Origin: Leptotrichia massiliensis
Lineage (GTDB): Bacteria; Fusobacteriota; Fusobacteriia; Fusobacteriales; Leptotrichiaceae
DNA: 64,000 nucleotides
Reading direction: 5' to 3'
Assembly (NCBI RefSeq): GCF_900104625.1
Contig: NZ_FNVZ01000005.1
Location: forward strand, 1,550,001 to 1,614,000
The translations under genes were made by a program, and so were the position numbers. The notes beneath the pieces were generated by a model, which saw nothing but the letters and a program-made list of their open reading frames with translations, ran no database searches and was not told the origin of the DNA. Shown here piece by piece: positions 1 to 64,000 of the stretch. Position 1 is the first letter of the stretch. The number at the start of each line of letters is the position of its first letter.

Positions 1-618
1 TACGTACAATATTTCCGCCTTATTTTTGTTAAAAAAATTGTCAACTAACTCAAAACTGTACACAAAATCCTTATTTCTTGAAAATTTTGTATTTACTAAA
101 TCATAATAAACAGCGATTTTCCCTTCTTCCATCGACGGAATAACCTTTGAAATGGCAAACCATTCACGCTGGATACTATCTGTAACTTGACTTTCATAAA
201 TATTTTCATCAAATTTTATAACTGCTCTCAAATTTTGTGCCTTTTTATAATCTGTCAAAAACCTTATATTTTTTACAAATTTCCCTCGGTTATTCGTATT
301 TTTATTACTAAAATCCTCTTTTAAGCTCTTCTCAATATTCGTATCCAGCCAGAACATAAACGTCGATTTCACATTATAATTCCCAATATTCTCAAACGTA
401 TAAACACTTTCAACCTTTATTGTCTTATTTTTCTCAATCGTAATATTCAAATCTTCCCTCTTTATAACTAACGGCTCCTGTCTTACAATTTTCAAATTTC
501 CAATTGCCAAAAATTCTGATTTTGCAGAAAATGTTACAATGTTTATTGCAAAAAATATTATCATTATAAATGTTACTTTAAAAGATTTTTTTAATTTCTT
601 ATTATTCAAAAAAAACAT
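1..618 (-). CDS. Exported protein of unknown function, C-terminus cut by window edge
   Basis: The frame is open from an ATG at 618 to the left edge (206 codons, no stop), so the 3' end is missing. An AGGAG ribosome site lies 7 nt before the ATG. The N-terminus is lysine-rich (MFFLNNKKLKK), then has a hydrophobic stretch ending near residue 32 (FSAKSE), which reads as a signal peptide. The remainder is beta-rich and contains a phrase about a 'VYTFENIGNYNVKSTFMFW' segment. That layout recalls secreted DUF4424-type proteins, but I cannot confirm the family. It begins 24 nt after dnaE and is probably cotranscribed with it. Confidence 0.75.
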   Translation of the reverse strand, partial: MFFLNNKKLKKSFKVTFIMIIFFAINIVTFSAKSEFLAIGNLKIVRQEPLVIKREDLNITIEKNKTIKVESVYTFENIGNYNVKSTFMFWLDTNIEKSLKEDFSNKNTNNRGKFVKNIRFLTDYKKAQNLRAVIKFDENIYESQVTDSIQREWFAISKVIPSMEEGKIAVYYDLVNTKFSRNKDFVYSFELVDNFFNKNKAEILYV

Positions 619-642
619 ATCTCAACTCCTTTAATTTTTTTA

Positions 643-3600
643 TCATTTCAACTTTATTCTCTCAATACCTACCAATTTCGCAACTTTCCTAATAAACTTG
701 AGCGACAAGTTCACATTATATTTTTCAGACAGTTTTACAACTTCCTTTTTCTCATTCGTTTTAAACGCTAAAAATACTTGATTATCACCTTTATTTTTCA
801 AAATAAGCTGCTTCAATTCCTGATTTTTTTCTTTCACTTCTTCGTCAATCAAGATGTATAATTTCAGATTCTTGTTTTCTTCCAGATTTTCAATGTTGCA
901 AATGTTGTTTAAAATAACTGTATTTTTATTTTGCTCGGAATTTACAATTCCTTCCAGCACCATAATCTGATCTTCCGTAATTTTATATCCAAAAGTTATG
1001 TATTCTCTTGGAAAACAGATTACTTCAATGCTTTTTTGAAAATCTTCCATTTCAAATTTTACCATTGGCTCTTTTCCAGCCCGTGTTGCAAATTTTTTTA
1101 CATTTTTTACTATTCCGATAATTCTTACTTTTTTTAGCTCTTTTTGGGAAATTTCTGATATTTTGTTATGGGAAATTATATTTATCAAATTTTTTTTCTC
1201 ATTTAAAGGATGGCTTGAAACGTAGATTCCCAAATATTCCTTTTCGTTTTGAAGTAAAAGTTTTTGAGGAAATTCATCACTTTTTTCCATCTGGAAGTCA
1301 ACTGATATTTCTTTTTTACCGCCGAATAAAATCATTTGCAAATCTTCTTCAGATTCGTATTTTTTCTGGCTGTATTCTAGAACTTTGTCAATAGACTTGT
1401 ATTTTTCAAACCTGTTTCCATCAAGTCCATCTAATGCTCCCGATAAAATTAGCGATTCCAGCTGTTTTTTTGTAATTCCGTTTTGCTTCATCCGATATCC
1501 AAAATCTTTATAGGAAACAAACTTTCCGTTTTTTCGTTCTTTTTTTATTTCATTAATTAAAGCTACCCCCACGCCTTTTATCGCAAAAAGTCCAAATCTT
1601 ATTCCAGCCTTTCCAAAATTTTCTTTATCCTCCTGATTTTCTTCAATTTCAAAATCATAATCAGACAAATTCACATCTGGCAAAAATATATTAATCCCTT
1701 TTTCCTTCGCTTCATTCACAAAAACAACAAATCTATCCAAATTATGCACTTCGGTTGTCATTATCGCAGCAAAAAACTCCAATGGATAATTTGCCTTAAA
1801 ATACGCTGTCCAGTAAACAATCAAGGCGTAAGCCGCCGAATGTGACTTGTTAAATCCATATCCACCAAATTTTTCCACTAAATCATAAATTTCGTTTGCC
1901 TTTTTCGATAAAACTCCGTTTTTTTGAGCATTTGTTACAAATTTTTCACGATTTTTCTTCATTAGTTCAGGATTTTTCTTTCCAATCGCACGCCGCAGCT
2001 CATCAGCTTCCCCAAGTGAATAATTTGCCATTTCACTCACAATTTTCATAACCTGTTCCTGATACAAAATTATTCCGTAAGTTTCCTCAAGTATGTATTT
2101 TAGCGAATCATCAATATATTTTATCTCAGTCCTGTTATTTTTCACATTTATAAAATCATCCACCATTCCACTTCGCAAAGGTCCTGGACGATACAGTGCA
2201 AGTAATGCGATTATGTCCTCAAATTTTTCAATTTTCATTTTTTTCATAAGGCTTCTGATTCCAGCTGACTCACATTGAAAAACTCCCATTGTATCAGCTT
2301 TTGTAAGCAGTTCATAAGTTTTTTCATCGTTTAGAAGGATATCATTTAATACAATCCTTGTTTTTCTTCTTTTCTCAATATTTTCCACAGTTTTCCGCAA
2401 AATTGTGAGATTTTTCAATCCAAGGAAATCCATTTTTAAAATTCCCAGCTCTTCCAGTTCCTTCATTTGATACTGCGTCGAAACAATCTTCGTTTTTCCA
2501 TCAGAATAAGTTGGAATCTCATCGCTTAACACATCTTTGGAAATAACGACTCCAGCTGCATGAACAGAGGCATGACGAACTTTACCCTCCAATTTTAGTG
2601 AATAATCAATCACTCTTTTTATTTCTCTGTCGGTTTCATACATTTTTCTAATTTCAGGAATATTGTTCAAGGCATCTTTCAGTTCCGTATTAAACGGTAT
2701 CATTTTAGCGATTTTATCGACTTTTACAAGCGAAACATTTAACACACGTCCCACATCACGAATCGCAAGCCTTGCCTTTAGCGTTCCAAACGTAATGATA
2801 TGTGCCACATATTCCGCCCCGTATTTATTTACCACATAATTTATAACAATTTCCCGCTGTTCCTGATCAAAATCTATGTCAATATCAGGCATCGAAATAC
2901 GTTCAGGATTCAAAAAACGTTCAAAAATCAAGTTATATTCAAGTGGATCAATTTCCGTAATATTCAAAGCATACGAAACAATGCTCCCAGCCGCAGAACC
3001 CCTTCCAGGCCCAACATAAACCCCATTTTCACGTGAGAATTTTATAAAATCCCAGACAATGATAAAATATCCATTGTATCCCATTTTATCAATAATTTCC
3101 AACTCATACTCTGCACGCTCCAAAACATTTTCCAAATTATTCTTTAATAATTCTTCCCGAATTTTAACTTCTTTCAATTTCTGCCCAGCAATTTCATCTT
3201 TCGCAATCTCTTTTTCTATTATCTCAAAATTTTTATCCAGCTGTAATTTTTCAGAATCTGAAACAGATTTTTTCAAATATTTTTGAAAAAGTCCCTCAAA
3301 TACTAGATTTCGTAAAAACTCCTTTTCACTCACATTTTGTGGCAATGAATATTTTGGAAATTTAAAATGATGAAACTCAAAATCAACATTGCAGTTTTCC
3401 ACAATTTTTTCCACATTATTAATTCCAGTTTCATAAAACTCGCTATATTCATTGTTTTCAAAACTTTTTTCTATTTCATTTTCAGATTTCAGATACAAAT
3501 CATCATACAAAATTTCACTATTTTCGGATTTTTCTGTATCAATTTTGCTTCCCTCTTTTATTGATTCCACAATTTTCTGCAAAACTGCATCTTTCCGATT

Positions 3601-4200
3601 TGGATAATAAACATCGTTTGTAATAACAAAATTATCAAATTTATTTTTACGCACAATGTCAAAAAGCATTTTCCTAGCCTTTTCCAGCTTTTCCACAGCA
3701 GGAATTTCAATAAAAAAATTATCCCCAAAATCTTTACCAAGTTTCTCAATAACCCTTCTAACCTGAGTATTTTCCAAATCCAAAATACCCTTTACAACCT
3801 CACTATTTATGCCACCCGATAAAATATACAAGTCATCTGAATATTTTTTCAATTCATCATACTTAATTTTATTTCGATTCCGTGTAAACCTGCTATATGA
3901 AATTGACGACAATTTTGATAAATTTTTATACCCATTCTGATTTTTAGCAAGTAAAGTAAGCGAATACTCCCCCACTTTCTCCAACCCATCCAGAAACACC
4001 TCAAGTCCAATAATCGGCTTTATTCCAGCATTTTTACACTTCTTAAAAAACTCGATTGCCCCAAACATCGAAGTATCGTTAATTGCAAGTGCTTTTACTC
4101 CTATTTCCTTAGCCTTTTCAACATATTCATCTATTTTTCCTACTCCTTCAAGCAGTGAATACTCCGTATGCAATTTCAAATATACAAATTTATTTCCCAT
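643..4200 (-). CDS. dnaE: DNA polymerase III subunit alpha (DnaE)
   Basis: This is the replicative polymerase catalytic subunit, 1185 residues, a normal length for DnaE1-type enzymes. The N-terminal PHP domain begins at residue 5 (FVYLKLHTEYSLLEGV) and runs to about 270. The polymerase core carries GPGRGSAAGS at 397-406 and the catalytic aspartate motif PDIDIDF at 438-444. Helix-hairpin-helix and beta-clamp-binding regions follow, and an OB-fold segment lies around residues 1010-1080. It lacks the exonuclease insertion of PolC, so it is DnaE and not PolC. It sits 34 nt after the HAD phosphatase and 24 nt before the partial exported gene, and likely belongs to that transcript. Confidence 0.97.
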   Translation of the reverse strand: MGNKFVYLKLHTEYSLLEGVGKIDEYVEKAKEIGVKALAINDTSMFGAIEFFKKCKNAGIKPIIGLEVFLDGLEKVGEYSLTLLAKNQNGYKNLSKLSSISYSRFTRNRNKIKYDELKKYSDDLYILSGGINSEVVKGILDLENTQVRRVIEKLGKDFGDNFFIEIPAVEKLEKARKMLFDIVRKNKFDNFVITNDVYYPNRKDAVLQKIVESIKEGSKIDTEKSENSEILYDDLYLKSENEIEKSFENNEYSEFYETGINNVEKIVENCNVDFEFHHFKFPKYSLPQNVSEKEFLRNLVFEGLFQKYLKKSVSDSEKLQLDKNFEIIEKEIAKDEIAGQKLKEVKIREELLKNNLENVLERAEYELEIIDKMGYNGYFIIVWDFIKFSRENGVYVGPGRGSAAGSIVSYALNITEIDPLEYNLIFERFLNPERISMPDIDIDFDQEQREIVINYVVNKYGAEYVAHIITFGTLKARLAIRDVGRVLNVSLVKVDKIAKMIPFNTELKDALNNIPEIRKMYETDREIKRVIDYSLKLEGKVRHASVHAAGVVISKDVLSDEIPTYSDGKTKIVSTQYQMKELEELGILKMDFLGLKNLTILRKTVENIEKRRKTRIVLNDILLNDEKTYELLTKADTMGVFQCESAGIRSLMKKMKIEKFEDIIALLALYRPGPLRSGMVDDFINVKNNRTEIKYIDDSLKYILEETYGIILYQEQVMKIVSEMANYSLGEADELRRAIGKKNPELMKKNREKFVTNAQKNGVLSKKANEIYDLVEKFGGYGFNKSHSAAYALIVYWTAYFKANYPLEFFAAIMTTEVHNLDRFVVFVNEAKEKGINIFLPDVNLSDYDFEIEENQEDKENFGKAGIRFGLFAIKGVGVALINEIKKERKNGKFVSYKDFGYRMKQNGITKKQLESLILSGALDGLDGNRFEKYKSIDKVLEYSQKKYESEEDLQMILFGGKKEISVDFQMEKSDEFPQKLLLQNEKEYLGIYVSSHPLNEKKNLINIISHNKISEISQKELKKVRIIGIVKNVKKFATRAGKEPMVKFEMEDFQKSIEVICFPREYITFGYKITEDQIMVLEGIVNSEQNKNTVILNNICNIENLEENKNLKLYILIDEEVKEKNQELKQLILKNKGDNQVFLAFKTNEKKEVVKLSEKYNVNLSLKFIRKVAKLVGIERIKLK

Positions 4201-4234
4201 AATTTCTACCTAATTTCTTTTTTTATAAAAGTAC

Positions 4235-5026
4235 CTAAAGTGTTTTTATCACTTCATAAATCCCCTCTTCATCATTTGACAGAATAATTTTATCTTTTGA
4301 AAACTCCTGTTTCAATTCTTCCGTAGCATTCCCCATAAGATATCCGTATTTCACAAACTTCAACATTTCCAAATCGTTCCACTGATCCCCAAACGCCATT
4401 GTTTCTTCTGGAGAAATATCATATTTTTTCAACAGTTCCTTTATTGCCAGCCCTTTATTTACTTCCTTATTCAAGCATTCTAAATAATGCGGTTTTGAAA
4501 ATACAAAATTAATATGTGGTAATTTTTCTTCCAACTCCTTTTTTAACTCCAGCAAAATGGAATTTTCTGCAATAAATAAGGCTTTCGTAGAAGTTTTTCC
4601 AATGAATTCATCAAAATTTTTCACATAATATGGAATTTCCACACTTTCTGAATATTTTTTACCTTCATCTGTTTCATTTTCAATATATAACTTGTCATCC
4701 ATATATAAATTTAAGTGAATTCCCTTTTCTCTCGAAACTTTAATAAGCTCCCTAACATCCTGTGCCTCAACAGGTTTTTCAAAGATAACTTCACTATTCA
4801 AAGGATTTGTAACTCTCCCACCATTATAATTAATTACTGGATTTTTTATACCCAGCATTTCTACAAAAGGCTTTGATGAAATAAAGGTTCTCCCAGTTGC
4901 AATAAACGTTTTTACTCCCTTTTCTTCCAGTTCTCTCAATTTTTTTATCAAATTTTCCGAAACTTTATGCTCACTTGTCAGCACTGTTCCATCCAAATCC
5001 ATAAATATCGCTTTTATATTATTCAT
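4235..5026 (-). CDS. Cof-type HAD-superfamily phosphatase
   Basis: Probable sugar-phosphate or nucleotide phosphatase of the Cof/IIB HAD group, 263 residues. HAD motif I is MDLDGTVLTS near the N-terminus, motif II is in FIATGRTF, and the C-terminal motif GDQWNDLEML holds the metal-binding aspartates. The long central cap is typical of Cof proteins. I take the ATG at 5026 (MNNIKAIFMD) because GGAGTGG lies 7 nt upstream. The in-frame ATG at 5050 would add eight residues without a ribosome site. The substrate cannot be read from the sequence. It is followed closely by dnaE. Confidence 0.9.
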   Translation of the reverse strand: MNNIKAIFMDLDGTVLTSEHKVSENLIKKLRELEEKGVKTFIATGRTFISSKPFVEMLGIKNPVINYNGGRVTNPLNSEVIFEKPVEAQDVRELIKVSREKGIHLNLYMDDKLYIENETDEGKKYSESVEIPYYVKNFDEFIGKTSTKALFIAENSILLELKKELEEKLPHINFVFSKPHYLECLNKEVNKGLAIKELLKKYDISPEETMAFGDQWNDLEMLKFVKYGYLMGNATEELKQEFSKDKIILSNDEEGIYEVIKTL

Positions 5027-5194
5027 TTTAATTCCACTCCTTATTAACAAATTTTTCTTTAATTTTTTTAACTTATTTTATACCTCAAGATATTTTGATT
5101 AATAATTGTTTTTTGAAATTAACTGTTGTAATTAAATTAACAATATCATGATTTTTGTAAAATCAATAATAAAAATTACCTTTTTTGTAAACAA

Positions 5195-6967
5195 CTAATC
5201 AACAAATTTATTACAAAAAAAATCTATAAATCCAATTTCATAATCATGTTCAAAAATACTGCTATTCTCAATTTTTATGACTTTTTCTGTCTTGTACTCA
5301 ACCACATTATCATCTTGCAAATAAAATTCTTCCAAATCTTTTTCTAAATTTTTCAAAAATTCCTCTTCTCCAAAATTATCAAGTGCTATAAAAAATTTTA
5401 CATAAGTTTCGTATTTTTTTATTTCTCCACATTTTTTCAATATCCCCTCAAAAATTTTAGGATTTTTCAAGTTTTTCAAAAATTCTTTTTTCTTTTCTAA
5501 AACAAGAAATTCTTGTACTCCAAAAAGGACTTTTTTATTTTTGGTATTTATACCAATTTCTATACTTTCAGTCATTATATTCTCATATTTAGTAGATTTT
5601 CCTTCTGCTTTAAGCAAATTTTTTAATTTTAATAAACTAAAGAAATCATTTTGCAATTTTTCGTATTCATCCATAACAAAACAATCTTTCTCATTTATTT
5701 TCAAAAATATATCAGCAATTGGCAAAAATACCTCAAGGATATAGTTCAATGTGTTTACTTCAATATTGTCAAATTCCATTTTTGATTTAGTTATTTGCTC
5801 TTTTTCAAAGTTATTTTCCCCAATGATACTTTCTCTATTCATATTGCTAAAATCATTATTTTTCTGAGTATTTAAAATTTTTATATAATTCAAAATATAT
5901 TTAGCAAAATAAGTCCATATTTCATTATTTGCCATTTTTTTAGATTCAAACAAATAGCTGGAATATCTATTAGAAAGTTTTTCTACTGCATTTCTAAAAT
6001 AACTTACAGCTTCATTTTCCAATTCTGCTTCTACTTGTATTTCATGTTTAAAATTAGAATTTATCAATTCATTATCAATCTTTTCCAATTTTTTACATTT
6101 TTCAATTAATTCTTGCGTCTGAATTTCACAAATATTTTCCAAATCTTTATTTTCGTTTGTTTTTACCAAATTTATAAAATTAATTACACTATATAAATAT
6201 CCTACATTTTTCCCATGATTTTTACTCAAATAATATTTATGTTCTAAAAAAAACAAAAAAACATCATCTGGATTACCTTCATAATTTTTAATTATTTCAT
6301 TTTCAGAAAGTATTATTTTTATTGGTAAAAACACATTTATATGCCAATTTTTAGCTGCTTTCTTCAAATCCATATTTTCATTTTTTCTCTTATCTAAAAG
6401 ATTTTTATAACTTTCAATTTCTTCTTTCAAATATTTATATTTTATTGGCTCTGAAAGAAAAATATCAGAAAGTCCTGTTTCCTTCTCAAAAATCATATTC
6501 TCCCTGTAAATAACTTTATCTTTCGTATCCTTTGTTGGCAAAAACTCCTCCACTTGTGCCTCAATTGTCGCAAAATTTAGAAATTTCGCTACCGAAACCC
6601 TGTGATTACCATCATAAACATAGTAATTATCCTTTATTTTGTACAGAATAACTGTCGGAAGCATGCTATCCGATGTGTATCCGATGTAAATATTTATCCA
6701 TCTCTGCTTTACGACATTATTTTTAGGAACAAAATTTTTATCAAAATCTGCATACTTTTCAACACTTCCTACTATTTTATCAAGCGGAACTTCTTTTATT
6801 CCCAAATTTACGCTATTATAGGCATTTTCTTCCTTTTGAATTTCCGAAAATGACTTTAAATTCTCCTTTTTCTTAAAATTAAATCCAAATATTCCTCTCG
6901 AAGACTTCAAAAATTTTTTATAAGCCTCTTCTGCTTCCAACACGCTCATCAAAGTCCTATTTTCCAT
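5195..6967 (-). CDS. Large protein with N-terminal ParB-like fold, function unknown
   Basis: A 590-residue soluble protein. Residues about 60-160 resemble the ParB/sulfiredoxin fold: a VPLDKIVGS strand, then YYVYDGNHRVSVAKF, the usual G-x-H-R-V box, then an EAQVEEF strand. The remaining 400 or so residues are charged, mostly helical and rich in K, E, N and F, with no family I recognise. There is no DNA-binding HTH resembling chromosomal ParB, and no parA nearby, so a partitioning role is unlikely. The ATG at 6967 is chosen because GGAGGA lies just upstream; the ATG at 6982 overlaps that site. Neighbours are a metallophosphoesterase upstream and a HAD phosphatase downstream. Confidence 0.75.
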   Translation of the reverse strand: MENRTLMSVLEAEEAYKKFLKSSRGIFGFNFKKKENLKSFSEIQKEENAYNSVNLGIKEVPLDKIVGSVEKYADFDKNFVPKNNVVKQRWINIYIGYTSDSMLPTVILYKIKDNYYVYDGNHRVSVAKFLNFATIEAQVEEFLPTKDTKDKVIYRENMIFEKETGLSDIFLSEPIKYKYLKEEIESYKNLLDKRKNENMDLKKAAKNWHINVFLPIKIILSENEIIKNYEGNPDDVFLFFLEHKYYLSKNHGKNVGYLYSVINFINLVKTNENKDLENICEIQTQELIEKCKKLEKIDNELINSNFKHEIQVEAELENEAVSYFRNAVEKLSNRYSSYLFESKKMANNEIWTYFAKYILNYIKILNTQKNNDFSNMNRESIIGENNFEKEQITKSKMEFDNIEVNTLNYILEVFLPIADIFLKINEKDCFVMDEYEKLQNDFFSLLKLKNLLKAEGKSTKYENIMTESIEIGINTKNKKVLFGVQEFLVLEKKKEFLKNLKNPKIFEGILKKCGEIKKYETYVKFFIALDNFGEEEFLKNLEKDLEEFYLQDDNVVEYKTEKVIKIENSSIFEHDYEIGFIDFFCNKFVD

Positions 6968-7036
6968 TTTTCCTCCAAACATCCACTTTTTTTAAAATAA
7001 AATATTTTAATAACTGTACAATTTTTTAAACATTTT

Positions 7037-7648
7037 TTATTTTTCAATAGTAAATATCCTATATCCAAACGTATTTGACACCATTGTATCTCCCACCTTT
7101 GTATCTTGATAATTCATAAAATTAGACAAATGAATATGTCCATGAATCCATAATTTGGGCTTAAAATGCTGTATAACTTTATGAAATACCCTAAATCCAT
7201 TATGAACACCATCATCTCTATCGTGAATCCCTTCAGGCGAAGCATGGCTCAAAACAATGTCAACACCTTTACGAAGAAAAAAAATATTTTTTAAAATTTT
7301 CATTTTCATCTGACTTTCACTATATTGATGTTCTTGAAACGAATAAACCTTGCTCCCATCAAGCCCCAATATCCGCAGTCCCTTATATTTTATAAATTTA
7401 CCATTAATTACCTTTGCAAATTCTATCGGACAATCCCTATTATACGTATGATTTCCATTAACGCAAATCAAATCTTTATTTAAAACCGAAACAAGATAAT
7501 CCAGATAATTGTTGGAAACATCTCCAGCAGACATTATAAAATCTATATCCTTAAATCTCTGCTTCAAGAAATCCTCTTCCATATCCGCCAAAATCTCAAT
7601 ATCACTAACACACAGAAACTTGTATTTTTTCTTTTTATTTCTCTTCAT
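7037..7648 (-). CDS. Calcineurin-like metallophosphoesterase
   Basis: A 203-residue cytosolic phosphoesterase. The family motifs are in order: VSDIE near residue 16, AGDVS (41-45), NGNHTY (64-69), LSHAS near 134 and HGHIH near 173-177. The first motif is normally D-x-H; here the histidine position is glutamate (D-I-E), so one metal ligand is changed. The other ligands are intact, so it may still bind metals. The substrate is unknown. It is compact, like YfcE- or Icc-type enzymes. It lies 70 nt upstream of the ParB-fold gene. Confidence 0.85.
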   Translation of the reverse strand: MKRNKKKKYKFLCVSDIEILADMEEDFLKQRFKDIDFIMSAGDVSNNYLDYLVSVLNKDLICVNGNHTYNRDCPIEFAKVINGKFIKYKGLRILGLDGSKVYSFQEHQYSESQMKMKILKNIFFLRKGVDIVLSHASPEGIHDRDDGVHNGFRVFHKVIQHFKPKLWIHGHIHLSNFMNYQDTKVGDTMVSNTFGYRIFTIEK

Positions 7649-7798
7649 TTATTTTATTCTCCAATTTAAAATATATCATTATTTTCTTTTTGTTTATTTA
7701 AAGATTTAATTATATAGTCAAACCTATTAAAAATTATATAAATTTATGGTTTGAGTAAAACAGCCATAACTTTTGAGTTCAGTTTTAAAGCAGTTTTA

Positions 7799-8938
7799 TT
7801 ATAAAATAACTTCAATTAAATTTTCCACAAAATAATCTATATCTTCAATAGTGGTATCTTTCCCAATGCTAATTCTAAATGAACCTTTCAATTCCTCGTC
7901 ATTAAGCCCCATAGCTTTCAAAACATGTGAATTTTCAAGCGAGCCCGACATGCAGGCTGAACCGCCGCTTATGCAGATTCCTCTTAAATCCAGTGCTACT
8001 AGCAGCATTTGAATATCCACTCCTTCTATGTAGACATTCGTTGTTGTTTTTATTCTATTGGTTTTTTCTCCATTTATCCGTATTTTTTTACCTAATTTTT
8101 TAATTTCAGTTTTCAGTTTATTTTCTAGATAATTTTGCAGTTTATCTTCTTTTTCTAACATTTCTTCCAAATTTTCATAAACTTCCTCAAGTGCCACGCC
8201 AAGTCCCAAAATTCCGTGAACATTTTCTGTTCCAGCCCGTCTGTTCCTTTCCTGCGATCCGCCCCAGATTTCCTTTTCAACTGAATATTTCTTATCAATA
8301 AATACAAATCCTGCTCCCTTAGGCCCGTAAAATTTATGAGCTGTTGCCGTCAAAGCTCCTATTTTCAGATTTTTTGGCAAAATTTCCAATTTCCCTATTG
8401 CCTGAACCGCATCCGTATGAAAAAATATATTTCTTTCTTCCAAAATTTCCCCAATTTGCTTAATTGGCTGAATAACACCAGTTTCATTATTCACAAACAT
8501 TATCGAAACAAGTGCCGTATCTTCCCTCAATTCCTGCTTCAATTCTTCAATATCCACAACTCCATTTTCATCAACGCTAATATATGAAACTTCATATCCT
8601 TCATTTTCCAGCTGTTCAAAGGTTTTCAAAACTGTAGAATGCTCAATCTTAGATGTTATAATATGTTTCCCTTTACCCTTATTCGCCTTCAAAAATCCTC
8701 TTATCACAAGATTATTCCCTTCAGCTCCGCCAGATGTAAATACAATTTCAGTTGTTTCAACCTTCAAATTCTGTGCTATAATATGTCTTGCCCTTTCCAC
8801 AGCTGATTTTGCCCATTGTCCCAAAGTATGCACAGACGATGGATTTCCATAATTTTCACTAAACGATTTTGTCATTTCTGCTATCACTTTGTTAGACATT
8901 TTTGTAGTTGCGGCATTATCTAAATATACTATTTTCAT
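7799..8938 (-). CDS. Cysteine desulfurase (NifS/IscS family)
   Basis: PLP enzyme of 379 residues that converts cysteine to alanine and passes the sulfur on for Fe-S clusters or tRNA thiolation. Visible motifs are YLDNAATT at the start, SGGAEGNN, the PLP lysine in TAHKFYGPKG, and the persulfide cysteine in SGGSACMSGS near the C-terminus, followed by SFRISIG. AAGGAGAAG lies upstream of the ATG. No iscU, iscR or thiI is next to it, so the sulfur acceptor is not shown by context. The short loop around the active cysteine fits the NifS-like/class I pattern, but iscS versus nifS cannot be settled. Confidence 0.94.
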   Translation of the reverse strand: MKIVYLDNAATTKMSNKVIAEMTKSFSENYGNPSSVHTLGQWAKSAVERARHIIAQNLKVETTEIVFTSGGAEGNNLVIRGFLKANKGKGKHIITSKIEHSTVLKTFEQLENEGYEVSYISVDENGVVDIEELKQELREDTALVSIMFVNNETGVIQPIKQIGEILEERNIFFHTDAVQAIGKLEILPKNLKIGALTATAHKFYGPKGAGFVFIDKKYSVEKEIWGGSQERNRRAGTENVHGILGLGVALEEVYENLEEMLEKEDKLQNYLENKLKTEIKKLGKKIRINGEKTNRIKTTTNVYIEGVDIQMLLVALDLRGICISGGSACMSGSLENSHVLKAMGLNDEELKGSFRISIGKDTTIEDIDYFVENLIEVIL

Positions 8939-9057
8939 TTTTAACTTTCTTCTCCTTTTTGTTATTTCTTTAATTTTATGATTTATAAAATTTTATAATT
9001 ATAATGAACTATTTTCAATTCAAAAATATATTTTACCTTTCTAATCATCCTCTTGTC

Positions 9058-10101
9058 TTACCAAAAAATATATTTTCTTCTAAAAATTGGAAATTTCCTA
9101 TCTACGTATTCATTAACATAGTATTGTGCTTCAGCGTAACTTCCCATTATATTTAAAAAATCCAAAGAATTCTTAAAAATTCCTATTTTTTCGTCTTCCA
9201 CTTTAAGTGCAATAATATAAGGAAATATTCTATTAAAATAATTAAGTTTTTCTTCTTCGGTTTCAAATTTGTCTATTTTATTTTTCTCAGCAGTTTCAAA
9301 ATACATTTTTAGTCCTTCGATGTACTCCATTTTTCGCCGTCCTGAAACAGTATATTTTCCTATTGCCTTTTCATAAATCAAAAATATTATTCCCAAAATA
9401 AATAGACTTAATCCCAAATAAATCTGCATATACATCATTACGGCAATAATTATTCCCAAAATAACCATTACATATAAAATTTTTAAAATCCCTTTAGGCA
9501 TTCTATGTATATACTCAAGCCATATAAATATAAACATTGTACCAATAACTGCACTTCCAAAACTCCCCTGTAATAATTGTAATAATACAAAAATTATAGA
9601 TATTGCTATTCCAAATATTATTGGAATAAAGAATATATAATTATTTTTATAGATTGTCCTTTCATATTTTTTCTCCAAAAAATACACAATACGATTTTTG
9701 TACCCAATCATCTTGAGTTTATTCTCAAATAACTCATTTTCCGAAAGAACATCCAGCAAATTATTTTCTTCCTCAAACAAAGTTTCTTTTCTCAATTTCA
9801 AATTATCCCTATTTTTCTTATTCAAAACATACTTCTTATTTCCTGTACTAGCTTCGTCAACTTCGGAAATATATCCTTTCAGTATTAACGATAATATGCC
9901 TATTTTTATTATTTCTTTTGAATCCCTCTCTCCATTAATATATGCTACGAACATTGAAGAAATATAATCTGGCTCTGTAAATTCAGGAATAACTGTTTTC
10001 CTTTTCGGATCTCTTCCAAAAAAGTGCCACGTTAAGACAGAGTACACTGCAACAAGTAAAACCACAATAATTTCAATTATAATTATATAAGATTTATTCA
10101 T
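9058..10101 (-). CDS. Short DUF2207-family membrane protein (cytoplasmic half only)
   Basis: A 347-residue paralogue of the two full-length DUF2207 proteins upstream, lacking their signal peptide and extracellular domain. It starts with a membrane helix (residues 5-25) running into the family phrase LTWHFFGRDPKRK, then PEFTEPDYISSMFVAYINGERD. Central hydrophobic helices lie around 155-240, followed by the GKYTVSGRRKMEYIEGLKMY motif. The Gly-rich tail is also missing; it ends FPIFRRKYIFW. AAGGAG before the ATG at 10101 shows this is a designed start and not a decayed 5' end. It has its own promoter candidate (10224-10252) behind the terminator of the preceding gene. Confidence 0.82.
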   Translation of the reverse strand: MNKSYIIIIEIIVVLLVAVYSVLTWHFFGRDPKRKTVIPEFTEPDYISSMFVAYINGERDSKEIIKIGILSLILKGYISEVDEASTGNKKYVLNKKNRDNLKLRKETLFEEENNLLDVLSENELFENKLKMIGYKNRIVYFLEKKYERTIYKNNYIFFIPIIFGIAISIIFVLLQLLQGSFGSAVIGTMFIFIWLEYIHRMPKGILKILYVMVILGIIIAVMMYMQIYLGLSLFILGIIFLIYEKAIGKYTVSGRRKMEYIEGLKMYFETAEKNKIDKFETEEEKLNYFNRIFPYIIALKVEDEKIGIFKNSLDFLNIMGSYAEAQYYVNEYVDRKFPIFRRKYIFW

Positions 10102-10223
10102 TAATAAACTCCTTAAAATTCAAATTGTATCTTTTCATATTCCATCCCTTTCATTTTCTGTATATTCTGTTCAATTTATCTGTATTCCTAAACAAATCTG
10201 AAAAATTAATATTTTCTACCAAT

Positions 10224-10252
10224 ATTATAAACTAAAAAACAATACTTTACAA
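10224..10252 (-). promoter_or_regulatory. Sigma-70-type promoter for the short DUF2207 gene
   Basis: On the minus strand TTGTAA (10247-10252) is followed by a 17-bp spacer and a perfect TATAAT (10224-10229). It lies directly downstream of the terminator of the preceding paralogue and about 120 nt before the ATG at 10101, so the short gene is probably expressed separately. Confidence 0.6.
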
Positions 10253-10262
10253 TAAGAAAAAA

Positions 10263-10282
10263 AGCCAGTATTTCTACCAGCT
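10263..10282 (-). terminator. Intrinsic terminator overlapping a stop codon
   Basis: The minus-strand RNA pairs AGCUGGUA (10275-10282) with UACUGGCU (10263-10270) around a GAAA tetraloop, including two G-U pairs. Seven Ts follow (As at 10257-10263). The left arm contains the final Ser-Trp codons, and the TAG stop straddles arm and loop. Confidence 0.8.
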
Positions 10283-12166
10283 TCCTCCACCTCCTCCGCC
10301 AGAACCTCCGCCAGAGAAGCCGCCTCCACTAAAGAAGCCTCCTCCGCCTGAGCCACTCTTAGATGAACTAAATTTTTCACTCATAATTTTCGATTTTCCA
10401 CTGCTGTAACTTCTTGAAAATATGTTCGTAAAACTGTTGTTACTATAAGCATACATATGAGTGTGGCTATTTATATAAGATTCATTTATGTCGAAGTTGT
10501 ATAATTTTATTGTTTTTTTCATTAATTTTATTGCCTCATTTTTTACTCCAAGTGCTACTGCAAAAGGCAAAATTCCATTAAAATATTCGATTAATTCCTT
10601 TACATTATCAAATTTTCTTATCTGATTCTCTTCTGCTGTTTTTATATACATTTTCATACCTTTCAGGTACTCTTTTTTTCTTAAGCCTTCATTTGTATAT
10701 TTACCAATTAACTTTGCATACACAATAAACAATATTACAAAATATGTTGTAAAAACAAAAATCTCAATTCCCTGATAAAAAGACACACCTAAAATCACTA
10801 TAATTACTAATCCTATTAACAATTTTTTACTAACTGTTATCCAAATTCTATGAAAAAATGAGCCTAATGTTATAAGTATATACAATATTATAAAAGGATT
10901 GAAAATCTCAAAATTTGTCTGTGAAAATATAAAAATCATAAAAACAGGAGCTGCACAATAAAACGGAACTAAAAAACTTCCATTATTTTTATAAATTATT
11001 TTATGATACTTATCCTTTAAAATTTCAATGATACTATTTGCCTTATTATAAATTCTTTTTTCACTACCAAAAATATCATTCTTTTCTGAAGAAAGAGAAT
11101 CAAGCAGCATCCTTTCCTCTTCCGCCAGCTCAGTTTCCTGTGTATACACAGTTTTGGATTCCTTGTTATATTTAATTTCACCATTAACTCTATTTGCTAC
11201 TATAAAGCCTTTTGTAAGTAATGTAAATATTCCTGCATTTAATATCTCCACTGTGTCTCTTTCACCATTTATATATGCCGCAAACATTGGAGAAATGTCT
11301 TTTGGTAAATTAAATTCTGGAATTACAGATTTCCCTTGCGGATCTTTTCCAAAAAACTTCCACGTTACAATAGAATATATTGTTAAAAATAACAATAAAA
11401 ATGGCAAAATTATTATTGCTGGATTGGAAAGATATACAATTTTTAGCTTATCTACTAAAGTTGGACTTATTTTATCCGTTTTCAAATTTAGCATAAATGT
11501 AAGCCCATTTTTGGCCTCCAGCTCTTTTGTTGAAATGTGTATTTCCTCATCATTTTCTAAAATGTCATAATTTTCACCTTTTTCTCCATAACTTCCAGTA
11601 TAAACTTCCAACTTTTCAATTTCATTTTTTTTAATTTTTTGCCCATCAGGAAATCTTATAATAACACTTGCCTGTTCAATAGGAACATTCCAAAACTGTC
11701 CAATAGCATTGTAATACACTTGATAAATTCCATCTTTTTCAAACACAGCATTATAAATATCGTAATTCAGCTCATATACGCTCTCAGTCTTATACAAATT
11801 TACAAGTTCTGTTTCGGAACCTATTCTGTACCTTATTCCTTCATAAAAATGATTTTTTGTATATTCTTCATCCTTTCCGTCCCTCTTTATCCAATTCATT
11901 TTGATAAAAGACTTATGAACATCAAATCCAAACCTTTTTGAACGCAAAGGAATATCTCTATAAATCCCGTGCTTAAACTCTTCGCCAAACTGATAATCAA
12001 TCACTTCATTTACAGTCAGCGTGCCATTTTTATTAATTTGCACTGTAACTTCATAATTTCTTATTTTTTCACTATGCAATATTACTGCAACAAGCCTGCT
12101 TGAATTAAATAAAAACATCACCATAAACATAAATAATATTGAAAATTTTTTATCTTGAAATATCAT
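10274..12166 (-). CDS. DUF2207 membrane protein, full length with Gly-rich tail
   Basis: A 630-residue membrane protein. The signal or anchor helix is at residues 8-27, followed by the DUF2207 extracellular domain (about 33-235) with KIRNYEVTVQINKNGTLTV and GIYRDIPLR. A membrane helix near 250-270 leads into the WKFFGKDPQGK hallmark and a cytoplasmic region. Two or three central helices (about 400-475) and KYTNEGLRKKEYLKGMKMY follow. The tail is Ser/Gly-rich and ends GGGGGGSW, as in many DUF2207 proteins. The family is often found with LemA, as here; its biochemical role is unknown. It lies behind the terminator of the next paralogue and has its own promoter candidate (12225-12251). Confidence 0.88.
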   Translation of the reverse strand: MIFQDKKFSILFMFMVMFLFNSSRLVAVILHSEKIRNYEVTVQINKNGTLTVNEVIDYQFGEEFKHGIYRDIPLRSKRFGFDVHKSFIKMNWIKRDGKDEEYTKNHFYEGIRYRIGSETELVNLYKTESVYELNYDIYNAVFEKDGIYQVYYNAIGQFWNVPIEQASVIIRFPDGQKIKKNEIEKLEVYTGSYGEKGENYDILENDEEIHISTKELEAKNGLTFMLNLKTDKISPTLVDKLKIVYLSNPAIIILPFLLLFLTIYSIVTWKFFGKDPQGKSVIPEFNLPKDISPMFAAYINGERDTVEILNAGIFTLLTKGFIVANRVNGEIKYNKESKTVYTQETELAEEERMLLDSLSSEKNDIFGSEKRIYNKANSIIEILKDKYHKIIYKNNGSFLVPFYCAAPVFMIFIFSQTNFEIFNPFIILYILITLGSFFHRIWITVSKKLLIGLVIIVILGVSFYQGIEIFVFTTYFVILFIVYAKLIGKYTNEGLRKKEYLKGMKMYIKTAEENQIRKFDNVKELIEYFNGILPFAVALGVKNEAIKLMKKTIKLYNFDINESYINSHTHMYAYSNNSFTNIFSRSYSSGKSKIMSEKFSSSKSGSGGGGFFSGGGFSGGGSGGGGGGSW

Positions 12167-12224
12167 ATTTTATCTATCCTTATTTTTAGTTATTCTAAAA
12201 CTTTTTCAGTATCAAACTTTAACA

Positions 12225-12251
12225 ATTATACAAATTTAAAATTTATGTAAA
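12225..12251 (-). promoter_or_regulatory. Promoter candidate for the 630-residue DUF2207 gene
   Basis: Minus-strand TTTACA (12246-12251) and TATAAT (12225-12230) are separated by 15 bp, a short spacer with good hexamers. The site lies between the upstream gene's terminator and the ATG at 12166. Confidence 0.45.
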
Positions 12252-12261
12252 AATCGTAAAA

Positions 12262-12281
12262 AGCCAGTATTTCTACCAGCT
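12262..12281 (-). terminator. Second stop-codon-overlapping terminator
   Basis: The 20-nt hairpin is identical to the one at 10263-10282: AGCUGGUA / GAAA / UACUGGCU, followed by five Ts. It again uses the last Ser-Trp codons and the TAG stop of a DUF2207 gene as its 5' arm. Confidence 0.75.
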
Positions 12282-14225
12282 TCCTCCACCTCCCCCGCCG
12301 GAACCTCCGCCAGAGAAGCCTCCACCACTTGAGAATCCGCCTCCGCCAAAACCGCTTCCGCTCGAATTTCTAGAGTTTTCTCTCAAAGTGCTAAATCTTT
12401 CTTCTGCTATTTCATTGTATGCATTGTTATAACCTCTTGAAATCATATCTGATAAAAAGAAATTATTGTATGAATTAAAATGTACTCCTCTATTTATGTA
12501 AGAATATGTACTTTCATCAAAATCATAAAGTTTTATTGTATTCTTCATAAGTTTTACTACTTCATTCTTTACACCAAGAGCTACCGCATAAGGCAATATA
12601 CCTTTAAAATAAGCTACCAGCTCATCTACATCATTAAATTTCATAATCTGATTTGCTTCAGCAGTCTTTATGTACATTTTCATGCCATCCAAGTATTCTT
12701 TTTTTCTCATTCCATCAACAGTATATCTTCCAATTATTTTTGAATAAACAGCATACATTGCCATAATTATTCCAATTATAATGAAATTTAAAACTCCATA
12801 TATTAATGAAAAGAATAATACTGCTATCCACTTAATAATTTTTAAAAATTTACTATTATTTCCATAAATATTATTGATAATTGAAAAAATCGTATTTAAT
12901 ACTATTCCAAAGAAAATAGCAACCATAACTAGAGAAACTGCTCCGGAAATGCCATCAGAAATACCTGCCGTTCCGCCGCTTGCAGTTGACGAAATCATAA
13001 AAACTATAATCATACCGACAATAAAGACAATATTAAAAATGTTATTATCCTTGTAAACTTTCTTTTTATACTCTCTTTCAAATGATTTTAATATTTTATT
13101 TGAAGCGTCGTAAAGACTTCTTTCTTTTTTAAATATATATCCATTATCAGAAAGAGCATTAAAAACAATCTTTTCTTCTTCTGCTAATTCAGGTTTGCTT
13201 TTTCTACTGTCAGACAATGTATATTCTACATTTCTTCCATTACCTTCTTCGTCATTAGCTTCAACATAACCTTTAGAAAGCAATGAAAGCACTCCGATTG
13301 TCAATATTTCTTTTGGCTCCCTTTCTCCATTGATGTAAGCCGCATACATGGCAGAAATATCCTTTGGTATGTTAAATTCAGGAACAATTGCCTTTTTATC
13401 CACATCTCTTCCAAATATATACCACGTTACAAATCCATAAATTGCTAGAATTATTATTATAATCGGTCCTACAGCAATTAAAGGATGAGCATAATAAAGT
13501 GTCTGTAATTTATCCCAAAATGTTGGGCTTATATTATCTGTTTTTAAATTCAGACGAAAACTTAATCCATTATATGCCTCTAAAACCTTATTTGTTTTAA
13601 TTTCAACAGTTCCATTATTCAAATTTGTAATATAATCTTTTCCATTTTGTCCATATTCACCTGTAAAAATATCTAATTGTCTAATTTCATTTTTTAAAAC
13701 AGGTTCTCCATTTGCAAATTTTATATTTACCGCAGCTTTTTCAATAGGAACTTGCCAAAATTGACCAATTGCATTAAAGTAAACCTGATAGATTCCATTT
13801 TTTTCAAATACTGCATTATAAATCACGTAATTAAATTCGTATCTATTTACGCCATTTTCCACAAATCTGTCTGCAGAACCAACCCTATATCTAATACCTT
13901 CATCAAAAAGTTTCGTAGAATATTCTTCAGAAATACCGTTTCTCTTTATTGAATTCATTTTTATATAAGATTTGTAAATATCCACGCCATTTTTCTTTGA
14001 ACGTAATGGAATATCCCTATAAATCCCGTGCTTTGCCGAACCGTCAAATTCATAGTCAATCACTTCATTTACTGTCAAAGTCCCATTTTTATTCATCTGA
14101 ACTGTAACTTCATAATTCTTTATTTTTTCAGAAATTAATGATTTTGCATTAAAAAAAAACAATGCGAAAAATACAAAACTTATTGAAAAAATACTCTTCC
14201 ATTTTCGATTGCTAAAACTCTTCAT
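12273..14225 (-). CDS. DUF2207 membrane protein, second full-length paralogue
   Basis: About 650 residues, with the same architecture as its downstream paralogue. There is a signal peptide after MKSFSNRKWK, then an extracellular DUF2207 domain (KIKNYEVTVQMNKNGTLTV, GIYRDIPLRSKK). The juxtamembrane phrase TWYIFGRDVDKKAIVPEF is followed by cytoplasmic and membrane segments, KYTVDGMRKKEYLDGMKMY and a Gly-rich tail ending GGGGGGSW. I choose the ATG at 14225: GGGAGGAAATTACT precedes it and it gives a clean signal peptide, while the in-frame start at 14294 would add a non-hydrophobic leader. It overlaps the end of the upstream gene by 14 nt, suggesting translational coupling. Function unknown. Confidence 0.88.
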   Translation of the reverse strand: MKSFSNRKWKSIFSISFVFFALFFFNAKSLISEKIKNYEVTVQMNKNGTLTVNEVIDYEFDGSAKHGIYRDIPLRSKKNGVDIYKSYIKMNSIKRNGISEEYSTKLFDEGIRYRVGSADRFVENGVNRYEFNYVIYNAVFEKNGIYQVYFNAIGQFWQVPIEKAAVNIKFANGEPVLKNEIRQLDIFTGEYGQNGKDYITNLNNGTVEIKTNKVLEAYNGLSFRLNLKTDNISPTFWDKLQTLYYAHPLIAVGPIIIIILAIYGFVTWYIFGRDVDKKAIVPEFNIPKDISAMYAAYINGEREPKEILTIGVLSLLSKGYVEANDEEGNGRNVEYTLSDSRKSKPELAEEEKIVFNALSDNGYIFKKERSLYDASNKILKSFEREYKKKVYKDNNIFNIVFIVGMIIVFMISSTASGGTAGISDGISGAVSLVMVAIFFGIVLNTIFSIINNIYGNNSKFLKIIKWIAVLFFSLIYGVLNFIIIGIIMAMYAVYSKIIGRYTVDGMRKKEYLDGMKMYIKTAEANQIMKFNDVDELVAYFKGILPYAVALGVKNEVVKLMKNTIKLYDFDESTYSYINRGVHFNSYNNFFLSDMISRGYNNAYNEIAEERFSTLRENSRNSSGSGFGGGGFSSGGGFSGGGSGGGGGGSW

Positions 14226-15549
14226 AGTAATTTCCTCCCAATGCATCATTACGAGCCCTTTCCAATATCTCGTTTGTAAATATCTCATTCCCAAACGATT
14301 TCATAAATTTATCATTTTTATAAATAAATATATTAAGCATATTTTCAATATATTCCTTTTTATCATTAAATCCTGATATTTCTATAGATTTTTCCACCAT
14401 CTTTACAACATGTTTTTGCACTTTCAAAGCTTGTGAAAATGGTAAAATCTTTTTAAAATATGAAATCAACTCTTCTATATTCTCAAATTTTCTAGTTTCA
14501 CCACTTTTTATGTATTTCTTCAATCCTTCTAGATTTCTTTTGACTTCAATTCCTCTATCTGTATATTTTCCAATATTTTTAAAATAAAAAAACTGAAGAA
14601 TAGCAACTAAAGTTAGAATTATCCCAGATATTCCAAGTCCATAAACCATAAGTCCAGAAAAAAATAATATAATAACTTCAAATAGACCTATTAAAATAAA
14701 AACTGCTAACCTGATAACCATCGGAAACATTTTATTTTTTAAAATTACAAAAATCAAACCTGATAATAACATTGCCCAAAAATACATAGGAAAAAAAATA
14801 ATTAATGGCACAATTCCCTCAAATCCTTCAAAAATAAAAAGAAAAATTCCAAACAAAAATATTATAATTATATAAAATATTCGGAATCTCCAATTTGAAG
14901 TATAAAGCCTTTTATCCCATTTTTCCCTATTTACAGACTTTATTCCAATTAAATACAAGAAAGCGTAGTTTCCTCTCCCATCAAATTTTTCCTTTAAAAC
15001 CTCAAGAATTTTAAGAAGCTGGTTCATAATAGGCTTTTTATGCCCAAGAATAGTGTCCTTATCATATTCAATTAAAAATTCCAGAACCATTCTCTCCTCT
15101 TCCGAAAGTTCCCACTGCCTGCACCCATAATCATTGACTTTTTCCATATTGAACCCATATTTCTTCTTGGTTATCTGTCTATAATATTTTTCAATGTCAA
15201 TGATTTCAACAGTTTTTTTATCTTTTTTTATTTCGTATTCATCTTCTGTCATTTTTAAATTTTTCTTAACTTTATTATATTTTTTCAAGTCAACATAATC
15301 CTCAATTATTACAAATCCTTTGCTTATCAACTCCAACAATCCAATATATACCAAATAATCTGGTATTTCTTTCCGAGAACTATTTATATAAGTAGCCATC
15401 ATTGCCGAAATTTCTTTAGGTGGCTCTGACACCGACATAATTTCATCGACAGAATCCTTCCCAAATTTTTTCCACGTAATATAGCTATAAATCACCAATG
15501 TTAATAGCATTATCAATAAAATTATTATTTGAGTCAAACTTATTTCCAT
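14212..15549 (-). CDS. Short DUF2207-family membrane protein, divergent
   Basis: A 445-residue protein matching only the cytoplasmic half of DUF2207 proteins. It has an N-terminal membrane helix (6-26) running into SYITWKKFGKD, then PPKEISAMMATYINSSRKEIPDYL. Two hydrophobic blocks (about 225-265 and 285-330) are followed by IGKYTDRGIEVKRNLEGLKKY. It has no extracellular domain and no Gly-rich tail (ends NYYEEF). AAAGGAAATAAC precedes the ATG, so the start is real. It lies 43 nt after lemA and is coupled to the next full-length paralogue. It may partner the full-length copies, but that is inference. Confidence 0.8.
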   Translation of the reverse strand: MEISLTQIIILLIMLLTLVIYSYITWKKFGKDSVDEIMSVSEPPKEISAMMATYINSSRKEIPDYLVYIGLLELISKGFVIIEDYVDLKKYNKVKKNLKMTEDEYEIKKDKKTVEIIDIEKYYRQITKKKYGFNMEKVNDYGCRQWELSEEERMVLEFLIEYDKDTILGHKKPIMNQLLKILEVLKEKFDGRGNYAFLYLIGIKSVNREKWDKRLYTSNWRFRIFYIIIIFLFGIFLFIFEGFEGIVPLIIFFPMYFWAMLLSGLIFVILKNKMFPMVIRLAVFILIGLFEVIILFFSGLMVYGLGISGIILTLVAILQFFYFKNIGKYTDRGIEVKRNLEGLKKYIKSGETRKFENIEELISYFKKILPFSQALKVQKHVVKMVEKSIEISGFNDKKEYIENMLNIFIYKNDKFMKSFGNEIFTNEILERARNDALGGNYYEEF

Positions 15550-15592
15550 AAAGTTATTTCCTTTACGATAATTTTACAAAACTTTAAACAAA

Positions 15593-16159
15593 TTAAAACT
15601 TAACTTCTGGAGCTTTTTCTGCTCCTTCCACAGCATTAAAGAACTCAGCCTTTTTGAATCCAAAAATTCCACCAAAAATATTATTTGGAAAAGTTTCCAC
15701 AAAAGTATTTCTGTCTCTTGCTGTTCCGTTATAATATTTTCTTGAACTTTGAATTTCTGTTTCTATTTGAGTTAGTTGAGATTGCAGGCTCAAAAAGTTT
15801 TCGTTTGCCTTCAAGTCTGGATAATTTTCCTGTAACATCATTATTGATCTTAACGTTTTTGTCATTTCATTTTCAAGCTTTTGAATTTTTTCAATATTGT
15901 CAATATCCTTTGTATCAATCGACATCATTTGACTTCTTAATTTTACCACATTTTCGAGTGTTTCTTTTTCATGTGTTGCATAACCTTTAACAGTATTAAC
16001 AAGATTTGGTATCAAATCCAGCCTTTTTTGCAAATATACGCCTATTCCACTCCAACCTTCCTCATTCAGATTTTTTAGTCTAATATATTTATTATAAATT
16101 CCCATTCCGATTACAACCAAAACTACCAAAATTCCTATTAAAATAAATACAATACTCAT
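15593..16159 (-). CDS. lemA: LemA family protein
   Basis: A 188-residue protein with one N-terminal membrane helix (about 3-22). The characteristic LemA phrases follow: YNKYIRLKNLNEEGWSGI, QKRLDLIPNLVNTVKGYA, HEKETLENVVKLRSQ and a central NYPDLKANENFLSLQSQLT, then FVETFPNNIFGGIFGF. The body is an extended helical bundle. LemA proteins are widespread, poorly understood and commonly encoded beside DUF2207 proteins, as here. It sits between the DUF3999-like gene and the DUF2207 array in one apparent operon. Confidence 0.95.
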   Translation of the reverse strand: MSIVFILIGILVVLVVIGMGIYNKYIRLKNLNEEGWSGIGVYLQKRLDLIPNLVNTVKGYATHEKETLENVVKLRSQMMSIDTKDIDNIEKIQKLENEMTKTLRSIMMLQENYPDLKANENFLSLQSQLTQIETEIQSSRKYYNGTARDRNTFVETFPNNIFGGIFGFKKAEFFNAVEGAEKAPEVKF

Positions 16160-16175
16160 AATTCATTCTCCTCTT

Positions 16176-17348
16176 CTATTTTTTATTTTTATTTATTTTA
16201 TTTACCATAAATCCAATTAATATTACCACAACCACCCCTATAAAAACATTATAATAAACCGTGTAATCTCTTGGCTTTGAAACTTTCTTTATATCTGCCT
16301 TTTCCAATTTTCCTACAAAAACTTCATCTCGTTCTTTTATTGAATCAGCAAATTCCGCAATATCGTACTTAGGCTTATCTAAACTTTCATCTCCAAAGGT
16401 TATTTTATAATCTTCCCCTTCTGTAGCCCTAAACACAATTCTGTCTGGAACATAGTTTCCTGTTACTTCATTTGTTTTGAGCGGTGAATTATCTCCATTC
16501 TGTATTTCAACGATTATTTCAGACAATTTTGGAACATTTTCTAAATTTATCATCAAATTTGACTTTTCCCCAACTTTAGAAATTATGCCTTCCACATAAA
16601 AATTATCTCCACTTCTCACAGTATAATTTCTCTGAAACTCATCATTTACATCTAGAACAATATTTTTTAACGGCAAAAACTTGCTCTTGATTTTCAAAAT
16701 TGTACTTTTTCCTTCCTGCTCAACCTTATAATCCAATTTTGTCCCTACAGTTTTAAGTTTTCCAGCCTCATTATTTGACAATTTCAAAATTGCTTCACTA
16801 AAGATATTCCCTTTATCCAACGGCGTTACGATTTTATAAAATTCATATCTTTTTTCTGAAAATTCGATTGTCAAGTTTGACTTATCAGGTGTCTTATAAA
16901 TTTCTCCCGAAGTTATCTGTTCCCAATTTGTACCGTTATTACTTCCAAGCAAAGTATACTCGGTGTAAAAATTTTTGGAAGGAATCAACTCGAGCCTGTT
17001 TCCAATTATATCCTTTAACGAACTGTCGGAATTAAATTTCACAATAAATTCCATTTTATCCTTTTTCGTCAATACTTCATCTATTTTTGCCTTTGCCACA
17101 ATTTTTTCGCTACGCTTTTCCTGCTCTTTTCCAGTTTCGATAACATAAGGAACTTCTTTCCCGTTCTTATCAATTATCCGTATATCTCCAAGATTATTTT
17201 TACTGTTCTCATAAATATCCTCTGTTAGAAAAAATTGCTTGTATGCCGACTTTCCTGTTATTTTTATAGTTTTAAAATACTGGCTGGAAAAAAGTTGAAT
17301 AATTGTTATTAAAAATAAAAACAATATTATTTTATTTATTTTCTTCAT
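16176..17348 (-). CDS. DUF3999-like exported, membrane-anchored protein
   Basis: About 390 residues. A signal peptide follows MKKINKI, and a single C-terminal membrane helix (YYNVFIGVVVVILIGFMV) is followed by a short lysine-rich tail. The large outside domain has beta-sandwich-like phrases (LTEDIYENSKNNLGDIRIIDKNGKEVPYV, then YTLLGSNNGTNWEQI). These fit the DUF3999 family, which is often encoded next to DUF2339 as it is here. I start at the ATG at 17348 because AAAGGTGAG precedes it and a signal peptide results. This overlaps the end of the DUF2339 gene by 17 nt, implying coupled translation. The role is unknown; cell-envelope work is inferred from topology. Confidence 0.8.
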   Translation of the reverse strand: MKKINKIILFLFLITIIQLFSSQYFKTIKITGKSAYKQFFLTEDIYENSKNNLGDIRIIDKNGKEVPYVIETGKEQEKRSEKIVAKAKIDEVLTKKDKMEFIVKFNSDSSLKDIIGNRLELIPSKNFYTEYTLLGSNNGTNWEQITSGEIYKTPDKSNLTIEFSEKRYEFYKIVTPLDKGNIFSEAILKLSNNEAGKLKTVGTKLDYKVEQEGKSTILKIKSKFLPLKNIVLDVNDEFQRNYTVRSGDNFYVEGIISKVGEKSNLMINLENVPKLSEIIVEIQNGDNSPLKTNEVTGNYVPDRIVFRATEGEDYKITFGDESLDKPKYDIAEFADSIKERDEVFVGKLEKADIKKVSKPRDYTVYYNVFIGVVVVILIGFMVNKINKNKK

Positions 17349-19923
17349 TTTTCTCACCTTTCCCAAAATCCGTGCCACTCAAACTCTCTTTCACTTCCTG
17401 CTCCAATTTCTTCAAAGCTGTCTGATAAATATAAGAAGTCCCAATCAAAATAGCCCCCATACTAAAGTAAGCAATCAACTTATAGGAATTATCAAATCGT
17501 AAGAAATCCCATAAAAAACTTTTTGCCACAAAAAATATTCCTATTCCAAGCCCAATTCTTCTAACATTCCTATTTGGCACTCTAAATCCTTTCCAGACTA
17601 AATATCCACATAATAGCAGTCCAACTATATCCAAAGCTAGTCCAGCTCCTAAAATTAATACACCTGAATGTTCATATATCCGTAAAATAATATTTGCTAC
17701 AAAAAGGAAATATATTGATTCTCCGAGTATCCACAATGGTTTTTTCTCATTTTTTTTGAAAAAGCATAAATGAATATCATTTTTAGCAACCATAAATAAA
17801 TAGATATTTACTAAAATTGGTAAAAAGAACGGAAATATATAACTTATTGGTACTCTTTCTTTTAATATATCCGAACTCCAACCAAAAAAATACAGGATAA
17901 GATTAATCATATTTATAAATAACAAATAAATTATTTCAATTATTATCAAGAATTTCAAACTAAAACTGTCTTGTAATTTTTTCGCTTTATACGTTACTGT
18001 TCTTAAAACAAAAAGCGAAACTAATAAACTCAAAAATATATCTTCACCATAATTTATCATTTTAAATGAAGTAACAACATTAAAAACAACTTTATTTATA
18101 AAAAATATTGAATAAATAAAAATCAGATATTTAAATATTCCATTTAAAATCCTAACTTCTGTCTTGTAGCTTTTTTGTTTTATCAGGAAATAAAGCACAA
18201 ATGAAAAAGATATTATCATCAAATCTTGAATATACACAAGCAAATATTTTTCTTCCCGCACAATTAAATTACTCACTAGCGAAACTAGATAAATCCCAAT
18301 CGTTCCATATCGCATTTCTTTATTTTTATATTTTCTATAAAAGAAATATAATAGTGCAGTTTCAGCACCCCACGCAACCACAACAAATTTTTCTGGCACA
18401 ATTAACGGAATAATTAGGATAAAACTTCCTAATGCCACGATATAAAAGATTTTTGCAACTTTGTTGTCCTTGAGCCTGTCGCCAAAAAATCCGTAAATTA
18501 TTCCGACTGTTCCGACTAATACCGCTTTTAGCCAGCTTGGTGTTGTCTTGTCAAACAGGCTGTAAATCAATGAAAATTTTATAATTAGATTTAAACTTAG
18601 AAATATATAGTCGATTACGTTGCTTTGACGATTTTCTTTTTTGTGAGAATTTAGGAAAATGAAACTGTATGCTGTTGTAAAAATTACGATGTAGAAAAAT
18701 GCCGTGATCTTATCATGAACACTATAATTTAAGTAATAAATCAGCCCCGTCATATTTACTACACCTGTAACAAATCCAAAAATCTTGCTGTATATCCAGT
18801 CCTTTTTCCAAGAAACTCCAAGCACAATTCCCTGCAAAATCAAAGAATATGCCAAAACATAATAAATCTGGACATTGCTCTTATTCACCCAAATATACGC
18901 TCCGTAAGGCAAATATCCACCAATCAGCGACAATACTCCGATTATCTGGCTATTATATCGCAATGAAAGAATTACAACCAGCCCTGTCAGTATTACTGAT
19001 ATAAAAAGTCCCGCTGTAATTGGGTAAAGTTTGAGATAAAGCGTGGAAAGAAGTGTAGTCAAATAAAGAATCCCAATTCCACCACCAATCAGCTCAACTG
19101 CAAAATGCTTCTTATTTTTCTGATAAAATTTTTCTCCAGCAAAAAGAAAAAACATCCCAAGCAAATACGAAGCCGAACTTTTCACATAATTATTTGCCAA
19201 AATTTTTGCAAACTGTGTCCGAAATACTAAAAAAACTCCCAAAAAGATTGATATTATCCCTAAAAAGTTAAAACCCTTCAAACCAATAAGTTTTTCAAAT
19301 ACAAATCTTTTTTTCTCTCTTTCAAAAAGAAACTCCCCTTCCTTCAAAACCGTTTCTTCTTTTATTTTATTATGAAAAACCGAAGACTCCTCCTGGAGAA
19401 ATACTTTATTTTCAAAAGTTTTCCTATTACTTTTCTCTAAAAAATCACCAATTTTCCCATCAATTTTTTTTAATTCATCTCTTAATGAATCAGCTTCATC
19501 TGAAAATTCGTGATAAAGATTTCTTTCCAGCATTTTAACTTTTCTCTTCATTTCCTCTGCATAATTAGAAAGCCTTCTGGTCACACCACTTTCCAATTCC
19601 ACATTCATCTTCTCAGCCAAAATATTCTGAAACTTATCAATCTCACCATTTCTCCTAACCTTTTTCGCTTCCTTCAATTCCTCAATAAGCACTGCATTAC
19701 TATTTTTAAGCCTTCCAATTTCCTCTTCCCTAACTTTCATCTTTTCATGAAATGCCGTTAAATCCTTCGCCAGCCTTTCATTATCTTCCAAAAGTTCTTT
19801 TTCCCTGCTTATTCCAGCCTCATTTTTTATATTTGCAATTATTGATTCTATCTCAGAATTTAATTTCCCAATCTCCTTATACTTATTCTCAAGATTTTCC
19901 AATTCCTTTATTTTGTCAATCAT
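17332..19923 (-). CDS. DUF2339 polytopic membrane protein with N-terminal coiled coil
   Basis: An 863-residue protein. Residues 1-170 are charged and helical, with long E/K/L heptads predicted as coiled coil. From about residue 215 there follow some twenty hydrophobic segments, starting with FNFLGIISIFLGVFLVF. This is the DUF2339 layout (large multi-pass protein of unknown activity, formerly annotated as membrane protein). A strong GAGGAGG lies before the ATG. It is the first gene of a run continuing into the DUF3999-like, LemA and DUF2207 genes; overlaps and short gaps indicate one transcript at least to the first terminator at 12262. Confidence 0.85.
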   Translation of the reverse strand: MIDKIKELENLENKYKEIGKLNSEIESIIANIKNEAGISREKELLEDNERLAKDLTAFHEKMKVREEEIGRLKNSNAVLIEELKEAKKVRRNGEIDKFQNILAEKMNVELESGVTRRLSNYAEEMKRKVKMLERNLYHEFSDEADSLRDELKKIDGKIGDFLEKSNRKTFENKVFLQEESSVFHNKIKEETVLKEGEFLFEREKKRFVFEKLIGLKGFNFLGIISIFLGVFLVFRTQFAKILANNYVKSSASYLLGMFFLFAGEKFYQKNKKHFAVELIGGGIGILYLTTLLSTLYLKLYPITAGLFISVILTGLVVILSLRYNSQIIGVLSLIGGYLPYGAYIWVNKSNVQIYYVLAYSLILQGIVLGVSWKKDWIYSKIFGFVTGVVNMTGLIYYLNYSVHDKITAFFYIVIFTTAYSFIFLNSHKKENRQSNVIDYIFLSLNLIIKFSLIYSLFDKTTPSWLKAVLVGTVGIIYGFFGDRLKDNKVAKIFYIVALGSFILIIPLIVPEKFVVVAWGAETALLYFFYRKYKNKEMRYGTIGIYLVSLVSNLIVREEKYLLVYIQDLMIISFSFVLYFLIKQKSYKTEVRILNGIFKYLIFIYSIFFINKVVFNVVTSFKMINYGEDIFLSLLVSLFVLRTVTYKAKKLQDSFSLKFLIIIEIIYLLFINMINLILYFFGWSSDILKERVPISYIFPFFLPILVNIYLFMVAKNDIHLCFFKKNEKKPLWILGESIYFLFVANIILRIYEHSGVLILGAGLALDIVGLLLCGYLVWKGFRVPNRNVRRIGLGIGIFFVAKSFLWDFLRFDNSYKLIAYFSMGAILIGTSYIYQTALKKLEQEVKESLSGTDFGKGEKNEENK

Positions 19924-19990
19924 TGTAAAACCTCCTCAAAACTCACAATTTTTTATAAATGTATTTTTAATCTGTAAAATAATTTATAAT

Positions 19991-20019
19991 TTTATACTAT
20001 TCCCCATTTAAATAGTGAA
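19991..20019 (-). promoter_or_regulatory. Weak promoter candidate for the DUF2339-LemA-DUF2207 operon
   Basis: Minus-strand TTCACT (20014-20019), a 17-bp spacer and TATAAA (19991-19996) lie about 70 nt before the ATG at 19923. The left arm of a 13-bp inverted repeat covers the spacer. Confidence 0.3.
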
Positions 20020-20106
20020 TATTTAATAAATTTTCAATTATTATAAGAATATTGGTTTATATCTTTTGTTAGAAAAGTCCGTAACAAATTCGTTATTTAA
20101 ATGGGG
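20002..20106. repeat. 13-bp perfect inverted repeat flanking a 79-bp AT-rich core
   Basis: CCCCATTTAAATA at 20002-20014 is repeated inverted as TATTTAAATGGGG at 20094-20106. The core contains a phrase (20018-20041) that recurs with one change at about 25888-25911 upstream of speA, also between inverted arms (TTATTCCTT / AAGGAATAA). It could be a small non-autonomous element or an operator pair. Confidence 0.5.
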
Positions 20107-20129
20107 TTTAATATAAATTGGATTTAGTA

Positions 20130-21827
20130 TTAACTATAATTTCTATCAAATTTAACTGCCACTTCTTTTCCAAAAAATGCTATCCCAATTTTCAATACAT
20201 TCTCAACTCCAGAATTTTTTAATACAGAAGCATATTCTTTCTTTTCAATCTGCTGTAGTGCAATATCACACTCATTCTCTAATTTTTCAAAAATTTTATC
20301 TTCACTCAAATTTTCCATTGCATTTACAACCTTCAATTCCAAAATAATCCCTTCTTTTCTTTTTTCCATATTTTTAGGCTTCAAAAGCAAATCATATCTG
20401 CCTTTCCCGGCAAAATTATTTGAAGTTATTTCATACTCATTTTTCAAAGTCAAAATTATTCCAAGCATTAAGCCATGATAAAATTGCTCTTTATAAACTC
20501 CGCTTACATCCAATATTCCCATGTTTTCCAATAAAATTTTTCTTAATTCCTTCTTAAAAATTTCGATATCTCCATTTTTTAAGGAATATACCATATTATA
20601 AAAGCTGTTATAATTCTCAAAATATACTTCTATAAACATTTTTGAAAACATTTTTAATATTTCTTCATTCGGAATTTTCAAATAAACTTGTTCCTCATCA
20701 TCTTGAACTTCTTCTGCCAATGTCAAATAACCGCTGTGAAAAAACAAATTCCATATATTTTCTTCATAATTTGCTTCCAAGTTTGCAAAAGTCATATTCT
20801 CATCTATTCTTCTTAAAATGGATTTTTTATTCAAAAGTTTTGAAAAATCATCAAAAATCTCATTTTTGAGTTTTTTTAAATATAGTTTTATCAATTCATT
20901 TCCACTCGTATTTACCCAGTACGACTTTAATTTTTCATCATTCAGAAAATTAATAATCGACCACGGATTGTAAACTTTTATATCTCCAAACAAATATCCA
21001 TTGTACCATCGTTGGACATCTTTAAGTTCAAATTCTAAATCAAAATCCTTTAAAGCCTGCTCAACTTCACTTTCTGTAATCCCAAAATATTCTGTAAATC
21101 TATTGTCCAGAATTGTATGAACTCTTAGATTATTCAATCCAGAAAATATATTTTCCTTTGCAACTCTCAAAATCCCAGTCATAATTCCCATTTCCAGATA
21201 ATTATTATCCTTTAGGACAACTCCATAAAATGTTTTAAAAAAGCTAATTGCTTCTTGATAATAGCCTTTCACGTATGAATCAATTATCGGCTGATCATAC
21301 TCGTCTATTAGCACTACCACTTTTTGTCCATAATATTCATATAGATATTTTGTTAAATCCAGCAAGGATAATTTCCATGTTGCTTTTGTTGCTCTGTTAA
21401 ATAAAATTGAATCGTATTTTTCTTTTTTTCTCGCACTTAAATTTTCCTTTACAAATTCAAATTCATCATATAAATCCGAAATTGTATTTTTTATCATCTC
21501 AAACCCATTTCCCCAGCTACTTTCATCATAATTCCTAAATGAAATAGAAATAACTGGAGCGGTTCCCTGCTTTTCAAAATACTCATTTTCAGAAATTTTT
21601 AAATTCTCAAACAGTTTTTTATTTCCATCTTTATTTTCAATATCAAAAAAATATTTTATCATCGACATATTAAGTGTTTTTCCAAATCTTCTCGGACGTG
21701 TAAACAGCTTAACTTCGCCAGGTTCTCCTATAATGCTTTTTATCAATTCTGTTTTATCAAAATAATAGTAATTTCCGTCTATTATTTTTTTAAAATCTGA
21801 TATTCCTATTGGCAGTTTTTTCTTCAT
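20130..21827 (-). CDS. AAA-ATPase-like protein with C-terminal PD-(D/E)XK nuclease-like domain
   Basis: A 565-residue protein of the family found in many copies in Fusobacteria, Bacteroidetes and clostridia (Pfam AAA-ATPase_like plus PDDEXK_9, formerly DUF1703). The N-terminus IGISDFKKIIDGNYYYFDKTELI and the P-loop region LFTRPRRFGKTLNMSM are typical. The Walker B-like strand is VVVLIDEYDQPI. The C-terminal part around residues 485-510 has GRYDLLLKPKN followed by IILELKVVNA, the D and E-x-K positions of the nuclease fold. Its job is unknown; defence or mobile-element roles have been suggested for related proteins. It is a single gene, not in an obvious operon. Confidence 0.9.
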   Translation of the reverse strand: MKKKLPIGISDFKKIIDGNYYYFDKTELIKSIIGEPGEVKLFTRPRRFGKTLNMSMIKYFFDIENKDGNKKLFENLKISENEYFEKQGTAPVISISFRNYDESSWGNGFEMIKNTISDLYDEFEFVKENLSARKKEKYDSILFNRATKATWKLSLLDLTKYLYEYYGQKVVVLIDEYDQPIIDSYVKGYYQEAISFFKTFYGVVLKDNNYLEMGIMTGILRVAKENIFSGLNNLRVHTILDNRFTEYFGITESEVEQALKDFDLEFELKDVQRWYNGYLFGDIKVYNPWSIINFLNDEKLKSYWVNTSGNELIKLYLKKLKNEIFDDFSKLLNKKSILRRIDENMTFANLEANYEENIWNLFFHSGYLTLAEEVQDDEEQVYLKIPNEEILKMFSKMFIEVYFENYNSFYNMVYSLKNGDIEIFKKELRKILLENMGILDVSGVYKEQFYHGLMLGIILTLKNEYEITSNNFAGKGRYDLLLKPKNMEKRKEGIILELKVVNAMENLSEDKIFEKLENECDIALQQIEKKEYASVLKNSGVENVLKIGIAFFGKEVAVKFDRNYS

Positions 21828-21868
21828 TTAACATTCCTCCCTTTTTACCTGGTCAATACCAAACTAGA

Positions 21869-22720
21869 CTATTTATAAATAAACAGCAGAATTTCCCTAA
21901 GCAGTTTGCAAGCTAGTGCCGTAGATTGCCCAGACTGATCATATACAGGCGATAATTCGTTCATGTCAAGCCCAACAATATTTAACTGCGAAATTTTTTC
22001 TATTGCCTTATGTAGTTCCACAAAAGTAACTCCTCCAGCTTCAGGCGTTCCAGTTCCAGGAAATTCCGATGGATCAAGCACATCTAGATCCAATGTAAAA
22101 TACACAGGTTTCCCTTTTAATTTTTCTACAACTTCATCAAGTCCATCAAAATTAAATTTTGTTGTATGAAGATGTTCCTTTGCAAATTTCCATTCATCTC
22201 TTTCCCCACTTCTTATTCCAAACTGAAAAATTCTGTCATCTCCAACAATATCCCAACATCTTCTAATTACAGAAGCATGCGAATAATACTGCCCTAAATA
22301 CTCATCTCTCAAGTCTGTATGTGCATCAAACTGAATAATATACAAATCTGGATATTTTTCAGCAACTGCTCTCACAGCTCCCAACGTAACAGAATGCTCT
22401 CCACCAATCATAAACGGAATTTTCCCATCCTTCAAAATTTTTGCTGTTTCATCCTGAATATCCTGCAACGTACTTTCCGAATTTCCAAATGAAAGTTCCA
22501 AATCTCCTCCATCAAAAACCTTAATATCTTCCAAATCCTTATCTTGATACGGACTATACGTTTCTATCCCAAAACTCTCATTTCTCATAACCGCCGAAGC
22601 AAATCTAGTCCCTGGTCTAAACGAAGTTGTGCTGTCAAATGGTGCTCCAAAAATAGCGATTTTGCTCTCATTATATTCATTGTCACACCCTACAAATGTA
22701 TGTATATTTTTATTTTTCAT
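21869..22720 (-). CDS. speB: Agmatinase (agmatine ureohydrolase)
   Basis: Removes urea from agmatine to give putrescine. 283 residues. Ureohydrolase motifs with the Mn-binding residues are visible: GGEHSVT, QFDAHTDLRDEY, YSHAS, and DLDVLDPSEFPGTGTPEAGG. The arginase family shares these motifs. Agmatinase is preferred because the gene lies 30 nt after spermidine synthase and in the same cluster as an arginine decarboxylase-type enzyme, making a closed arginine-agmatine-putrescine-spermidine route. It is the last gene of the polyamine run. Confidence 0.93.
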   Translation of the reverse strand: MKNKNIHTFVGCDNEYNESKIAIFGAPFDSTTSFRPGTRFASAVMRNESFGIETYSPYQDKDLEDIKVFDGGDLELSFGNSESTLQDIQDETAKILKDGKIPFMIGGEHSVTLGAVRAVAEKYPDLYIIQFDAHTDLRDEYLGQYYSHASVIRRCWDIVGDDRIFQFGIRSGERDEWKFAKEHLHTTKFNFDGLDEVVEKLKGKPVYFTLDLDVLDPSEFPGTGTPEAGGVTFVELHKAIEKISQLNIVGLDMNELSPVYDQSGQSTALACKLLREILLFIYK

Positions 22721-22750
22721 ATAACTTCTCCTTCTAGTTTTTATTTTAAA

Positions 22751-23593
22751 TTATTTTATTAAATCTTTCACATAATTTGGCAAAGCAAAAGCCCCTTTAT
22801 GCAATTCTGTATTATAATATCTTGTTTCTATTCCAAACTTATTCCATTTATCAGCCTTCAAATCTTCTACAGGATTATATTTTTTTGAAGCAAATCCAAA
22901 TAGCCAATGTCCTGACGGATATGTCGGTATATGTAGCTGATAGACTGTTGCAAAAGGGAATACTGCTCTTAACTGTTTACTTGCTCTTGCTGTTGCCTTA
23001 GCATCTGCTTCATAATATGGACTTTCATGCTGATTTACAAGAATTCCGTCCTCTTTTAGTGCGTTAAAGCAGTTTCCATAAAATTCTCTTGTAAATAAAT
23101 CTTCTCCAGGTCCAAACGGATCTGTCGAATCTACAATTACAATGTCATATTCATTTGCCTTGGAACGTACAAATTTCAATCCATCCTCATAATAAATATA
23201 AACTCTCTTATCATCCAGCTTATTAGCCGTCTTAGGCAAATATTGACGACAAAGATCGACAACCATCTTGTCAATTTCCACCATATCAATTCTCTCAATA
23301 TGTTCATATTTTACAAGTTCACGAACAGTACCTCCATCTCCAGCACCAATTACCAATATTTTCTTAGCCTTAGGATTTACAGCCATAGGAACGTGAGTTA
23401 TCATCTCATGGTAAATAAACTCATCCTTTTCTGTCAACATCATAAATCCATCCAATGTCAAAAATCGCCCAAATTCTGGCGACTCAAAAATATCAATTCT
23501 CTGAAAATCACTTTTTGCACTAACTAACTGCTTATCAATCTTTATAGAAAAACGAACATTTTTCGTATGTTCTTCTGTGTACCATAATTCCAT
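22751..23593 (-). CDS. speE: Spermidine synthase (polyamine aminopropyltransferase)
   Basis: Transfers the aminopropyl group from decarboxylated SAM to putrescine. 280 residues, standard for SpeE. Motifs seen are LTLDGFMMLTEKDEFIYHEM, the nucleotide-binding VIGAGDGGTVREL, VEIDKMVVDLC, and the catalytic aspartate in IVDSTDPFGPGEDLF. The gene is 30 nt upstream of speB. Decarboxylated SAM would come from the SpeD encoded at 26.3-27.2 kb, so all four enzymes of the pathway lie within 5.4 kb. Confidence 0.95.
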   Translation of the reverse strand: MELWYTEEHTKNVRFSIKIDKQLVSAKSDFQRIDIFESPEFGRFLTLDGFMMLTEKDEFIYHEMITHVPMAVNPKAKKILVIGAGDGGTVRELVKYEHIERIDMVEIDKMVVDLCRQYLPKTANKLDDKRVYIYYEDGLKFVRSKANEYDIVIVDSTDPFGPGEDLFTREFYGNCFNALKEDGILVNQHESPYYEADAKATARASKQLRAVFPFATVYQLHIPTYPSGHWLFGFASKKYNPVEDLKADKWNKFGIETRYYNTELHKGAFALPNYVKDLIK

Positions 23594-23732
23594 CTGCTAC
23601 ACTCCTTTCAATTTGTATTACCTATTTTTTTAATATCTAACCTTTTATTTCCAATGTTTTGTACTTTGAAACTTTTTTATAAATTCCTCAACTTTTCCAT
23701 TTTTTATAATTTTATTCTATTTCTTACATTCA

Positions 23733-24263
23733 TTAAACGTTTCTCAAATAATTTTCCTTAACCTTAACCCTATTTAACCATCCTGTCAAAAAATCATTCT
23801 GAGTCGCATCTCTTTTAGCAAGAGATTTGTAGTATTCACGCTGTAAATTATGATAAACCATCAAAAATTTAACTGGATTAACATCATTTAAATATTTTAG
23901 GGTCTGAGGTCCAATTGCTCCATCCACACTCACAACATTTTTACCATAAACCTTATTCACAGCCTCCTGAGCCTTTTTAATTCCATATCTTCCAGCATTT
24001 ACTGAAAAATCAAATATGCTTAGTGCCACCTTATCATTTTTCACTTGATCCAATTTTCTAGCCTTATAATATTTTTCTTCATAAATTTTTTGTGCCATTG
24101 CTTTTGTTAAATCTTTCATACTACCTTTATATCCACATTCTCTAGCTCTTTCCTTAGTAATGCCATATTTTGTTTCCCCGCCTTTATCATTCTTATCATT
24201 AGAATAGTTTCCTTCAACTAGCAAAATATAATTAAAAAATTTCAAAAATCTGTTGTCAGCCAT
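23733..24263 (-). CDS. GH108-type lysozyme-like protein
   Basis: A 176-residue protein of the phage-endolysin-like GH108/peptidoglycan-binding family (ZliS-like secretion activator). The N-terminal catalytic segment is LLVEGNYSNDKNDKGGETKYGIT, where the glutamate after LLV is the likely acid. The C-terminal half (FSVNAGRYGIKKAQEAVNKVYG, VDGAIGPQTLKYLN) matches the associated peptidoglycan-binding-3 fold. No signal peptide is visible, as in phage endolysins that need a holin, and no holin or other phage gene is nearby. It sits between speA (72 nt) and speE (139 nt), an odd place for a cell-wall hydrolase and probably a domesticated phage gene. Confidence 0.85.
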   Translation of the reverse strand: MADNRFLKFFNYILLVEGNYSNDKNDKGGETKYGITKERARECGYKGSMKDLTKAMAQKIYEEKYYKARKLDQVKNDKVALSIFDFSVNAGRYGIKKAQEAVNKVYGKNVVSVDGAIGPQTLKYLNDVNPVKFLMVYHNLQREYYKSLAKRDATQNDFLTGWLNRVKVKENYLRNV

Positions 24264-24335
24264 TTTTGTTTCCTTCTTTCATTTATTTTAATTGGAATTT
24301 CGCAAACACTGTCTGCGTTTTTACATCAAAAATTT

Positions 24336-25799
24336 TCACTCCAAAACAACATTTATCTTTTCAACATGCATATCCTCAGTTCCTGTTAATAGACATCCTT
24401 TTTCCTTTGCATATTCGATATAATTTATGATTTCCTCAGTAATTCGTTCTCCTGGTGCTAATATCGGTATCCCTGGCGGATAAGCCATAACAAATTCTCC
24501 ACTTATTTTACCTGCACTATCTTTTATCGGAATCATTTCCTTTTCTGAATAAAAGGCTTTTTGTGGCGGAAGCACAACATCAGGATTTATATATTCGTGA
24601 TCAAACATTCCTGTGGAATCTTTTGAGTAAAGCCGTTTAATTTCTGCAAGCGAAGATATTAGCCGTTCTATTTCCAATCCTCTGTCCCCCGCGGAAATTA
24701 TCGCCAAAATATTTCCCAAATCTCCAAATTCAATCTGAATTTCATAATCATCCCGCAAAATATCATAAACTTCAATTCCAGCAAGCCCAATATCTTTTGT
24801 ATACACAGATAATTTTGTCGTATCAAAGTCATAAACCGAATCTCCATCAATCAGTTCTTTCCCATACGCATAATACCCACCTAGTTTATTAATTTCATTT
24901 CTGGCATATTCTGCAAATTTAACTGTTTTTTCAAAAAGTTCTCTTCCGTTTATCGCCAAATTTTTTCTTGCCACATCAAGCGAAGTCATAAGTAAATACG
25001 ATGCACTCGTAGTTTGAGTCAAGTTTATAACTTGCCGAACATAATCAGCATTTATTCTCTCACCACTTAACAAAATCGAACTTTGTGTTAAAGAACCGCC
25101 TGTCTTATGCATACTGATTGCCGCCATATCTGCTCCAGCTTCCATTGCTGAAATTGGTAAATTTTCATCAAAGTAAAAATGTGCTCCGTGTGCCTCATCA
25201 ACTAGCACAAACATATCATTTTCATGTGCCAGTTTTACAATAGATTTTAAATCTGAACAAATTCCGTAATAAGTGGGATTATTCACTAATATTGCTTTTG
25301 CATCAGGATTTTCCTGAATTGCCTTTTTCACATCATTAATCGACATTCCAAGTGATATTCCCAATTTCTTGTTAAGTCCGGGATTAATATAAACTGGTAT
25401 CGCTCCACAAATTACCAGTGCATTAATAGCACTTCTATGCACATTTCTTGGAATAATGATTTTATCTCCAGCCTTGCAAGTTGCCATAATCATAGCCTGT
25501 ACAGCCCCAGTCGTCCCGCTTACCATAAAATAAGCCTCCTTTGCCCCAAAAGCCTCCGCCGCTATATCCTGAGCCTCTTTAATAACCGAAGTCGGATGGC
25601 ATAAATTATCAAGCGGTTTCATCGAATTAACATCCATCTGCATGGCATCCAGCCCGATAAAATCTCGAAACTCCTTATTTCCACGCCCTCCCTTATGCCC
25701 TGGCACATCAAATCTCACAACCCTGTTAGAAAGATGATTTTTTAAAGCATCAAAAAGAACAGTCTTATTCTGTTTATTTCTATTTATATTTTTCCCCAT
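24336..25799 (-). CDS. speA: Arginine decarboxylase (Orn/Lys/Arg decarboxylase class, SpeA type)
   Basis: PLP enzyme converting arginine to agmatine, about 487 residues and therefore the short Bacillus SpeA-like form without the wing domain. Motifs are VPGHKGGRGN, MVSGTTGAVQAM, VDEAHGAH and the PLP lysine in AISMHKTGGSLTQSS. Arginine rather than lysine or ornithine is inferred from the neighbouring speB and speE. The ATG at 25799 is chosen because AAGGAGTTGAAGAA precedes it; the ATG at 25817 has no ribosome site. Its long leader (25800-26327) carries a structured repeat and an RNA-like island, which may control it. Confidence 0.9.
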   Translation of the reverse strand: MGKNINRNKQNKTVLFDALKNHLSNRVVRFDVPGHKGGRGNKEFRDFIGLDAMQMDVNSMKPLDNLCHPTSVIKEAQDIAAEAFGAKEAYFMVSGTTGAVQAMIMATCKAGDKIIIPRNVHRSAINALVICGAIPVYINPGLNKKLGISLGMSINDVKKAIQENPDAKAILVNNPTYYGICSDLKSIVKLAHENDMFVLVDEAHGAHFYFDENLPISAMEAGADMAAISMHKTGGSLTQSSILLSGERINADYVRQVINLTQTTSASYLLMTSLDVARKNLAINGRELFEKTVKFAEYARNEINKLGGYYAYGKELIDGDSVYDFDTTKLSVYTKDIGLAGIEVYDILRDDYEIQIEFGDLGNILAIISAGDRGLEIERLISSLAEIKRLYSKDSTGMFDHEYINPDVVLPPQKAFYSEKEMIPIKDSAGKISGEFVMAYPPGIPILAPGERITEEIINYIEYAKEKGCLLTGTEDMHVEKINVVLE

Positions 25800-25990
25800 T
25801 TCTTCAACTCCTTCCATATTTTTTTATTTATTCATAATTTTAAATCTCCAAATTTTTTATTAATATTATTCCTTTATTTAAAAAGCAAATATTTAATAAA
25901 TTTTGAATTATATACTATTTAACAAGGAATAAAAGTTATTTTGTTTAATAACAGTTTTTACTATTTTTATTATGTTTTTTCTTTATTTTC

Positions 25991-26106
25991 GCAGGATTGC
26001 TCATTGCCGCAAATCCTGCACCTATGGCTAGACTACGACTTTTATTTGCCCAACTCCGAAACTCCTCCTTTCAGTCGTCAGACAATCGTAGCTGAACAAA
26101 TAAAAG
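25991..26106 (-). ncRNA. Candidate structured RNA / leader element upstream of speA
   Basis: A GC-richer island within AT-rich DNA, in the 5' leader of speA. In minus-strand RNA a 10-bp helix forms from CUUUUAUUUG (26097-26106) and CAAAUAAAAG (26039-26048). Inside it UUCAG (26092-26096) pairs with CUGAA (26070-26074). The loop CUACGA (26086-26091) can pair with UCGUAG (26033-26038) just outside the first helix, making a pseudoknot. A hairpin with arms at 25991-25998 and 26012-26019 follows. It matches no riboswitch I can recall. It may instead be part of the repeat element. Confidence 0.45.
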
Positions 26107-26314
26107 CTCCGTCAGTTTACTAAAACTAAAAAATTTATTTTATTAAAAAAATATTTATTATAAATTTCCAAAATTTTAATTTCATTTCAAAAAATGCTTA
26201 GACAAGTGGGGATTAGTGCGTAGCACTTTCGCCAAAATCTTCAGATGTTATGATTTAAAGAAATTAAAATAACTAATATTGCGAAATAAAAGGGGATGGC
26301 GACTGTTCCCCTTT
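25991..26314. repeat. Hairpin-bounded repeat element C (about 324 bp) in the speA-speD gap
   Basis: The right end is a minus-oriented hairpin with arms AAAGGGGA / TCCCCTTT (26289-26296, 26307-26314) and minus-strand loop CAGTCGCC. The left end is a plus-oriented hairpin with arms GCAGGATT / AATCCTGC (25991-25998, 26012-26019). The block at 26185-26211 (minus: CCCCACTTGTCTAAGC then a T-run) matches 57589-57615 of element B at 25 of 27 positions. The unit resembles element B in size and in having hairpins at both ends. The right hairpin, followed by Ts, may also terminate speD. It is a non-coding, possibly mobile REP- or MITE-like element; no transposase is present. Confidence 0.7.
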
Positions 26315-26327
26315 GCTTTATAAATGC

Positions 26328-27191
26328 TTAATAGATATTCATTCCACTATAAATTTCAATCATTTCCTTCCTAAGTCTATCTGTAATTTCCAGCCTTTTT
26401 TTAGGTGCAATTTCATAAACATCTTGATTGAATAGATAATTTTGTAATCTGATTTCCTTTATAAGCATTTTTGTATGAAAAATATTTGACTGATACACAT
26501 TTACATCTATAGCATCGTAAATTTTTAACTTTTCTAGCTCAATATAATCTTGAATAGAAGTTATATTGTGATCTGTAAAAAATTTCTTTCCTGAAATATC
26601 TCTTGTAAATCCACGTATTCTGTAATCAATCGTAATTATATCCGAATCAAAGCTGTCTATCAGATAGTTTAACGTATTTAATGGCGAAATTTCCCCACAA
26701 GTTGCAATATCAATATCCACTCTAAAAGTGGAAATTGAATTATCTGGATGGTATTCCGGGAAAGTATGCACCGTTATATGGCTTTTATCCAAATGAGCGT
26801 GAACCGTGTCGGTGTCTTGACTTGTATTTCCCTTTTTCATGCTCTGGCTATCTATCCCAATTTCTTCAAAGAATGGTTTCCCTTGATTACAAGATTTATC
26901 AATGTTCTTAGGACTTATTCTTTCTTCTGCAATTAAAACATTTACAGAAGCTCCTTGTGGCTCATAATCCTGCTTTGATATATTCAAGACTTGTGCTCCT
27001 ATCATTTCTGCAACACGAATAAGTATTTTTGTAAGCCTTTCTGAATTATATTGCTCGTCAATATATGCAATATAGTCCTTCTGCTCCCTCTCTGTTTCCG
27101 CATAGCAAATATCATAAATATTAAAACTTAATGTCTTTGTTAGATTATTGAATCCATATAGCTTAATTTTATTATTTTCCAACTCATTCAT
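26328..27191 (-). CDS. speD: S-adenosylmethionine decarboxylase proenzyme, enterobacterial type
   Basis: Makes the decarboxylated SAM used by SpeE. It is synthesised as a proenzyme that self-cleaves to form a pyruvoyl group. About 287 residues, like the long class of E. coli SpeD and unlike the short Bacillus/Thermotoga form. The cleavage region is [17 protein letters not shown], with the serine after the lysine becoming pyruvoyl. [23 protein letters not shown] and [19 protein letters not shown] closely follow the E. coli pattern. The ATG at 27191 follows AGGAGAGGAAGTG; the in-frame start at 27224 lacks a site. It is first in the polyamine run and has its own promoter and operator candidate. 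Confidence 0.95.
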
Positions 27192-27357
27192 CACTTCCTC
27201 TCCTTTTCCATCAATTTCTTTCATATTTTTAAAACTCTTTTAAATACAGATAAATTTATTATTTAGATTTGGTTTTAAAATCTTTTTTTGATAGTCTTAA
27301 AAATTATTTATTTTTCTATATATTTTTAATTATTTTTTTGACTTATTTTTTCGCCAA

Positions 27358-27386
27358 ATTATAACATTTATACACAATTTTTACAA
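27358..27386 (-). promoter_or_regulatory. Promoter of speD
   Basis: Minus-strand TTGTAA (27381-27386), a 17-bp spacer and a perfect TATAAT (27358-27363). The predicted start leaves a leader of about 160 nt before the ATG at 27191. The terminator of the preceding gene lies just upstream. Confidence 0.65.
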
Positions 27387-27400
27387 TTAAAATTGTAAAA
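27379..27400. promoter_or_regulatory. Perfect 22-bp palindrome over the speD -35 box (operator candidate)
   Basis: Arms TTTTACAATT (27379-27388) and AATTGTAAAA (27391-27400) around AA. It covers the -35 hexamer of the speD promoter completely, the classic position for a repressor site. The binding protein is unknown. Confidence 0.5.
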
Positions 27401-27415
27401 TGAATTTTCAAAAAA

Positions 27416-27443
27416 AATCACAGCTAAATTAATAACTGTGATT
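27416..27443 (-). terminator. Intrinsic terminator after the beta-propeller-like gene
   Basis: Arms AATCACAG (27416-27423) and CTGTGATT (27436-27443) with a 12-nt loop. On the minus strand a run of Ts follows. It separates this gene from the speD promoter. Confidence 0.8.
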
Positions 27444-27461
27444 AATAAATAAAATATCTTT

Positions 27462-28337
27462 TTATAAAACCATCCTATACTTAACTATCCTATTTCCACA
27501 CCCCATAACATAAATTTCATCTTCAATTACACAAATTTTTACAATTCCTTCCTTCAATACTTTTTCCTGTTTTAAAATATGAAATTTACTGTCTGTAATT
27601 ACCAATTCTCCATTTTCCAAACCAATAAAATATTTCCCTTCAAATTCTTCAATGTACGTTATTTTTCTGTCAGAAATTTTTATCGAATTATAAAGTTCCT
27701 GATCCAAAATGTTCCATATTTCTATTTCACCATCTTCTGTTCCTGCAAAATATTGAAGTCCCACTATTTTTGAGTAAGTGTGATTATTTTCCGTTTTTAC
27801 TTCAAATATTTTTTTTAATTTATTTTCAAAAATATTTATTGTATTTATATGTTTATGGTCTTCCCTAAATTTGATTATAACGTTTTCTCCACTTGTGAAA
27901 ATTTTATAATTTCCATTTTTTCTAGTTCTTGTCAACTTTGTAGAAATAAGTTCCTCTGTGTCAACATCATAGGAAAATAGACAATTTTTTTCAATATAGA
28001 CAATCCTGCCACTTGTTATAAAATTCATTACTTTTATGCTATCATTTGTATCGAATACAAGTTCAACTATTTTCTTTTTATTTCCATCACATTTGTACAC
28101 TTTTCCATTTGGAGTCGAAACAAAAAACATACTTGAAACAAATAACTGGTTTTTTTCTTTTATATATTTTATAATTTCGCAATTTTTTACTTTTCCACCG
28201 CTTTCCTTTTCAAATTTATTTTTATTAAAATATATCAGCTTTTCTCCAGTTGTTATAATTCTTTTGTTAACCGGCTCCACGCCAAAGTCGTTTATTTTTG
28301 TTCTATATACAATATCTTCTTCTAAAATTAATTCCAT
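27462..28337 (-). CDS. Hypothetical cytoplasmic protein, possibly beta-propeller
   Basis: 291 residues, no signal peptide or membrane helix. I do not recognise the family with confidence. The sequence is a series of short beta-strand units with repeated patterns such as FVSTPNGKVYKCD, FAGTEDGEIEIWNIL, FIGLENGELVITD and VMGCGNRIVKYRM. These resemble WD40/quinoprotein-type blades: G, D or N turn, then alternating hydrophobics. AAGGGG precedes the ATG. It follows a small exported protein by 12 nt, so the two are likely one operon ending at the terminator at 27416. Confidence 0.65.
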   Translation of the reverse strand: MELILEEDIVYRTKINDFGVEPVNKRIITTGEKLIYFNKNKFEKESGGKVKNCEIIKYIKEKNQLFVSSMFFVSTPNGKVYKCDGNKKKIVELVFDTNDSIKVMNFITSGRIVYIEKNCLFSYDVDTEELISTKLTRTRKNGNYKIFTSGENVIIKFREDHKHINTINIFENKLKKIFEVKTENNHTYSKIVGLQYFAGTEDGEIEIWNILDQELYNSIKISDRKITYIEEFEGKYFIGLENGELVITDSKFHILKQEKVLKEGIVKICVIEDEIYVMGCGNRIVKYRMVL

Positions 28338-28349
28338 TTTTCCCCTTAA

Positions 28350-28889
28350 TTAATACACAATATCTTCAGTAGGATTATATCCGCTATCCTTCAATGTTTT
28401 TCGCATTTTCTCGCTTGTTTTGGAGAAAATTTCATTATTATAATATGTTTTCCAGTCCCCGTCAATCTTATTTGTGTCTAAAATATATTTAAATAGCATA
28501 AAAGTATCTTTTTTAGTTGCATCATAAGCATAAAGTCTGAAAGTATAATATCTTGGTTTTTTCTTTTCATCTTTTTTTGGAATATTTGTAGGAATCAGTT
28601 TTGCAATATCATTTTCAAAATCAATTAATATTTTAAAAATATTCTCATATGTCAATTCTCTTCTTTCACGTATATTGTAAACTAATCCAACTTCCAAATT
28701 ATCTAGCCCAACATAATAAGTCATAAAATCACGTTCTACATCGCAATAAATATTTCCTGTCAAACGTGAACGACCTATAAGTTCAATTTCCTTAGTTACA
28801 TATATATTCGGATCTTTTATCCAATTACAAGTTTTTGAAAATGAAATACCCGACACCAATAAAATAATTAATATGATTAATTTTTTCAC
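28350..28889 (-). CDS. Small exported protein of unknown function
   Basis: About 179 residues, with a signal peptide (VKKLIILIILLVSGISFS, cleavage likely before KTCNW). The mature part is mixed and charged; no known domain is recognised. I start at the GTG at 28889: GGGAGGAAAC directly precedes it, whereas an in-frame TTG four codons upstream would lie inside that ribosome site. It is probably cotranscribed with the following beta-propeller-like gene (12 nt gap). There is only one cysteine near the mature N-terminus and no clear lipobox. Confidence 0.7.
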   Translation of the reverse strand: MKKLIILIILLVSGISFSKTCNWIKDPNIYVTKEIELIGRSRLTGNIYCDVERDFMTYYVGLDNLEVGLVYNIRERRELTYENIFKILIDFENDIAKLIPTNIPKKDEKKKPRYYTFRLYAYDATKKDTFMLFKYILDTNKIDGDWKTYYNNEIFSKTSEKMRKTLKDSGYNPTEDIVY

Positions 28890-29178
28890 GTTTCCTCCCA
28901 ATGTTTACAATTTCATTTAATATAAATATTTTATAAAAATATCCTTATAATTAAGTTTTAAAATACATAGTTTTAGATTTTAAAACTTTGTGAAAAATAT
29001 TTTATTATTATGTTTATAAGTTTTATTTTACCTTTTATTTTTATTAACATATATCACTAATAAAAGTTTACCATATTTTTTTATTAATTTCAAGACATAT
29101 ATTAAAACCTCTTTAAAAGCAAACTCAAAAATCAAGTTTTTACGTAAAAAAGAAAATCAAATTAATGATTTTCCAAAA

Positions 29179-30141
29179 TTATATATGTATAATATTTAAA
29201 ATACTCATCAAAATAGGTACTACTAATATAAATAAAATTGTACTTGTTGTAACTACATTGGTAGAATATCCAATATCCCCATTAGTTTCATTAGCCAAAA
29301 TTGGCAATGCTGCAAAGACTGGTGCTGCCGACTGTATCACAAATGTCTTTATTTCCAGTTCATTCAACTGCACAAAATGTCCAGCAATTTTCAATAATAC
29401 TATCATGACAATTGACGAAAATACAAATCTTCCAAGTAAAGCCAAATTTGTATCCAAATCAAACCGAATACTGTGAAGCCCTGCATCTGCTAGCACTATT
29501 CCTATATACAGCAACGCAAGAGGAGTTACAACACTTCCAAGATATTTGGTAGTTTCTACAATTGGAGTTATCACTCTTATGCCTGACAAAAGTACAGCAA
29601 AGGCTATCACAAAAGCAATAAGTGGAGGAGATAATAATTTTTTTAAATTAAATCCACCTTTTCCATCTTTATTACCGTCAATCGAATCTCCTGATAAAAG
29701 CATGTATCCCAATGTCCAGATTGACACAGTATTTGTAATGTAATACATCAAATAATATTTTGAAGCGGCTTCTCCAAAAAGTGCCATATTTAACGGAAGC
29801 CCAATAAATATAGTATTTGCATTTACCACAGCATTATAAAAGATACCACGTCGTCCATCTCTCATTTTTACCATCTTTATCACAAAAAAAGCAGCCAAAT
29901 ATCCAATAATAACTGAAGCAAATGTAAAAATTAGACGATTTGACACTTCCTTCAAGGCATCCATATTCAAATATTTCAAAACTGAATAAAATATTGAGCA
30001 AGGCAAAGCCACATTTGTAATAAGTTTTGAAACATTTTCACTAAACGTATGGTGAAACCAGTGCCTTTTTTTCAAAATATATCCAACCGCAATCATAACA
30101 ATAATAGGGAAAATACTTCCCAGTGATTTCAAAAAAATCAT
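29179..30141 (-). CDS. AEC-family transporter (auxin efflux carrier / malate permease type)
   Basis: A 320-residue inner-membrane protein with about ten membrane helices. Family features are an N-terminal helix pair with IVMIAVGYILKKRHWF, the phrase ITNVALPCSIFYSVL, and the mid-protein NANTIFIGLPLNMALFGE, which is the conserved N-T-x-F-x-G-L-P region. The C-terminal bundle includes QSAAPVFAALPILANE. Bacterial members move organic acids such as malate; the substrate here is not shown. GGAATG lies before the ATG. It is upstream of a 276-bp AT-rich gap in which I see no gene. Confidence 0.88.
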   Translation of the reverse strand: MIFLKSLGSIFPIIVMIAVGYILKKRHWFHHTFSENVSKLITNVALPCSIFYSVLKYLNMDALKEVSNRLIFTFASVIIGYLAAFFVIKMVKMRDGRRGIFYNAVVNANTIFIGLPLNMALFGEAASKYYLMYYITNTVSIWTLGYMLLSGDSIDGNKDGKGGFNLKKLLSPPLIAFVIAFAVLLSGIRVITPIVETTKYLGSVVTPLALLYIGIVLADAGLHSIRFDLDTNLALLGRFVFSSIVMIVLLKIAGHFVQLNELEIKTFVIQSAAPVFAALPILANETNGDIGYSTNVVTTSTILFILVVPILMSILNIIHI

Positions 30142-30262
30142 TTTTTAACATTCCTTTCTCTACTATACTCCATTTTTTTCACAATCAAACCTAATAATCC
30201 CATAACTTTTAAATTTGATTTTTCCACAATTTACTTCAAAAATATTATTTCAAACAAACAAA

Positions 30263-30285
30263 GCAAGGACTTTTAAAGCCCCTGC
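30263..30285 (-). terminator. Terminator after glnN
   Basis: In minus-strand RNA GCAGGGGCUUU pairs with AAAGUCCUUGC, using G-U pairs that exist only on this strand. It is followed by a T-rich TTTGTTTGTTTG. Confidence 0.65.
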
Positions 30286-30298
30286 ACTTTTATCAATA

Positions 30299-32404
30299 CT
30301 ATAACTTAAATAATAAATCCGTGTAAGTTGGGAAACTCCAATATTCTTGATCAATAACTTTTTCCAAATTATCACAAGGAATTCGTAATGCCTCAAGTCC
30401 TGTTACCAATTTTTCTTTTGCCAAATCTGTCTGTTTTCCTAAATCTTTTTCATTTCTTACTCGATTAATTTCTTTTTCAAGTGATTTTACTTCTTTTCTC
30501 AAGCTTGTAATATTTGCTAATACATCTTTTAAGATTTCTTCCTGCTCCTTTATGAACGCTTTCCCGTATTTTGAATTTTTTTCAATATGATCAGCTAATA
30601 AATTTGCATATTTTAATCCTGATGGCAAGATATTTTTATTTGCAATGTCAATTAATGTTCTTGATTCAATACTTAACTGAGTTATATATCTTTCTGCATA
30701 AGCGTTGTATCTTGCAATTGATTCCTGTTCAGAAAGCATTCCAACTTCCTGAGTTAGTTCAAGCACATCTTTATCTATCATTTTTCTAAGTGCAGTATTT
30801 GAAGCCACTTCGTTTGTAAGTCCACGTTTTTTAGCTTCTTTTGCCCATTCTTCGCTGTATCCATTTCCATTAAAAATTATTCTATGATGTTTTTTATATG
30901 CATTAGCAATAATCTCATTTGCCACTTTCAGGAATGATTTTTCAGTTGCTTTTTCAAGTTTATCTGCATATTCAGACAGCACTTTTCCTACCATTGCATT
31001 TATTACAGCCGCAGAAGTTGCAGGTGTCGAACTTGATCCTGGCATTCTAAATTCAAATTTATTTCCAGTAAATGCAAACGGAGAAGTTCTATTTCTATCT
31101 CCAGCATCCATACTAAATGTAGGTAATACATCAACTGACAAGTTTACTTTTGATGATTCTGACACAGGTGCATCTTTTTTATATGCAATATTGCTTAAAA
31201 CTGTTGTCAATTCATCACCTAAGAAAACTGAAATAATTGCAGGTGGTGCTTCATGTCCACCAAGTCTGTGATCATTTGTAGCAGTTGCAGTCGCATATCT
31301 TAACATCGGGTAATATCTGTCAACAGCTTCAATTACCGCAGCCACAAAAATTAAAAATTGAGTATTTGATTTCATATCTTTTCCAGGACTGAAAAGATTT
31401 TTACCATCATCTGTTCCTAGTGACCAGTTATTATGTTTACCTGAACCATTTACCCCTGCAAACGGTTTTTCGTGAAGCAATGCTACTAAATCGTGTCTTA
31501 ACGCTGTTTTTTCAATAGTTTCCATTATTATCTGATTTTGATCCGATGCCAAGTTTGCTACTGAAAATAATGGTGCTACTTCAAACTGATTTGGAGCCAC
31601 TTCATTATGTCTTGTTTTTGATGGAATACCTAATTTCCATAATTCAACGTCAACATCACTCATAAAGTTTATTACTTTTTCTTTAATTTTTCCATAATAA
31701 TGATCGCTTAATTCCTGTCCTTTAGGTGCAGAAGCTCCAAATAACGTTCTTCCTGTAAGCAACAAATCATCTCTTGCTTCAAACATATCTTTTTTAACAA
31801 GAAAATATTCCTGCTCTACTCCCAAAGTATTAAATACATGATTAGAAGTTTTATTTCCAAAAGCACGCAAAACTCTTAATGCTTGTCCACTTATATATTT
31901 CATTGATCTCAATAAAGGTACTTTTTTATCCAACGCTTCACCAGTAAATGAAATAAAGGCTGTCGGAATATACAATGTAACTCCATTTTTATTTTCTCTT
32001 ATAAATGGATATGAACTCGTATCCCAGATTGTGTAACCTCTTGCTTCAAATGTGCTACGAAGTCCTCCATTCGGAAATGAAGATGCATCAGATTCACCTT
32101 TTATCAAATTTTTTCCAGAAAATTTATAAATAAGTTCCTCATTTTCAGTAGGTTCTAAAAATGAATCATGCTTTTCCGCTGTCAAGTCATTTAATGGCTG
32201 AAACCAGTGACAATAGTGAGTAGCACCTCTTTTAGTCGCCCAATCTTTAATAGCGTTTGCAATAACTTCAGCAGTTTCTTTCGACAATTCAGTTTCCCCC
32301 AGTTGCGACGCCTTAAACTCTTTAAAAACAGCCTTGGAAACTCTTTTTTTCAAATTACTGTCCCTAAAGACATTTTCTCCAAAGCTTTTCATAGCGTTTT
32401 CCAT
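30299..32404 (-). CDS. glnN: Glutamine synthetase type III
   Basis: Makes glutamine from glutamate and ammonia. 701 residues, the large GSIII class (GSI is about 450). Recognisable parts are the N-terminal THYCHWFQPLN, GLRSTFEARGYTIWD, EQEYFLV, NQFEVAPLFSVANLA, the nucleotide-binding HEKPFAGVNGSGKHNNWSLGT and FRMPGSSSTPATSAAVINA. A C-terminal coiled-coil region (about 620-670) is normal for the class. The start follows AGAGGTTAAAATTT. It has a strong promoter and its own terminator, so it is monocistronic. No nitrogen-control binding site is obvious. Confidence 0.96.
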   Translation of the reverse strand: MENAMKSFGENVFRDSNLKKRVSKAVFKEFKASQLGETELSKETAEVIANAIKDWATKRGATHYCHWFQPLNDLTAEKHDSFLEPTENEELIYKFSGKNLIKGESDASSFPNGGLRSTFEARGYTIWDTSSYPFIRENKNGVTLYIPTAFISFTGEALDKKVPLLRSMKYISGQALRVLRAFGNKTSNHVFNTLGVEQEYFLVKKDMFEARDDLLLTGRTLFGASAPKGQELSDHYYGKIKEKVINFMSDVDVELWKLGIPSKTRHNEVAPNQFEVAPLFSVANLASDQNQIIMETIEKTALRHDLVALLHEKPFAGVNGSGKHNNWSLGTDDGKNLFSPGKDMKSNTQFLIFVAAVIEAVDRYYPMLRYATATATNDHRLGGHEAPPAIISVFLGDELTTVLSNIAYKKDAPVSESSKVNLSVDVLPTFSMDAGDRNRTSPFAFTGNKFEFRMPGSSSTPATSAAVINAMVGKVLSEYADKLEKATEKSFLKVANEIIANAYKKHHRIIFNGNGYSEEWAKEAKKRGLTNEVASNTALRKMIDKDVLELTQEVGMLSEQESIARYNAYAERYITQLSIESRTLIDIANKNILPSGLKYANLLADHIEKNSKYGKAFIKEQEEILKDVLANITSLRKEVKSLEKEINRVRNEKDLGKQTDLAKEKLVTGLEALRIPCDNLEKVIDQEYWSFPTYTDLLFKL

Positions 32405-32480
32405 AAATTTTAACCTCTTTTCCGTATCAATTTCTTATGAAGCAGTATTTTTAGACTCTTCATTTTTTCAAATATATTTT

Positions 32481-32509
32481 ATTATACAATGTGGGAAAAT
32501 ATAAGTCAA
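32481..32509 (-). promoter_or_regulatory. Strong promoter of glnN
   Basis: Minus-strand TTGACT (32504-32509), an exact 17-bp spacer and TATAAT (32481-32486), with 11 of 12 hexamer bases at consensus. About 75 nt of leader precedes the ATG. Confidence 0.8.
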
Positions 32510-32648
32510 ACAAAAAATTTTTTCATTTATTATTTCTTTATACATAAATAAATTTCTATTTTTTGAGTTATTTAATTATTTTGATTAGGATATGTATAAA
32601 AATCTAAAATATTTTATTTTATAAAAAATAGTAAAAACTTAAAAAATA

Positions 32649-32657
32649 TGTTAAAAT
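32649..32657 (+). promoter_or_regulatory. Extended -10 candidate for the plus-strand exported gene
   Basis: TGTTAAAAT (extended -10, TG-n-TAAAAT) lies 38 nt before the ATG at 32696. No good -35 is visible, which extended -10 promoters tolerate. Confidence 0.35.
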
Positions 32658-32695
32658 AAATTCATAAACAAAACTACCAAAGGAGTTGATTACCT

Positions 32696-33364
32696 ATGAA
32701 AAAATTACTAACTTTTCTACTACTAACACTTTCAATCCAGCTATTCTCAGCCAATTACAAAGTTGTTCTAAAGAAAGGGGTTACTTTATCACAGCAGGAA
32801 ATTACAAAAAATAACAGTGAAATTGAGATTGCGGCCAAAAGGGATTATGATTCAATTAAACGAGCAGTATCAGTTGGGATGAAATCTATGATTTCCAGAA
32901 TGTTGGATGAACAAATTCAATTACCCGCAATAAGTCAAAAAAATTCTCTTAAATTTCAGAAAAAAATGAACGAATTATATAATGATATGTTTGATTATAT
33001 AATGGATAAAAATAAAATTGAAATTGAAAAGATAAGATATGTTACAAATGATATTGTTGAAGTAACATTAAATATAAAAACGCCAAATGTAACAACAAAT
33101 TTACAAAAATATTCAGAATTAATGAATAACAACTTTCTAAACGAAAAAGAAATGAAAAATCTAAATAATTTCTCAGAAGACGAAATCTTTGATAAAATAA
33201 TAACAAAAATGTTTAGTTCAATGAAACAAGCCTTCCAAAAAACCGATAAGTATGCTTCTATGAAAACAACAATTTATTTAGAAAAAGATAATGGAAAATG
33301 GGGAATTGCTGAACTTGATGAAAAACTAAAAAACTTTAGAGAAATATATAAATCTGTAAATTAA
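32696..33364 (+). CDS. Exported protein of unknown function (only plus-strand gene)
   Basis: 222 residues with a clear signal peptide (MKKLLTFLLLTLSIQLFSA, then NYKVV). The mature part is helical and charged, with a DUF4878/DUF5105-like feel: a helical hairpin, then the strands VEVTLNIKTP and TTIYLEKDNGKWGIAEL at the end. That family link is only a resemblance. AAAGGAGTTGATTACCT precedes the ATG. It stands alone, divergent from glnN and convergent with the butanediol dehydrogenase gene, with a shared bidirectional terminator. Confidence 0.8.
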   Translation: MKKLLTFLLLTLSIQLFSANYKVVLKKGVTLSQQEITKNNSEIEIAAKRDYDSIKRAVSVGMKSMISRMLDEQIQLPAISQKNSLKFQKKMNELYNDMFDYIMDKNKIEIEKIRYVTNDIVEVTLNIKTPNVTTNLQKYSELMNNNFLNEKEMKNLNNFSEDEIFDKIITKMFSSMKQAFQKTDKYASMKTTIYLEKDNGKWGIAELDEKLKNFREIYKSVN

Positions 33365-33377
33365 TAAAAAACATAAA

Positions 33378-33403
33378 AGGGCTATCCATATTAAGATAGC
33401 CCT
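33378..33403. terminator. Bidirectional intrinsic terminator between convergent genes
   Basis: Perfect 9-bp arms AGGGCTATC (33378-33386) and GATAGCCCT (33395-33403) with an 8-nt loop. A T-run follows on the plus side (CTGTTTT) and a longer one on the minus side. It serves both the exported gene (stop 33364) and the dehydrogenase (stop 33416). Confidence 0.9.
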
Positions 33404-33415
33404 CTGTTTTATTAA

Positions 33416-34465
33416 TTATTTAGGTGATACTAAAATTTTAACTTGACTTTTTTCTTTTACAAGTGCGTCAAATCCTTCATTCACAATATCTTCTAGTTTA
33501 ATTCTTTTTGTTACTAATAAATCTTTTGAGAAGTATCCTTGCTTCATTAATTCCAATGTTTTAGGGAATACATCACGGTATGCGATAACTCCTTTTATTG
33601 TTCTTTCTTGAATTACCACTTCGTTAGGCTGAATCGGTGCTTCTGTTTCCCAGATACTTACAACCATCAATTCTCCATCTTTTTCAGCGGCTTCTAAAGA
33701 TTGCTGTAATACAGCGGGAACTCCTGTAACTTCATAAGAAACGTTTACTCCACCATTTGTTTTTTCTTTTATAAATTCAACTGCATTCACTTTTGTAGGA
33801 TCTACGATTATTGCTCCTAATTTTTTAGCGATTTCCTGTCTTTCAGGCGAAACTTCCACAGCATAAATTTCTGTTGCTCCAGATGCTCTCAATGCGTCAA
33901 TTATAAGAAGTCCGATTGGTCCACACCCAAAAACTGCTGCTGTATCTCCTGTATTAAATTTGCTTTGTCTAACTGCATAAACTGCCACTGCCGCAGGTTC
34001 TGTCAATGCTCCCTGTTCATAATCAATTTCATCTGGTAATTTATGAGCCTGATCCTCATTTACAACTACAAATTCAGAGAATCCTCCTCCTCCACCAGCA
34101 AGTCCAATAAAATTCAAGTTAGGATCCAAATTATATTTTCCAATTAAGCCATTTTTTGCTAAAATTGGTTCAACTGTAACTCTGTCTCCTACTTTGAATT
34201 TTGTAATTCCACTTCCTATTTCCACAACTTCTCCACAAAATTCGTGTCCCATTGTGATAGGGGCTTTTTCATTTGTATATGGATGCGGAGCATTTGCTGG
34301 AATAAATATTGGTCCTCCTAAATATTCGTGTAAATCACTTCCACAAATCCCAGCATATTTCACTGCAATTTTGATTTGATTTTCTTTCGTAATTTCAGGA
34401 ACTTCGACTTCTTCCACTCTTACATCTTTTCTGTTATGCCATCTCGCAGCTTTCATAATTGCCAT
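33416..34465 (-). CDS. (R,R)-butanediol dehydrogenase / acetoin reductase, Zn-dependent MDR family
   Basis: A 349-residue medium-chain dehydrogenase that interconverts acetoin (or diacetyl) and 2,3-butanediol with NAD(H). It closely follows Bacillus BdhA as I recall it: MKAARWHN, CGICGSDLHEYLGGPIFIP, MGHEFCGEVVEIG (catalytic zinc ligands Cys, His, Glu), YNLDPNLNFIGLAGGGGGFSEF, and the Rossmann motif VFGCGPIGLL. The structural-zinc lobe lacks the four cysteines of many alcohol dehydrogenases, as in BdhA. AGGAGG is 7 nt before the ATG. It is a single gene with its own promoter. Other sorbitol- or threonine-type dehydrogenase substrates cannot be excluded. Confidence 0.88.
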   Translation of the reverse strand: MAIMKAARWHNRKDVRVEEVEVPEITKENQIKIAVKYAGICGSDLHEYLGGPIFIPANAPHPYTNEKAPITMGHEFCGEVVEIGSGITKFKVGDRVTVEPILAKNGLIGKYNLDPNLNFIGLAGGGGGFSEFVVVNEDQAHKLPDEIDYEQGALTEPAAVAVYAVRQSKFNTGDTAAVFGCGPIGLLIIDALRASGATEIYAVEVSPERQEIAKKLGAIIVDPTKVNAVEFIKEKTNGGVNVSYEVTGVPAVLQQSLEAAEKDGELMVVSIWETEAPIQPNEVVIQERTIKGVIAYRDVFPKTLELMKQGYFSKDLLVTKRIKLEDIVNEGFDALVKEKSQVKILVSPK

Positions 34466-34527
34466 TTTATTACCTCCTAAATTAACTATTCATAATATTT
34501 TATAAATTTCTTTCTTGATACTCTAAT

Positions 34528-34555
34528 AGTATACCCCATTTTTTCTCAAAAACAA
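34528..34555 (-). promoter_or_regulatory. Promoter candidate for the butanediol dehydrogenase gene
   Basis: Minus-strand TTGTTT (34550-34555), a 16-bp spacer and TATACT (34528-34533), about 60 nt before the ATG. It lies just after the accA terminator. Confidence 0.5.
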
Positions 34556-34586
34556 TACTTTATATCTATAAATTTATACAAAAAAA

Positions 34587-34610
34587 TAAGACAAGTTAAT
34601 TCTTGTCTTA
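34587..34610 (-). terminator. Terminator after accA
   Basis: Perfect 9-bp arms TAAGACAAG (34587-34595) and CTTGTCTTA (34602-34610), 6-nt loop, followed on the minus strand by a T-run. Confidence 0.85.
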
Positions 34611-34625
34611 CCAAAATAATTATTT

Positions 34626-35582
34626 CTAATCTTCAATTTCTTCAAAGAAATCTCCCATATTTCTATATTTTTCGTATCTTCTTCTTAATAACTCACGAAG
34701 TGAAAATTTATCTATTCTCCTAAATTCCTTTAAAACAGCTTCTTTCAAGGTTTGAGCGGTCTCTTCAAAATTTCTATGAGCACCACCTAATGGCTCTTTT
34801 ATAATTTCATCTATTATTCCTAGACTTTTTAAACTAATTGCATCCATTTTCAAACTTTTTGCAGCTTCTGGAGCTTTTGTTGAATCATTAAACAAAATTG
34901 AGGCACATCCTTCTGGAGAAATAACAGAATATACACTGTTTTCAAGCATTAAAATTGAATCTGCCACACCTATTCCCAATGCTCCTCCACTTCCACCTTC
35001 ACCAATTACTACTGATACAATTGGTACTCGAAAACCAAACATTTCTGATAGATTTTTAGCGATGGCTTCTCCTTGTCCTTTTTCTTCTGCTTCTATTCCA
35101 GGATATGCTCCAGCCGTATCAATCAAAGTTAAAATTGGCAATTTAAAACGTTCTGCCATCCTCATTAATCTTAATGCTTTTCTATATCCTTCAGGACTGG
35201 CCATTCCAAAGTTTCTGTAAATATTTGAATCAATATCCCTTCCTTTTTGCTGTCCAATTATCATTATTTTGTACCCGTCAATTGTCGCAAGTCCACCTAC
35301 AACGGCATTGTCGTCTTTTGAAAGCCTATCTCCATGAAGTTCTACAAAATCCTGTGTTAATTCGTTTATATAATCTAAAGTATACGGTCTTTTAGGATTT
35401 CTTGAAATTTGAATTCTGTTCCAAGCATCCATTTCATTTTCTTCAAAATCTTTGTATTTATCTTCTAGATTTTTTTCCAGTTCTGTTATTTGAGCAGAGA
35501 AATCAATGCTTCTTTCAGCTGAAAATCTTTTTAACTCGGCTATATTGTCTTCCAATTCCTTAATTTCATCTTTTATACTCAT
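34626..35582 (-). CDS. accA: Acetyl-CoA carboxylase carboxyltransferase subunit alpha
   Basis: With AccD forms the carboxyltransferase that makes malonyl-CoA for fatty acid synthesis. 318 residues, full length. Conserved phrases are RPYTLDYINELTQDFVELHGDR, GLATIDGYKIMIIGQQKGRD, NFGMASPEGYRKALRLM and DTAGAYPGIEAEEKGQGEAIA, then the oxyanion-type glycine run VIGEGGSGGALGIGVAD. It lies 34 nt after accD in a two-gene unit ending at a clear terminator. accB and accC are not in this window. Confidence 0.97.
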   Translation of the reverse strand: MSIKDEIKELEDNIAELKRFSAERSIDFSAQITELEKNLEDKYKDFEENEMDAWNRIQISRNPKRPYTLDYINELTQDFVELHGDRLSKDDNAVVGGLATIDGYKIMIIGQQKGRDIDSNIYRNFGMASPEGYRKALRLMRMAERFKLPILTLIDTAGAYPGIEAEEKGQGEAIAKNLSEMFGFRVPIVSVVIGEGGSGGALGIGVADSILMLENSVYSVISPEGCASILFNDSTKAPEAAKSLKMDAISLKSLGIIDEIIKEPLGGAHRNFEETAQTLKEAVLKEFRRIDKFSLRELLRRRYEKYRNMGDFFEEIED

Positions 35583-35616
35583 AATTTTTATCCTTTCATT
35601 TGAAAAAATTTTAAAT

Positions 35617-36468
35617 TTACACTAATTTTTCCAATACTCTATAAATCGTTGTTTTCAAATCTTTTCTTTCTGAAATTATGTCAATCATTCCGTGTTCCAA
35701 CAAAAATTCTGCTCTTTGAAAGCCCTTTGGCAACTTCTGATTTACAGTTTGCTCAATAACTCTAGGTCCTGCAAAGGCAATCAAAGTATTTGGTTCTGTT
35801 ATAATTACGTCTCCAAGCATTGCAAAAGAGGCTGTTACTCCTCCAGTAGTTGGATCAACTGGAACTGAAATAAAAGGTATTCCTGCTTCATTTAATTTTT
35901 TTACTGCTCCAGAAGTTTTTGCCATCTGCATAAGTGACAAAATTCCTTCTTGCATTCTAGCTCCACCAGAACTTGAAACAATCACAACTGGTATTTTATT
36001 TTTAAGCCCTCTTTCCAAAGCCCTTGTAATTCGCTCACCAACAACAGAACCCATACTTCCACCCATAAAATTAAATTCCATTGCTGCAATACTTACTTCT
36101 ATCCCGTTTATTGTTCCAGTTCCACTGATTACTCCATCTAACATTCGGCTTTTTTCACGTGCAACTTCAAGTTTTTCTTCATATTCAGGAAAATTTAATA
36201 TATTTTTTGAATTGAGTGTCATATCCTTTTCCATAAATGTTCCTTCATCAATTAAGAGTTCAATTCTTTCAAATGCCGTTAATCTGAAATAATTTCCACA
36301 TTTTGGACATACATTCAAATTATTTTTTAAATCCTCGTTATAAATAATCTCGTTACATTGATTACATTTTTTCCACTTGTTATCATCTACAACATCAACT
36401 GTCAATTTTGATTTAGATGTTAGTGTTACATATTTATTTTTCGATTTTCTACTTGAAAATAATCCCAT
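35617..36468 (-). CDS. accD: Acetyl-CoA carboxylase carboxyltransferase subunit beta
   Basis: Partner of AccA, 283 residues. The N-terminal four-cysteine zinc ribbon (KKCNQCNEI and NVCPKCGNYF) is intact. The carboxyltransferase core shows MEFNFMGGSMGSVVGERITRA, SSSGGARMQEGILSLMQMAKT and PVDPTTGGVTASFAMLGD. The ATG at 36468 is chosen because GAGGTGAAGAAA precedes it; an in-frame GTG at 36477 lies inside that site. The order accD-accA with a 34-nt gap indicates cotranscription. Confidence 0.97.
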   Translation of the reverse strand: MGLFSSRKSKNKYVTLTSKSKLTVDVVDDNKWKKCNQCNEIIYNEDLKNNLNVCPKCGNYFRLTAFERIELLIDEGTFMEKDMTLNSKNILNFPEYEEKLEVAREKSRMLDGVISGTGTINGIEVSIAAMEFNFMGGSMGSVVGERITRALERGLKNKIPVVIVSSSGGARMQEGILSLMQMAKTSGAVKKLNEAGIPFISVPVDPTTGGVTASFAMLGDVIITEPNTLIAFAGPRVIEQTVNQKLPKGFQRAEFLLEHGMIDIISERKDLKTTIYRVLEKLV

Positions 36469-36565
36469 TTTCTTCACCTCGTGTTTAAAATTAAATAACA
36501 GATGTTACAATACTTTATATAATACCTCATGTTTATTAGAAACAACTTTGTTTGTATATATTTTT

Positions 36566-37525
36566 TTAAAAAAATGCTTTATCAAAAATTGAAAACTTGT
36601 AATTATCAAAAGAAAGAAAGTAACAACAAAGAAAAAATCTGTCACTTCCATCTTTTATACCATATTTTTTATCTCCAATAATTGGAAAACCTTGATCTGC
36701 GATTTGAACCCGTATCTGATGTTTTCGCCCTGTTACCAGCTCAATATCTAGAAGAGTTGCATTTTTACTATTTTTTCCCAATAAATTTAATATTTGTTTT
36801 GAATTTTTTAATTTATCAAAATTAATTTGTTTAAAATGTGTAATACTTTTTTTAGATTCCTTTGAAACAGGATTTTTTGAAACTGCTACCTTATTTTCTG
36901 TTGTTGTCAAATAATTTTCAATTGTAAAATTTTTCAAATTAAAATCTTGATTTTCTTTATTTATATTATGAACAACTGCAAAATATTTTTTATGAACTTC
37001 ATTTTCTCTAATTTTCTCAGAAATATACCTCAAAAACTTCAAATTTTTACAACCTATCACAAGTCCTGATGTTTCAAAATCTAATCTATTTGCAAAATTA
37101 ATGTTTTCATTTTTATAAATTTCTTTAAAAACTTCAGCAAGTCCATATTTATGACCTGTTCCTTTGTGCATTGGCACTTTTTCCTTTTTATTTACGATGA
37201 AAAAATCTTCATTTTCAAAAATAACCATTTTTTTATATTTTTCAATCTCATTTTTTTGTATTTCTAATTTTTTTACTTTATTTTTAGTTTTTTGTGACTT
37301 TTCATAATTATTTTGAAATAAATTTTTTACAGTAATTTTATCTTCTAATAAAAGCCTGTAATTTTCTTTTGATTTTTTTCCATTTACTTTAACATCTCCA
37401 GCTCTTATTGCTCCAAAAATTCTGCTAAGCGATTCATCCTTAAAATTTTTCCTCAAATATCTGTCTAGCCGCATTCCTTCCAGCTCAGAATCTACAATAA
37501 CTTGCTTAACTTCTTTCTTTTCCAA
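36566..37525 (-). CDS. RluA-family pseudouridine synthase with S4 domain
   Basis: Modifies uridine in rRNA. 319 residues. The S4 RNA-binding domain is at about 14-70 (MRLDRYLRKNF, RAGDVKVNGKKSKENYRL). The catalytic segment is FANRLDFETSGLVIGCKN with the active aspartate, and LVTGRKHQIRVQIAD and FPIIGDKKYG are conserved RluA/C/D phrases. An unusually lysine-rich linker (about 80-100) joins the domains. RluC versus RluD cannot be decided from sequence reading alone. It follows rodA by 15 nt. Confidence 0.93.
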   Translation of the reverse strand: MEKKEVKQVIVDSELEGMRLDRYLRKNFKDESLSRIFGAIRAGDVKVNGKKSKENYRLLLEDKITVKNLFQNNYEKSQKTKNKVKKLEIQKNEIEKYKKMVIFENEDFFIVNKKEKVPMHKGTGHKYGLAEVFKEIYKNENINFANRLDFETSGLVIGCKNLKFLRYISEKIRENEVHKKYFAVVHNINKENQDFNLKNFTIENYLTTTENKVAVSKNPVSKESKKSITHFKQINFDKLKNSKQILNLLGKNSKNATLLDIELVTGRKHQIRVQIADQGFPIIGDKKYGIKDGSDRFFLCCYFLSFDNYKFSIFDKAFF

Positions 37526-37540
37526 AAATTCTCTCCTGTT

Positions 37541-38644
37541 TTAATCACTATGAAGTTTTATACTTTCAATTATTCCTATCATTATAAACGATGCCAAAAA
37601 GGAACTTCCACCATAACTCATAAACAATAGAGGTTTCCCTGTAACAGGTACAAGTCCGATTGTCATCCCAACATTTACAATTACATGCATGAATATTACT
37701 CCTGCAAGTCCATAGAGTATGAGTTTTCCAAAGTCATCTCTAATAATCCGAGCTATTCGCATTATTTCGTAAATTAGTCCAAAATAAAGCAATAATACCA
37801 GTGAAGACCCTACAAATCCCAATTCTTCAGATAATACTGAAAAAATAAAATCTGTCTGTGCTTCTGGTAAAAATTCTAATCTACTTTGACTTCCTTGTAA
37901 AACCCCCTTTCCTAATACTCCCCCTGCTCCAACTGAAATTTTTGACTGTATTACATGCCATCCGCTTCCTTTTCTATCAGTTTCAGGATGTAAAAATGTT
38001 TCTACCCGTGTTCTCTGATAATCACTCAGTACAAACCTATAAACTGGATAAACTGACAACATAACTACTATTGTTATTATCCAAATCGGTTTCATATTTG
38101 CACCATACAAAAAAATCATAAATACAAATGCACAAACTATTATTAATGTTGTTCCCAAATCAGGCTGTATCAAAATTAATAAAATAAGTGGTAATGAGGG
38201 TAAAATTGCTCCCACAATCTCTGTTAGATTATTAATTCCATTTTTATATTTTGTTGCAATCCAGTAAGCTATAATAATAATAATTGATACTTTTACAAAT
38301 TCAGATGGCTGTAATTGAAATGGTCCTATTGAAATCCAACGCTGTGCTCCTAAAGTTTTTTTCCCAGCAAATCGTACAATTAATAATAAAGTCGCACCAA
38401 TTCCATAAATATGCCAAATATATCTTTTTACAATTTTATAATCAATAGATGCCAAAATAAATAATAATACTGAACCTATCCCAATCCACAAAATATTTTT
38501 TATAACCATTCCGTTTTGTCTTGTTGCACTATACACAAATACTGTACTGATTGTTACAAGAGCGTATACTATTAATAAAATCATTTTATCCATCCGAAAA
38601 ATACTATTTTTCATTCGATCAATTAATTTTTGACTTTGAAACAT
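37541..38644 (-). CDS. rodA: Rod-shape peptidoglycan polymerase RodA (SEDS family)
   Basis: A 367-residue multi-pass membrane glycosyltransferase of the FtsW/RodA/SpoVE family that polymerises lipid II during elongation. Conserved phrases are RWISIGPFQLQPSEFVK, LIQPDLGTTLI, the extracellular catalytic-loop region (HPETDRKGSGWHVIQSKISVGAGGVLGKG) with the essential aspartate region, FLPEAQTDFIFSVLSEELGFVGS and LPVTGKPLLFMSYGGSSFL near the end. The first helix follows IFRMDKM. Rod elongation fits a filamentous or fusiform cell. AGGAGAAAAA precedes the ATG. Confidence 0.94.
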   Translation of the reverse strand: MFQSQKLIDRMKNSIFRMDKMILLIVYALVTISTVFVYSATRQNGMVIKNILWIGIGSVLLFILASIDYKIVKRYIWHIYGIGATLLLIVRFAGKKTLGAQRWISIGPFQLQPSEFVKVSIIIIIAYWIATKYKNGINNLTEIVGAILPSLPLILLILIQPDLGTTLIIVCAFVFMIFLYGANMKPIWIITIVVMLSVYPVYRFVLSDYQRTRVETFLHPETDRKGSGWHVIQSKISVGAGGVLGKGVLQGSQSRLEFLPEAQTDFIFSVLSEELGFVGSSLVLLLYFGLIYEIMRIARIIRDDFGKLILYGLAGVIFMHVIVNVGMTIGLVPVTGKPLLFMSYGGSSFLASFIMIGIIESIKLHSD

Positions 38645-38667
38645 TTTTTTCTCCTATTTTCTTATTT

Positions 38668-39885
38668 TTATTTAATATTCCCCAAAACTGTAATATTTTC
38701 CGTCAAATATTTAGTTTTTGCAAAATTATTTACATCCTCAAGTTTTACTGCATTGACTTCATTTTTCATCTTTTCAGAATCTAGAATTTCATTTTTTCTA
38801 ATATAATAATTTCCCAAAATTCCCATTCTTGAACGTGGATTTTCCATTGCAAATGCAATCCTGCTCATATATTTATTTTTTGCCTTCTGAAGTTCATCCT
38901 CTGTTACTCCATTTTCACGTAACTTTTTAAACTCTGAAAGTGTTATTTCTATTGCCTTTTCATAATTTTCCAGATTCGTTCCAATGTATGTCGATGTCAA
39001 GCCTCCTGATAAATAATATTGATTATATGTGTAAACAGAATAGGCAAGTCCATTTTTCTCACGAATTTCCTGAAAAAGTCTGGAACTCATTGAGCCACCA
39101 ATTATATTTGCTAAAATATCTGTATATATTTTATTTTTACTGTTGTAATCTTCATTTTCATGTGAAATACAGATATTAACCTGGTTTATATCCTTTGTGA
39201 CTATTTTCTTTCCAGCATTAAATGAAAAATCTATTTTATCACGTCTATCAGTCTTTTTATCGACTAATTTTGAAAAATACTGATCAATCTTTTGAATAAT
39301 CTCATTTTTATCAAAATTTCCAGAAACAACAATTAAAATATTATCTTTTGTGTATCTTTCCTTGTAATATTTTCTGATTTCATCAGCAGTAAAGCCTTTT
39401 ACACTTTCCTGTGTCCCAATAATAGGTTTTGAATACTGCCCGTTTATACTATCTGCATAATTCATTTCAAATACTAGATCATCTGGCGAATCCTTATACA
39501 TCTTAATTTCTTCCACAATTACATCTTTTTCTTTTTCCAGTTCCTTTTCATCAATTGTAGAATTTGTAACAATGTCAAACAAAATATCCACAGATTTTCC
39601 TAGAAACTGTGTTAAGGCATTTATATAAAAAACTGTTTCTTCTTTAGTCGTATGTGCATTCACATTTGCCCCAAGATAATCAATTTCTTCAGAAATTTCA
39701 AAATAATTTCTAGTAGGAGTCCCTTTAAATACCATATGTTCTAGCACATGTGAAATTCCTTCCTCCGTATCACTTTCATCTCGTGAACCAGTTTTTACAA
39801 ATACTCCAACTGAGCAGGTAGAAATACTTTCAAGTCTATCAAAAATTACTTCTATTCCACTATTTGTCTTTATTTTCTCTATCAT
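38668..39885 (-). CDS. M16-family zinc peptidase (insulinase/processing protease type)
   Basis: A 405-residue protein with two M16 halves. The inverted zinc motif HVLEH is at residues 46-50, with the distal glutamate in VIVEEIKMYKD around 125. The inactive second half contains GGSMSSRLFQEIREKNGLAYSV, the Arg/Tyr substrate-contact region typical of PqqL/YmxG-like enzymes. No signal peptide is seen, so it is likely cytoplasmic. The substrate is unknown. It lies upstream of rodA by 23 nt and after a 188-bp AT-rich gap. Confidence 0.93.
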   Translation of the reverse strand: MIEKIKTNSGIEVIFDRLESISTCSVGVFVKTGSRDESDTEEGISHVLEHMVFKGTPTRNYFEISEEIDYLGANVNAHTTKEETVFYINALTQFLGKSVDILFDIVTNSTIDEKELEKEKDVIVEEIKMYKDSPDDLVFEMNYADSINGQYSKPIIGTQESVKGFTADEIRKYYKERYTKDNILIVVSGNFDKNEIIQKIDQYFSKLVDKKTDRRDKIDFSFNAGKKIVTKDINQVNICISHENEDYNSKNKIYTDILANIIGGSMSSRLFQEIREKNGLAYSVYTYNQYYLSGGLTSTYIGTNLENYEKAIEITLSEFKKLRENGVTEDELQKAKNKYMSRIAFAMENPRSRMGILGNYYIRKNEILDSEKMKNEVNAVKLEDVNNFAKTKYLTENITVLGNIK

Positions 39886-40073
39886 ATCATTCCCTTCTTT
39901 TTTATCTTATTCTAATTAATATTAATTTTTTCTATTAAAATTACCATGATAATTACGTTGAAATCTTGTGATTTTTTAGAATGTAAACAATTAATTTATA
40001 CTACTTAAAAAAAAGAAAAACATATAAATACCTATTGACAATCACTTCATTTTATAAAAATCAAAAATATTTA

Positions 40074-41150
40074 TTAGTATTCAGAATCTTTAAATAATTT
40101 TATTCCAACTACTAAAAATATAAGTAACGGAATGAAACATGCCGCATAAATTGGAACTGCTCCAGATACTGCCATCGAACGTAAAATCGTGCTGACACCA
40201 TAATAGGCGTAACCAATTATTACAGATAATCCTATATTTACAGCTGCACCTCCCCTTACGTATCTACTTCCTAGTGAAAGTCCGATTAGACACATTACGA
40301 AAGAAGCCAATGCAAATGATATTCTGTAATAAAATTCAATTCTCAAATTTAACGAATCTGCTCCAACCCGTGTAAAATAAACTACTTTTTCACGTAATTC
40401 AGGCATTGTCAAATTCTTTGCTTTTACTGGACTTGCTAGGATATTGTCCATTGATGCGATAAATTTAAAATTCTTTGTATCAATCTGTTTTGTAACATTT
40501 GTTTTACTATCATATTCTTTTAAATCCGTAAAAGTCCATTGGTTTGTTTTTGGATTTATTTTGGCTGATGGTGAAGTGTAGATTTTTTTTATCTGGCTAA
40601 ATCCTTTTTCAAATTTTAAAATTTGAATAAACTCCATAGTTCCAGTATTCTTATTGGCATGTTCACTAAAAAGAACTGTACTTTTGTTAATTTTTACAAA
40701 AATGAATTTCTTTTCTGATTTTACTGGCTCTTTATTATCAATTTTTAATGATTTTAAATTTTCTTTTTTTGTATTTGATTTCCCTAAAACATCATAATTT
40801 AAATAAAAAACACCTAAACTTACTAGAAATGAAAAAATCATGGGAAATAATGCTATCCTTGCAAAACTTATCCCACTTGTTTTCATCGCTGCAATTTCTA
40901 ATTGTTTTGCCATTTTGCTTATACATAAAAGGCTTCCTAACAGTACTCCAAGAGGAGCAGTATTTGTTATAATTTCAGGTACTCCGTATCTAAGATATCT
41001 TATGGCATCTCCACCTTTCATTTTTCCATCCATAAGCCATCCTGTAAGACTAATACTTTCAGCTAGTAAAAATATTAGAAAAAACATCATCATTCCCAGA
41101 ATAAAGCTTTTTACATAATTTATAATTATATATTTATCTAACTTGTTCAT
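40074..41150 (-). CDS. lptG: LPS export permease, LptG-like (LptF/LptG family)
   Basis: Inner-membrane half-permease that with LptF and the LptB ATPase extracts lipopolysaccharide from the inner membrane. 358 residues: helices at about 12-35, 60-80 and 95-118, a periplasmic beta-jellyroll (about 130-260), then three helices near the C-terminus. The motif ISKMAKQLEIAAMKTSGIS is the coupling helix that contacts LptB. LptG rather than LptF is inferred from order (second) and from closer resemblance of the N-terminus; the two may be swapped. It follows lptF by 13 nt. Confidence 0.85.
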   Translation of the reverse strand: MNKLDKYIIINYVKSFILGMMMFFLIFLLAESISLTGWLMDGKMKGGDAIRYLRYGVPEIITNTAPLGVLLGSLLCISKMAKQLEIAAMKTSGISFARIALFPMIFSFLVSLGVFYLNYDVLGKSNTKKENLKSLKIDNKEPVKSEKKFIFVKINKSTVLFSEHANKNTGTMEFIQILKFEKGFSQIKKIYTSPSAKINPKTNQWTFTDLKEYDSKTNVTKQIDTKNFKFIASMDNILASPVKAKNLTMPELREKVVYFTRVGADSLNLRIEFYYRISFALASFVMCLIGLSLGSRYVRGGAAVNIGLSVIIGYAYYGVSTILRSMAVSGAVPIYAACFIPLLIFLVVGIKLFKDSEY

Positions 41151-41163
41151 ACTCCTCCTTTCG

Positions 41164-42261
41164 TTAATTTCCTTTATATTTCTTTATTGAAAAATATATA
41201 CATAATATAAATAAAACAAAATTAGGAATCCACATTGCAATGTTTGCAGGTACATTATTCTTTAGTACCATAATTTTTGCATAACTTGCCATTCCTATAT
41301 ATCCAAATATAACTATTAAACTTATTCCAAAACTTATTCCTCTTCCACTTCGTCTATGCCCTACTGAAAGTAATACTCCCAGCCAGCACAAAAATGTACT
41401 TGCAAGTGGTCCAATAATTCTTTGATAAATTTCCACTTGTGCTTTTAATGCCGCTTCCTTTTCTTCAGGATTTTTTATATTTTTTTTATAAAATTCATTT
41501 AACTCTTTTATATTCATTTCATTACGGCTCTTTTTCTTTTCTTTTGTGTCTTCTCTAAAAAAAGTTGTGATTGGAATTTCTTGCTCCTGGTATTCAGCCG
41601 ACACTCGACTATTTCCATTTTTTTCAAAAGCGTATCCTTTTACTTTCTGTAATCTTATTATCCCTGGATCAAATTTTGCATTTTCTGCTAAAAATACTAT
41701 TGGATAAGGATTATCTCCACGTTTATTTATAATCAAAAAGTTTTTAGCTGTAGCTTTTTCATTGTTAACTTCGTCAATGTAAAATCCAAATCCTTTTTCT
41801 TCGTTTGTTAAAAATACTTTTGCTTCTGATAATGAACTTGGCTTTGAAGCTAAAACTTGTTTTGTCTGAGCATTTATATTCTTTAGAGCACGTGGATTTA
41901 CATAAAGCTCAAGTCCAAGTCCAATAAGAGTAAGTATAACTCCAAAGATAAATGCTGGACGAATTATTCTAAAAAGTCCTATTCCAGAACCTTCCATAGC
42001 AACGATTTCATTAGTTTCAGAAAGCCCACCATACACAAGCATTACTCCCAAGAATGCTCCCATCGGAATTGTCTGGACAAGAACTCCTGGTACAGCATAA
42101 AACAAATAGTCAATTATAGATATAAATGGCAAATCACTTGCAAACAATCGCTCCATAACTTCCATTACCACATTTAACATCATAATGAATGTAAATATGC
42201 TTATTCCAAATAACGACGGTAATATAAGTGAATTGTAAATATATCTGTCAATTATTTTCAT
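41164..42261 (-). CDS. lptF: LPS export permease, LptF-like (LptF/LptG family)
   Basis: The other half-permease of the LPS exporter, about 365 residues. It has the same topology: three N-terminal helices, a periplasmic domain (about 130-270) and three C-terminal helices. The coupling helix is SETNEIVAMEGSGIGLF. The ATG at 42261 (MKIIDRYI) is chosen because AAGGAAATTGATAAAA precedes it; the in-frame TTG at 42270 lies too close to that site. It directly precedes lptG. lptB is encoded 8 kb away in the same window. Confidence 0.87.
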   Translation of the reverse strand: MKIIDRYIYNSLILPSLFGISIFTFIMMLNVVMEVMERLFASDLPFISIIDYLFYAVPGVLVQTIPMGAFLGVMLVYGGLSETNEIVAMEGSGIGLFRIIRPAFIFGVILTLIGLGLELYVNPRALKNINAQTKQVLASKPSSLSEAKVFLTNEEKGFGFYIDEVNNEKATAKNFLIINKRGDNPYPIVFLAENAKFDPGIIRLQKVKGYAFEKNGNSRVSAEYQEQEIPITTFFREDTKEKKKSRNEMNIKELNEFYKKNIKNPEEKEAALKAQVEIYQRIIGPLASTFLCWLGVLLSVGHRRSGRGISFGISLIVIFGYIGMASYAKIMVLKNNVPANIAMWIPNFVLFILCIYFSIKKYKGN

Positions 42262-42355
42262 TTTTATCAATTTCCTTTTTTATTTTTCTTTTAAAATTTA
42301 TACTTCTTTAATATTTAAGTAAGTAAAAACAACATAAATTTAAAATTTAAGAAGT

Positions 42356-42937
42356 TTAATTAATAATTTTATTTTTTTCAAATTCATCTGGCTTCATATT
42401 TTTGTAATTGCTCAGAACATCCTCTATTACTTGTTTTTCCCTATTACTTATAACATATCCTTCAACGTCACTTTTTATAAAGTTTGGAAAAGAATCTGCA
42501 AATTTTAATGCATATTTTGTCATAATCTGTATAGAAAAACTTTTGTCTCTTATGTCTTTTATTCTTTTACTAGATTTAGAGCCTGTAATTACAATAATAT
42601 AGGCAATGATTGCGACAAAAAATATTTTCATTATACCAAAAATCATCCCGTAAAATCTATCAAATTTTTTCATTTTTATACTTTGTAAAAATTTTCGATT
42701 GATTATTAGAATGGCAGAATAGACAATACATTGGATTAAAACCATAATAATAAATATTTTAAACTGATTTCTTGGTGTGATTTTATTTGAGTTCAAAAAG
42801 AACTTATAAATATGGTTTGTTATAAAAATAATAAAAATATACTTAAACATATTAAAAAATTCCAAGGAAAATCCTCTTCTATAACCAAGAATAATAAATA
42901 TTACTAACAACACTATAAATCCAATATCTAATATCAT
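42356..42937 (-). CDS. CvpA-family membrane protein
   Basis: 193 residues. Four hydrophobic helices (about 3-20, 28-48, 60-82, 97-122) are followed by a charged cytoplasmic tail. The N-terminal phrase GFIVLLVIFIILGYRRGFSLEFFNMF is characteristic of CvpA/YqgC proteins. CvpA is linked in other bacteria to colicin V production and envelope homeostasis, but its activity is unclear. It lies between alr (10 nt) and lptF (94 nt), in an envelope-building run. Confidence 0.85.
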   Translation of the reverse strand: MILDIGFIVLLVIFIILGYRRGFSLEFFNMFKYIFIIFITNHIYKFFLNSNKITPRNQFKIFIIMVLIQCIVYSAILIINRKFLQSIKMKKFDRFYGMIFGIMKIFFVAIIAYIIVITGSKSSKRIKDIRDKSFSIQIMTKYALKFADSFPNFIKSDVEGYVISNREKQVIEDVLSNYKNMKPDEFEKNKIIN

Positions 42938-42947
42938 TTTTTTACCC

Positions 42948-44045
42948 CTATTTTTTTACATAAATTCTAGGCACTCTTTGACTTATTCCACACATAATTT
43001 CATACGAAATTGTATTGCATAAATCAGCAACTTCCACAACACTTATATTTTCCCCAAAAAATTCTACAACATCGCCTTTTTTAGCCTCATTTTTCAATTC
43101 TTCAGGAAGTAGAATTATAAGCTGATCCATGCAGACACGTCCCACAATTTCACATTTATGCCCTCTATAAAAAACATAGCCTTTATTTGACAAATCACGC
43201 CTTACTCCGTCAGCATATCCGATAGAAACTGTAGCATAAGTCTTTCCAGCTTTTCCTTTATAAGTATTTCCATAACTTATAAAGCTATCTTCCTTTAATG
43301 TCTTTATATAGCTAATTTTTGCAAAAAGAGACATTACTGGCTTAAATCTATATGGAGCTGTTTCTTCATCTGTAACTCCACCATAAAGTATAATTCCCAC
43401 TCTTACAAAATCTTCTATGCTGTCCTGAAACTTCAAAGTTCCAAAGCTATTGTGTAGATGTCTGTATTTTATTGATGGTATCCCACTTGATATTTTTTCA
43501 CACATTGCTTTAAATTTGCTTTCCTGCAATTTTGTATAGTCTTTGTCGCTATCAGATGATGAAAAATGCGAGAAAATCCCTATCGGATTAATATGGCTAG
43601 AATTTTTTAAGGTTTTATTCAAATCTTCGACTTCACTTTCCTGAAATCCTACACGTCCCATTCCCGTATCTATCTTTATAAATACATCTGTCGTTTTTCC
43701 TTTTTCTTTTCCAGTTTTTTCCAAATATTCTATTTCCTCAAAATCTGTCACCATAAAATAAATATTTTTATCAGCAATTAAATCCATATATTCATTTTCC
43801 ACAGGACCCAGTATAAGCACCGTAATATCATTATGAAGCTCCTTAATTTTAAGCGCTTCGTCACTCGTCGCAACTGCGAAGTTCTTTATTCCCTTTTTTA
43901 TCAAAGCATCGCATATTTCAAGCATCCCATGTCCATAGGCATCTGCCTTTATAACTGCTATTATCTTATCTTTTGTCGCAATTTTTTCAATTTCATCAAT
44001 ATTGCTATATAAATTATTTATATTTATTTCTGCCCAGCATCGCAT
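42948..44045 (-). CDS. alr: Alanine racemase
   Basis: PLP enzyme that makes D-alanine for peptidoglycan. 365 residues. The PLP lysine is K33 in AVIKADAYGHG, and the second catalytic residue is the tyrosine in TVSIGYADGVRRDLSNKGYV. GRVCMDQLII and VEFFGENISV are conserved C-terminal-domain phrases. It is followed after 10 nt by the CvpA gene. The enzyme fits the wall and envelope genes around it (rodA, lptFG). Confidence 0.96.
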   Translation of the reverse strand: MRCWAEININNLYSNIDEIEKIATKDKIIAVIKADAYGHGMLEICDALIKKGIKNFAVATSDEALKIKELHNDITVLILGPVENEYMDLIADKNIYFMVTDFEEIEYLEKTGKEKGKTTDVFIKIDTGMGRVGFQESEVEDLNKTLKNSSHINPIGIFSHFSSSDSDKDYTKLQESKFKAMCEKISSGIPSIKYRHLHNSFGTLKFQDSIEDFVRVGIILYGGVTDEETAPYRFKPVMSLFAKISYIKTLKEDSFISYGNTYKGKAGKTYATVSIGYADGVRRDLSNKGYVFYRGHKCEIVGRVCMDQLIILLPEELKNEAKKGDVVEFFGENISVVEVADLCNTISYEIMCGISQRVPRIYVKK

Positions 44046-44112
44046 TTTTCAATTCACCTTCTAAACTTATCATTTTATTTCTTTATCCGCATCATCAAAT
44101 CGACTTTTTTAA

Positions 44113-45084
44113 TTAAACTAAAACTTTATCTCTTTCATCATACCCGTTTACTGTTTTACCAGAACTTTTTATAACATCTTTAGCTTTTGGCTCATTTTTA
44201 CCTTTTTTCATTATATAAACCAAAGGACTTGCTACAAACACTGATGAATAAGTTCCAACAAGCATTCCTATAAATAGAGTCATACTAAATGTTTTTAATG
44301 TGCTTCCACCAAGAATAAGAAGTACAATTACAGAAAACAACGTAGTTAATGATGTGTAAATTGATCTTGTAAAAACTTGGTTTATGGATTTTTCTATCAC
44401 TTCTCCAAATGATAATGTAACTTTATTTCTACCTTCCCTATTTCTTTTAATATTTTCACGAATCCTGTCAAATACAACAATTGTATCGTTAATCGAATAT
44501 CCTAAAATTGTAAGAATTGCCGCAATAAATGGTGTATCTATCTCATATTTAAGCATTGCAATAACTCCAAAAGCAATTATTACGTCATGAACTAACGCCA
44601 CAATTCCTGCCACTGCATAAATAAATTCAAATCTTATTGTAATATAGATGATAATCAAAATACTTCCAATTAACAATGCCTGAATCGCATTAGATGTTAA
44701 TTCCTTACCAATTACGGCACCTACAGTTTCATTTTTCACAACTTCATATTTCCCAGTTTTTTGGCTCAATTCTGACATTACTTTTGCTTTTTGCGTATTA
44801 CTTAATTGTTCAGTTCTTACAATAACAGTATTATCTGTATCTGAAAATTGCACTCTTTTAGCTTTCATTTGTGGTATTTCTCCAACTAAACCACTTAATG
44901 TACTGTTTACTGCATTCTGGTCAATTTTTTTCTCATATTTTAACTGAATTAACTCTCCACCTTTAAAATCTACACCCAGATTTAACTTTATTGCAAATAA
45001 TGAAACTAGCGAAACTATAACCATTACTGCCGAAATTCCCAAATAAAGTTTTCTACGCTCTATTACTTTTAAATTAATCTTCAT
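44113..45084 (-). CDS. secF: Protein translocase subunit SecF
   Basis: Membrane component of the SecDF complex that uses the proton gradient to help proteins leave the SecYEG channel. 323 residues, six membrane helices. VDFKGGELIQLKYEKK opens the periplasmic domain. The membrane phrases GYSINDTIVVFDRIREN and the C-terminal TSLTTLFSVIVLLILGG are SecF hallmarks. It overlaps the end of secD by 11 nt, so translation is coupled. Confidence 0.97.
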   Translation of the reverse strand: MKINLKVIERRKLYLGISAVMVIVSLVSLFAIKLNLGVDFKGGELIQLKYEKKIDQNAVNSTLSGLVGEIPQMKAKRVQFSDTDNTVIVRTEQLSNTQKAKVMSELSQKTGKYEVVKNETVGAVIGKELTSNAIQALLIGSILIIIYITIRFEFIYAVAGIVALVHDVIIAFGVIAMLKYEIDTPFIAAILTILGYSINDTIVVFDRIRENIKRNREGRNKVTLSFGEVIEKSINQVFTRSIYTSLTTLFSVIVLLILGGSTLKTFSMTLFIGMLVGTYSSVFVASPLVYIMKKGKNEPKAKDVIKSSGKTVNGYDERDKVLV

Positions 45085-46288
45085 TCAAAGCTCCTTTCCA
45101 GAACAACTGCTCTCTTTTTATGTTAAATGTTTTTATAAATAACTTTAATATTACTTTTGAAACAAATACTCCTGTAATCACAGTAGCCACTACCCCAAGC
45201 GACAATGTTACAGCAAATCCTTTAATTGGACCAGTTCCAAGAAAGAACAATACCGCTGCCACAAGTAATGTTGTTATATTTCCATCAATTATGGCAGGAA
45301 AGGCATTTTCATAACCTCTTTCAACCGCATCGTGAAGCGATTCTCCAAGCCGTAATTCTTCCTTTATTCTCTCATAAGTAATTACATTTGAATCAACTGC
45401 CATACCAAGTGTAAGGATAAATCCTGCAATCCCTGGAAGTGTCAAAGCCGCACCAATACCGCTAAGCAGTCCTAAAACTAGAACTCCATTTATTAAAAGT
45501 GCAATATCTGCAACAATTCCAGGTATTTTATAAATAGCAATCATAAATACCGAAATTACACCTAAGGCAATCAACCCAGCTATTCCGGTCTGTTTTATTG
45601 AATCTACACCAAGTGTCGCTCCAACTGTTCTATTTTCAACAATTTTAATTTCCACAGGTAATGCTCCTGATTTTAGAAGATTAGCTAAATTATTAGCTTC
45701 TTCCATTGAAAATCTTCCAGTTATAATTCCACTTCCTCCATTAATTTCACCATTAATTCTAGGTGCTGACTGTTCCTTGTTATCAAGCATTATTGCAAGT
45801 TGTTTCCCAACGTTTTCTCTAGTAATTTTAGCAAAATCATTTGCACCTTTTGAATTTAACTCAAAACTTACAGATGGCATCCCAACTTGATCTCTTGTAA
45901 CTCCCGCACTTTTCAACGCAGAACCTTCTAACAACACAGGTCCATAAGTTCCATCATTATTTTTTATTCTAAACTCAAGTTTTGCTGTTGTACCAATCAA
46001 TTCAATAGCCTTTTGAGGATCTTTTATCCCCGCAAGCTCCACTATCAATTTATCATTTCCACTAAGCTGAATAACAGGTTCAGCAACTCCAATGCTATTT
46101 ACCCGTCTTTCAATAATATTTCTAACTTTACTCATTGTATCAGCCTCTATTTTCCCCTGTGCCTGTAATACAACCGATGTTCCACCACGTAAATCAAGTC
46201 CCAATTTTACTTTATTAAAGTACAAAATAAGAGCTGGAACAAAAATTACTAAAAGTAACCAAATATAATGTGATTTTTTATTTTGCAT
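45074..46288 (-). CDS. secD: Protein translocase subunit SecD
   Basis: Partner of SecF, 404 residues, the compact form. Features in order: an N-terminal helix, GLDLRGGTSVVLQA, the periplasmic domain with RRVNSIGVAEPVIQLSGNDKLIVELAGI, GRFSMEEANNLANLLKSGALPVEI, then helices with GIAGFILTLGMAVDSNVITYERIKEEL holding the proton-relay aspartate. AAAGGATG precedes the ATG. Its 5' flank (46289-46389) is AT-rich, and repeat element A begins at 46390. Confidence 0.97.
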   Translation of the reverse strand: MQNKKSHYIWLLLVIFVPALILYFNKVKLGLDLRGGTSVVLQAQGKIEADTMSKVRNIIERRVNSIGVAEPVIQLSGNDKLIVELAGIKDPQKAIELIGTTAKLEFRIKNNDGTYGPVLLEGSALKSAGVTRDQVGMPSVSFELNSKGANDFAKITRENVGKQLAIMLDNKEQSAPRINGEINGGSGIITGRFSMEEANNLANLLKSGALPVEIKIVENRTVGATLGVDSIKQTGIAGLIALGVISVFMIAIYKIPGIVADIALLINGVLVLGLLSGIGAALTLPGIAGFILTLGMAVDSNVITYERIKEELRLGESLHDAVERGYENAFPAIIDGNITTLLVAAVLFFLGTGPIKGFAVTLSLGVVATVITGVFVSKVILKLFIKTFNIKREQLFWKGALNED

Positions 46289-46389
46289 TTTTTCATCCTT
46301 TCTTTTTTTATTTAAATATCTATTCTTATAAATATGTTTAATATATTTTTATTACTTTTTAAGTTTTATTTATTTTTAAGTTTATTTAA

Positions 46390-46563
46390 GCAAGGACATC
46401 AAACGCCATGTCCTTGCATCCCGGCTTTACGCAAAACTTTTTTATAAAAGAAAAATAGAACTCGCTTTTCAATTTCAATTATTTTTAATATAAATAATTA
46501 AATATATTTCAAGATTTATTCCAAAAGCTCAAACAGCTATTTTTCTTTTAACGAAGTTTTGCT
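46390..46563 (+). repeat. Hairpin-headed repeat element A (gap 46289-46636)
   Basis: It starts with a perfect 10-bp hairpin: GCAAGGACAT (46390-46399), loop CAAACGCC, ATGTCCTTGC (46408-46417). Two blocks follow that recur in the right half of element B: 46431-46469 matches 57821-57859 (opposite strand) at 38 of 39 positions, and 46523-46563 matches 57728-57768 at 39 of 41. The spacer between blocks is 53 versus 52 nt. No ORF, promoter or T-run is obvious; the rest of the gap is plain AT-rich DNA. Confidence 0.75.
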
Positions 46564-46636
46564 TATTTTAAAATACATCAACGCTTATAATAAAATTTAA
46601 TTGTTATTCTAATTAAAAATTTTACATTTAGAGTTT

Positions 46637-47053
46637 TTAAGTCAATGTATCAAGATATTTCTGCAAAATTATTGACGCTGCAACCATATCTACTACTTTT
46701 CTACGTTCTTTTCCATTCTTTTTGGAATAGTTTTTTAGATAATGCTCAGCCTCTGTTGTTGTGTAACGCTCATCCACAAAGATAATCTGAATATTTGGAA
46801 TGTCTTTCTTTAATTCTTCCACAAATTCCTCCACTTTTTCCACCTGACGTTTTTTTGTACCATCAAGGCTCTTTGGCATTCCCACAACAACTTTTTTTGT
46901 GCCTTCATCATCTAGTATTTCCTTTATTCTTTCAACAGGATTTGTCTTTGTTCTGTCAATCACTTCAAGAGCAGTCGCAAGAATTCCCAAAGGATCGCAT
47001 TTCGCAACTCCAATTCTAACATCTCCCACATCTAATCCAATAAATTTTTTCAT
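46637..47053 (-). CDS. ruvX: Holliday-junction-resolvase-like / pre-16S rRNA nuclease RuvX (YqgF)
   Basis: 138 residues with the RNase H-like YqgF fold: FIGLDVGDVRIGVAKCD at the start (first catalytic aspartate), VVGMPKSLDGTKKRQVEKVEEF in the middle, FVDERYTTTEAEHYL (catalytic glutamate region) and VVDMVAASIILQKYLD at the end. In E. coli the protein trims the 5' end of pre-16S rRNA. The gene follows alaS, a common neighbour in bacteria, after a 183-nt gap that contains a GC-rich hairpin. Confidence 0.93.
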   Translation of the reverse strand: MKKFIGLDVGDVRIGVAKCDPLGILATALEVIDRTKTNPVERIKEILDDEGTKKVVVGMPKSLDGTKKRQVEKVEEFVEELKKDIPNIQIIFVDERYTTTEAEHYLKNYSKKNGKERRKVVDMVAASIILQKYLDTLT

Positions 47054-47160
47054 TTTTATTTCTCATTTCTTAAACAATTTACCATTTTACAGACTTAATA
47101 AAATTATTTTTTTATAAATTTAAGTTTTACTTAATCAAATATAATTTTAGATTGTCTTGC

Positions 47161-47178
47161 AAGGGGGATTACCCCCTT
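47161..47178. terminator. GC-rich hairpin after alaS
   Basis: AAGGGGG (47161-47167) and CCCCCTT (47172-47178) around ATTA, between the alaS stop and the ruvX start. No clear T-run follows, so the terminator role is tentative. The flanks (GCAAGG, CTTAC) resemble the hairpins of the repeat family, but the CA[AG][AT]CGCC loop is absent. Confidence 0.4.
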
Positions 47179-47236
47179 ACTAAATAATATCTGTTTTAGT
47201 ACAAATCTAAACCTGTATGGTTGTAAAGTAGGTTTA

Positions 47237-49852
47237 CTATAATTTTTCAGTTACAAATTCAAATGCTTTTTTAACAGCTTCTTTTACAGCAGTTCCATCT
47301 TTTCCACCAGCCTGTGCAAAGTCAGGACGTCCTCCACCGTTTCCGCCAGCGACTTGTGCTGCAATTTTTACTATTTCTCCAGCCTTCACTTTTGAAATTA
47401 AGTCTTTCGTAACTCCAACTACAAAAACTGCCTTTCCATTGTTATTTGTTCCCAAAATGATGATTCCAGACTGCATCTTTTCTTTTCCTCTGTCTACAAT
47501 CTCTTTCAATTCATCAACATTTTTATCCTCAAATGAAGATTTTAATACTTTCACATCGTTTACTGTTTCCACATTTTCCAGCATTTCATTAATTTCGTAT
47601 TTTACAAGTTTTGTTTGCATTTCCTCATGCACTTTTACTGCTGCTCTCATATCTCCAATATATTTTTCGATAATATCGACAACATTTTTTTCGTCTGTTC
47701 TAAAAATATCAGATATTTCCTTTATTTTATCTTCAAGCCTATTCACATAATTTAGACTTTTATATCCAGTTGTAGCTGTAATTCTACGTGTTCCTGAAGC
47801 AATTCCATTTTCAGATTCGATATTGAATAATCCTATTTCTCCGGTTGATTTAACGTGTGTTCCCCCACAAAGTTCAATTGAATATCCGTCAATTTCAACA
47901 ACACGAACTATATCTCCATATTTATCTGAAAATAATGCCATCGCTCCTCTTGCTTTTGCATCTTCAATATTTTCATAATTTATTTTTACTTGTAAATTTG
48001 ATAAAATAATGTCATTTACACCTTTTTCAATTTTTTCAATCATTTCTGGACTGATTGCTTCGTAATGTGAAAAGTCAAATCTTAATTTTTCATCATCCAC
48101 AAGCGATCCAGACTGCTCTACATGTGTTCCTAGATTTTCTCTTAAAACTTTGTGTAAAATGTGTGTAGCTGTATGATTTCTCTGAATATCTTTTCTACGG
48201 TTTACATCAATTTGCATTTTCACTTCCATGCCTACAGCTGGAGCAATTCCCCTTGTGATTTCAACCTGATGAATAAAGACATCATGTTTTTTAACCACAT
48301 TTACAACTTTTCCTTCAAATTCTCCAGAAGTAATAATTCCCGTATCAGCAACTTGTCCTCCAGATTCAGCATAAAACGGAGTTTTATCAAAAATCATCTC
48401 ATATCCTGAGATTCCTTCACTTTTGGCAATATGTAAAAGCGTGCTTTTTTCCTCAAAATTTTGTAAATATCCAGTAAATTCTGTTTTCCCATGTTTTTCA
48501 AAAAATTCATCTATAAATTCATCTTTTATCATATCAGAAATTGTTGTTCTGCTGTCTTTTGAACGCTGTACCTGTTCTGCCAGCTTTTTCTCAAATTCTT
48601 CTTCTGATGCTTCAAAGCCTTGATTTTCCAAGATTAATTTTGTAAGTTCAAACGGGAATCCAAAAGTATCATACAGTTTGAAAGTAAGTTCAGCTGGCAA
48701 TTCCTTCTGATTTGCTGTTTTTAATTTCTGAATTTCTTCTTCCAGCATTTCAGTTCCATTTTTCAAAGTTGTTGCAAATCTTTCTTCTTCCAGTCTTATA
48801 ACTTTTTCAATGTATTCCTGCTTTTCCGCTAACTCTGGATATGCTTCATTCATTGTCTCAAGAACATAAGGCACTAATTTATAAAGAAATATATCTTCTT
48901 TTTCAAAAACTTTCTGTTTTGCAGAACTTCCAGCTCCAAAAGCACGTCTTATAATTTTTCTTAAAATATATCCACGCCCTTCATTTGATGGCAACACTCC
49001 ATCTCCAATCAAAAATACTGAGGCTCTAACGTGATCGGCAATAATTTTTACTGCTTCCTCATTTTCATTTCCTTGAATTTCAAGTACAGATTTTATCCCT
49101 TTTGTAATATTTGTAAATAAATCCGTATCAAAGTTGTTATCCTTGTTTTGTACAACCGAAGCAATTCTCTCAAGTCCTGCCCCTGTGTCAATATTTTTTT
49201 CTGGAAGTGGCACAAGTGAACCGTCTTCAAGCCTATTCCATTCAGTAAATACCAGATTCCAGATTTCTAAAAATCTATCTCCGTCATCTCCTGGCTTTCT
49301 GTCAGCTTCTTCATTATTTTTTCCCATATTCTGAGTATCGTAATAAATTTCGCTACAAGGCCCACAAGATCCCACAGGTCCTGCTGCCCACCAGTTATCC
49401 TCTTCTCCAAGCCTAACAATTCTCTCTGCTGGCACTCCAATTTCCTTGTTCCAGATTTCATAAGCCTCATCATCTGTTTTATACACAGACACCCAAAGTC
49501 TGTCCTCTTCCAGTTTCAATACTTTCGTTATATATTCCCAAGACCACTCAATAGCTTCCTTTTTAAAATAATCTCCAAATGAGAAATTACCTAACATTTC
49601 AAAAAATGTATGATGTCTAGGCGTTCTTCCTACATTTTCCAAGTCATTAGTTCTAATACATTTCTGATAAGTAGTAATTCTTTTAAATGGTGCCTCCTTT
49701 TCTCCTAAAAAGAACGGCTTAAACGGTACCATTCCTGCTACAGTCAGCAATAAGCTCTTATCATCTGGTATAAGCGACGCACTTTCAAAATGCTTATGCT
49801 CTTTCGATTTAAAAAAATCTACAAAACTTTTTCTTATTTCATTTCCTGTCAT
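47237..49852 (-). CDS. alaS: Alanine-tRNA ligase
   Basis: Charges tRNA-Ala. 871 residues, full length. The class II catalytic core opens with IRKSFVDFFKSKEHKHFESASLIP and TVAGMVPFKPFFLG. The editing domain has zinc ligands in NHTATHILHKVLR and CGGTHVKSTGEIG. The C-terminal DHHA1 region ends GGNGGGRPDFAQAGGKDG. The ATG at 49852 is fixed by homology, but the nearest AGGAG (49883-49887) is 30 nt away with a short palindrome between them. No T-box leader is visible. Confidence 0.97.
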   Translation of the reverse strand: MTGNEIRKSFVDFFKSKEHKHFESASLIPDDKSLLLTVAGMVPFKPFFLGEKEAPFKRITTYQKCIRTNDLENVGRTPRHHTFFEMLGNFSFGDYFKKEAIEWSWEYITKVLKLEEDRLWVSVYKTDDEAYEIWNKEIGVPAERIVRLGEEDNWWAAGPVGSCGPCSEIYYDTQNMGKNNEEADRKPGDDGDRFLEIWNLVFTEWNRLEDGSLVPLPEKNIDTGAGLERIASVVQNKDNNFDTDLFTNITKGIKSVLEIQGNENEEAVKIIADHVRASVFLIGDGVLPSNEGRGYILRKIIRRAFGAGSSAKQKVFEKEDIFLYKLVPYVLETMNEAYPELAEKQEYIEKVIRLEEERFATTLKNGTEMLEEEIQKLKTANQKELPAELTFKLYDTFGFPFELTKLILENQGFEASEEEFEKKLAEQVQRSKDSRTTISDMIKDEFIDEFFEKHGKTEFTGYLQNFEEKSTLLHIAKSEGISGYEMIFDKTPFYAESGGQVADTGIITSGEFEGKVVNVVKKHDVFIHQVEITRGIAPAVGMEVKMQIDVNRRKDIQRNHTATHILHKVLRENLGTHVEQSGSLVDDEKLRFDFSHYEAISPEMIEKIEKGVNDIILSNLQVKINYENIEDAKARGAMALFSDKYGDIVRVVEIDGYSIELCGGTHVKSTGEIGLFNIESENGIASGTRRITATTGYKSLNYVNRLEDKIKEISDIFRTDEKNVVDIIEKYIGDMRAAVKVHEEMQTKLVKYEINEMLENVETVNDVKVLKSSFEDKNVDELKEIVDRGKEKMQSGIIILGTNNNGKAVFVVGVTKDLISKVKAGEIVKIAAQVAGGNGGGRPDFAQAGGKDGTAVKEAVKKAFEFVTEKL

Positions 49853-49901
49853 TATTTGTTTGAGATTGTTGAAACAATCCCGCTCCTTTCCTATTGTATC
49901 T

Positions 49902-50516
49902 TTATTTTATTATTGTAAAATTATTATTTTCAACCAATATTGCTTCTTTATTATTAATCAATTTTAAATCCAATTTATCTTTATATAATTCAACAGTATT
50001 TCTCGAACTTTTCACAAAAGGCTCTTCCTCAAAATGAGGAACTATGTAAAAATCTACTAAACTTAACCCTGTATAATCATTTAATTCTGTTGCAAATGTC
50101 TTATCATCCACTATAGAGGCGTACTCTATGTCTGGAGCCGCTATTACTGAACCTGCTGATTCTCCAATATAGAGCAGTCCATTTTCTATTCTTTCCTTTA
50201 AATAAGATGTCAAATTTTTTCTTTTTAATTCTTGCAATAAATAGAAAGTATTTCCACCAGAAATAAAAACTATTTTCGCTTCTGATAATTTCTCTTTTGC
50301 AGTATTTTCTGAAAAAATAGAAACATCAAAATTCTCCACTTCATAACCAAAATCTTCAAATGCCTTTTGAGTAAGATGTATGTATTTTTTATATTCGTCT
50401 ACATTAGTTGCTGTGGGAATAAATAGTATTTTTTTACTTTCAGTATTTTTATCTAAAAATTTTTTTACAAGTTCTATACTTTCGTATAAAGATGATGTTA
50501 AAATCATATTTTTCAA
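49902..50516 (-). CDS. Peptidase E-like protein (S51 family)
   Basis: About 204 residues of the type 1 glutamine amidotransferase-like fold. The nucleophile serine is in IGESAGSVIAA, preceded by the strand IVFISGGNTFYLLQEL. A downstream VPHFEEEP supplies the likely histidine. Peptidase E cleaves Asp-X dipeptides; that activity is inferred from the family. I start at TTG 50516, giving MKNMILTSSLYES, because GAGAGG lies 9 nt before it. The ATG at 50525 directly abuts that site. It follows lptB by 14 nt. Confidence 0.85.
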   Translation of the reverse strand: MKNMILTSSLYESIELVKKFLDKNTESKKILFIPTATNVDEYKKYIHLTQKAFEDFGYEVENFDVSIFSENTAKEKLSEAKIVFISGGNTFYLLQELKRKNLTSYLKERIENGLLYIGESAGSVIAAPDIEYASIVDDKTFATELNDYTGLSLVDFYIVPHFEEEPFVKSSRNTVELYKDKLDLKLINNKEAILVENNNFTIIK

Positions 50517-50530
50517 AAAAATCATCCTCT

Positions 50531-51265
50531 CTAATCAAGCTTGAAGTTATCCCCAAGATACACTCTTCTAGCTGTTTCATCATTTGCAATCTGCTGTCCT
50601 GTTCCTGCAATCAAAATTGTACCTTCTGCCATTATATAGGCTCTTTCCGTAATTCTCAATGTTTCACGCACATTATGATCGGTAATCAGTATTCCAAGCC
50701 CACGTTCCTTTAACTGCATTATTATATTCTGAATATCCTCAACTGCAATCGGATCTACTCCCGCAAAAGGCTCATCAAGCAATATAAAGTCTGGATTTGT
50801 AGAAATAGTTCTAGCAATCTCCACACGTCTACGTTCCCCTCCAGAAAGTGCATATCCCAAACTTTTTGCTACATGAGATAACTTGAATTCCTCAATTAAA
50901 TTCTGCATTGTGGCAATTCTTTCTTTCTTATTAACTCCTCGCATTTCAAGAACCGATACAATATTTTCCTCCACAGTCAAGTTTCTAAAAACAGACGCCT
51001 CCTGTGGCAAATATCCGAGTCCAAGTCTAGCTCTTTTATACATAGGCAACGTTGTAATTTCCTCTCCATTGTACATTACTCTTCCATGATTTGGTCTTAC
51101 AATTCCTGTAATCATATAAAAGGTAGTTGTCTTTCCCGCTCCATTAGGTCCAAGAAGTCCTACAACCTCGCCCTTTTCCATTGACAGACTCACACTTTTC
51201 ACAACTTCCCTGTTTTTATATATCTTTTTCAAGCTATCGGCTTCTATACTAATTTTTCTAGCCAT
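50531..51265 (-). CDS. lptB: LPS export ABC transporter ATPase LptB
   Basis: Cytoplasmic ATPase that powers the LptFG permease. About 244 residues. ABC motifs are all present: Walker [11 protein letters not shown]-loop region [15 protein letters not shown], signature [12 protein letters not shown], Walker [14 protein letters not shown] and the switch histidine ITDHNVRE. The phrase [10 protein letters not shown] and the overall length match LptB/YhbG rather than amino-acid transporters. The ATG at 51265 (MARKISI) follows AGGAGAAGAT; the in-frame ATG at 51295 does not have a site. Confidence 0.95.
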
Positions 51266-51391
51266 ATCTTCTCCTATTTTAAAATTATCATTCAAATAAC
51301 TTTACTTATCGAAAGTTACCACTTCGCTATATTATAAATCATTTTTGCTTTTTTTTCTACTTTTTTTTAAAATTTGCAAAAAGTCAGATTA

Positions 51392-52174
51392 TTATTTTAT
51401 CCTTCTATCCATATATTCCACATTCAAATATATTACACACTGTAAAATTACAAACAATATCAATATAAAAGTTCCAAAAAATTCAAAAAAAACTGTACCA
51501 AATATTGTACTAAAAAATAAATATCCAACATTTAATCTTTCTAACATTGGGTATGTTAAACCTAAAAAACTTTCTGTAGTAAAAAAAATAAAAATTAGAT
51601 ATGTAATAACGAAAAATATTATTTTCAGCCAGTTTCTTTTCATCAAATGTAAATTATAATCCCAAGATTCCTTTAAATTAAACGGTCTTGCAGAAAATAA
51701 TGGAATAAAATAAAACATATACAACCAAAAAATTACCATCGCTATCCAATATATTGCAAGAAAAACTAAGAAAAGTTCATCAAAAAATGTCAGATAAGGA
51801 AAAAAAGACTCTCCAATATAACTAGCTATATAGTATATAAAATATAAAAAGAAAAATTTTGAAGCTGACTGTCCTAGTCTTAAATAATTTTTCTCCTCTA
51901 TTTTAAAAATTATTTTTTGATAAAACAAAAAAAGTACCAAATAATAACAAAAGTTAAAAATCGAAAATAAATTTAACATAGGAGAAAGTGAAGTATTCTG
52001 AAAAAGATATACTCCTATAATTTTAATACAATCTATTAAAAAGAAAAATAGTATCCACCACACACCATTTATGTCAAAAAGTAAACTTTTAAAAATAAAA
52101 AAAGTATATTTTATTTGCTGAAAAATATTTAATTTTTTTTCTGTCAATTTTTCTTGTAATTCTTTCATATCCAT
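51392..52174 (-). CDS. Hypothetical integral membrane protein
   Basis: 260 residues with about six hydrophobic helices (around 35-55, 65-85, 105-125, 130-160, 185-210, 225-250) and a charged N-terminal segment. No family is recognised with confidence; the layout is like small YesL/DUF-type membrane proteins. It lies between the LptC/LptA-like gene and lptB, so a link with LPS export is possible but only by position. A terminator separates it from the upstream gene, and no strong ribosome site is seen (AAAGGA is 14 nt from the ATG). Confidence 0.65.
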   Translation of the reverse strand: MDMKELQEKLTEKKLNIFQQIKYTFFIFKSLLFDINGVWWILFFFLIDCIKIIGVYLFQNTSLSPMLNLFSIFNFCYYLVLFLFYQKIIFKIEEKNYLRLGQSASKFFFLYFIYYIASYIGESFFPYLTFFDELFLVFLAIYWIAMVIFWLYMFYFIPLFSARPFNLKESWDYNLHLMKRNWLKIIFFVITYLIFIFFTTESFLGLTYPMLERLNVGYLFFSTIFGTVFFEFFGTFILILFVILQCVIYLNVEYMDRRIK

Positions 52175-52226
52175 ACTATTTAATGCATCCTTTCTTTTTA
52201 TAATTTTTTATATTTTTTTTATATTA

Positions 52227-52261
52227 AAGAAAAGTGAGTATATTTCCTACCCACTTTTCTT
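52227..52261 (-). terminator. Terminator after the LptC/LptA-like gene
   Basis: AAGAAAAGTG (52227-52236) pairs with CACTTTTCTT (52252-52261). On the minus strand a G-U pair and three more pairs extend it to 14 bp. The following T-run is modest. Confidence 0.65.
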
Positions 52262-52267
52262 ATTTAT

Positions 52268-54616
52268 CTAAAACTGTTTCTGATAAGAAGCACCACCGTA
52301 TCTTAATGTTGCAACATTTCTATCTCCATTTTTGCTCCAAGAAATTGGCACATCTATTGTTCCCTTGTTCACATTTACTCTTACTGACGAAGGTAAGTTG
52401 CCGCCATCTTCTGGAACATAAATATTTTTTGCGGCTCTAACAAGCATTTCGTGTGCTGATTCTGTCGGAACACTCACATTAAAAGTTCTTTGAGCTGTAT
52501 CTACACCAGCTTTAGCTATTGCAGTCAAAGTTACTCCTTTTGTTCCGCCACCATAAAATTGCTTGTTAATTCTTCCAGATACTGAAAACAGGCTTGAATT
52601 TGAAGAACGCCATTTTATTGTAACTGGAACTCCATTTGAGGCTGTCATTGATTTTGGCAAGTTAATTCCTCCTCTTGTACTAACCTCTCCTTCAGGAATT
52701 GACAATTTGCCTATTACTTCCTGAGTTGCCGCTGCATTTTTAGGATCTGACCGTCCTTGTTCCTCATTATTCTGAATTTCATATTGCATCTGAATATTTC
52801 CTTCGTTTTCAAGGATTCTCTTATCCATATCGTAAATTGCACTTTTAGATGAAATTTGTGTTTTCCCTTGATAAGTCACTACATTTCCATTTAATTTTAT
52901 TTTTTTATCTTTCAAATAAATTGTAGCTTTATCCGCACTTGTATTAATCGCTCTGAACTGCGGCAATGTACTTACAATTTTTACATTGTTTCTGGCATAC
53001 CCTTCCTGCTTATTCATATCCATATAAAGATAATTTGCTGTCATCTTTGTATTATTCTTAAAGTCAACCATAACCTTGTCCCTTGCAAGAATAAGGTTTC
53101 TTCCTGAATCCATCTCATTATACTGAGAATCAAGCGTAATATCCTTATAAGTCATATGCACATTTTCCTTAATTTCACTACGCGTAATACTCATATTACT
53201 TCCATTTTTATGTGAAACGAAATAAACTTTGGCAGTATTTCCTATGAAATTTACTGCTTCTGATTCTACAAGTGGTGTTGGATCATTTACAAGATCTTTT
53301 ATATTTCCACGAATTTTACCTTTAACATGTCCATCAAACCTAAATTCCTTTTTCTCAAAACTTCCACGTCCTGTGTCAGATGTAATTCTATCTCCTTGAA
53401 CACTTGTCATTTCCATTTTATTGGCAAAAATATCTTTTGAAATTGTGTTCATTGTCCCATTTGCACCATGTACATTAAAGTTCTGCTTTTTAACGTTAAA
53501 TGATCCGTTCATTGTGGCATCTCCAGTTGGGAAAACATATATAAGTCCTGTTCCATCCATTTTATAGTCATCGTAATTTGCAGTATAGTAATCATTTGTT
53601 GTAAGTGTTTCTGTTTTTAAATCATAAACTCCACTTCTGTATGTTCCTGTTGTTTTTCTTGGTAAATAATTGTATGTACCATTTCCATCACCATTCAATA
53701 TTCTAGCAATTTCATCATAGAATACATGATCTCCTGTTACTATTAAAGTTGGACTTGTATATTTTACATGTCCTCTTCCATCAACCTGTTTTTTCTTTAC
53801 AAAGTATGAAGCTGTGTCTGCCGAAATCACACTATTTTTACCAGTATAGACAATATTTCCCTGCCCATCTATACGCTCATCCTTCATATAATAGTCAACT
53901 TTATTTCCTGTTAATTTATTTTCAGGATCTGTATAAATCACATTTCCTTCTGCATTTCCAATTTTATTTATATCATCATAACGCATTTTGTTAGCACGCA
54001 GTTCTCTTTTTGTCTGTTCTTCTTTGTAAATTACATGACCTTCTGCATCTGACACTTTTGTTGGATCATGATATGTAATTTTGTCTGCTGTCAAAGTCTT
54101 TTTATCTTTCTTGTTATTATAACTTGCATTTCCGATTGCTACGATTGTTTCAAATTTCGTTGTTGTTTCAACTCTATCTGCTTCAGAAACTGTATCATCA
54201 ACAGTATTTATAAGTTTTGTCCTTACTGGTGAAATTAATAAATCGCCTTGTTTCTTGTATTCTACACGTTCTGTATAAATTTCCCATTTTTTGTCCTTAG
54301 TTGTTCCAACGACTTTTTTCATTAATGTAACATCAGATGTTTTAGTATTGACTTCGCCTTCTTTTCCAGAAATTATCATCTGTTTCTTTACCAAATCTAC
54401 TATTACATTTTTGAATTTGATTACTTCATCTCCTTCAGATCCAATCTGTTCATCCGCATAAATGATAGCATCATCTTTTAATCTATACACAACTTTTTTT
54501 GCTTTCATATCCTTTTGCATCTGTTCAAGCGGTGTCGGAATTTTTTTAAAGAATACCGCATATATAAAATATATCAGTATTAATACAAGTCCTCCATAAG
54601 CTATTTTTTTCCACAT
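52268..54616 (-). CDS. Large LptC/LptA (OstA-like) periplasmic protein with C-terminal Ig-like domains
   Basis: 782 residues. An N-terminal membrane anchor (about 5-24) is followed by an LptC-like segment (about 40-130). A long array of LptA/OstA-type beta units of about 32-36 residues follows, with recurring phrases such as GNAEGNVIYTD, DGQGNIVYTG and DGRGHVKYTS up to about residue 600. Residues about 630-718 look like an atrophied bacterial Ig domain (LSIPEGEV, IKWRSSNSSLFSVSGRINKQ, RTFNVSVP), and a shorter second one ends the protein. LptC (about 190) and LptA (about 180) are normally separate. It may serve as the LPS bridge. It lies 24 nt after mutS. Confidence 0.8.
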   Translation of the reverse strand: MWKKIAYGGLVLILIYFIYAVFFKKIPTPLEQMQKDMKAKKVVYRLKDDAIIYADEQIGSEGDEVIKFKNVIVDLVKKQMIISGKEGEVNTKTSDVTLMKKVVGTTKDKKWEIYTERVEYKKQGDLLISPVRTKLINTVDDTVSEADRVETTTKFETIVAIGNASYNNKKDKKTLTADKITYHDPTKVSDAEGHVIYKEEQTKRELRANKMRYDDINKIGNAEGNVIYTDPENKLTGNKVDYYMKDERIDGQGNIVYTGKNSVISADTASYFVKKKQVDGRGHVKYTSPTLIVTGDHVFYDEIARILNGDGNGTYNYLPRKTTGTYRSGVYDLKTETLTTNDYYTANYDDYKMDGTGLIYVFPTGDATMNGSFNVKKQNFNVHGANGTMNTISKDIFANKMEMTSVQGDRITSDTGRGSFEKKEFRFDGHVKGKIRGNIKDLVNDPTPLVESEAVNFIGNTAKVYFVSHKNGSNMSITRSEIKENVHMTYKDITLDSQYNEMDSGRNLILARDKVMVDFKNNTKMTANYLYMDMNKQEGYARNNVKIVSTLPQFRAINTSADKATIYLKDKKIKLNGNVVTYQGKTQISSKSAIYDMDKRILENEGNIQMQYEIQNNEEQGRSDPKNAAATQEVIGKLSIPEGEVSTRGGINLPKSMTASNGVPVTIKWRSSNSSLFSVSGRINKQFYGGGTKGVTLTAIAKAGVDTAQRTFNVSVPTESAHEMLVRAAKNIYVPEDGGNLPSSVRVNVNKGTIDVPISWSKNGDRNVATLRYGGASYQKQF

Positions 54617-54640
54617 TATTTTTCTCCTATTTTACCAATT

Positions 54641-57325
54641 TTAATTATCTTTTTTGATTTCTTGCTTTAATTCAAACAAAAATTTTATAGCATCCATCGG
54701 TGTAACATTATTCACATCATAATTTTCTATTTTATTCACAATTTCTAACAAACTTTCCTTTTCTTCTTCAACCTGTACTAATTTTTCCGTATAAAATTGA
54801 TTACTTTCAGTATTTTCAAAATCATTTGCACTTTCATTTTCAAATTCTTGAAAATCATTCTCTAACTCTGAATTTCCTCCAAAAAGTGAAAGCTGGTGAA
54901 CATCTACGGTTCTTTCAATCAATTCCTTTTTTTGCTCCAGCCGTTTCAATATTTTCTTGCTTTCAATCAATATTTCCTTTGGAAGCCCAGCCAATTTCGC
55001 CACTTCAATACCATAGGACTTGTCTGCTCCGCCTTTTACAATATTTCGCAAAAACATTACTTTTCCCTGCTTTTCATCCACTTCTATCCGATAATTTACA
55101 ATGTGTGCAAATTTATTTTCCAGATCAGTTAGTTCGTGATAATGGGTTGCAAAAACTGTCTTAGCACCAATTTTATCGTGAATATACATTGAAATGGCAG
55201 TCGCAATGGAAACACCATCAGTTGTCGAAGTTCCACGTCCAACTTCATCCAGTATTATCAAACTTTTTTCAGTCGCATTGTTCAGAATGTTGGAAACCTC
55301 ACTCATTTCCACCATAAATGTACTTTGCCCAGTCAAAATATCATCAGAAGCTCCAATCCGTGTCAAATATTTGTCTATAACTGATAAATTTGCTTTTTTA
55401 GCAGGGACAAAAGAGCCAATCTGAGCCATTATGGAAATTAATGCGATTTGTTTCATATACGTTGATTTTCCCGACATATTAGGCCCTGTCAATACGACAA
55501 AACTTTCCTTTTCAGTAAAGACTGTATCATTTGAAACATAATCCGTCCTTCCAATCAGTTTTTCCACAACTGGATGCCTTCCGCCCTCAATTTCAAAGGA
55601 ATATTCCTCATTCATTTCAGGTTTTGCGTAATCATTTTCAATGGCACTTACAGCAAAAGATACCATTACATCAATGTATGCCAGCCTTTCTGCAAGTTCT
55701 GACAAAATTTTCCGATGTTCCTTGAGTTTTCCGCTAATTTCCTTGAACAAATGATATTCTAAATCTTCGATTTTTGCTTTGGAATTTATTATTGTGTCCT
55801 CATATTTTTTCAGTTCAGGCGTAATGTATCTCTCTGAATTTGAAAGAGTCTGTTTTCTTATGTAATGTTCTGGCACCATATCCAGATTTGCTTTTGTAAT
55901 TTCGATGAAGTAACCAAAAACCTTGTTAAACTTTATTTTTATATTTCTAATTCCAGTTGCTTCCCTTTCCCGCTGTTCAATATCCAGCAAAAAGTCCTTC
56001 CCAGAATTCATAATATTTCTAATTTGATCCAGTTCCGCATTGTATCCAGATTTTATAATTCCGCCTTCACGTACCGAAAATGGCGCATCTTCTTTTATAC
56101 TGTCATCAATTATTTTATAACACTCAAACAAAATATTTGCATCAATATTCCTAAAAAAATCAGTATTTCCCAAAATTTTCATTATTTCAACAGCCGATTT
56201 TATCGTTTTTTTCAATGCCGTCAAATCTTTTCCATTTTCACTTCCAAAGATTATTTTCCCCAAAAGCCGCTCTAAATCGTAAATATCATCAAGTTTTTCT
56301 CTCAAATCTTCACGAATCAAGATATTATCAATAAAATACTGTACATCTTCCTGTCTTTTTCTTATTTTATGAACATTTAAAAGCGGATTATTTATAAATC
56401 TTTTTAAAAGCCGTGTTCCCATCGAAGTTTTACACTCGTCCAGCACCCACAAAAGCGAACCATAGACAGTTTTTTCCCTCTGATTTTTCAAAAGTTCCAG
56501 ATTTCTGCTTGTAATCGCATTTATTTCAGCATAATTGGAAATATTCACAAACTCAATTTTTTCCACAGTCAGCTCATGCTCAACCTGCATAGCAGCTGAA
56601 TAATCAAGTGCCATGGCTGCAGCTCCAATTATCGCTTTTTTATCCTTAATCCCATAACTTTCCAGCGACACAATCTCAAAATAATCCATAAGATACTTTG
56701 CACTGTCCCGAACCTTATTCACAAAAGTTACAACTGAATCATTCTTTTGTAAAAAATCATCTAACTTTTCCTTTATTTCTCCATAAAAATCCTCTGTAAC
56801 AAGCACTTCCTTAGGCTCAATCTTATTAATCTCATTAAATAATTTTACAAAATCATCATCCTTTTCAACTTCCGTTACCTTAAATTCTCCAGTCGTTATA
56901 TCAATATACGCAATTCCAAATTTATTCTCAATTTTCAAAATACTCATCAAGTAATTATTGCTCTTGGCATCAAGTGCCTCCACATCCACAACTGTCCCTG
57001 GCGTTATAATCTTCACAACTTCCCGTTTTACAATTCCTTTTGCCATCTTTGGATCTTCTGTCTGCTCACAAATCGCAACTTTATAACCTTTTGAAACAAG
57101 TTTTGTTATATATGAATCTGCCGAATGAAATGGAACTCCCGCAAGCGGTATATCCACATTCTTTTCTTTATTTCTCGAAGTAAGCGTAAGTCCCAGCTCT
57201 CGTGACGCTTTCACCGCATCCTCAAAAAACATCTCATAAAAATCACCCAATCTAAAAAACAATATAGAGTCCTCAAAATTTGATTTTATCTCCTTATATT
57301 GCTTCATAAGCGGTGTATCTGCCAT
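54641..57325 (-). CDS. mutS: DNA mismatch repair protein MutS
   Basis: Recognises mismatches and starts repair. 894 residues. The mismatch-binding F-x-E motif is in LFFRLGDFYEMFFEDA near the N-terminus. Connector, lever and clamp domains follow. The ATPase has Walker A LTGPNMSGKSTYMKQ, Walker B SLIILDEVGRGTSTTDGVSIA and ATHYHELTDLE. The C-terminal tail after residue 810 is acidic and helical, ending in a short MutS dimer-type helix region. AGAGGT precedes the ATG, and a good promoter lies just upstream. No mutL is in the window. Confidence 0.97.
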   Translation of the reverse strand: MADTPLMKQYKEIKSNFEDSILFFRLGDFYEMFFEDAVKASRELGLTLTSRNKEKNVDIPLAGVPFHSADSYITKLVSKGYKVAICEQTEDPKMAKGIVKREVVKIITPGTVVDVEALDAKSNNYLMSILKIENKFGIAYIDITTGEFKVTEVEKDDDFVKLFNEINKIEPKEVLVTEDFYGEIKEKLDDFLQKNDSVVTFVNKVRDSAKYLMDYFEIVSLESYGIKDKKAIIGAAAMALDYSAAMQVEHELTVEKIEFVNISNYAEINAITSRNLELLKNQREKTVYGSLLWVLDECKTSMGTRLLKRFINNPLLNVHKIRKRQEDVQYFIDNILIREDLREKLDDIYDLERLLGKIIFGSENGKDLTALKKTIKSAVEIMKILGNTDFFRNIDANILFECYKIIDDSIKEDAPFSVREGGIIKSGYNAELDQIRNIMNSGKDFLLDIEQREREATGIRNIKIKFNKVFGYFIEITKANLDMVPEHYIRKQTLSNSERYITPELKKYEDTIINSKAKIEDLEYHLFKEISGKLKEHRKILSELAERLAYIDVMVSFAVSAIENDYAKPEMNEEYSFEIEGGRHPVVEKLIGRTDYVSNDTVFTEKESFVVLTGPNMSGKSTYMKQIALISIMAQIGSFVPAKKANLSVIDKYLTRIGASDDILTGQSTFMVEMSEVSNILNNATEKSLIILDEVGRGTSTTDGVSIATAISMYIHDKIGAKTVFATHYHELTDLENKFAHIVNYRIEVDEKQGKVMFLRNIVKGGADKSYGIEVAKLAGLPKEILIESKKILKRLEQKKELIERTVDVHQLSLFGGNSELENDFQEFENESANDFENTESNQFYTEKLVQVEEEKESLLEIVNKIENYDVNNVTPMDAIKFLFELKQEIKKDN

Positions 57326-57365
57326 CGTTATTTTACCTCTGTTCTCTTTATTTTTTTATCTTTAA

Positions 57366-57394
57366 ATTTTATCATAGTTTATTTTCTTTTTCAA
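57366..57394 (-). promoter_or_regulatory. Promoter of mutS and the LptC/LptA-like gene
   Basis: Minus-strand TTGAAA (57389-57394), a 17-bp spacer and TAAAAT (57366-57371) with a TG one base before it (extended -10). The leader to the ATG is about 35 nt. Confidence 0.65.
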
Positions 57395-57555
57395 TTTTTT
57401 AAAAAATTAATAAAAATTTTTTCTTTTCCATTTTTATATCAATTTTTTTATTTAATAATTATTGTTATTTACACACTTTATAATCTTTTTTTAACAAAAT
57501 AAATTTTTGTTAATAAATACTTTTTCTATATTTTATATTTTTTCTTTTTCTATAC

Positions 57556-57900
57556 GTAAAGGGGATCAATCGCCATCCCCTTTACAAACCCCGCTCGTCT
57601 AAGCATTTTTTGAAAATAAAATCGAAACTCGCTACGTAAAACTTAGCTCAAACAATCGATTTAATTTCCAAAAAATCACGACAATTTTAATTTAGTTATA
57701 ACAACTATTCTAATTAAAAGATTTTCGAGCAAAATTTCGTTAGAAGAAAAATAGCTGTTTGAGCTTTTGAAATATTTTTTAATTATACATATTTATTTAG
57801 ATATAAAATAATTTTTATTCAAAAGCGAGTTCTATTTTTCTTTTATAAGAAAGTTTTGCGGTAAGCGGGGTTGTAAGGGCATGGCGTCTGATGCCCTTAC
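57556..57900. repeat. Hairpin-bounded inverted element B (345 bp) in gap 57326-57976
   Basis: The left end is a perfect 11-bp hairpin (GTAAAGGGGAT 57556-57566, loop CAATCGCC, ATCCCCTTTAC 57575-57585). The right end is a perfect 10-bp hairpin in inverse orientation (57873-57882 and 57891-57900; minus-strand loop CAGACGCC). Just inside each hairpin, reading inward, both ends go on AA-CCCCGCT. The right half matches element A; the left half shares 25 of 27 positions with element C. It is a non-coding unit without its own ORF, consistent with a REP/BIME- or MITE-like sequence. The rest of the gap holds the mutS promoter and AT-rich DNA. Confidence 0.75.
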
Positions 57901-57976
57901 GTTAGAAAAGATGAAAATTATAAAAGAAAAAACTATTGTTAATAAAAATAATCTAAAATAGATATCAAAAATATAA

Positions 57977-59170
57977 TCAGTTTATTCTTTTTAAAATTTC
58001 ATCGTAAACTCTCTCACAATTTCCCTTATCCACATACTTCAAAAACTTTTCTCTCAACTTATCAGACTTTTGCTTCATTTCTTTATCATAATGAAAATTA
58101 TTTTCCGAGATTTCAATGATTTCTTCAACGCATTTTTCTACAGTTTTGGCTTGTTTTCCAAATAAATCTTTATCTAAGTCTATGTAAGAGCCAACTTTTT
58201 CTTCATATTCACGTTTATCAAACTGGAAGAAGATGATTGGTTTATTTAGATAATAGAAGTCGTAGGCTACGCTTGAATAGTCTGTTATTAATAATTTTGA
58301 TTTTTGCAGTTCTTCAGTTATGTTTACTTCTTTTGGAAGTATTTTTATATTTTTTCCAAGTTTTATATTTCCAAAGTTTTTTAGATAATCCTGCATTAAC
58401 TGATGAATGTAGACATTTAATTTTATATTGTTTTTTTCCAGATAATCATTTAATTTTTTGTCTGTAACTAAATTTGCAATATTTTGGAAATATTTTGTAT
58501 CTTCAAATTTTTGGTTTTCTGAGTTTTCTGATTTTAGCCAGCTTCTCCATGTTGGCATGAAAAATATTTGTTTTTCAATAACTTGAAGGTTGTATAATTT
58601 ATCATATCTTGGGTAGCCTGTTATAACTGCTGTTTCTTTTGGAACTTCCCACCATATTTCTGTTTTCACTTTTCTTTCAAATTCTGAGTCACAGATGTTT
58701 AAATCATACGATTTTACAAGGGCTTCTGCTACTTTTCCTGTTTTTGGATTCATTGCCTGTCGAACTTTAAAGCCTACTGTTCCGTGATTCAGGAATACTT
58801 TGAATACTTTTTTATGAAATTTGTTTATTAATGGCACTACAAACAGGTATGGGACAATGTCCGCAGAAATTGAGTGGGAAAATAATGCAACTTTTGCATT
58901 CATAAAATACAGATAGCTTTTTACACTTCCTTTTATCAATTTTTCTCCTGGAATTTTTTTTGCAATCTTGGAATTTCTGTTTATTACCCAGTACACTTCT
59001 TCCTGCTGTCTTGACCGTAAATACTCATACATCGCACGTCCATTATCCACAAAAAGTTCTCCTGCGTTTCCACCCACAAGCCAAATATTTCTATTTTTAA
59101 ATTTCCCTTTGTTAAATGGATAAATTAGATAAGCTATTATCATATTTATCAAGCATTTTATCTTATCCAT
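57977..59170 (-). CDS. CDP-glycerol glycerophosphotransferase family protein (TagB/TagF-like)
   Basis: A 397-residue membrane-associated transferase that adds glycerol- or ribitol-phosphate from a CDP-polyol. Family phrases are an early YWVINRNSKIAKKI, the acceptor-site histidines LFSHSIS and FLNHGTVGFKVRQ, CDSEFERK, TGYPRYDKL, MPTWRSWL and the donor-binding KLLITDYSSVAYDFYYLNKPIIFFQFD. It lies in a polysaccharide cluster of a diderm, so it probably decorates an O-antigen or capsule with polyol phosphate and not a wall teichoic acid. It is last in the cluster and ends before repeat element B. Confidence 0.9.
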   Translation of the reverse strand: MDKIKCLINMIIAYLIYPFNKGKFKNRNIWLVGGNAGELFVDNGRAMYEYLRSRQQEEVYWVINRNSKIAKKIPGEKLIKGSVKSYLYFMNAKVALFSHSISADIVPYLFVVPLINKFHKKVFKVFLNHGTVGFKVRQAMNPKTGKVAEALVKSYDLNICDSEFERKVKTEIWWEVPKETAVITGYPRYDKLYNLQVIEKQIFFMPTWRSWLKSENSENQKFEDTKYFQNIANLVTDKKLNDYLEKNNIKLNVYIHQLMQDYLKNFGNIKLGKNIKILPKEVNITEELQKSKLLITDYSSVAYDFYYLNKPIIFFQFDKREYEEKVGSYIDLDKDLFGKQAKTVEKCVEEIIEISENNFHYDKEMKQKSDKLREKFLKYVDKGNCERVYDEILKRIN

Positions 59171-59186
59171 ATTCTTCTCCTATTTT

Positions 59187-60020
59187 TTAAATTTTATATT
59201 TTGTATATCCTATTTTTCTCCCCTTCATCACAACCCTATGATACCTTCTATTTCTAGTAACAATCATTCCAAAAAAACTTCTAAACTGCCGTTTCCAGTA
59301 TTTCAGAATGTAAAATCTGTTTTTTCTGCCCTTTACTTCCTTTTTTACCAATGCTCCAAAACCTAGAGCATATTTATAGGCACGTTCCAAATCATTATAA
59401 TTTCCCTTTTTAGCTGGATGGTAAATTATATCGTTTGCAAAATATCTTCCCTTATAGCCTTTGTGAAGCAATGTCAGCACATAGTCTGTTTCCTCCCCGC
59501 TTCCAAAAGTTGCACCAACTCCTAAATTTTCGTCAAATAAAATAATATCATCCTTGCCATAATTTACAAAAAAAGTTATAGATTTCACAGTTGTATCGAC
59601 ACTATCCTTCGTTATTTCGGTATCTTTTTTCTCCATAACACCTGTTCCATAGTCTTTTCCACGTTCAAGCGTACGGCACGAGTAAATTCGATAATTCTTT
59701 TTTCTTTCAAAAAATTCTACAACTTTTTCAAGTGTGTTGGGACTATATTCACAATCATCGTCAGGAAATCCCACAATTTCGCCTTTCATCAAGATAAGTC
59801 CTCTATTTCTATTTAGGCTTAACCCTTTTTCATCACTTTTTACATATTTTATTTTAAAGTCCTCTTCGTAGTCTTTCACAATTTCAAAAACTTCATTTCC
59901 TTCATTCTGATCCACTACAATTAGCTCAAAATCTTTATAAGTCTGTGCCTTCAGGCTTTTTAGAAACAAATCCAGTTCTGTTGTAACATTTATTGTTGGC
60001 ATTATAAGGGAAACCTTCAT
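59187..60020 (-). CDS. Family 2 glycosyltransferase
   Basis: 277 residues, GT-A fold. The start VSLIMPTINVTTELDLFLKSLKAQTYKDFELIVVDQ is a typical GT2 opening. The metal-binding DXD is in IVGFPDDDCEYSPNTL, and RNRGLILMKG is the nucleotide-sugar region. The acceptor side contains GSGEETDYVLTLLHKG. Sugar and linkage cannot be read. It lies 16 nt upstream of the glycerophosphotransferase gene, so the two probably act on the same surface polymer. Confidence 0.9.
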   Translation of the reverse strand: MKVSLIMPTINVTTELDLFLKSLKAQTYKDFELIVVDQNEGNEVFEIVKDYEEDFKIKYVKSDEKGLSLNRNRGLILMKGEIVGFPDDDCEYSPNTLEKVVEFFERKKNYRIYSCRTLERGKDYGTGVMEKKDTEITKDSVDTTVKSITFFVNYGKDDIILFDENLGVGATFGSGEETDYVLTLLHKGYKGRYFANDIIYHPAKKGNYNDLERAYKYALGFGALVKKEVKGRKNRFYILKYWKRQFRSFFGMIVTRNRRYHRVVMKGRKIGYTKYKI

Positions 60021-60042
60021 ATTTTTAAATCTCCTTCTTTTT

Positions 60043-60816
60043 TTATTTTATATCCAAAACCGTTATATATGGAAGATGATCCGATAGTTTTGTCCAGTCC
60101 TGCGTTGCATCATTAATAAAATAGCTTGATTTTACCTTCCATTTTTTCGACTGGCTACCAAAAATATAGTCAATACGTGGATCTGAAAGTGTTCTTACAC
60201 CACTAGCATTGGATTCCATATAAGTATCTCTCCAGTCTTTTGTAATTTCTCCGTAATATTTTGTCGTTGGTAAAAAATTAAAATCTCCACTCAAAAACTT
60301 TATATCATCCTTGTCAAAAAATTTTGTAAGCAAGTCCAGCGATTCCATTTCCTCAGGCTTCATATGCTGTTTAAAGTCCAAATGTGTATTCATAACCAAC
60401 ACTTTTTTCCCAAAAGTCTTTTTAGACAGTTCTGCAACTACAAGCTGTCTTTTCTCAACCCCTTCCGACGGTAACTCATAAGTATATATCTTCTCAAGCG
60501 GATATTTTGAAATAAATGAAATTCCGTATTCTCCACCATCATAATCTCTTGATTTCTTAAAGAAATAATAATCATATCCAAGAACTTTCGCAATATCAGA
60601 AGTTATATCACGAAAATTACTTCTTTTCGTAAATTTGTCAACTTCCTGAAGCGACACAAAATCAGGCCCGTACGGCTTAATGCTTTCACCTAACTTCTGT
60701 CCATCGGTAAGCCTTCCTCCATAAATATTATATGTCATTATCTTAAATTCTTTCGCCCAGCTAACAGTTGCCCCACAAATCATAAGTGACAACAATATTT
60801 TTTTTAAATTACTCAT
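60043..60816 (-). CDS. Exported endonuclease/exonuclease/phosphatase (EEP) family hydrolase
   Basis: About 257 residues with a signal peptide (MSNLKKILLSLMICGATVSWA, then KEFKIM). The EEP active-site residues are visible: MTYNIYGG (Asn), LQEVDKF (metal Glu), NTHLDFK (His), SGDFNFLP (Asp, Asn), DPRIDYIFGS and the C-terminal SDHLPYI (Asp-His). Members include nucleases, sphingomyelinases and phosphoinositide phosphatases; the substrate is unknown. I start at the ATG at 60816 because the upstream in-frame extension to 60909 is highly basic and hides the signal peptide. It lies within polysaccharide genes, which is unusual. Confidence 0.85.
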   Translation of the reverse strand: MSNLKKILLSLMICGATVSWAKEFKIMTYNIYGGRLTDGQKLGESIKPYGPDFVSLQEVDKFTKRSNFRDITSDIAKVLGYDYYFFKKSRDYDGGEYGISFISKYPLEKIYTYELPSEGVEKRQLVVAELSKKTFGKKVLVMNTHLDFKQHMKPEEMESLDLLTKFFDKDDIKFLSGDFNFLPTTKYYGEITKDWRDTYMESNASGVRTLSDPRIDYIFGSQSKKWKVKSSYFINDATQDWTKLSDHLPYITVLDIK

Positions 60817-60984
60817 TTTTCTATTGTTTCTCCTAACCCTTCTTTTTTTTATCAAAATAACAGCTTCTCTCCTACAAATTTTATCTGTTATTTCAAATTT
60901 TTCATTCAATTATATCACTTTTTTCAGTATCTACCAAACCTTTTTATTTTTACTTTTTTATTTCTATCTAAATACTCCTTATTT

Positions 60985-61752
60985 TTATCTCTTTTCCTTC
61001 AAATAAAACCTCGCAATTATCCTCATCTTTTTAACCAGTTTTTTTATCCCGCTCAAATGCTTCGTTTCCAAAAACAATCTAGCCTTCAAACTGCTCCAGC
61101 TATCATTCCACCAATGAATTCCGTATGTTTCAGGTTTTATGCAATCTTCAGAATAAATTTCCTTAAATCCATAAGGATAAAAATATTCTTTTGGAAAAAC
61201 AACTATTTCTCCATTTTTCAAAACATTTTCCCTTTTCTCGCTCAAATTATATTTTTTCTCAAAAGTATAGGTAAAAATTTTAGGAATTGTCCAAATCGGT
61301 TGTTTCCAAATGTCATTCTCGTAAAAATCTTTAATGTCCCTTAACACTTCATTATGCTTCGTTGTCCCAAAAATCCCAACACTTATGTGTTTTTCATCTT
61401 CATAGCCAATAAAAAAATTCATCTTCCCATTTTTAGAAAATTCATCTTTTCCTTCCAAAATTGGTTTCAAATCCTTAATTATTTCCATGTCTGTATCAAC
61501 ATAAATTCCAGAATTTTCATACATAAAATGCACTCTCATATAATCTGAAACATACGCCCAAAGCCTTCTTTCGTAACATTCACGAAAAAATCTATTTTTC
61601 GCAAGGTGTTTTTCCATATCAAAATTTTTCTCATTTATCTCTATTATTTCAAAATCAGGCAGATTTTTCTTCCACGATTCCAGACATTTATAAAAAATAT
61701 CTGGCTTTTTAGCATTTCCAATCCAGACATAATATATTTTTTTTTCTATCAT
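60985..61752 (-). CDS. Glycosyltransferase with sugar-binding DXD region (GT32/OCH1-like)
   Basis: 255 residues. The opening KKIYYVWIGNAKKPDIFYKCLESWKKNLPDFEI and the segment RLWAYVSDYMRVHFMYENSGIYVDTDMEIIKDL are the hallmarks of the Gly_transf_sug/capsular polysaccharide synthesis group. The DXD is in YVDTDMEI. TYGIHWWNDSW near the C-terminus is also typical. The sugar is unknown. It lies just after the GNAT gene and before a 168-nt gap that precedes the EEP gene. Confidence 0.9.
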   Translation of the reverse strand: MIEKKIYYVWIGNAKKPDIFYKCLESWKKNLPDFEIIEINEKNFDMEKHLAKNRFFRECYERRLWAYVSDYMRVHFMYENSGIYVDTDMEIIKDLKPILEGKDEFSKNGKMNFFIGYEDEKHISVGIFGTTKHNEVLRDIKDFYENDIWKQPIWTIPKIFTYTFEKKYNLSEKRENVLKNGEIVVFPKEYFYPYGFKEIYSEDCIKPETYGIHWWNDSWSSLKARLFLETKHLSGIKKLVKKMRIIARFYLKEKR

Positions 61753-61761
61753 TATTTTCTC

Positions 61762-62235
61762 CTATTTTTCACCTTTTTTCATAATCATCATATACTTTTT
61801 CATCGGATTTTCAGTAACATTCACAACTTTAAATCCAACTTTCTCATACAATTTCTTTGCTCCCGCATTATAATCAAACACATTTAACGTAATCGAATTC
61901 ACGTCCTCATCTTGAAAAATTAAATTTATAAACTCTATCAAAGCCTTTTTTCCAAGTCCTTTTCCAATAAGCTCAGGATTAATCAGAAATCTTCCAATAT
62001 GAATATTATCGTGTTCCTTCCTTATTTTCTGAATAATCCCCACAAACTCATTCTCACAAAAAATCGAGTAAATATCCTTCAAATCATCAATCTGACTTTC
62101 TGTAAGTGGAAAATCAAGACTTGCTCCAGCCCATTGCTCAAGAAAGTCCTTTCCCTTTTCATTAGTCCATTTGACTATATCATTTTTATTTTTATCATTT
62201 ATTCCTTTTATTATTTTTATATTTTCTACTTCCAT
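61762..62235 (-). CDS. GNAT-family acetyltransferase
   Basis: 157 residues. The acetyl-CoA-binding motif A is IGRFLINPELIGKGLGKKALIEFI (R/Q-x-x-G-x-G/A type) and the C-terminal strand is NAGAKKLYEKVGFKVV, a standard GNAT ending. The substrate is unknown; it may acetylate a sugar or amine of the surface polymer, or act on small metabolites. The ATG at 62235 is used; an in-frame TTG one codon upstream sits better relative to GGAG (7 versus 10 nt) and cannot be excluded. Confidence 0.88.
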   Translation of the reverse strand: MEVENIKIIKGINDKNKNDIVKWTNEKGKDFLEQWAGASLDFPLTESQIDDLKDIYSIFCENEFVGIIQKIRKEHDNIHIGRFLINPELIGKGLGKKALIEFINLIFQDEDVNSITLNVFDYNAGAKKLYEKVGFKVVNVTENPMKKYMMIMKKGEK

Positions 62236-62256
62236 CAATATTAAACTCCTATTTTT

Positions 62257-63207
62257 CTAAACCAACTCATACTCAACTCCATTAACAATACAAAATCTCA
62301 CTATTTCTTCATAAAAAGTTTCGTAATCCTCATCCTTTCCAGAATTTTTAAACTCTGAATTTTTAGAGGTAATTAGTGTAATAAACCTTTTTTCATTATT
62401 TCCAAAAATTTTTAATATTCTGTATCCAAAATCTATTGTTTCACTTTTTGTATTCGGACTTGTAATCATGAACTTTTTTATATCATACTTACTGTATTTT
62501 TCATCATCAATACTTATAAAATTATTAAATATTTTTATAATTTTCGGTGTATAAATTTTTATTCTGATTAAAGAAATAATTTCTAAAATAATAACTCCCA
62601 AAGGAATAATTATCACAAAATATTTCAAAAAAATAGCATGATAATATATTATTTTAAATATTATCAAAGCAAAAATTACCCCAATAGCATTATTTTTAAA
62701 AATATTTTTACATTTTTCTAAAAGTAATTCCTTTTTTGGAATCTCAAATACTGTATTTTCAATTTCCTCTTTTTCAAGTTGAAATTCACAAATAATTTTT
62801 TCAAGTTTTAAGCAATTTTTCTTTCCAAATAAAGAAATAACAACATAACAATAATCTATCGAAAGATATTTAACATCACCATAAAATAAATTATTCTCGT
62901 TAAATATCCTAACATTATCTTTTCCTATTCTCCTGCACCAAACTTCTTTTCCTCTTTCATAATATGTCAAAATACCATCAGAGATTAGGATTTTTTTATT
63001 AAAAGCATAAATTGATAAAATTAAAAATATTATGATTGAAAGCAGAACAGTTAAAAAGCATTTAAAAAATATTTCATTTATTGAAAAATCCAAAGAAAAT
63101 CTCCACCCCCAAAAAAACAATACTGGAATACAAATCAATTTAAATACCATTTTTAATTTCTCTACCCAATGAACTTTAAATACTTGTTCTTTCTCATTCA
63201 ATCCCAC
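62257..63207 (-). CDS. Hypothetical membrane protein in polysaccharide cluster
   Basis: 316 residues. Two hydrophobic helices lie near residues 20-40 and 48-68 and two more near 175-215, separated by a soluble middle domain and followed by a C-terminal cytoplasmic domain. The pattern is like PH-domain-containing membrane proteins (repeated 'ISDGILTYYERGKEVWCRRIGKDNVRIF' and 'SIDDEKYSKYDIKKFMI' strands), but this is only a resemblance. It appears to start at a GTG (63207) with GGGAG a few bases upstream; a TTG two codons later is an alternative. It lies between the Wzy-like gene and the GNAT gene. Confidence 0.6.
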   Translation of the reverse strand: MGLNEKEQVFKVHWVEKLKMVFKLICIPVLFFWGWRFSLDFSINEIFFKCFLTVLLSIIIFLILSIYAFNKKILISDGILTYYERGKEVWCRRIGKDNVRIFNENNLFYGDVKYLSIDYCYVVISLFGKKNCLKLEKIICEFQLEKEEIENTVFEIPKKELLLEKCKNIFKNNAIGVIFALIIFKIIYYHAIFLKYFVIIIPLGVIILEIISLIRIKIYTPKIIKIFNNFISIDDEKYSKYDIKKFMITSPNTKSETIDFGYRILKIFGNNEKRFITLITSKNSEFKNSGKDEDYETFYEEIVRFCIVNGVEYELV

Positions 63208-63223
63208 TCAACTCCCTAAAAAA

Positions 63224-64000
63224 TCAAATTAGTTCCTTTTTCTCCTCAATTTTCCTATACATGTAGTCAAAACTGAAAATTATCACATAAACTGCTATTA
63301 GCATTGCCATATTTTTTATTAGCCCTTCCCCAAAGAATGAGCCTCTTGGGATATAAAATAAATTTGGTATGAAGTAATAGCTTGTTAATAATAAAAATCT
63401 ATTTTTCACAACATATTTTTCGTATTTTATAATAAAAATTCCAAGCAGAATTGAAATTACAATTAACCAGAAGTAGCCTAAATCATACATTTCTGCGATA
63501 TAGTTTGAGCCGATTCCTTCTCCTTTCAAATAAGCACCCGAATTTAGGTAATATGTTAATTTATCCGCAATGGAGTTGGTTGTGGCAAGTGTTTCGAGCG
63601 ACTGTGGCTTAAAGCCAAATATCCCCTGCAAGATGTAGGGGTAGCTTCCGTTTCCTACAATGCTGTGCTTGAAATTGATTGTGTAGCCAAGCACAAGATA
63701 GCTTACTCCTTGAGAAAACAAAAAATTAAAAATTGTGTTTACTAGATCCAGACTGAATATTTTTTTACTTCGCACAGACACTAGAATTTGTGAAAAAATC
63801 ACTGTAAATCCTACTAATTTTACCATTGTCTTAGCTTTTATCCTGATTCCATAGACTTTTGCGTAATACCACATTATAAAAAGAAGCTGTGTCAAAAATA
63901 TTGCTCTTGCTCCCTTAAACGAATCCAGCAGTTTTACCATAAGATAAAGTGAAGAAATTGTCAAAAATTTTCTTTTGGATGGAATTGAAATTAAAAATAT
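63224..64000 (-). CDS. O-antigen polymerase-like protein (Wzy), 5' end beyond window
   Basis: The frame stays open through the right edge, so the true start lies outside. The visible 258 residues contain about eight membrane helices. A large periplasmic loop holds GNGSYPYILQGIFGFKPQSLETLATT and the phrase GEGIGSNYIAEMYDLGYFWL, typical of oligosaccharide-repeat polymerases (Wzy type). It would join repeat units into the surface polysaccharide built by the glycosyltransferases downstream. A flippase (Wzx) is not seen here. The family call is from topology and motif resemblance. Confidence 0.75.
   Translation of the reverse strand: MFLISIPSKRKFLTISSLYLMVKLLDSFKGARAIFLTQLLFIMWYYAKVYGIRIKAKTMVKLVGFTVIFSQILVSVRSKKIFSLDLVNTIFNFLFSQGVSYLVLGYTINFKHSIVGNGSYPYILQGIFGFKPQSLETLATTNSIADKLTYYLNSGAYLKGEGIGSNYIAEMYDLGYFWLIVISILLGIFIIKYEKYVVKNRFLLLTSYYFIPNLFYIPRGSFFGEGLIKNMAMLIAVYVIIFSFDYMYRKIEEKKELI

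What the first reader, a model, noticed from the sequence alone, without database searches (positions are those of the whole stretch)
52268..54616. Giant LptC/LptA-like protein with terminal Ig-like domains
One 782-residue protein combines the anchor and LptC-like start, a long array of OstA-type beta units and bacterial Ig-like domains at the end. If the units stack as in LptA, this single anchored chain could span the periplasm as a covalent LPS bridge, replacing LptA oligomers, with the Ig-like tail docking to LptD or peptidoglycan. This architecture differs from the textbook system.
Basis: partly seen in the sequence, partly recalled or inferred. Interest (0 to 1): 0.75.

Follow-up and report, generated by a model that had tools for sequence, protein, structure and literature searches.

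The report
One-piece LPS bridge in Fusobacteriota
A Leptotrichia-type bacterium makes the periplasmic LPS-transport bridge as one long anchored protein instead of the separate LptC and LptA parts of the textbook system, and nearly all LPS-making members of its phylum do the same with bridges of different fixed length.

Summary
In detail: a 782-residue ORF occupies these coordinates, on the minus strand (54616 to 52268). It has one N-terminal membrane helix, an LptC-like start above NCBI's LptC cut-off, a continuous OstA/LptA-type beta array (about residues 41-604), a short low-confidence linker, and a C-terminal module with one recognised Ig-like domain plus a second small beta domain.

Two AlphaFold2 models together cover the array without a break and match solved LptA, LptC and the LptD jellyroll. 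The genome has one LptF/LptG pair, LptB and one LptD-like ORF, but no separate lptA or lptC that profiles could find. The gene lies just upstream of lptB in a mutS-giant-lptB-alaS order kept across the phylum. Of 98 Fusobacteriota genomes, the 89 with this protein are exactly the 89 with LptF/LptG; the 9 without it lack LpxC too.

Best reading: a covalent LptC-LptA bridge of fixed length, a new variant of the Lpt system. Array length varies from 390 to 892 residues, roughly LptC plus 1.4-4.6 LptA. The Ig-like tail is present only in Leptotrichiaceae and a few others, so it is not needed for the bridge; its docking role is untested. LPS transport itself was not tested.

The parts
52268..54616 (-). 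782-aa LptC-LptA array protein (covalent LPS bridge candidate)
   Evidence: ORF; Pfam/NCBIfam; relatives in 89 of 98 phylum genomes
54548..54613 (-). N-terminal membrane helix (residues 2-23), inner-membrane anchor
   Evidence: AF2 helix 2-23 (pLDDT 50-60 here); hydrophobic peak at residues 5-22
54209..54583 (-). LptC-like start (residues 12-136)
   Evidence: TIGR04409 above its curated cut-off
52805..54496 (-). continuous antiparallel beta array (residues 41-604), LptC/LptA jellyroll type
   Evidence: AF2 models: 1-470 (pLDDT 79, pTM 0.66) and full length, 323-604 (pLDDT mostly 60-85); Foldseek to LptA/LptC/LptD
53711..53998 (-). best LptD_N/LptA domain match (residues 207-302)
   Evidence: Pfam PF03968
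52784..53047 (-). best Pfam LptC match, distal part of the array (residues 524-611)
   Evidence: Pfam PF06835
52745..52804 (-). linker between array and tail (residues 605-624)
   Evidence: pLDDT below 50 over 604-621
52466..52636 (-). aBig_2 atrophied Ig-like domain (residues 661-717)
   Evidence: Pfam PF20578, 36.5 bits against cut-off 27; pLDDT about 67-84
52271..52456 (-). second small C-terminal beta module (residues 721-782)
   Evidence: AF2 pLDDT about 71-88; no family match
50531..51295 (-). lptB, ATPase of the LPS exporter
   Evidence: TIGR04406, 366 bits against cut-off 240
51392..52174 (-). 260-aa hydrophobic protein of unknown family between the bridge gene and lptB
   Evidence: no family match; absent from this place in the other genera checked
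40074..41150 (-). LptF/LptG-family permease (first of pair)
   Evidence: Pfam PF03739, 225 bits
41164..42270 (-). LptF/LptG-family permease (second of pair)
   Evidence: Pfam PF03739, 234 bits
54641..57325 (-). mutS, conserved upstream neighbour
   Evidence: synteny in the loci compared; name from sequence knowledge
47237..49852 (-). alaS, conserved downstream neighbour beyond lptB
   Evidence: synteny in the loci compared; name from sequence knowledge

Best explanation
The protein is LptC and several LptA units in one chain. The N-terminal helix holds it in the inner membrane next to LptB2FG. The first jellyroll units take LPS as LptC does, and the following OstA units form one unbroken hydrophobic groove towards the outer membrane. 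The last units hand LPS to the jellyroll at the N-terminus of the LptD-like barrel. Bridge length is therefore set by the gene (here about LptC plus 2.5 LptA equivalents, some 14 nm of array if each LptA is 4 nm), not by LptA polymerisation. The Ig-like tail is an optional module beyond the distal end of the groove, perhaps for positioning at the outer membrane or cell wall. Shown: sequence families, predicted fold, gene order, missing lptA/lptC, co-occurrence. Inferred: LPS as cargo, direction, span, handover to LptD, tail role.
For: LptC equivalog above cut-off and LptA/OstA domains in one ORF; in one relative (L062) both the LptC and the LptA equivalog models exceed their cut-offs in a single 899-aa protein. 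Own-genome searches with LptD_N, LptC and OstA_2 hit only this ORF and one LptD-like ORF of 1228 aa. Continuous predicted strands 41-435 (pLDDT 79 overall, pTM 0.66) and 323-604. Foldseek: LptA 2r1a/2r19 TM 0.74-0.79 at 1.3-2.4 A in the best chains, LptC 3my2 and 4b54_B TM 0.71, LptD jellyroll structures. Gene order mutS-bridge-lptB-alaS across the phylum; E. coli has lptC-lptA-lptB. Presence matches LptF/LptG exactly (89 with both, 9 with neither) and LpxC in 87 of those 89. In G097 a second copy lies beside an LptD-like gene.
Against: No experiment. The full-length AF2 model alone was poor in residues 22-322; continuity rests on two overlapping models from a 5-row alignment. In the 470-residue job one of five models reached 79 mean pLDDT and the others 39-67. 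A strongly diverged separate LptA could escape the profiles, since PF03968 does not reveal LptD in some Fusobacteriaceae. The nine genomes without the protein all belong to one family and may reflect one or a few losses. Single-sequence hhalign against E. coli LptA and LptC was weak.
Confidence: 0.85

Rival explanations
1. It is an enlarged LptC that still works with a separate, highly diverged LptA not recognised by current profiles.
For: NCBIfam calls it LptC above cut-off and LptA only below its cut-off; LptD N-termini in part of Fusobacteriaceae already escape PF03968. Outside the phylum, G113 has an enlarged LptC-like (657 aa) next to an enlarged LptA-like (812 aa) gene.
Against: No third OstA-type ORF in the genome with three profiles at E up to 1-10; a 41-604 array is already longer than LptC plus two LptA; among the hits listed for 98 genomes nearly all lie in bridge- or LptD-sized frames. 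One candidate 173-aa frame in a short-bridge genome was below cut-off and lies among unrelated small secreted proteins.
Confidence: 0.08
2. It is a periplasmic lipid bridge for phospholipid or another lipid rather than LPS (an AsmA/TamB-like role built on an OstA fold).
For: Long single-chain hydrophobic-groove proteins are known for phospholipid transport (general knowledge of YhdP/TamB/YdbH; PMC8593681 was seen only in the search list).
Against: Best matches are LptC/LptA/LptD, not AsmA; gene next to lptB; lost together with LptF/LptG and LpxC.
Confidence: 0.03
3. The chain does not span the periplasm alone; two or more copies overlap or join end to end, and the long array serves flexibility or wide-periplasm states.
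For: Length varies more than twofold between relatives, 390 to 892 residues, which is odd if one copy must exactly fit the gap; LptA-type folds join head to tail (PMC6164715).
Against: N-terminal anchoring in the relatives makes end-to-end joining awkward; even the shortest form equals LptC plus 1.4 LptA, and LptC-LptA-LptD with one LptA is modelled at about 15 nm, the E. coli periplasm width (PMC10863985).
Confidence: 0.1

Closest known systems
E. coli LptC + LptA (lptC-lptA-lptB operon)
   Same: Inner-membrane anchor, OstA-type jellyroll units in series, gene just upstream of lptB (there lptC-lptA-lptB), partner LptF/LptG and LptD-type receiver
   Different: Two proteins with LptA copy number unknown or variable in E. 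coli; here one chain with all units covalently joined, plus an Ig-like tail
LptD N-terminal jellyroll
   Same: Same fold family (PF03968) and Foldseek matches
   Different: No barrel follows here; N-terminal anchor in the inner membrane instead of a cleaved signal and outer-membrane barrel
Long LptA/LptC-like proteins of other phyla (e.g. G113 loci, 657 and 812 aa)
   Same: Extended OstA arrays
   Different: LptC-like and LptA-like parts remain separate genes
Diderm Firmicutes (Negativicutes, Halanaerobiales) Lpt cluster
   Same: OstA-domain proteins in a cluster with LptB outside Proteobacteria
   Different: Two separate OstA proteins of about 200 aa (PMC5007114)
YhdP/TamB/YdbH AsmA-like bridges
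   Same: Single-chain anchored proteins proposed to carry lipid across the periplasm (general knowledge)
   Different: Different fold family and cargo; no AsmA match here

Membership tests
LptC (TIGR04409/PF06835) | Score above the curated LptC cut-off | tested here: met
   57.7 bits against 38; Pfam LptC 35.1 against 21
LptC (TIGR04409/PF06835) | Single N-terminal membrane anchor followed by one jellyroll of about 165 residues | tested here: not met
   Anchor present but the jellyroll continues for about 560 residues
LptA (TIGR03002) | Score above the curated LptA cut-off | tested here: not met
   33.9 against 71.7 in this protein; met in relative L062, 92.3
LptA (TIGR03002) | Soluble periplasmic protein with cleaved signal | tested here: inconclusive
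   An N-terminal helix of about 22 residues without an obvious signal-peptidase site; judged by eye, no signal predictor available
OstA/LptA jellyroll fold | Antiparallel beta jellyroll similar to solved LptA/LptC | tested here: met
   Foldseek TM 0.7-0.79 to LptA, 0.71 to LptC
Lpt system | Genomic partners LptB, LptF, LptG, LptD and lipid A synthesis | tested here: met
   LptB, LptF/G in window; LptD-like ORF identified by its N-terminal domain only; LpxC in the genome
Lpt system | LptD barrel domain recognised by profile | tested here: not met
   PF04453 finds no barrel in any of 98 genomes; the 1228-aa ORF has the LptD_N domain
Lpt system | Binds and moves LPS | not testable with these tools
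   needs crosslinking or reconstitution

The most novel reading that the evidence does not exclude
In Fusobacteriota the Lpt bridge is a genetically encoded ruler: one chain whose array length (1.4 to 4.6 LptA equivalents beyond LptC) is tuned to the envelope of each lineage, with the Ig-like tail fixing its distal end to the outer membrane or cell wall in Leptotrichiaceae.
Probability: 0.3. Interest if true: 0.8.

Novelty: new variant of a known kind. Interest (0 to 1): 0.62.

Why it matters
How many LptA copies make the bridge in E. coli is still stated as unknown (PMC10094684, PMC10863985). A phylum in which the number is fixed by one gene, with natural versions from about 1.4 to 4.6 LptA equivalents, makes the relation between bridge length, periplasm width and LPS flow directly testable. 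It also suggests that subunit exchange of LptA is not a necessary part of the mechanism, and that drugs such as thanatin that break LptC-LptA and LptA-LptA contacts would find no such joints here. The phylum includes Fusobacterium nucleatum. No paper describing this was found in the searchable open library.

Tried and rejected
A separate lptA or lptC in the own genome: none. A 173-aa OstA-like frame in the short-bridge genome G049: just below cut-off and among unrelated small secreted proteins, rejected as LptA. LptD barrel profile PF04453: no hit in the phylum. Comparing array and E. coli LptA/LptC by hhalign with single sequences: too weak to use. Apparent LptF-LptG fusions of about 720-736 aa: checked in five genomes with such frames and found to be two ORFs separated by a stop, so rejected. 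A search centred on E. coli was not possible. The full-length AF2 model left residues 22-322 unresolved; a 1-470 fragment resolved most of them. Literature searches for a natural LptC-LptA fusion or for Fusobacteria Lpt proteins gave nothing specific. A cryo-tomography search for periplasm width in F. nucleatum listed papers but none was read for a value. The first tail/array table picked a wrong domain in a few rows and was corrected.

Full report
Observation. The interval 52268-54616 holds one ORF of 782 codons on the minus strand, starting with ATG at 54616; the plus strand has no long frame there. Pfam finds LptD_N/LptA in four stretches, LptC in three, OstA_2 in two and aBig_2 once (661-717), all above cut-off. 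NCBIfam's LptC model scores 57.7 bits (cut-off 38) with its best stretch at 12-136, and the LptA model 33.9 (cut-off 71.7) at 203-312. A residue-similarity autocorrelation of the array gives a period of 29-31 with z about 6 and 5 against shuffles. So the described composition is real and beyond chance. 'Ig-like domains' in the plural is only half shown: one is recognised, and a second small beta module follows that no family names.

Where it lies. The genome is about 2.54 Mb in five contigs; its closest named relatives are Leptotrichia species at 95% protein identity. The gene is followed by a 260-aa membrane protein of no known family and by lptB; mutS precedes it and alaS lies further on (mutS and alaS are named from sequence knowledge). 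LptF/LptG lie as a pair at 40074-42270 in the same window. In E. coli the order is lptC-lptA-lptB; here one gene stands where lptC and lptA would stand.

No separate lptA or lptC. Searches of the whole own genome with PF03968, PF06835 and PF13100 at E up to 1-10 hit only this ORF and a 1228-aa ORF on another contig, whose N-terminus is LptD_N and which is followed by a long region expected to be the barrel. The classical LptD barrel profile finds nothing in any Fusobacteriota genome, so the barrel is diverged and its LptD identity rests on the N-terminal domain and size.

Structure. A full-length AF2 model from five homologous rows gave antiparallel strands through residues 323-604 (block pLDDT mostly 60-85) and a confident tail, but pLDDT below 50 for 22-322. 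A second job on residues 1-470 gave mean pLDDT 79.1 and pTM 0.66, with a membrane helix (2-23), a second helix (29-39) and consecutive strands from 41 to 435; only the best of its five models was that good (the others 39-67). The two models overlap in 323-435. Foldseek against solved structures gives for the 1-470 model LptA (2r1a and 2r19, TM 0.74-0.79 by target length, rmsd 1.3-2.4 A for the best chains), LptC (3my2 and 4b54_B, TM 0.71) and LptDE structures; the full-length model gives the same families. The 604-621 stretch is a low-confidence linker, so the tail is a separate module rather than a cap on the array.

Phylum. A profile of 14 relatives finds the protein in 89 of 98 Fusobacteriota genomes; in about 190 genomes sampled from other phyla the listed hits have no comparable coverage, and most lie in frames of 170-470 residues. 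Longer outside frames that were opened are LptD or LptD-like (G150, G290), a secreted OstA_2 protein of 810 aa (G158), or separate enlarged LptC-like and LptA-like genes (G113). Two others show the usual separate LptC, LptA, LptB (G104, G151). This sample is thin for each phylum, so uniqueness is not proven.

Gene order mutS-bridge-lptB-alaS is kept in nearly all the Fusobacteriota loci read, over several families. Genome G097, from the most distant family, carries two such proteins, one beside mutS and one beside an LptD-like gene; this physical link to LptD supports the role.

Co-occurrence. LptF/LptG are found in 89 of 98 genomes, exactly those with the bridge protein. LpxC is found in 87; the two exceptions are small or incomplete genomes (G001, G068). 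The nine genomes without the bridge (G065, G082, G083, G091-G096) lack LpxC and LptF/G as well. A naive 2x2 probability for LptF/G is 6e-13 and Fisher's test for LpxC gives 3e-11, but all nine belong to one family and may trace to one or a few losses, so these numbers overstate the evidence.

Length and tail. In 38 relatives read to full length the array is 390-892 residues. With about 165 residues for LptC and 159 for mature LptA (general knowledge of E. coli), this is LptC plus 1.4 to 4.6 LptA; the window protein is about LptC plus 2.5. Taking 4 nm per LptA (PMC10863985), the arrays would be about 10, 14 and 22 nm for the shortest, this one and the longest (inference). The same paper models LptC-LptA-LptD with one LptA at about 15 nm and calls that the average E. 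coli periplasm. Short forms of 430 and 468 aa occur in two separate lineages of a MutS tree, at the same gene position. The Ig-like tail occurs in all Leptotrichiaceae forms read and in genera g18, g20 and g21 of Fusobacteriaceae, but not in the rest; the tree needs at least two changes. It is therefore an optional accessory.

Mechanism. Established biology: LptB2FG extracts LPS, LptC and LptA jellyrolls make a hydrophobic groove, the LptD jellyroll receives it (reviewed in PMC6164715). The number of LptA copies is unknown (PMC10094684; PMC10863985). From the anatomy, this protein does the LptC and LptA jobs in one chain. What is shown: families, predicted fold, position, missing alternatives, co-inheritance. 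What is inferred: cargo, direction, span, contact to LptD, tail function.

Novelty. NCBI's own model names this protein LptC, so the family assignment is not new. I found no paper in the open library that describes a natural LptC-LptA array or its variable length. I rate it a new variant of a known kind.

Noticed in passing
G065, G082, G083, G091-G096 (same family as the window genome): Nine small Leptotrichiaceae genomes lack LpxC, LptF/LptG and the bridge protein together, i.e. a natural loss of the whole LPS pathway inside an LPS-making family.
   Followed up: partly
L063 and L064 (genome G097): Two full-length bridge proteins in one genome of the most distant family, one beside mutS and one directly beside an LptD-like gene.
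   Followed up: partly
L057, L074, L075: Short bridge versions of 430 and 468 aa at the same gene position in two separate lineages, with no recognisable separate LptA in those genomes.
   Followed up: partly
L016:3533-7219 (-): The LptD-like protein of this phylum has a recognisable N-terminal jellyroll but a barrel that neither PF04453 nor any other Pfam model detects.
   Followed up: partly
window 51392-52174 (-): A 260-aa hydrophobic protein of unknown family lies between the bridge gene and lptB in Leptotrichia species but not at this place in the other genera compared.
   Followed up: no
L079:2161-6566 (-), genome G113, outside the phylum: Adjacent enlarged LptC-like (657 aa) and LptA-like (812 aa) genes, suggesting that long bridges built from two proteins exist elsewhere.
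   Followed up: no
window 9058-15549 (-): A run of four related large membrane proteins, two of them ending in glycine/serine-rich tails.
   Followed up: no
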